From: a virus
IMG/VR virus record: IMGVR_UViG_3300049157_000080
Coordinates: 1-20,632 of that record
DNA length: 20,632 nucleotides
Strand: one strand, 5' to 3'
Positions 1 through 20,632 of the stretch are shown here, piece after piece (the stretch's first letter is position 1; each line of letters begins with the position of its first letter). Under the pieces are notes generated by a model. It was not told the DNA's origin, made no database searches, and worked only from the letters and a program-made list of their open reading frames with translations. A program made the position numbers and the translations under genes.

Positions 1-354
1 ATCTGGATTTGAAAATATAGTCAGTCCGTCTTTTGCCCAGCCGTTGCTTTGCCCTTGTGAAGTGTGAATAGAAAGAATATTGGCGTCCTGCACGTCCAGC
101 TTGCCTTTGGGCGTATTCGTGCCGATGCCGACGTTGCCATCACCATAATGAATGTCTTGCCCGTTTTCTGTCCACAGCCCAGGCTTGATACTGCTCGCAA
201 TAGGCTGCCATTGGCCTAGCTGGTTGACGCCATAGAGAATAGTCTTGTCCTTGCTCCACCACGCCCACTGATGTGATCCAGGGCGAGCTGGCTTTTGGCT
301 ATCTAACCCGGTTCTGAAGAAAAGATTGGGGTGATCAGTATAGAAATCCGTCAT
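1..354 (-). CDS. tail fibre protein, 5' part only (runs off the left edge)
   Basis: The frame opens at the ATG at 354-352 and stays open for 118 codons to the window edge, so the C-terminus is missing. The start overlaps the stop of the upstream gene (ATGA), which suggests translational coupling; I see no strong ribosome site of its own. Around residues 86-97 it carries VGIGTNTPKGKLDV. This VGIGT-x-P-x(2)-KLDV motif is common in phage tail fibres and in proteins with a C-terminal intramolecular chaperone, and it usually precedes a beta-rich shaft. The N-terminus is rich in Trp and aromatic residues (HQWAWWSKDK) and may attach to the tail tip. A host-receptor binding role is inferred from position at the end of the tail module and from the motif. 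The receptor cannot be told, and the part most likely to bind it lies outside the window. Confidence 0.75.
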   Translation of the reverse strand, partial: MTDFYTDHPNLFFRTGLDSQKPARPGSHQWAWWSKDKTILYGVNQLGQWQPIASSIKPGLWTENGQDIHYGDGNVGIGTNTPKGKLDVQDANILSIHTSQGQSNGWAKDGLTIFSNPD

Positions 355-1199
355 ACCACAAATTCCATAATGGCGTTACATTGCAGGGTCATTGTTCTTG
401 CACTTTCGTCTTCGTCTTCGTATTCGTAGGGGGGCTTATGGAAAAACTTAAAATAAATCTGAATAAAATCGTTGGGTACCAGAGCAGGGACAACTCGAAT
501 GAACGTGCCGGTGATACGATAGACTTCTTCGTTTTCGTTATAGTAGTTCGCGGGATAGTTAAACGCTTGTCTAAAAGTGTCGATGGCGGTGAGCCGTGTA
601 CGATTTTTGTATAGACTCACTTGAACCTCAAGGACTTCTCTAATACCTTCGAAGCTGACATAACCCCAAAACTGAAACGTCAGTTTCCAGGCGCCACCTA
701 GTCCTGAGGGGACAGAAAAGCGCCCAGGCTGATTTATCGTCCAGATGTTGGAGGTATCGATGATTTCTTTAGAAAAAAGAATCGGATAAGGACCGCCACG
801 GCTGTACCGGTTAGGTCCGTTTGGCTGCGTAGAAACTTGTGCCAGTGCCCGTTGTGCGTTGCCTTGGCTACTCGCTGCTTGCCCGGTGTTGCCCACCGGC
901 ACCCAGGCCCCAGCGACAGCAACTGTTAGCGATTGCGTATCGCTGGCAAAGTAGAGAATATTGTTTGTAGCCGGGACCGCCGGTCTGGCTGCTTCTGTCC
1001 CTGTTGAGACAATTGCCTGCTGAGCACCCACTTCTACCCAGGCCCCAGTTGCCCCCACGCTCAATACTTGTGTGTCGGTAGCATAATAGGCATCGCCGTC
1101 TGCTTCTGGCGCTAGCGGACGATTAGCTTGTGTACCAGAAGCCAACTTGGCTGGGAAGCGCTGATCAATAGGGATGTGCTTGATTTGAATTTGTGCCAT
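351..1199 (-). CDS. tail fibre / tail-tip protein with tandem repeat domains
   Basis: A 282-residue protein. Residues about 21-58 and 66-103 form two imperfect copies of one unit, with the shared pattern SGT-x-A-x-RP followed by a Tyr/Phe-Ala-(T/S)DTQ-x-LxV stretch and a GAW-V-x-VG end. Units of this kind (AARP...YFATDT...W) are common in phage tail fibres as short beta-rich repeats. The C-terminal part (130-282) looks beta-rich and globular, with an acidic run near 263 (EYEDEDE); I do not recognise it. The ATG start is well supported by an AAGGAGG ribosome site at 1206-1212, about 6 bases upstream. Its stop overlaps the start of the next fibre gene. A structural role at the tail tip is inferred from position and repeats. 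Confidence 0.7.
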   Translation of the reverse strand: MAQIQIKHIPIDQRFPAKLASGTQANRPLAPEADGDAYYATDTQVLSVGATGAWVEVGAQQAIVSTGTEAARPAVPATNNILYFASDTQSLTVAVAGAWVPVGNTGQAASSQGNAQRALAQVSTQPNGPNRYSRGGPYPILFSKEIIDTSNIWTINQPGRFSVPSGLGGAWKLTFQFWGYVSFEGIREVLEVQVSLYKNRTRLTAIDTFRQAFNYPANYYNENEEVYRITGTFIRVVPALVPNDFIQIYFKFFHKPPYEYEDEDESARTMTLQCNAIMEFVV

Positions 1200-1205
1200 G
1201 TTTTT

Positions 1206-1212
1206 CCTCCTT
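1206..1212 (-). promoter_or_regulatory. strong ribosome binding site for the tail fibre gene
   Basis: On the minus strand AAGGAGG lies 6 bases before the ATG at 1199-1197. It overlaps the TAA stop (1213-1211) of the upstream gene, so ribosomes finishing that gene stop on top of the next initiation site. It is among the best ribosome sites in the window and fixes the start of the 282-residue protein. Confidence 0.85.
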
Positions 1213-2023
1213 AAGTGGCGACGACTAAGGCGCCGTTTTGTGTATATATGTAACAGCCCGCGTACAGCAATACGGCCTCATCGAAGGCATCGACGTTTCT
1301 ATCGCTGGCACTAGCCCCGCCTTGCGCCAAGGTACCATTCACATTCAAAATATCCACACGGGCGATGGCTGTCTGCCCACTGCGCAGCTTGATATACCCA
1401 ATGGGGAAATGATCGTCCGGCACGGTACGCGGCAAGGTGGTCATGAAAACTTGCTTGAGTGTCCTGGCAGCATCAAAGCGCATGGAGGTGACATACAAAA
1501 GTGTATTAGTAACAGGGTTGAGCTGGACGAAAACCGCTACGGCCTGCTGATGTGGGATATCCGATGAAAAGTCTTTTGTGTGCAAACTGGCATTGAGCAA
1601 GAGCGCTTGCCCCGTCCAGCGTGCCGCGCCCTGCACGATACACTTCATGCTTGCCGGGCTTGTGGGTTGCAATAGTCCTTGCGCAGATGTGGCATTCACA
1701 GACGAGTTTGTATTACTTGCGACAGTGCGCGTAATGCGCAATCTGTTGTCACAAGTACGGGCCTCAACCAACATATCTGCTACCAGCTGGTCAGGTGGTA
1801 TATCACTGAGGGCGGGGATGGCATCCCCGCGTCCATCGCCTGGTTCGCCGGGGGCGCGAATGTAGACCATATCCTCGACTTCGGGTGAAGCGACCTTGAT
1901 AGTGATGGTACCATCCGCGTTTGGTCTACCGACCTGGTAGGTACGACTTTCCTCAATGGCAGTGCCCAAGACATCGCGGGTGCCCTTTTCGACTTGGCTC
2001 AAATCTGCTGATGTCACAATCAT
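1211..2023 (-). CDS. tail-tip protein of unknown fold
   Basis: A 270-residue protein encoded between the large hub protein and the fibre gene. Its ATG overlaps the TGA of the upstream gene. I recognise no catalytic motif, membrane segment or signal peptide. The sequence has beta-rich character with Ser/Thr/Asn-rich turns (near residues 100-115) and a Gly/Ala-rich stretch followed by a hydrophobic end (residues 235-270). Its place between the hub and the fibres suggests a baseplate or fibre-attachment protein, by analogy with other siphophage tail modules. That role is an inference from position only. Confidence 0.65.
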   Translation of the reverse strand: MIVTSADLSQVEKGTRDVLGTAIEESRTYQVGRPNADGTITIKVASPEVEDMVYIRAPGEPGDGRGDAIPALSDIPPDQLVADMLVEARTCDNRLRITRTVASNTNSSVNATSAQGLLQPTSPASMKCIVQGAARWTGQALLLNASLHTKDFSSDIPHQQAVAVFVQLNPVTNTLLYVTSMRFDAARTLKQVFMTTLPRTVPDDHFPIGYIKLRSGQTAIARVDILNVNGTLAQGGASASDRNVDAFDEAVLLYAGCYIYTQNGALVVAT

Positions 2024-5000
2024 GACGACACCACCTTTCCGTCCGCGATGCGCGTGGTACCACGTGCCCCCAACTGCCCGCCCCAGCGAGCAAGACGATT
2101 GTGCTTGGTCACAAATAGATCACTGCTGACGTCCAGGCTACGTTCACCGCCGGCCAACAAAATGCCGTTTTCGATGTGACGAACAAAATGATAGCTAGAG
2201 GTATGCTTAAGCGCCTGCCATGAGGTGCCATTGTTTTCGGAGTGAACGAGTTGGCGCCTGCCCGTCTCAGGGTGGGTGGCAACGCACACCAGCATGCTGC
2301 CCTCAGCAGCAAGTCCTTGAGGGTGCGCGGGGACACCCTGAGGCGGCGTGATATCACCCCAGGCTTTGCCACGCGTAAATACCAGGCGCTGGCCATCGTT
2401 GACGCGATTGACCAGTGTCATCTGTTGATGTCCGATACTCAGCTCAAAAACAGCCACCGGGTGCGACCCAAAGCTAGTATAGCTACCGCGTCCAAAGTTT
2501 CTTGTGTTTTTAGCGCGCAGGCTAAACTCAATCGACTTCACACCATCCAGCAAGGGATCGAAAGTCAAATTCAATTCTGGCATGGTCTTTAGAAAAACAT
2601 GGCTAAAATTACGGCGGCTGGGTGCATAGAAAATGCTATAACCATCATCGAGAAATAGGTTGTCGACCTCGCGTGATGCTGTATACAACACACGACAGGT
2701 ACCATACAGTGTCACCTGAATCACCATGGCAGTGCGATACCATTCAGAGGGTGGAAAAAAAGCAGGCGTCCCCGCGTTGCCCGGCGGATCACCTTCGGCG
2801 CCATGATAACGCGTGAAAATGTCGGGTTTAAACTGAAGTGCACTCAGGCGAAAGGTCTGACCTTTGTCACGGGCGTCATGCGGGATCAAGCGTGTTTGCA
2901 CACCGTACAGCACGTTTTGAGTAGCCTGTGTCCAGGCAAAGTAACGGTCAACGGGCACATCGGCGGATGAACGCACCAAGGTGTGATCACTGACTGGCAA
3001 CCTAGATGAATTTGACTGTCTGAAAATGAAGGTTTCTTCTTTGCGTGCTGTCGTATTGAGTCTGTCGATCACGGTGAAAGTGCGCATCTCATTGTAGTGG
3101 ATCATGGGCAAAGGTGAGCGTGAACTGTGATTGGGGGCAGGCAGCGTATCTACTGCTGTCCAGTCAGTGCCATCAAAAGGGGAAAAATACAATTTGTACT
3201 GGCCCTCTTCTGTTAGACCACTCACGTGAATGAAAGCAGTATCGGCTGTCAAACCGATCTCGGTTTCACGGGTGACATACACACCTGGATGCGTGCCCGG
3301 TACAACCTCAGCCTCGGCATACACGCGTCGCACGTGTATGCCATCGTGCTCGACCCAAGCAACCACAACCCGTGAGGGCCGGTAAGTTGCCATTGTCAGT
3401 TTTCCTGCAAAACTACTGGACACCGCTTGGGTCCATATTTCCGTCCAGGTAGGGGGGGCTTGGGTTATGTCGCTGCTGGTATGCAACTTGATGCTTATAT
3501 CATCTCTTTGCCACGTGACTACATATAGTCGTTTAGGGGTGCCGCCTGCGTGGTCAAAACAAGCCCACAGCACCCGGCCTGGCAGGCCATTGTCAAGCGA
3601 CTGCCAGGCTGGATCCACTTCGTTAAAATCTGTGCTAACGCCCATGCGGCCCGCATGGTTGACGCGAAAAGCGAGCGTGGCTGCCATCGCGTCTGGCACT
3701 GGCTGATCAACAATATTAGGTTTGAAGGAAGCGTTGTTGTTGATGGTAGCCACGGTTAACTCGCGGCCTGGTTTTCCTACCGTTTCAAAGCGGGCGTTGC
3801 AGTGTTCAGTGAATACGAATATGCCGCGCCCTTCTATGTTTTGCCAAGCGCGTGATACCGCCTGTGGCCTGAAGCGCAGCGCTGCCCAATCTAGCGCAAA
3901 GCGGTCAGGGTCAAAGCTCAAGTAGCTGTCAGGCACGTCAAGACGGTGCCAATCAGGGTCAGCGGGGGACCATAGATCCAGCATCTGTGTGGCGTTGAGC
4001 TGGACACTCTCCAGTGGGTTGTTTTTGTGAGCCAGATCGTGACCCACAAAAGCGTCCAGCTGCGCTTGCGCAGAGCGCCCCAAGGCGTCGCGCACTTGTA
4101 GAATGATATCGGTCTCATCGGCTTTGCTTAACCCCTGCAGCTGTGCCAAGCCTGGTGCGGTTGAGCGATATGTCTCAACGGTTGCACCATTGAAGGCAAT
4201 GCCATCGCGTGTGACGCTGGCCACTTCGGGGCGCAGGCGCGGTGTGAGCGTGATGGCGCCAGCCAGGTCCCGCTCTGTCCAGATGTATTTCAGATCAAGC
4301 TGCGCTCGCTGGCTGGGCTCCCCATACTCAGGGATGGCATGTGCAAGCAGGGCACCGCCCGCTGTACAGTTGATCTGCACCCCCGCCATTTGCTCTAAAA
4401 ATGTCAATTGTGACCCGATTGTAGTTTGATGGAAGCCATAGACTTGCCGACGCTTCCACATGGCCCCAGTCGGTTTGTAGTCGTGATTGATCACAAACGG
4501 GGTGTGATAAAACAGCAGATAAAAAACAACATAGGCAGGCACACTCAGCCCCGGCACCACCTGCGTCCAATCTGCAGGGTAACAAGTCTCCTCGATCAGC
4601 TGGGTAGCGCTGGGGACTTGATCCATATACAACAAGGGAGATACAAAGCTAACAGTAACGCTGTTGCTGGCTGGTGTGCCAGTGCTTTCGATATCGGTCA
4701 GGTATCCCACGAACTTGCCTGTTTGGGTACCCTCCGTCATGGCTTCGCCATCGTAAAGTAGGGGGTAGGTAAACACACATAATACCCCAGGATACAATTC
4801 AGCTCGGCAGTCCCCGCGCACAGTGAAGGTCATGCGTCTCCCCCGACGCGTCTCTTCGTCAGAGGTGATTTCAGTGACGGGATGGCGACTGCTAAAGGCT
4901 GCGTCTGCGCTGTTGACATCACGGCTATTCACAAACACCCAGCGGTAGCCACTGGCCACCTGCCCGTTGTTGGCCGTTACTTGACACTTGATCTCGTGTC

Positions 5001-5661
5001 GTCCGGGGGGCAGCTGTACAGTCACCTGTGTCGTTGTCAGGCTGCCAGTAACAATAGTCGCCCCAGATGGCAGCGTCCAAGCCACTGCCTGAATGCCAGT
5101 GACGCCCCCCCACCAAAAAAAGGACGCACTGGCATCAAAAGTGTGCACGTGAACCCCTTGCTCATCAGCATCAAAACGGTGGTGGTCACCAAAGTTAACC
5201 ACCGGGTAGGGCTGAGCACCACTGCCATCGTAGCGCACATCCCAAGCTTTAAAAGCTTCCTGGGCTGTGGCCCGGCTGATATAGCCATAAAGGGGGCGGT
5301 GTTTGTACACCCGCAGCGTGTCGCCCGCCGCCACATCCTGTGCATTGCCGGTAGCGATGCCGGCGTCCCCGCGTGACTTCACGTCTGGGTAGAAGTGCGT
5401 ACTGTTACTCGCTTTGCGCTGTACGCCCCACACCTTGATCTTGCCGGTAGCGGGATCTTCAACAGAAAAAGCGCGACCAATGCCGGTATTAGCCCAGTCG
5501 ACGGTGGCTATGACTTCAATTTCGGTCGTCGGTATGGCGGGTGTATGAGCGACGGTGGCACGCGCAACACTCTGCAAGGGTGCTAATTCAAGCACCGGCT
5601 CACAAATGATATGCTTAGCGCCACGCGCTTTAAGGATATCAGGTGGACTGGTGACACTCAT
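2020..5661 (-). CDS. large tail hub/tip protein with a PKD-like domain
   Basis: A 1213-residue protein, the largest in the window. Residues about 155-245 look like an immunoglobulin-fold PKD domain: a DASAS-type strand, WTLPSGA, a Thr/Val-rich strand, then GRHEIKCQVTANNG before a closing aromatic strand. Residues about 250-480 (including FVGYLTDIESTG) resemble the hub region of phage baseplate proteins, though no enzymatic motif stands out. The C-terminal half (about 640-1190) has recurring Trp-rich strands and Asp/Ser turns such as SENNGTSWQALKHT near 1150, reminiscent of sialidase-type (BNR) beta-propeller blades; fold and ligand are unproven. Position after the tape measure and the Dit-position gene fits the tail-associated lysin/hub slot, but I see no peptidase or muramidase signature. 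The ATG overlaps the upstream TGA. Confidence 0.75.
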   Translation of the reverse strand: MSVTSPPDILKARGAKHIICEPVLELAPLQSVARATVAHTPAIPTTEIEVIATVDWANTGIGRAFSVEDPATGKIKVWGVQRKASNSTHFYPDVKSRGDAGIATGNAQDVAAGDTLRVYKHRPLYGYISRATAQEAFKAWDVRYDGSGAQPYPVVNFGDHHRFDADEQGVHVHTFDASASFFWWGGVTGIQAVAWTLPSGATIVTGSLTTTQVTVQLPPGRHEIKCQVTANNGQVASGYRWVFVNSRDVNSADAAFSSRHPVTEITSDEETRRGRRMTFTVRGDCRAELYPGVLCVFTYPLLYDGEAMTEGTQTGKFVGYLTDIESTGTPASNSVTVSFVSPLLYMDQVPSATQLIEETCYPADWTQVVPGLSVPAYVVFYLLFYHTPFVINHDYKPTGAMWKRRQVYGFHQTTIGSQLTFLEQMAGVQINCTAGGALLAHAIPEYGEPSQRAQLDLKYIWTERDLAGAITLTPRLRPEVASVTRDGIAFNGATVETYRSTAPGLAQLQGLSKADETDIILQVRDALGRSAQAQLDAFVGHDLAHKNNPLESVQLNATQMLDLWSPADPDWHRLDVPDSYLSFDPDRFALDWAALRFRPQAVSRAWQNIEGRGIFVFTEHCNARFETVGKPGRELTVATINNNASFKPNIVDQPVPDAMAATLAFRVNHAGRMGVSTDFNEVDPAWQSLDNGLPGRVLWACFDHAGGTPKRLYVVTWQRDDISIKLHTSSDITQAPPTWTEIWTQAVSSSFAGKLTMATYRPSRVVVAWVEHDGIHVRRVYAEAEVVPGTHPGVYVTRETEIGLTADTAFIHVSGLTEEGQYKLYFSPFDGTDWTAVDTLPAPNHSSRSPLPMIHYNEMRTFTVIDRLNTTARKEETFIFRQSNSSRLPVSDHTLVRSSADVPVDRYFAWTQATQNVLYGVQTRLIPHDARDKGQTFRLSALQFKPDIFTRYHGAEGDPPGNAGTPAFFPPSEWYRTAMVIQVTLYGTCRVLYTASREVDNLFLDDGYSIFYAPSRRNFSHVFLKTMPELNLTFDPLLDGVKSIEFSLRAKNTRNFGRGSYTSFGSHPVAVFELSIGHQQMTLVNRVNDGQRLVFTRGKAWGDITPPQGVPAHPQGLAAEGSMLVCVATHPETGRRQLVHSENNGTSWQALKHTSSYHFVRHIENGILLAGGERSLDVSSDLFVTKHNRLARWGGQLGARGTTRIADGKVVSS

Positions 5662-6110
5662 GGGGCCTCTCTTTTCACAACAAATGCAATGGTGTAGATG
5701 CTAAACCCACTGCGGTACCCTATCTCACCCTGTTCCTGGGGCATGCCTAAACTGCCTACGCAGTGCAGGATACGCCAGCTGCCGAAGCGATCCCAGGTTT
5801 CAACTGTGAAAGCGTCGATGGCATTGTTATCGAAAATCGTGGCACGCAAATAGCCCGCCATGGCAGGCGTCAATCCTGCCAGGCGAAAATCGAAACTGCC
5901 CTGCCCTTGCGGGCTACCATGACCATCCAGCCCACGCGGCAACTGAGCATACGCTTGGAAAATGCGCCCGCCATCAACTGGCGGTTTCCATTTGTGCCAA
6001 GTCTGATCAACCTGGCGCGGCCAGTTAACAATCGCGTCTTGCTGCGTCAAGGTCGCCGCTGGGTGATAGCCGCGTTTGAGTTTGTGGTTGCTTGTATGGT
6101 GAGCATTCAT
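5658..6110 (-). CDS. tail-tip protein in the distal tail (Dit) position
   Basis: A 150-residue protein beginning within the end of the tape measure gene (ATGA overlap) and ending with an ATGA overlap into the hub gene. In siphophages the gene directly after the tape measure usually encodes the distal tail protein or a minor tail protein at the tube-hub junction. This one is shorter than a full two-domain Dit and could be only the tube-like N-terminal domain or a gpM/gpL-type minor tail protein. Aromatic- and Gly-rich beta-type sequence dominates (for example ETWDRFGSWRILHCVGSLG, about residues 103-121). No catalytic motif is visible. The role is assigned by position; confidence that the gene is real is high. 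Confidence 0.7.
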   Translation of the reverse strand: MNAHHTSNHKLKRGYHPAATLTQQDAIVNWPRQVDQTWHKWKPPVDGGRIFQAYAQLPRGLDGHGSPQGQGSFDFRLAGLTPAMAGYLRATIFDNNAIDAFTVETWDRFGSWRILHCVGSLGMPQEQGEIGYRSGFSIYTIAFVVKREAP

Positions 6111-9100
6111 GCCGTGTTTCTGCCTTTCTTGGCTGCGGCTATGCCCCGGTTTTGTGCTGCGATGGCTTGCAGAATAGCCTCGCGTACATCTGCTTCGGTG
6201 ATGGTCGTACTAGCTGCAAAAGCCCCGGCTTCAAAGGTGATGTTGTAGCTGGGGGCTGCCTGCAAGCTAGGCATAACTTGCTGCAAGCTGCGGCTGTTGA
6301 GTGGCAGTACCAGCTCAGCATAATCGCGATCGGCTTCGAATTCTGCCAAGATCTGCGTATTGGCCGGTACGATGCCGCCTTCAGCGAAGGGACGTAAGCG
6401 CTGGTTTTTCTTGTCACCGTGCACCCTTTGGCTGGCTGGCAATCGGTTGGATCTAATGGGTGTGCCTGACGTGGACTGGGCATGTTGTTGGTTGCTGCCC
6501 AGCTGGCTAGCGGCGGCGGCTAAGCTTTTCACCCCCGTTGCGGCTAGCTGGATAGCCTGTAGCTCAGCCTGGCCCTTGCTGGCGATGGCTTCTTTAGTAT
6601 CTGCCAACGCTGCCAGTTCGATGTCACGCTTGCTGGCGATCTCGCTCAGCTGCAGGTCGAGCGCCTCCTGGCGTCTGGCGTCCGCGATGCTTTCATCTTC
6701 TGCTTGGCGTGCGAGGCGCTTGTCACGCTGGGCCACTGCTTCGGCTTGTGATTCGCGCTCTGCTTGTACGCGCTCTGCGATACTGGATAGTTCTTCCTGC
6801 GTGCGCTCTGCCAGTGCTTGTTTGATTGACGCTTGCTCTTCTGCAAGTTGTGCCCTGATTTCAGACAAGCGCTCTTGACCATTCTCGCGCAATTGTGTGA
6901 TGCTGTCGCTGAGCTGCTGCCGGCGTTCTTGTTCTTCTTCGCTGAAATCTTCCAGGCGCCGGCTACTTTCTTTTTCGCTTTGGCGTTTTGCTTGTGTGAT
7001 CGACAGGATGTCGTTAGACAACTGCCCCGCCCATAGGCTCTCCTGTAGATCTTGCTGGGCACGGATGCGCTGTTTGTTGAAATCTTTTTCACGCTTGACA
7101 CTATCTGCTGCAAACTTTTCTTGCTGATCTGCAATGGTCTCTTGCATGTTTGCACGCAAGTCGATCTCATCTTTACGTGCTTTTTTGATCGCTGCGCTGG
7201 CGTCTGCTAGTGATTGCTGCTGCAGATCAGCTAAGCGTTGATTGCTCTCTTCCTGCATATCAGTGATGCGTGAGGCACTATCTGCAACAGTCTCCTGCCA
7301 GTCTTCCAGTTCGCGTGAAGAAGCTAGTGAGCGGTCTTCGCTTTGCAGCGTCATCTGGCGGTCATAACTCGTAAGTAGCTTTTCTTGCTGGCTGTTGAGG
7401 TTGGCGATGGCTTGTTTGGTTTGGTCGATCTTCCGGCGACGCTCTTGCTCAACTTGAGTAGCTGCATCGCTGACAGAAGTTGTATCTTGGGTGGCTTTTG
7501 CTTTTTTCTCTTCCGCTTCAACGAGCTTACGAGCGGCCTCTACATTGGGCGCGAGGCCGTGTTCGACCAGTTCTTCTAGCATTGTCGTCAACGTCTTCTC
7601 AGCTTGGGTAGCGGTGTCCATCGCATCATTTAATTTGTCTTTGTTGTTTTTTAGTTTATTTTCTGCCTCTGAAACGGTGAATTCATCCCAAAGGCCAGCC
7701 CAGCCGATCTTGTTGTTTTCTTCTTCAACTGCTTTGCGTGCTTGCTCAGTGATTTTTAAATGATCACTGAGGACTACATGCGCCTTCGTCACCTCATCAA
7801 TCGCAGAGGCGGCTACACGAAAAGCTTCGCTGGTGTCGCCTTTCGCCAAGGCAAGGGTGATATTGGCTGACTCTTTAATGGCTTGCGCTTGTTGTTCGAC
7901 TGCTTTTTTTGCTGCCTTGGCAGCAGCACGCGTGCTTGCCGTTAACTCATGAAAAGCAAGCCCCGCCCCGACAGCAACTGCTGCAACCGCTGCAAGCGGT
8001 ACGGCAATGGCTGCTACTGTTGCCCCCGTAGCCCCTAGGGCAGGCACGAGGGCAGCAAACCCTCCTGCTAAATTAGTGACAAAATTCTTAATAGCAACGT
8101 TGCCTTGGGCCAGCTTGCCGCCCATAACCACCGCGCTCTCACCCAGCAAGCCCACCTGTTCGGTGACGGCCGCCACATCTCCCAGGCTGCGCAGTTGATC
8201 CCCAGCGACACCTCCCAAAGCCCCACTGAAAGTTTGCAAGGCCGTATCAACATCACCGAAGCCAGCGAAGCGTTTCTGGGCACTACTACGTCCTACGTCG
8301 TAAGATAGCGATGCTGAATTAGATATCTCGCGTTCTTTTTCTTCTGCTTGTGCGATTTTTTTAATTGAGCGCAAACGGTCGGTCTCAGCTTTATCGTTCG
8401 CCTTTTTTACTGCTGCCACCTTTTTATCAAGCGCCTTTTTTTCATCCCTTGTGATTTTCACAAGCGCCTTTTTTTCGGCTCTTTGCCTGCGCTCAACTCC
8501 CTCAAGTTCTGCCTTGGTGATTTTTTTGACCAGCCGCTCTCGTTTTAGCCCGCCCTCTTCGAATGCTTGCGGGATGGTTTTAATCTGTTTTGAAAGCGAA
8601 CTGTATTCTTTTGTCAGCGCCGCTACGTACTTTTGCTGAGCAACCAGTTCTTCCCCCTGCAACCCTTCCAGCCCAGCTTCAGCTTGATCTAATTGCTTTT
8701 TGGCTTGCTCGGCTCTGTCGCCCAGTCTGACCAATTCACCCGCTACCAGTTGAATGTCATCAGCATCGAACTGCCCAGATTTAGCCAATCCAGCAAACTG
8801 CTTAGCAGCCTGCTTTAAAGAGTCTTGCAAAGGGTCAAACGACGACACAACAGTATCCGCAAGCGTGGCCATCTTCTTTAGCCCAGCTTCTGCTGGTGAT
8901 GTGTCCACTTCAATCGTCTGTTGAAGGGGCTGCGCCTTAGGACTACTGGCGGCCGCTTTGACGCTATTATCAACAGGCTTGATTTGTGAAAGTTCCTGTT
9001 GCGCCTGGCCTGCGTTGCTGGCCAGCTTGTTCACTTCACTGGCTGCCCGTTTGATGCTGGAAACATCCAGTTGCCCCGCCTTATCTAGTGCGACAAATTG

Positions 9101-9253
9101 CCCTGTTGATTGTCGCAATGAAGGCACCAGCTTGCTAAACGATGCAGCCACAGCCGCGATTGAATCGTCAATACTACCGATAGCCATACGTGTCTCGGCA
9201 ATGGACTGCTTGTCTGGTTTTATAGTTAAAGTGATTTCAATCGTTCTGGCCAT
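6107..9253 (-). CDS. tail tape measure protein
   Basis: A 1048-residue protein that sets tail length and occupies the tube lumen until DNA ejection. Seen in the sequence: N-terminus MARTIEITLTI, two copies of an about 54-residue unit at 38-91 and 138-191, a Lys/Glu-rich coiled coil at about 235-310, an Ala/Gly/Val-rich hydrophobic stretch at about 393-433 that could cross a membrane, long Gln/Glu/Arg coiled coils at about 610-930, and a C-terminal block with FAEGGIV and ELVLPLNSRS. That last pattern (AEGGIV...ELVLPL) is a familiar tape-measure signature. At about 0.15 nm per residue the tail would be near 157 nm. The ATG start is supported by the conserved-looking N-terminus, but its ribosome site lies 27 bases upstream with a hairpin between (see the regulatory entry). 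The stop overlaps the next gene. Confidence 0.93.
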   Translation of the reverse strand: MARTIEITLTIKPDKQSIAETRMAIGSIDDSIAAVAASFSKLVPSLRQSTGQFVALDKAGQLDVSSIKRAASEVNKLASNAGQAQQELSQIKPVDNSVKAAASSPKAQPLQQTIEVDTSPAEAGLKKMATLADTVVSSFDPLQDSLKQAAKQFAGLAKSGQFDADDIQLVAGELVRLGDRAEQAKKQLDQAEAGLEGLQGEELVAQQKYVAALTKEYSSLSKQIKTIPQAFEEGGLKRERLVKKITKAELEGVERRQRAEKKALVKITRDEKKALDKKVAAVKKANDKAETDRLRSIKKIAQAEEKEREISNSASLSYDVGRSSAQKRFAGFGDVDTALQTFSGALGGVAGDQLRSLGDVAAVTEQVGLLGESAVVMGGKLAQGNVAIKNFVTNLAGGFAALVPALGATGATVAAIAVPLAAVAAVAVGAGLAFHELTASTRAAAKAAKKAVEQQAQAIKESANITLALAKGDTSEAFRVAASAIDEVTKAHVVLSDHLKITEQARKAVEEENNKIGWAGLWDEFTVSEAENKLKNNKDKLNDAMDTATQAEKTLTTMLEELVEHGLAPNVEAARKLVEAEEKKAKATQDTTSVSDAATQVEQERRRKIDQTKQAIANLNSQQEKLLTSYDRQMTLQSEDRSLASSRELEDWQETVADSASRITDMQEESNQRLADLQQQSLADASAAIKKARKDEIDLRANMQETIADQQEKFAADSVKREKDFNKQRIRAQQDLQESLWAGQLSNDILSITQAKRQSEKESSRRLEDFSEEEQERRQQLSDSITQLRENGQERLSEIRAQLAEEQASIKQALAERTQEELSSIAERVQAERESQAEAVAQRDKRLARQAEDESIADARRQEALDLQLSEIASKRDIELAALADTKEAIASKGQAELQAIQLAATGVKSLAAAASQLGSNQQHAQSTSGTPIRSNRLPASQRVHGDKKNQRLRPFAEGGIVPANTQILAEFEADRDYAELVLPLNSRSLQQVMPSLQAAPSYNITFEAGAFAASTTITEADVREAILQAIAAQNRGIAAAKKGRNTA

Positions 9254-9258
9254 GAATT

Positions 9259-9280
9259 AAAAAACCCGCTTGTTAGCGGG
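9259..9280 (-). terminator. intrinsic terminator-like hairpin with T-tract before the tape measure start
   Basis: On the minus strand a 6-bp perfect stem, CCCGCT and AGCGGG around an AACA tetraloop (9280-9265), is followed at once by six T (9264-9259), then five bases and the tape measure ATG (9253-9251). Stem plus U-run is the classic Rho-independent layout. It lies after the membrane-protein gene (stop at 9311) and before the tape measure, so full termination would switch off the rest of the tail operon. Either it is partial or antiterminated, or its main role is in translation. Confidence 0.7.
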
Positions 9281-9287
9281 CCTCCTT
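9281..9287 (-). promoter_or_regulatory. ribosome binding site of the tape measure, separated from the ATG by a hairpin
   Basis: A full AAGGAGG directly abuts the 5' base of the hairpin at 9280-9265. The linear distance to the ATG is 27 bases, too far for normal initiation. If the 16-base hairpin folds, the remaining single-stranded distance is 11 bases, close to the usable range. No other purine-rich site lies between. A hairpin bridging Shine-Dalgarno site and start is known for phage T4 gene 38. The U-run could instead pair with the AAGGAGG and hide it. Confidence 0.6.
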
Positions 9288-9310
9288 GCTAGCTTACTCT
9301 CGGTCGTTAC

Positions 9311-9712
9311 TTAAATATTTTGAGACAATTCAGCTTTATAATTATCAATTATTTTCTTTCTTAAAGCGTGGTACCTATCTTCACCAATCTCGCCAGTGTC
9401 CAGCATTCCCTTCACTTTCTTGAGGCGTTGTTGTGCTTTAGCTTTTTCAGTCAGTTCAGTTGACTGTGCTGTGGGAGGACTATCGAGGATTATTTTGTGA
9501 GCACCAAAGGAATAGGCTAAGAACAAAACAGAGGGGATGATTAGGCCCAGGCCTGCAAGACGCAACAGGGTGTTGTTGTCTTTACATTCGCGCATTAATT
9601 CGTCATGCCCAATAAAATTACAATCATCAAGAAAGCTACCAGCACCCAAGGTTAACCCAAACAACAGCACAATAACCGCAATCGTTCTGCGCGCAAGCTT
9701 TTTATTGGTCAT
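9311..9712 (-). CDS. small two-helix membrane protein with SHOCT-like C-terminus
   Basis: A 133-residue protein. It has a positive N-terminus (KKLARR), a hydrophobic helix at about 10-26, a loop with Cys31 and Cys43, a second hydrophobic helix at about 52-69, and a charged cytoplasmic-looking tail. Residues 96-125 (LKKVKGMLDTGEIGEDRYHALRKK at their core) match the pattern of SHOCT domains, short C-terminal oligomerisation segments: hydrophobic residue, Leu, acidic-Gly-x-Ile, then a basic helix. The positive-inside rule puts both termini in the cytoplasm and the two Cys outside. The ATG has a good ribosome site (TAGGAGG, about 9 bases upstream). A membrane protein between tail chaperones and tape measure is out of place for a virion part; it could be a moron or superinfection-exclusion protein. 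The gene looks more A/T-rich than its neighbours. Confidence 0.75.
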   Translation of the reverse strand: MTNKKLARRTIAVIVLLFGLTLGAGSFLDDCNFIGHDELMRECKDNNTLLRLAGLGLIIPSVLFLAYSFGAHKIILDSPPTAQSTELTEKAKAQQRLKKVKGMLDTGEIGEDRYHALRKKIIDNYKAELSQNI

Positions 9713-9739
9713 CGATCACTGCCTCCTAATACATACCGC

Positions 9740-9754
9740 CGCCAGCCAGCCAGT
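9740..9754. repeat. 15-base direct repeat, copy 1
   Basis: CGCCAGCCAGCCAGT on the plus strand, identical to 9811-9825. This copy lies just upstream (in minus-strand terms) of the ribosome site of the membrane-protein gene. It is itself built of CCAG tetramers, so it could have arisen by slippage. Confidence 0.8.
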
Positions 9755-9808
9755 GCACTAAGCACCGCCCACCCCGCCATGTAGCAGGGCAAATGGTGTT
9801 TAGTGTAC
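9753..9808. repeat. intergenic inverted repeat with 14-base arms
   Basis: Arms GTGCACTAAGCACC (9753-9766) and GGTGTTTAGTGTAC (9795-9808) pair at 12 of 14 positions, and the two mismatches are G/T. In plus-strand RNA both become G-U pairs, giving an unbroken 14-bp stem; in minus-strand RNA they are C-A mismatches. An inner GCCC/GGGC (9767-9770 with 9787-9790) can extend the stem. It has no U-run, so it does not look like a simple terminator. It is bracketed by the direct repeats at 9740-9754 and 9811-9825. Confidence 0.6.
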
Positions 9809-9810
9809 CT

Positions 9811-9825
9811 CGCCAGCCAGCCAGT
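9811..9825. repeat. 15-base direct repeat, copy 2
   Basis: CGCCAGCCAGCCAGT, identical to 9740-9754. On the minus strand it begins at the last base of the TAA stop (9827-9825) of the second tail-chaperone frame and lies just upstream of the inverted repeat. Confidence 0.8.
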
Positions 9826-10076
9826 TAATGCCAAATCGCCAACTCGTCCTCATCCGGTCTTTGATCTTGTTCACGATACCATGCCACGAGGGCATCCAGT
9901 TGCTGAAAAGAACGCATGATATGGGGGTCTTGATCCAACGTGCCACCTGCTTCTGGCAGCAAGTTTTTGCTGCGATAATCTAGATATGCAGCGTAGATGA
10001 TCTCTGGTGAGCACCAAATGCCCCAGCCAGCTTTGTTCTCGATGTCAGCTGCTTCCGACTTGCCTAATTCAGCCAT
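9825..10076 (-). CDS. tail assembly chaperone, downstream (T-like) frame
   Basis: An 83-residue frame from the ATG at 10076, but the same frame is open further upstream to 10142 (22 more codons, including RRQVEQAGLADFARRIA). There is no Shine-Dalgarno site before the ATG. It lies in the -1 frame relative to the preceding gene and overlaps its end. This is the arrangement of lambda G/GT and of most siphophage tail chaperones, where a programmed -1 frameshift makes a minor fusion protein that helps the tape measure and tube assemble. A slip at about 10141 would give a fusion of about 236 residues. Residues include GIWCSPEIIYAAYLDYRS. Independent initiation by reinitiation after the TAG at 10102-10100 is the alternative. 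Confidence 0.65.
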   Translation of the reverse strand: MAELGKSEAADIENKAGWGIWCSPEIIYAAYLDYRSKNLLPEAGGTLDQDPHIMRSFQQLDALVAWYREQDQRPDEDELAIWH

Positions 10077-10099
10077 GGCGATGCGCCGTGCAAAATCTG

Positions 10100-10534
10100 C
10101 TAATCCTGCTTGCTCGACCTGCCGACGCTTAAGGAAGAAGGGTTATCTTTCTCCGCTTCCGTCAGTTCGCCATCCGGCAACACATGCCGTGCCACTACCC
10201 CCCGGTTGCACTGGGCAATGGCATCACCCAGCGCATCAGTGGCTTCAATCTCTGTTTGTTGAAACTGCCTGAAAGCTTGAATGTGATCTTCAACAGTTGC
10301 TTCAGGCAAGGGTACCTTGAACTTGTCACCATCCAGGGTGGTCATGGTTTTAATGTCAGTCTGGGTGACGATGTGTATGTACAACTCAAGATCACCCTTA
10401 AGCGCCATCATGTCAGCCACCTTGACAACGATGGCACTAAACAGAATATTCTGCTTAGCACGATCTGCCCTGGATGCTTGTCTGATTTCAATTTCAGTGT
10501 CATGAAATGTGTGTTTCACTCTATTGCGTGCCAT
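10100..10534 (-). CDS. tail assembly chaperone, upstream (G-like) frame
   Basis: A 144-residue soluble protein placed directly after the tail tube gene and before the tape measure, the invariant position of the lambda gpG-type chaperone. It has the usual size and a mixed charged/helical make-up, with no membrane segment. Its end overlaps the -1 frame of the T-like gene by about 40 bases. It stops with TAG, one of only two such stops among the genes here. The start ATG lies 3 bases after the TAA of the tube gene and has only a weak GGGGG-type ribosome site, so coupling to tube translation is likely. The function rests on position, size and overlap; the sequence itself is not diagnostic. Confidence 0.7.
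   Translation of the reverse strand: MARNRVKHTFHDTEIEIRQASRADRAKQNILFSAIVVKVADMMALKGDLELYIHIVTQTDIKTMTTLDGDKFKVPLPEATVEDHIQAFRQFQQTEIEATDALGDAIAQCNRGVVARHVLPDGELTEAEKDNPSSLSVGRSSKQD
10103..10142 (-). other. candidate -1 frameshift window between tail chaperone frames
   Basis: The -1 frame has a TAA at 10145-10143 and is open from 10142; the upstream frame ends with TAG at 10102-10100. Any productive slip must lie between. The zero-frame codons start AAC CCT TCT TCC TTA AGC. There is no textbook X-XXY-YYZ heptamer. The best candidate is CCT in the context C-CCT, where a proline tRNA can re-pair with CCC after slipping one base back. This would be a pyrimidine-rich, non-canonical site. Confidence 0.45.
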
Positions 10535-10537
10535 CGC

Positions 10538-11419
10538 TTATACCCCCAAGCCCGTGCGAAGGTAACGAATGATCACATGGTCACCTGCTGCTGGCGTGGT
10601 CACAAAGGTGAAGGTCTTGTTAGCAACCGTGTAGTGGGTGGTTGCTTCAAGCTCTGTCCACACGCCCGTGGCAGCTGCCCGTTGCCAGACTTTGAAAGCG
10701 CCAGCGACTGTGTGAACGCCCACAGGGGTGAAATCTAGTGTTACCTCCGTCACAGTGCCATCCCCCCGTACTGCGTGCATAGTGACCGGGTTTTTGCTGC
10801 CGGCTGTGCCGCCGGTCGCGAAGTTGGTGCCATGGTGTTCGATCGTTAAAGGCTGGCCCCACGGCCAGTTGCTGGTTTGTGAGAGTGTCATACTATAGTC
10901 ATAATTTGCCAGCTGACGCTCGGTGATGCTGTCACGCCCCCTGACTGAGATCTCCCCATTGTTAAAAAACTGGACGACCCAGCTCGCCGCTTCAGGTTGC
11001 CCGTAGACTTTCTGCTTAGCAGTGCTATGTATGATAGTACACACAGATGGCACCTCTTCTACACGCGGGTCAAACAAACCCAAAACTAACTGAGTGTCGT
11101 CGTGTAGTTTTGTGTTTTGAAACACAGCTTCATGATCCAGGTGCTGGATACCCATCTGGATGTTCATGATCGGATTTTCAGTGGATTCAAAGGTGATGAA
11201 GCCTTGACGGGTATCATCGCCCGTTTGCCACTGTCTATCCTTTTCTGGTATGGTGATGTCGATGGTTTTAACCCCGCGCCAGATTGCCATGCCGCTATCT
11301 TCGCCATTGGCCAGGTTGACCATGGCCCCACACATTAATCCATCTTTGTCGTATAGGCCGTATTGAAATTCTTTTATGCCACCTGATATGAACTTGTTTA
11401 TTGCTACCATTTTACTCAT
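10538..11419 (-). CDS. major tail tube protein
   Basis: A 293-residue protein expected to form the hexameric rings of the tail tube. It lies between the tail terminator candidate and the chaperone frames, the standard siphophage order. The sequence is beta-rich throughout, with no helix-rich or membrane part. Residues about 205-293 look like an added beta domain: the pattern ATTHYTVANKTFTF followed by TTPAAGDHVIIRYL is a familiar ending of small beta-sandwich modules in phage structural proteins. Start choice is uncertain. The first ATG (11419-11417) directly touches its AAAGG ribosome site (spacing 0), whereas the ATG three codons later (11410) has 9 bases of spacing, so the protein probably begins MVAINKFISGG. 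Confidence 0.75.
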   Translation of the reverse strand: MSKMVAINKFISGGIKEFQYGLYDKDGLMCGAMVNLANGEDSGMAIWRGVKTIDITIPEKDRQWQTGDDTRQGFITFESTENPIMNIQMGIQHLDHEAVFQNTKLHDDTQLVLGLFDPRVEEVPSVCTIIHSTAKQKVYGQPEAASWVVQFFNNGEISVRGRDSITERQLANYDYSMTLSQTSNWPWGQPLTIEHHGTNFATGGTAGSKNPVTMHAVRGDGTVTEVTLDFTPVGVHTVAGAFKVWQRAAATGVWTELEATTHYTVANKTFTFVTTPAAGDHVIIRYLRTGLGV

Positions 11420-11439
11420 CCTTTACTTGTTGCTTAACA

Positions 11440-11958
11440 TCACCAACGTTCTGGTATTTCAATGTGAAACGGTACTGTCACAGCGACTTCAATGCCGATG
11501 TGTTCGGGATCGTCACGGAAGGTGCCCTGCCGGGTTGCCCCTGTGCAGCGTACACCCTCAGGTGACAAGTTTTCGATTTGCGCTTGTCTCTCATGAAAGA
11601 CCAGCGCTGGGTGTTGATTGATGTAGTTAATCAGCAGAGGCAAATGCTGCCACACCAACCCCGATAGTTCGCCATCAAACATTTCACCACGTGTGCCCAC
11701 CACCCAGCGAATGATCACGTTGTATATCTGTCGGTCATAGTCTGTGCCCATGTTTTCGTTGATACCCAGCTGGGTCTGCCCTGGCATGAGTGCCATCCAG
11801 GTGGATGTGGTGGGTAGTGGTTCCAGGTAGTTCTGCACGCTGGCTACCAGCGGCTGTCCGCGCGCGTCTGTGAGCAAACGCAACCCTTCCGCCAGGTTGT
11901 GCACCGCCTGGTTTAAATAGCTCGATTGACCAATATCAAATGTGTGCATTGCCATCAC
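11440..11958 (-). CDS. tail terminator / tail completion protein
   Basis: A 172-residue protein just before the tube gene, where siphophages encode the tail terminator that caps the tube and joins it to the head. A Leu-rich helical N-terminus (LNQAVHNLAEGLRLL) is followed by alternating beta strands, and the length fits the HK97 gp9/lambda gpU class (about 110-170). The open frame starts with GTG at 11958, overlapping the upstream TGA (GTGA); an ATG follows at the next codon (11955). I cannot tell which is used. Role inferred from position and size. Confidence 0.6.
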   Translation of the reverse strand: MMAMHTFDIGQSSYLNQAVHNLAEGLRLLTDARGQPLVASVQNYLEPLPTTSTWMALMPGQTQLGINENMGTDYDRQIYNVIIRWVVGTRGEMFDGELSGLVWQHLPLLINYINQHPALVFHERQAQIENLSPEGVRCTGATRQGTFRDDPEHIGIEVAVTVPFHIEIPERW

Positions 11959-12797
11959 CGGTGCACGCTATAGCGTCGTAAAACTGCTTCGACGTCGCTG
12001 GGGGCATCCGCTGGAAACCTCTTGGCGTTCAGCCCCTCGATCTCGGTGGTCGCGTATTGCGACCGATGTTGATACAGATAGCCTGCCCAGCGCGTTGCCG
12101 CTTGCTGAATGTCGAAAAAGGGTGCAAATATATCAATGTGTGTGCCCTTCTTGTGTGATGTAGCTACACTACCGTTCATGCCGCGCTGTACGTGCAGCTG
12201 ATTTTGGGTTGCATCCGTGCGCCCTACCCAACAATATTCGTCGTCGAGGCGCAAAATCTGCCCGGCTGAAAAGCGAGGGCGACAGAAATGGGCATCCTCA
12301 CCCTCGACTTGCTTGACTGATATGAACGGGCTAACGGCATCTACATCAGCTAACAACTGATCAGTGCTGTCGCCCCAGGCTCGCGATGGTGAGGGGTGAA
12401 AACACCACGTACCCGTGATGGCGATGGCACTGTCCGGGCAGGTGCTTGCCCACCCACCAGCGTGCACAATACGGTTGGCATGACTGTCACCCTGTGGATG
12501 AGCGGAATAGCTGTCTGAGCTTAAGATCACGCCCCCTTTGCGTACCTCTTCTAGCGTCACCAACATGTGATCAAGGTGCAGGGTGTTGCCCTCAACCAGC
12601 CCGAAGTGGTAGCTCACAGGGTTCGCATCCAGGTAGCGCGTCTTATAGCGCGGCATGAACCAGCGCTGAGTGCGCTGCTCGACAAGAAACGATGCAGTTG
12701 TCACGCAAGACAAAGCAAAACGCTCTTCTTCTGGTTTCGATACTACTTGCTGATTTTGGCGCAGTTCAGCTTTAACCAGTGCGAGTGTCGTCAGCAT
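11955..12797 (-). CDS. head-tail connector (adaptor) protein
   Basis: A 280-residue protein. Its helical N-terminus (residues 1-45, TLALVKAELRQNQ...ERFALSCVTTASFLVEQRTQR) resembles the start of HK97 gp6-type adaptors, which dock under the portal ring. The C-terminal helix block (about 225-280, IQQAATRWAGYLYQHRSQY) is also typical of that family. The middle (60-215) is a beta-rich insertion longer than in small adaptors, containing GRTDATQNQLHVQRGMNGS. It starts inside the end of the preceding 93-residue gene (26-base overlap) with a modest CAGGGA ribosome site. Position between capsid and tail genes supports the call; it is not proven by any unique motif. Confidence 0.6.
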   Translation of the reverse strand: MLTTLALVKAELRQNQQVVSKPEEERFALSCVTTASFLVEQRTQRWFMPRYKTRYLDANPVSYHFGLVEGNTLHLDHMLVTLEEVRKGGVILSSDSYSAHPQGDSHANRIVHAGGWASTCPDSAIAITGTWCFHPSPSRAWGDSTDQLLADVDAVSPFISVKQVEGEDAHFCRPRFSAGQILRLDDEYCWVGRTDATQNQLHVQRGMNGSVATSHKKGTHIDIFAPFFDIQQAATRWAGYLYQHRSQYATTEIEGLNAKRFPADAPSDVEAVLRRYSVHR

Positions 12798-13053
12798 GGA
12801 CTGTCCCTGACTTGCTTTTTGTTTTTGTTAATCGTGTGGGCTTGTGGACAGCACTATGACCCTGCTTGACTTGCTCATCAAATGCCAGCCGGCCCTCTGG
12901 CCCCAGCGCATTGGCTGCACTAGCCGACAGGCGATAGAACAAATCGGTGCCGGCGATGTGGCGCGTCAGAAAGCCTGGCTGTACGTGCTCACCTGTTTTA
13001 GCACAGTGCTGGCTGTCCTGAACGATCTTGCCTGCTTTTTTTATTGCATACAT
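12772..13053 (-). CDS. small conserved-position hypothetical protein in the head-joining block
   Basis: A 93-residue basic protein. An AAAGGG ribosome site lies 5 bases before the ATG, and the gene sits between two clear structural genes, so it is likely real. It is rich in Lys, His, Thr and Ser towards the C-terminus (KPTRLTKTKSKSG) and looks poorly ordered there; the centre has a hydrophobic/Ala patch (DLFYRLSASAANALG). I do not recognise a family. A small head-completion or connector-associated protein is possible from position alone. Confidence 0.55.
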   Translation of the reverse strand: MYAIKKAGKIVQDSQHCAKTGEHVQPGFLTRHIAGTDLFYRLSASAANALGPEGRLAFDEQVKQGHSAVHKPTRLTKTKSKSGTVHADDTRTG

Positions 13054-13065
13054 AACAACCCTTTC

Positions 13066-13569
13066 TTAATAGAAAGCTTCAACTAAATCCCCCCATGATG
13101 CTTCAATCTCATCCTCAATCGCTGCACCTATATGCTCAACCTCATCAATCACCACCGGCCAGCCAGTGATACGGTGACCGGGGATTTGCTCATACGTATC
13201 ACTACCGTACACATATGAGCTGCCCTTAGCCGGGTGCGCCACCTGCAATATGATCACCCCGTCCTGCAAGAGCGTATCTAGCTGCCATGACTTCGCCATC
13301 TTGCCGGTGCGTGTATACCCTTCTGGGTAGTGTGCGAAGAACCAACGTCGTGCGCGTGCGTTGGCGGCGGCATGGGTTGACCATACAAAATGTGGACTGG
13401 ATGGCGAGCGGCGTGGGGGTTCTCGCCGCAAGCGACGATCCAACTGGCGCTCTAGCGGTGGCAAAATCTTACGGCTCAGGTGCCTGAGTACTTTCTTGGG
13501 TAGCTGTTTTTCCAGAGCAAGCAGGCCAGCGCCTAACTGCCGGGATGTACTTAGCTCGAATTTGATCAT
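13066..13569 (-). CDS. HK97 gp10-like head-tail joining / tail component protein
   Basis: A 167-residue protein starting in the stop of the capsid gene (ATGA overlap). It has a helical basic N-terminus, YTRTGKMAKSWQL near 90-102, and VYGSDTYEQIPGH near 120-132, after which comes a beta segment. The helix, Gly-x-Leu/Met-x-x-Ser and short beta pattern is reminiscent of the HK97 gp10 family (minor tail/head-closure proteins), which in many siphophages lies between capsid and tube genes. It follows the capsid directly here, earlier than in HK97. No enzymatic motif. Family assignment moderate. Confidence 0.6.
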   Translation of the reverse strand: MIKFELSTSRQLGAGLLALEKQLPKKVLRHLSRKILPPLERQLDRRLRREPPRRSPSSPHFVWSTHAAANARARRWFFAHYPEGYTRTGKMAKSWQLDTLLQDGVIILQVAHPAKGSSYVYGSDTYEQIPGHRITGWPVVIDEVEHIGAAIEDEIEASWGDLVEAFY

Positions 13570-15902
13570 GAAACTTTGATGTTGTAGCGGCCCACCGCGG
13601 CGTTGGCACCACGCGCCATAAAGGCATGACGCACTGAGGCTACAAACACGGTTGATCCACTGAGCGCATAACGCTCAGTCTCGATGGTGAGGGCACGCTT
13701 GCGTGCATACAGCCAATGCGGAGCGTACACGCAACTCAAGGTACCACGCGAGTTGGTCGCGGCAGTACTGCTCACCTTGCCCTTGGCATCTGTTAACTCC
13801 TGGAACCCTGATGCGTACCAATTGACATTAAACAACCGCGGGATGGTACCCGCGAACAATGTCGCACGACTGTCGCCCGCCACATCGACTGTCAGCAGTT
13901 CTGGCAACAAGCGCACTTTGCTTTCTACGTCGTGATCTGCGATGAAAAGCAAGGCGTCCCTACGTGTGCTAATTTCGGGTGGCAACATCTTAATGGTGGC
14001 TTCTAGGTCGCCAGCCTTGATCTCTGCATTGCCATGGTCTTTGCTTTGAGCAGTGTAATCAATCAAGTAATGCTTGCGTATACCATCGAAAGCCAAATAG
14101 GAAGGTGCGCTTAGACCGCTGCCAGGGGTACCATTGATCAGGTTGATATTCTTGTTAGCACCTCTCTCAGTGTCCCCATTGAGCATGCTGTTCTCAATGG
14201 TCTCAGCAAAGATACGCGGAATCTCGGCTTGCATGTGCTGAGCTAGATTGATGATGCTATCCTCGTCGAGCTGATAAGTATGTGCAGTCGCCAGTACATG
14301 CTCCTGTGCCTCGACCTCCATTTCTCTGGTGCCGGAGGGTGTGATTTGGGCAGTGACTTCTGGCCGGCCGGTGCTATCTAAATTTCGTGCTTCACTGCGT
14401 GTGAATACCGTGGGGGTGCCGGTCATGATCTTAACGTTAACGGAGCGACTACCAGCGGGAATGTCAACCATGCGCATGCCCTTAGCGCTCAGGATATTCA
14501 GCAGTTCAGTCTGATGATAGACCGTTTCCCATACCTGGGTATCGTGATAGACCCCTGCAAACTCTGCACCCTGGCTTGCGATTGCAACTGCGTTGAGTTC
14601 ATCTGCCCGGAAGGGCAAGGCACTTCTCAACGCATACGTGTCGGTCGTGATCGAACTGGGTGTGTTTAGTGTGGGCACAGCTTTGTGCAAAAACGTGCGC
14701 ACAAAATCATCGCTGATACCATGCTCTTCTAGCTGACCAAATGTTACCCTGCTGCGTTCGTGTTCAGGCACACTACCTACCACCACTAGCTTAATAGCCA
14801 GGGCCATCTCCTGCGGGCTGACATGTGCGTACTTCATGTTCTCACTGACACTGATATGACCATTGCCAGCCGAGGCAGCTGCTCCGACAGTGTTTTTGGG
14901 GTTGACCAAGGGGATGTTACCCATCTGGTTGAGGGCGTTGTTGATGGTTGCAGCGCGTGAATTGTGCGCTGCCTGGCGCGCATTGTTGACCGCTGTGAAC
15001 CCCGCTGCTAACAGGGTGCTGAAATTTTCCGCGATCGCACTACGTACCTCTTCAGCTGTCTCAGCTGAGGGGGCGTTATCCTGCTCAAACAAAGCTTCTG
15101 CTTGTTCAGTGATCTCTTCTCTTAGTTGTTCTTGTTCTTGCTCGTCCAGCGCTTGTTCGCTGTTTGCAGCGTTTAACTCTTGTATGTATGCTGCGATCTC
15201 TTCTCTGATCAGTTCGACCAGCTCTTGCATTTCCATCTCTTCCTCTCCTTTTGTGTCTGATTTGTTTTTCAATTTAGCACCTTCGTGGTGCCCAGCATCC
15301 TTGTCGTCGTCGCTACTAGCTACTTCTCTAGCCTCGTCAGGCTCTCTAAACAGCTGTATTGCCATCGGTTTAAGTGTGCTAATACGTGTGCCGGCGGGGG
15401 CTGCTGGCGTGGGCGTCAGTGATCCCTCGATTATGGGCCAGCGCTTAATATGCCCGTCGTCGTCTATTTGTATGCCCTTTGGCAAGGCCCCCGACGACCA
15501 TGCCAGATGGCCCTCATCAATCAATTTGTCCAGCATGTCTTGATAGCGCTGTGCTATCTCTAGTTGTTTTTGCTTCCAGCTGTCAGGGTCTTCTAAGGTT
15601 TTCACCCAGGCAGCGTAATGGCTTGTAAACCTGTTCTGGGCTTCCACCCAGATGCCGTCCTTACTTTTATGTGCCTTGTCGATGATGGCGATGGGAACAG
15701 CATGCAAGCTGTCATCATCTCCGTGCTGATAAAGCACATTGATACCCTTTATCGGGTACGACGACAGCACAAAATCTGTCTCACTATTGAAGTATTCACC
15801 ATGCAAATCAGGATGTCCCCGATCGGTGAACCGGACTAAAAAACCGCCGAAGCGGTTATCTGACAATCTTTTGATTGACGTGCCTGTATGTTTTGTTTTC
15901 AT
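13566..15902 (-). CDS. head maturation protease, scaffold and HK97-fold major capsid in one polypeptide
   Basis: A 778-residue protein. Residues about 15-175 look like a prohead protease of the HK97/S78 type: His60 in LYQHG, Ser136/137 in LAWSSGALP, and an IIEGSLTPTPA strand (158-168) of the kind that ends the catalytic core. Residues about 180-220 are a charged linker. About 223-320 is a Glu/Gln-rich helical segment suited to a scaffold (delta-like) domain. About 350-778 fits a major capsid protein of HK97 fold. In HK97 the protease is a separate gene; here it is fused in frame. The ATG has a fair AAGGA ribosome site 6 bases away. A second strong site lies inside at M223 (see next entry). 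The stop overlaps the next gene (ATGA). The protease presumably cuts itself and the scaffold away during maturation. Confidence 0.85.
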   Translation of the reverse strand: MKTKHTGTSIKRLSDNRFGGFLVRFTDRGHPDLHGEYFNSETDFVLSSYPIKGINVLYQHGDDDSLHAVPIAIIDKAHKSKDGIWVEAQNRFTSHYAAWVKTLEDPDSWKQKQLEIAQRYQDMLDKLIDEGHLAWSSGALPKGIQIDDDGHIKRWPIIEGSLTPTPAAPAGTRISTLKPMAIQLFREPDEAREVASSDDDKDAGHHEGAKLKNKSDTKGEEEMEMQELVELIREEIAAYIQELNAANSEQALDEQEQEQLREEITEQAEALFEQDNAPSAETAEEVRSAIAENFSTLLAAGFTAVNNARQAAHNSRAATINNALNQMGNIPLVNPKNTVGAAASAGNGHISVSENMKYAHVSPQEMALAIKLVVVGSVPEHERSRVTFGQLEEHGISDDFVRTFLHKAVPTLNTPSSITTDTYALRSALPFRADELNAVAIASQGAEFAGVYHDTQVWETVYHQTELLNILSAKGMRMVDIPAGSRSVNVKIMTGTPTVFTRSEARNLDSTGRPEVTAQITPSGTREMEVEAQEHVLATAHTYQLDEDSIINLAQHMQAEIPRIFAETIENSMLNGDTERGANKNINLINGTPGSGLSAPSYLAFDGIRKHYLIDYTAQSKDHGNAEIKAGDLEATIKMLPPEISTRRDALLFIADHDVESKVRLLPELLTVDVAGDSRATLFAGTIPRLFNVNWYASGFQELTDAKGKVSSTAATNSRGTLSCVYAPHWLYARKRALTIETERYALSGSTVFVASVRHAFMARGANAAVGRYNIKVS
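15234..15250 (-). promoter_or_regulatory. internal ribosome site and ATG inside the protease-capsid gene
   Basis: On the minus strand AAGGAG (15250-15245) is followed by eight purine-rich bases and an in-frame ATG (15236-15234) coding Met223; a second in-frame ATG follows two codons later. Site strength and spacing are better than those of most annotated starts here. Initiation would give a 556-residue scaffold-capsid protein lacking the protease, the same logic as the nested Nu3 scaffold inside lambda gene C. The position exactly at the protease/scaffold border supports function over chance. Confidence 0.65.
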
Positions 15903-15936
15903 GAGCTTTCCTTGTCTCCTACATCGATTGCTTTCA

Positions 15937-15981
15937 ACCTGCCCTATCTACGCTCGGCCGCAACCCTGCTTTCTTCCACTA
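15937..15981 (-). other. amber codon and in-frame 14-codon continuation of the portal/MuF gene
   Basis: TAG (15981-15979) follows HRAK. Reading on in the same frame gives WKKAGLRPSVDRAG before TGA (15936-15934). MuF-type minor head domains that I recall carry a C-x-x-C...LNGQ-x-H-R-x-x-x-W-x-x-x-G-x-x-P stretch here, so the residues after the stop look like the natural continuation. A nonsense mutation, amber suppression or readthrough would all fit. The usual second Cys-containing part is not visible downstream in this frame. Confidence 0.5.
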
Positions 15982-17970
15982 CTTGGCCCGATGGCGCTGA
16001 CCCTTTAACCGATGACAGGTAGAACAACTTTCCTCGCCATCATCCCCCGCGAACTCCAACATCTCGTTTTCGTTCGCGGACATCAAGCCCGCGTCATAAA
16101 AGGGCTTTATGGACTTATTCCACCACAGTAGTGATTTGTGAGTCGCGGCGCTGTCACTGATTCCATCACCTTTGAACAGCGTCGCAGCGAAGGCGCTTAC
16201 ATACGCCGATTGCGCTTTTATCATCTGTGCGATGGCTTGCTGATCATCATCGTCCGCTCCCCCCCCTATTAGCCCGCCATCGACAAGCCCGTCGATATAC
16301 GCTTGTCGTCCATGGCGTTCGATGATATGACGCATGAGGGTGGTGAAGCGATTGTGATTGATTGTGCCGGTGCGCGCTTCTGCAATGATGTCTTCCAGTG
16401 CCATCTCAAAATTTAAACGTGTAGCCTGGATGGCTTTGTCACAAGCCAGTCTGCTTTTGGCGGCTTGATATATGTCCTCAATGTCAGTGTTTTCTTCGAG
16501 CGCTTTCTGTATATGATGAACCACATCTGCACGCAAAACCACAAAATCAAACGCTCTGACTGGTGGGCTTTTTGCCTTTCTCACCCATTTACGCCAGGCA
16601 GCCAACTCTGCCTGCGCGCTCTTGTCTACCTGCGCGGTAGAGGCTTGGCCTGGCTCTGCCATCACTACGTCATCAGTGATGGCAGCACCTAATTCGCCGC
16701 GGCGCACCACCACCACCCCCGACGGCACCAGGCGCACGTCTAATTCCGCCTCCTCTTCTTCTGTCATCACGATGCCCAGCCGGTGGTTGTACTGCCTCAC
16801 CGTGATGGCCCCCACTTCCAGATCCGCCCTGGCGGCTGCTTGTTTGTCTAGGTGTGCTTGCGTGACACGCGATGACCATTGACCCTCGTCGAATTTGAAA
16901 TAGGTATCTCCACCAGGATCGAAAAAGGGCATCAGGTGTAGGTTGACCACATCTTCAATGCCACGCGCATCAGGCAATACATTGAGTGCAACCCAAGCAG
17001 CATAAGCATCCTGCCCCTCTTTGTAGCGCGTATCGCCCATATCGCCGGTGACATTGGCCGGCACATTTAGAACCTTGTGCACCTTTTTGTTGATGTCTTC
17101 GCTGATGCTGGGGACAGGGCCATAGCCCTGCTGCGTGGGGAAATCGACGTGTACCCCGTAGGGCAAATAAATGTTGCTATAACTCTCGCTGGGGCTGTTG
17201 CGCTGGCTTTCCATCCTACGGATGAGATGGTCTATCTGCGCCGTATCGATATAGCCATCCCCCTCTGGACGCGGGCTGACGACCGCCCCCACTTTCATGC
17301 CATTTTTGAAATACGCTTTTATTGAGTTTCTAATTGTTCTATCTATGTTCAGATTGTCTATCAAGATCTCAACCGGTGACTGCCCCTCCAATTCCTTCAG
17401 CAGACTAGGCATATAATCATATACGATCTCTTCAGCTGTGAACGACTGCATGCCCCCCTGTCCGTTGTAGCGATAGCCCTGGATGGTGCCCGTCGGGGCT
17501 ATGATCTGCATCGCTAACGGGTTGTACCACTCCAAGCCCTCTGCTTTGCCCAACATATTTTTCACAGGTGCTAAAAAAGCTTTGCCCGTCACCAGTTTGC
17601 AGTAGTACCAAATGTGAAACAATGTGAATTTGTTTTTGATGTGGAAAGCTTGCAAAGCGTGCGCCAGCGCCGGTGAAGCCTGGCCCTTGCCACGCGTCCC
17701 TTTTTTCCAGAGGATCTCATCGTCATCCTGATAGGTGTCACTTTGCATGCGTCGTATTTCCCAGTTAAAGCTATTCAATGCCCGCAAGCGTGCTTGCAAA
17801 GCTGCATATACTTCCTCTACGCCAGCCGCGACCTGCGCAGCCCCCCGATCACCTGCCGCATACTGCCCGTCCTGACTTCTCGCCTGACCGCCTGCCAAGG
17901 CGTCATAAAGCGGGTAGCTGGTTTTCTGGGCCTGCTTTTTGCTTTTAAACAATGATCTAAATTTAAACAA
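15979..17970 (-). CDS. portal protein fused to a MuF-like minor head domain
   Basis: A 663-residue protein. Residues about 40-400 fit an HK97-type portal (NPLAMQIIAPTG, FTAEEIVYDYMPS, VPANVTGDMGDTRYKEGQ, then LLPD-like NVLPDARGIEDVVNLHL). The portal forms the dodecameric DNA entry ring and terminase docking site. Residues about 470-663 are an added helical domain ending SLLWWNKSIKPFYDAGLM and CSTCHRLKGQRHRAK (Cys649, Cys652), typical of the C-terminus of Mu gpF/SPP1 gp7-like minor head proteins. The frame begins with TTG at 17970, overlapping the terminase stop by 8 bases, with no clear ribosome site, so coupling is likely. It stops with TAG inside the conserved C-terminal motif (see neighbouring entry), leaving an unpaired CxxC knuckle. 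Confidence 0.85.
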   Translation of the reverse strand: MFKFRSLFKSKKQAQKTSYPLYDALAGGQARSQDGQYAAGDRGAAQVAAGVEEVYAALQARLRALNSFNWEIRRMQSDTYQDDDEILWKKGTRGKGQASPALAHALQAFHIKNKFTLFHIWYYCKLVTGKAFLAPVKNMLGKAEGLEWYNPLAMQIIAPTGTIQGYRYNGQGGMQSFTAEEIVYDYMPSLLKELEGQSPVEILIDNLNIDRTIRNSIKAYFKNGMKVGAVVSPRPEGDGYIDTAQIDHLIRRMESQRNSPSESYSNIYLPYGVHVDFPTQQGYGPVPSISEDINKKVHKVLNVPANVTGDMGDTRYKEGQDAYAAWVALNVLPDARGIEDVVNLHLMPFFDPGGDTYFKFDEGQWSSRVTQAHLDKQAAARADLEVGAITVRQYNHRLGIVMTEEEEAELDVRLVPSGVVVVRRGELGAAITDDVVMAEPGQASTAQVDKSAQAELAAWRKWVRKAKSPPVRAFDFVVLRADVVHHIQKALEENTDIEDIYQAAKSRLACDKAIQATRLNFEMALEDIIAEARTGTINHNRFTTLMRHIIERHGRQAYIDGLVDGGLIGGGADDDDQQAIAQMIKAQSAYVSAFAATLFKGDGISDSAATHKSLLWWNKSIKPFYDAGLMSANENEMLEFAGDDGEESCSTCHRLKGQRHRAK

Positions 17971-19267
17971 TTCTAATGGGCCCCATTCTTTTGCGCCTGG
18001 TCGCGTACCACGCTAATGCCCGTGCAATCACGGTATCATCATGCGCGCCCGCCGGCGCGCTATATCGATACCCGCCTGATGCTAGACGCTCAATGCCATA
18101 CGCGATCATCTCGTGCCGGGCGTTTTCATCGTTAATCAGTTGTATATCTGCACTCTCAACAGCCAGCGCTAGTGCCTCAATCAAAGGTCGCTTGCTGCTG
18201 GCTGTCATCTGAAAGCCACGCACCGGTAGCCCTGAATCACTGAGTTGCTCCACGAGAGGGCCACCCATACTGTTTAACTCCGCCCAGATGGTGAGTGGTT
18301 GCCATTTCTCCGCCAATTTTTGTAGTCGCCCCTTCTGGAATGTCCAGCTAATTTGGTTGAAGCGGTCGATGACCACCTCTTGCTTTGTGCTGCTATCGAT
18401 CACGCTAATGGCTGTGAAGTCTTTTGCTTTGCCCCAATCGACCCCCATTACATAGACGTGCGTATCGTCGTATTCAGCGTTCGCAGGTGCTGTGTGTGCA
18501 GCAGTGACTTGGCGAAATACCGCCCCGCTATCATCAACAAACTCAGCTAAATATTCTTCCCTGAACGTTTGCTCTGACGTCTCATTCTTTATATGCTCAA
18601 TTTCGCCCGCATCGATGTAGGGATTGTCGTAACTGGTAAAGTGATAGCCTTGCCAGTCTTCTGCCAGTGGATCGATGGCATGGCTATACAAATCGTGAAA
18701 CCAGTTCTTACCCCGGGGGGTGCTCAAAAACAAGGCCGACCCTTTGTTAAACAACAGCATCGGCCTGACGATAGCTGGCCATACTTCTGGGTGCATGATG
18801 GCAGCCTCATCCAGGATCACGTAGTCCAACCCTTCCCCGCGCAGGGTGTTATGATTGTGGGTGCTGCGTACTGCCAGGTAGCCACCAAAAAGCTGGATGC
18901 TGCGCTGGCTTTCGCTGATTTCCACCATGTCCGCCGGCAGAGGGCGCAAGGCGCGCTTGAGCGTTGCCCAAGTGCGTTCTGACATCACATAGGTCGGGCT
19001 GAGCCACCACACACGCTGGCCGGCCAAAAGGTGCTCGATGCTTTTGTTTTCGCCAATCGTCGATTTGCCAAAGCGTCGCCCACACGCTGCCACCACGTAG
19101 CGCGCAGCGCTATTGGAAATTGTCTTCTGATTGGGGTGTAGTTTGACTAAGCCTGACCCGTGAATCAAATCCGCAAAGCGCTTCTCACGCGTCTCCGCTT
19201 TGGCTTGCGCTAATGCTGCCCGGTACAACCAGTCCTGCTTGGGCAAATAGTTGATTGGCAAGGTCAT
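17963..19267 (-). CDS. terL: terminase large subunit (packaging ATPase and nuclease)
   Basis: A 434-residue motor protein that pumps DNA into the prohead and cuts concatemers. ATPase domain: Walker A GRRFGKST (63-70), Walker B YVILDEAA (149-156, with Asp153 and catalytic Glu154), and coupling motif LSTPRGKNW (181-189). RNase H-like nuclease: Asp277 in GVDWGK, Glu330 in IWAELNSMG, and Asp410/411 in GAHDDTVIA. All key residues are present and the length is normal for the class. The N-terminus overlaps terS by 83 bases in another frame. Start choice: the ATG (19267-19265) touches its AGGAG ribosome site with no spacing, while an in-frame TTG two codons on (19261-19259) has 6 bases of spacing and may be the true start. 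Confidence 0.96.
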   Translation of the reverse strand: MTLPINYLPKQDWLYRAALAQAKAETREKRFADLIHGSGLVKLHPNQKTISNSAARYVVAACGRRFGKSTIGENKSIEHLLAGQRVWWLSPTYVMSERTWATLKRALRPLPADMVEISESQRSIQLFGGYLAVRSTHNHNTLRGEGLDYVILDEAAIMHPEVWPAIVRPMLLFNKGSALFLSTPRGKNWFHDLYSHAIDPLAEDWQGYHFTSYDNPYIDAGEIEHIKNETSEQTFREEYLAEFVDDSGAVFRQVTAAHTAPANAEYDDTHVYVMGVDWGKAKDFTAISVIDSSTKQEVVIDRFNQISWTFQKGRLQKLAEKWQPLTIWAELNSMGGPLVEQLSDSGLPVRGFQMTASSKRPLIEALALAVESADIQLINDENARHEMIAYGIERLASGGYRYSAPAGAHDDTVIARALAWYATRRKRMGPIRIV

Positions 19268-19844
19268 CTCCTAGCTGCAACGCTAATGGCTCAAAAGCAA
19301 TCTCGCCATTTTTGATGGCTGCTATTGCTTCGTCTTGCCAGGTTTCGATTTTGAGTTTGTCTGTGAACAGCGCGTGTATTTTCCCCAGGTAGTACAGTGC
19401 TTTCTGAGCGTCATGCAATTCAATTTCAAGAATGAGCTGCTCTTCTTCGTCATGTGTGATGGTGATCTGCTTGAACTTTCTGATTAGGTGCGTTGACCCT
19501 AGTTCCTTTGCTTTTTTGATGTCTAGCGTCATCGTCACAGGGTCAAGTACATCAGTGATATCACCCATCGCCTGACGTGTTAATCGATAGACAATTTCCT
19601 GCGGGTGCATGCTGTCGCGCTGCATCAACTGCGCAACCGCTTCCTTGATTTCGGGTTTCCTCAGCAAATCGAACCCAATACTATATGCTGTCTTGGGTGA
19701 GTAGCCAGCATCTTTTGCGGCTTGTGTTGCATTCAACGACTGCATGTAACACGATACGAATTTGCGTTGCTTTGCTTTTAGCTTGTCGATCAATAATGGC
19801 TCTGCTATCGCTGCCTCCTGGTGCTCGTTTTCTATCCAAATCAA
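19185..19844 (-). CDS. terS: terminase small subunit
   Basis: A 219-residue DNA-recognition subunit of the packaging motor. Residues about 19-70 carry the family signature: KLKAKQRKFV, then LNATQAAKDAGYSP (38-51) and KTAYSIGFDLLRKPEI (51-66), a helix-turn-helix characteristic of the Terminase_2/P27-like small subunits. The C-terminal part is helical, for ring formation and contact with the large subunit. The frame starts at TTG 19844, which overlaps the TGA of a short upstream ORF (TTGA). A later TTG (codon 18) would give MIDKLKAKQRKF and is possible. An AGGAGG lies within codons 9-11, upstream of that second TTG but 20 bases away. Placement before terL is standard. Family confident, exact start not. 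Confidence 0.9.
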   Translation of the reverse strand: MIWIENEHQEAAIAEPLLIDKLKAKQRKFVSCYMQSLNATQAAKDAGYSPKTAYSIGFDLLRKPEIKEAVAQLMQRDSMHPQEIVYRLTRQAMGDITDVLDPVTMTLDIKKAKELGSTHLIRKFKQITITHDEEEQLILEIELHDAQKALYYLGKIHALFTDKLKIETWQDEAIAAIKNGEIAFEPLALQLGDDLANQLFAQAGLVVPGSISASQSGDA

Positions 19845-19882
19845 AAACGCCCATAGCGTGCGCAGGGGGCGTCTACCACCAT
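19841..19882 (-). CDS. possible 13-residue leader peptide coupled to terS
   Basis: ATG at 19882 with GGGGAG three bases upstream opens MVVDAPCARYGRF and stops at TGA 19843-19841, which overlaps the TTG start of terS. The same frame is open back to the TGA of the zinc-ribbon gene (19942-19940) with reasonable composition (KYIEFFIEFLDKHKNGE). It may therefore be a coupling mini-ORF or the remnant of an earlier C-terminus of that gene. No known function. Confidence 0.3.
   Translation of the reverse strand: MVVDAPCARYGRF
19843..19872 (-). terminator. terminator-like hairpin overlapping the terS start
   Basis: On the minus strand ACGCCC (19872-19867) pairs with GGGCGT (19852-19847) across a 14-base loop, followed by TTTT (19846-19843). 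The T-run runs into the TTG start of terS. Stem and tract are short, so termination would be weak; it could also hide the terS start until the upstream mini-ORF is translated. Confidence 0.35.
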
Positions 19883-19908
19883 TGTCTCCCCGTTTTTATG
19901 CTTGTCAA
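19881..19908 (-). promoter_or_regulatory. possible sigma70-type promoter before terS
   Basis: TTGACA (19908-19903), a perfect -35 match, is followed after 16 bases by GACAAT (19886-19881), a 4 of 6 match to the -10 box. Transcription would begin near 19874, just before terS. The spacing is one base short of optimal, and the boxes overlap the ribosome site of the mini-ORF. A chance match is quite possible. Confidence 0.25.
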
Positions 19909-19939
19909 GAAATTCGATGAAAAACTCAATGTACTTAAA

Positions 19940-20428
19940 TCAAGCCGTTTTTTGCTGCTCATAGCGTATCTGATCTGATTTTCGTTTGCATTTGATACAC
20001 ACTGATTTAAAACCCGTTTTCATTTTGCCATCGCCATGGAAATGATCGTGCGTTAGTGGTTTGTGTTTTTGACATTCAAGACACGTTTGACCAATAGCGT
20101 CATGGCGAGGCTTGATTTCGATGTTGAAATTTATGGGTGTGATCTGGCGAAGCTGTGGGATGTCTATATCCCTAATGTCGCTATCGGGAAACCAGCCATG
20201 GCGAGCATTGAACATTGCCCAATATTCAACCAAACGGTGTTCCCGACGACACTGCTCATAGGTGCCGGCATCCCAACGGTCCACCTGGTTGCCCTCTGCA
20301 TCTGTCGTCCAGCGCTTTAGAACCCGTTTTGGCGGCCGTTCTTTTTTGCGGACGATAGTACCCAGTGACCAGGCAATACGGTGTGGCATGCCAGTATATT
20401 TTGTGTTGTTAATCATGTAGATATGCAC
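19940..20428 (-). CDS. zinc-ribbon protein next to the terminase, function unknown
   Basis: A 162-residue basic protein. The C-terminus has four Cys in two pairs, TCLEC (Cys116, Cys119) and CIKC (Cys144, Cys147), around KPLTHDHFHGDGKMKTGF. The pattern C-x2-C...KPL...F...G-x-x-S-x-C-x2-C-x-R fits a zinc ribbon common in small phage proteins. The central DHFH also recalls endonuclease VII/HNH sites (DHxH...C-x2-C-N), but the Asn that normally follows the last Cys is replaced by Lys, so nuclease activity is doubtful. HNH proteins often sit beside terminases and help packaging. The first start is GTG 20428 with AAGGG about 9 bases upstream; an ATG lies four codons later at 20416. The frame stays open for 32 codons after its TGA. 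Confidence 0.65.
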   Translation of the reverse strand: MHIYMINNTKYTGMPHRIAWSLGTIVRKKERPPKRVLKRWTTDAEGNQVDRWDAGTYEQCRREHRLVEYWAMFNARHGWFPDSDIRDIDIPQLRQITPINFNIEIKPRHDAIGQTCLECQKHKPLTHDHFHGDGKMKTGFKSVCIKCKRKSDQIRYEQQKTA

Positions 20429-20457
20429 GATGTTTGGCCCTTTTTATGATCCGCTAC

Positions 20458-20577
20458 CTACAGTGAATCACAAAACGCGCCAGCTGTCAGTTTGGCTACC
20501 GTCAAAGCTGATAAGTGCTCACGACTAAATTTGAGGACGATGCGGATTTTGCTTTTTGAACGCCCACCCCCCCTGCC
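20458..20577 (-). pseudogene. possible C-terminal remnant of an upstream gene
   Basis: A 39-codon frame between two TAG codons (20580-20578 and 20460-20458). The last 32 residues read like protein (KIRIVLKFSREHLSALTVAK and an Ala/Gly-rich end), while the first six derive from the G-run. There is no ATG or GTG start, and no ribosome site. It may be the 3' end of a gene broken by the G-rich repeat, or chance. Confidence 0.25.
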
Positions 20578-20628
20578 CTACCGGGCTATTTACCCCTGGT
20601 GGGGGCGGTAGGGTGGGGCAGGGGGGGG
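20563..20628. repeat. G/C-rich imperfect inverted repeat with G-quadruplex potential on both strands
   Basis: The left arm 20563-20582 (CCCACCCCCCCTGCCCTACC) and right arm 20607-20628 are complementary apart from about a four-base insertion in the right arm. On the plus strand 20601-20628 contains four G-runs of three or more (5, 3, 4 and 8) with loops of 1-5 bases. On the minus strand 20577-20562 contains GGG-CA-GGG-G-GGG-T-GGG. Both satisfy the usual G-quadruplex pattern. It lies upstream of the whole late block, at the window edge. Confidence 0.65.
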
Positions 20629-20632
20629 TAGG

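Follow-up and report, generated by a model that had tools for sequence, protein, structure and literature searches.

Split ribosome-binding sites and the leader of a probable tape measure gene

In phage T4, hairpins situated between the Shine-Dalgarno (SD) sequence and the start codon bring the two closer together, 22 nt becoming 5 in gene 38 and 27 nt becoming 11 in gene 25, and destabilization of these hairpins lowers initiation (PMC3014915). The split ribosome-binding site (RBS) of gene 25 has been described (Nivinskas, 1999; Malys and Nivinskas, 2009; reviewed in PMC3014915), and its geometry is confirmed by the T4 sequence.

The locus considered here belongs to an unclassified phage represented by an IMG/VR virus record, whose 20,632 bases were analyzed as a whole (the window). 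The late genes, including the terminase, portal (PF04860), capsid, and tail genes, are located on the minus strand. The large terminase is approximately 30% identical to its nearest records and the phage is distant from known phages; the tape measure candidate, the tail protein, and the capsid had almost no matches in phage records, IMG/VR, and GTDB. The capsid ORF (13566–15902, minus strand; 778 aa) is seemingly a fusion. Its N-terminal part, perhaps a prohead protease, shares about 30% identity with Salinibacter phage hypothetical proteins; a weak match to Phage_capsid follows downstream in the ORF. A terminator-like sequence, AACCGCTTCGGCGGTTTTTT, is localized inside the beginning of this gene (15857–15842, minus strand), 45 nt past its ATG.

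The element of interest occupies 37 nt of the minus strand, from 9287 down to 9251. It consists of AAGGAGG (9281–9287), an adjoining perfect hairpin CCCGCT-AACA-AGCGGG (9265–9280), a U6 tract (9259–9264), the remaining spacer AATTC (9254–9258), and the ATG (9253–9251), directly preceded by an in-frame TAA. An earlier sequence-only reading had listed the same parts at these positions, with an SD-ATG spacing of 27 nt in the linear sequence and 11 nt with the hairpin folded, and both the coordinates and the counts proved correct. AAGGAGG matches the anti-SD over all seven nucleotides and is the sole good SD near the start; the AATTC spacer contains none. The 6-bp hairpin (-10.5 kcal/mol) lies wholly inside the gap between the SD and the ATG.

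The downstream ORF (6107–9253, minus strand; 1048 aa) is a probable tape measure gene, judging by its position, length, a hydrophobic segment at residues ~398–438, and a weak match to the tape measure family phrog_1538 (E = 0.0032). Its start at ATG 9253 withstood a search for other in-frame starts with a good ribosome site, all of which have weak SDs only.

Such a combination is unlikely to arise by chance. On both strands of the window, no other perfect hairpin of at least 6 bp and at least five GC pairs precedes a T6 run, and none were found in 60 Markov-simulated windows. Of the perfect hairpins of this size on the minus strand, it alone is intergenic. Among 200,000 background 57-mers, 32 contained such a hairpin preceded by an SD-like motif, and none did so when T5 was added; AAGGAGG arose in 296 of 20,000 shuffled versions of the gap. 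The exact SD-hairpin pattern was not found elsewhere in IMG/VR; a looser pattern produced a single match, inside a coding sequence, which we took as chance.

The sequence-only reading named T4 gene 38 as a close precedent. The likeness to a split RBS stands, and the closer precedent is gene 25, which shares with the window both the shortening from 27 to 11 nt and a hairpin of 6 bp with a 4-nt loop inside the SD-AUG gap. It differs in having a weaker SD (AAGAGG), a stem richer in A/U, and no U-tract, and it is not terminator-like. In gene 38, a hairpin between the SD and the AUG likewise raises translation (PMC3014915), but the distance changes from 22 to 5 nt, the loop is UUCG, and there is no long U-tract.

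The stem as a probable terminator and the moron-like gene upstream

The hairpin has the appearance of an intrinsic terminator: a GC-rich stem (6 bp, 5 GC) with U6 directly after it, and a terminator d score of about 30. An automated terminator scan of the window does not list it, probably because a stem tolerant of G-U pairs absorbs the T-run. Bidirectional termination was rejected, since the plus-strand stem runs into CCUCCUU rather than into a U-tract. An Rfam search returned nothing at the gathering threshold; sub-threshold matches to the Trp and Phe leaders were judged to be chance, arising from the shared terminator shape.

The same stem and tail (CCCGCT-N4-AGCGGG-TTTTTT), CCCGCTNNNNAGCGGGTTTTTT, is present in at least 119 IMG/VR viral stretches, comprising at least 108 distinct contexts with the window included. 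With the window excluded, an ORF start is located within 50 nt of the terminator in at least 37 deduplicated junctions, and the PHROG assignments of the genes that follow include tape measures, sheath, major head, scaffold, tail fibers, and endolysin. Tape measures of several kinds are found after the stem, in loci L094 (HK97 type), L053, L100, L056, L051, L075, and L105. To judge from this distribution, the hairpin is a candidate terminator that recurs in phages immediately upstream of structural genes. In many loci (L036, L041, L080, L088, L090, L109, and others), sequences resembling one another, roughly (A/C)TGYCYGGAG, come after the U-tract and include the SD for the following gene, which looks like a repeated terminator-plus-RBS module.

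The location of the SD sets the window apart from these junctions. A clear SD is situated between the U-tract and the start in 24 of the 37 junctions listed and upstream of the hairpin in none, and the window, with an SD energy of about -10.8 upstream of the hairpin and 0.0 downstream, is an exception. Since an SD upstream of the hairpin is found in no listed junction, AAGGAGG could be a purine run that arose by chance. The element would then be a terminator only, with a purine-rich flank that happens to extend the stem by pairing of AGGAGG with U6, and the tape measure would be translated weakly without a proper SD. The wide occurrence of the terminator agrees with this explanation, as does the fact that tape measures are needed in few copies. 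We nevertheless consider it unlikely: the shuffling and background frequencies given above make a full seven-nucleotide SD at this place improbable, and the flanks of the other terminators are rich in A/C, being SD-like in one of the 125 listed.

The closest counterpart by gene order is HK97, where an identical stem with the loop AUCA, annotated as a terminator, is located between the moron gene 15 and the tape measure gene H. As in the window, the stem CCCGCT/AGCGGG with its U-tract is found between the tail chaperone and the tape measure, and the gene before it is small and encodes a hydrophobic segment. Unlike in the window, the SD (GGGTGA) follows the U-tract and the start is 20 nt past the stem, and gp15 has no evident similarity to the 133-aa protein of the window. 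In lambda, T and H overlap and there is no such insert.

The 133-aa ORF upstream of the element (9311–9712, minus strand) encodes two hydrophobic segments and has a GC content of 0.415 and a GC3 of 0.41, the lowest among 19 genes, the others ranging from 0.468 to 0.55 in GC content. It is flanked by gaps of 112 and 57 nt, whereas most neighboring genes overlap or nearly touch. A compositional difference is accompanied by a terminator-type hairpin at the 3′ end, as in a moron. No homolog was found in phage records and no sigma70-like promoter site scoring at least 9/12 was found before the gene, although the sigma70 consensus may not be that of the host; hence, we call the gene moron-like rather than a moron. 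Its stop codon is located 30 nt 5′ of the hairpin. A terminator tested in E. coli was no longer repressed by ribosomes that had stopped at a distance of more than 27 nt upstream of it (PMC4824070), and the stop codon is therefore beyond the range of such repression.

The sequence-only reading had suggested that the terminator could reduce transcription into the tape measure gene. The terminator-like appearance is borne out by the recurrence of the same stem and U6 at many phage junctions, but the predicted terminator more plausibly serves to end transcription of the moron-like gene than to meter the tape measure mRNA.

The gap 5′ of the 133-aa ORF is filled by a long irregular hairpin (9736–9826, minus strand; -49.7 kcal/mol, z = -5.9) of 33 pairs, 10 of them G-U, the other strand being far weaker (-35.0). 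A stop codon immediately precedes it, a direct repeat of 15 nt, ACTGGCTGGCTGGCG, is contained in it, and it has no Rfam match. This hairpin forms the 5′ boundary of the moron-like unit and is a possible RNase III site or small RNA, with an uncertain relation to the element at 9251–9287. Further upstream, two small ORFs of 144 and 83 aa (10534–9825, minus strand) resemble a pair of tail assembly chaperones, although neither has a family match. The two frames are offset by -1 and share a short overlap that is open in both, and a programmed frameshift may join them.

Similar arrangements at HK97 gene 6 and T4 denA

We scanned approximately 1.63 Mb for an SD followed by a perfect hairpin and a start codon. 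The set comprised the IMG/VR loci and the genomes of T4, lambda, HK97, D3, N15, P22, Mu, T7, and P2, where T4 and HK97 were comparators retrieved for other reasons (gene 25 and the moron, respectively). When a run of at least four T was demanded after the stem, three distinct cases were found in this set plus the window, namely the window itself, HK97 gene 6, and T4 denA, compared to a mean of 0.09 and a maximum of one for 23 mock pairing rules; as the IMG/VR loci had been chosen for the terminator and not at random, and the window was given, this test is indicative rather than strict. Without the T requirement, the scan recovered T4 gene 25, which served as a positive control, and missed gene 38 because its stem holds a G-U pair. 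Two matches in D3, one in N15, and several in coding regions have no U-tract and are within the mock-pairing background.

At the HK97 gene 6 junction (5185–5219), GGAGG is followed by an annotated terminator hairpin, UUUU, AACGU, and AUG, so that folding shortens the spacing from 27 to 9 nt. As in the window, the SD pairs with the U-tract in the minimum free energy (MFE) structure. The stem, in contrast, is different, the gene is that of the head-tail adaptor following the major head gene, and the preceding stop codon is just 6 nt before the hairpin. In T4 denA (within the region 137300–138400 of NC_000866), which, unlike the tape measure, is a nuclease gene, AAGGAG, a hairpin, and UUUUAUU precede the AUG at 137927, and the spacing changes from 23 to 7 nt. 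The RefSeq start is 24 nt upstream of this AUG, inside the hairpin. The crystallized denA protein (PDB 2wsh) begins, after seven extra residues, at the Met of AUG 137927, which implies a split RBS in denA; the gene thus appears to be annotated 24 nt too far upstream. A literature search that mostly covered sources outside subscription journals returned no earlier description of the arrangement at either gene.

Both cases have relatives. The denA relatives in phages F2, PM2, Roth21, and ESCO47 retain an SD of the AGG type, the stem, and the AUG, with one stem position occupied by C-G, A-U, or G-C. In Serratia phage OS31, the SD, hairpin, and AUG of the HK97 gene 6 type are retained and the stem carries one compensatory change; the U-tract has been lost. 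With one covarying pair in each set and few sequences, these compensatory changes point to probable selection on the SD-hairpin-AUG arrangement itself, and its retention in OS31 after the loss of the U-tract favors a translational role.

Together with T4 gene 25, which also has no U-tract, the OS31 junction is consistent with an RBS-only explanation for the window, under which the hairpin persists for its role in translation and U6 acts solely as a spacer, no real termination taking place in vivo. The d score argues against this, and so does the wide recurrence of U6 directly after this GC-rich stem, a copy of which is labeled a terminator in the HK97 record; we regard such a purely translational element as quite unlikely.

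Folding of the leader and the proposed dual function

The MFE structure of the local segment contains 12 bp rather than 6, as AGGAGG pairs with UUUUUU (-18.3 kcal/mol, z = -3.1); stepwise energies descend from -10.5 kcal/mol for 6 bp to -15.9 kcal/mol for 12 bp. Only the local segment is unusual in this respect, the folding energy of a 111-nt stretch being ordinary (z = -0.5). The best rival fold is several kcal/mol weaker than the hairpin, and an antiterminator alternative was therefore rejected. The computed unpaired probability does not exceed 0.25 at six of the seven SD bases; hence, most of the time the free RNA keeps its SD closed. This refines the earlier claim that folding restores the spacing: the geometry is right, but the SD is not simply open, since the U-tract pairs with it and the ribosome must open it.

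The duplex between the SD and the anti-SD is worth about -10.7 kcal/mol and opening of the SD costs 8.4, leaving a net balance of -2.3 with the 6-bp stem kept. The same sum is -0.2 to -2.7 for T4 gene 25, +0.5 for T4 gene 38, -0.7 for HK97 gene 6, and -0.9 for T4 denA (all in kcal/mol). By this crude measure, the element is in line with the T4 genes and therefore as workable as the known cases, and displacement of the AGGAGG/U6 pairing is energetically affordable for the ribosome. The closed SD could also be a sign of a repressor-type switch, in which the 12-bp fold sequesters the SD and the tape measure is off until some factor or late conditions open it. Such a switch seems highly improbable, as the SD–anti-SD pairing outweighs the cost of opening, the SD is closed in the same way at HK97 gene 6 and T4 denA, and there is no competing upstream fold.

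On balance, we favor the interpretation that the element is a moron-type intrinsic terminator placed inside a split RBS of the T4 gene 25 type. Termination and the split site are both predictions from sequence and computed structure and, since no relative of the tape measure, tail protein, terminase, or capsid reaching this junction was found in IMG/VR, GTDB, or phage records from which conservation or covariation could be assessed, we infer the function at the window junction. The hidden SD in the free RNA and the lack of a sigma70-type promoter before the 133-aa gene, which would be expected of an independent moron, speak against this interpretation.

Under the favored interpretation, a polymerase transcribing the moron-like gene alone would stop at the U-tract, while late transcription, antiterminated or simply reading through, would continue into the tail genes. 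In the stopped transcripts, the U-tract would close the SD, so that ribosomes would not be recruited to an mRNA that has no start codon. On the read-through mRNA, the 30S subunit would bind AAGGAGG and displace the weak lower helix of AGGAGG and UUUUUU, while the GC-rich 6-bp stem would stay folded, leaving an effective SD-AUG distance of 11 nt, as in T4 gene 25. Such an element probably originated through the placement of a moron and its terminator just upstream of the tape measure gene, where the SD normally present after the U-tract either disappeared or did not form at all.

If this is true, two known things, a moron terminator before a structural gene and a T4-type split RBS, are joined in one 37-nt element. 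The examples of HK97 gene 6 and T4 denA suggest that the combination is not unique. More tentatively, terminator hairpins in split RBSs might constitute a distinct recurrent phage device, represented by HK97 gene 6, T4 denA, and the tape measure gene of the window. The U-tract of such a device would serve in termination, in closing the SD on stopped transcripts, and as a spacer upon read-through, so that ribosomes would be recruited by full-length mRNA only. As HK97 and T4 are both laboratory phages, the proposed dual role can be tested directly with standard E. coli systems. For genome annotation, start calling that demands an SD close by can put such starts in the wrong place, which seems to have happened with T4 denA.
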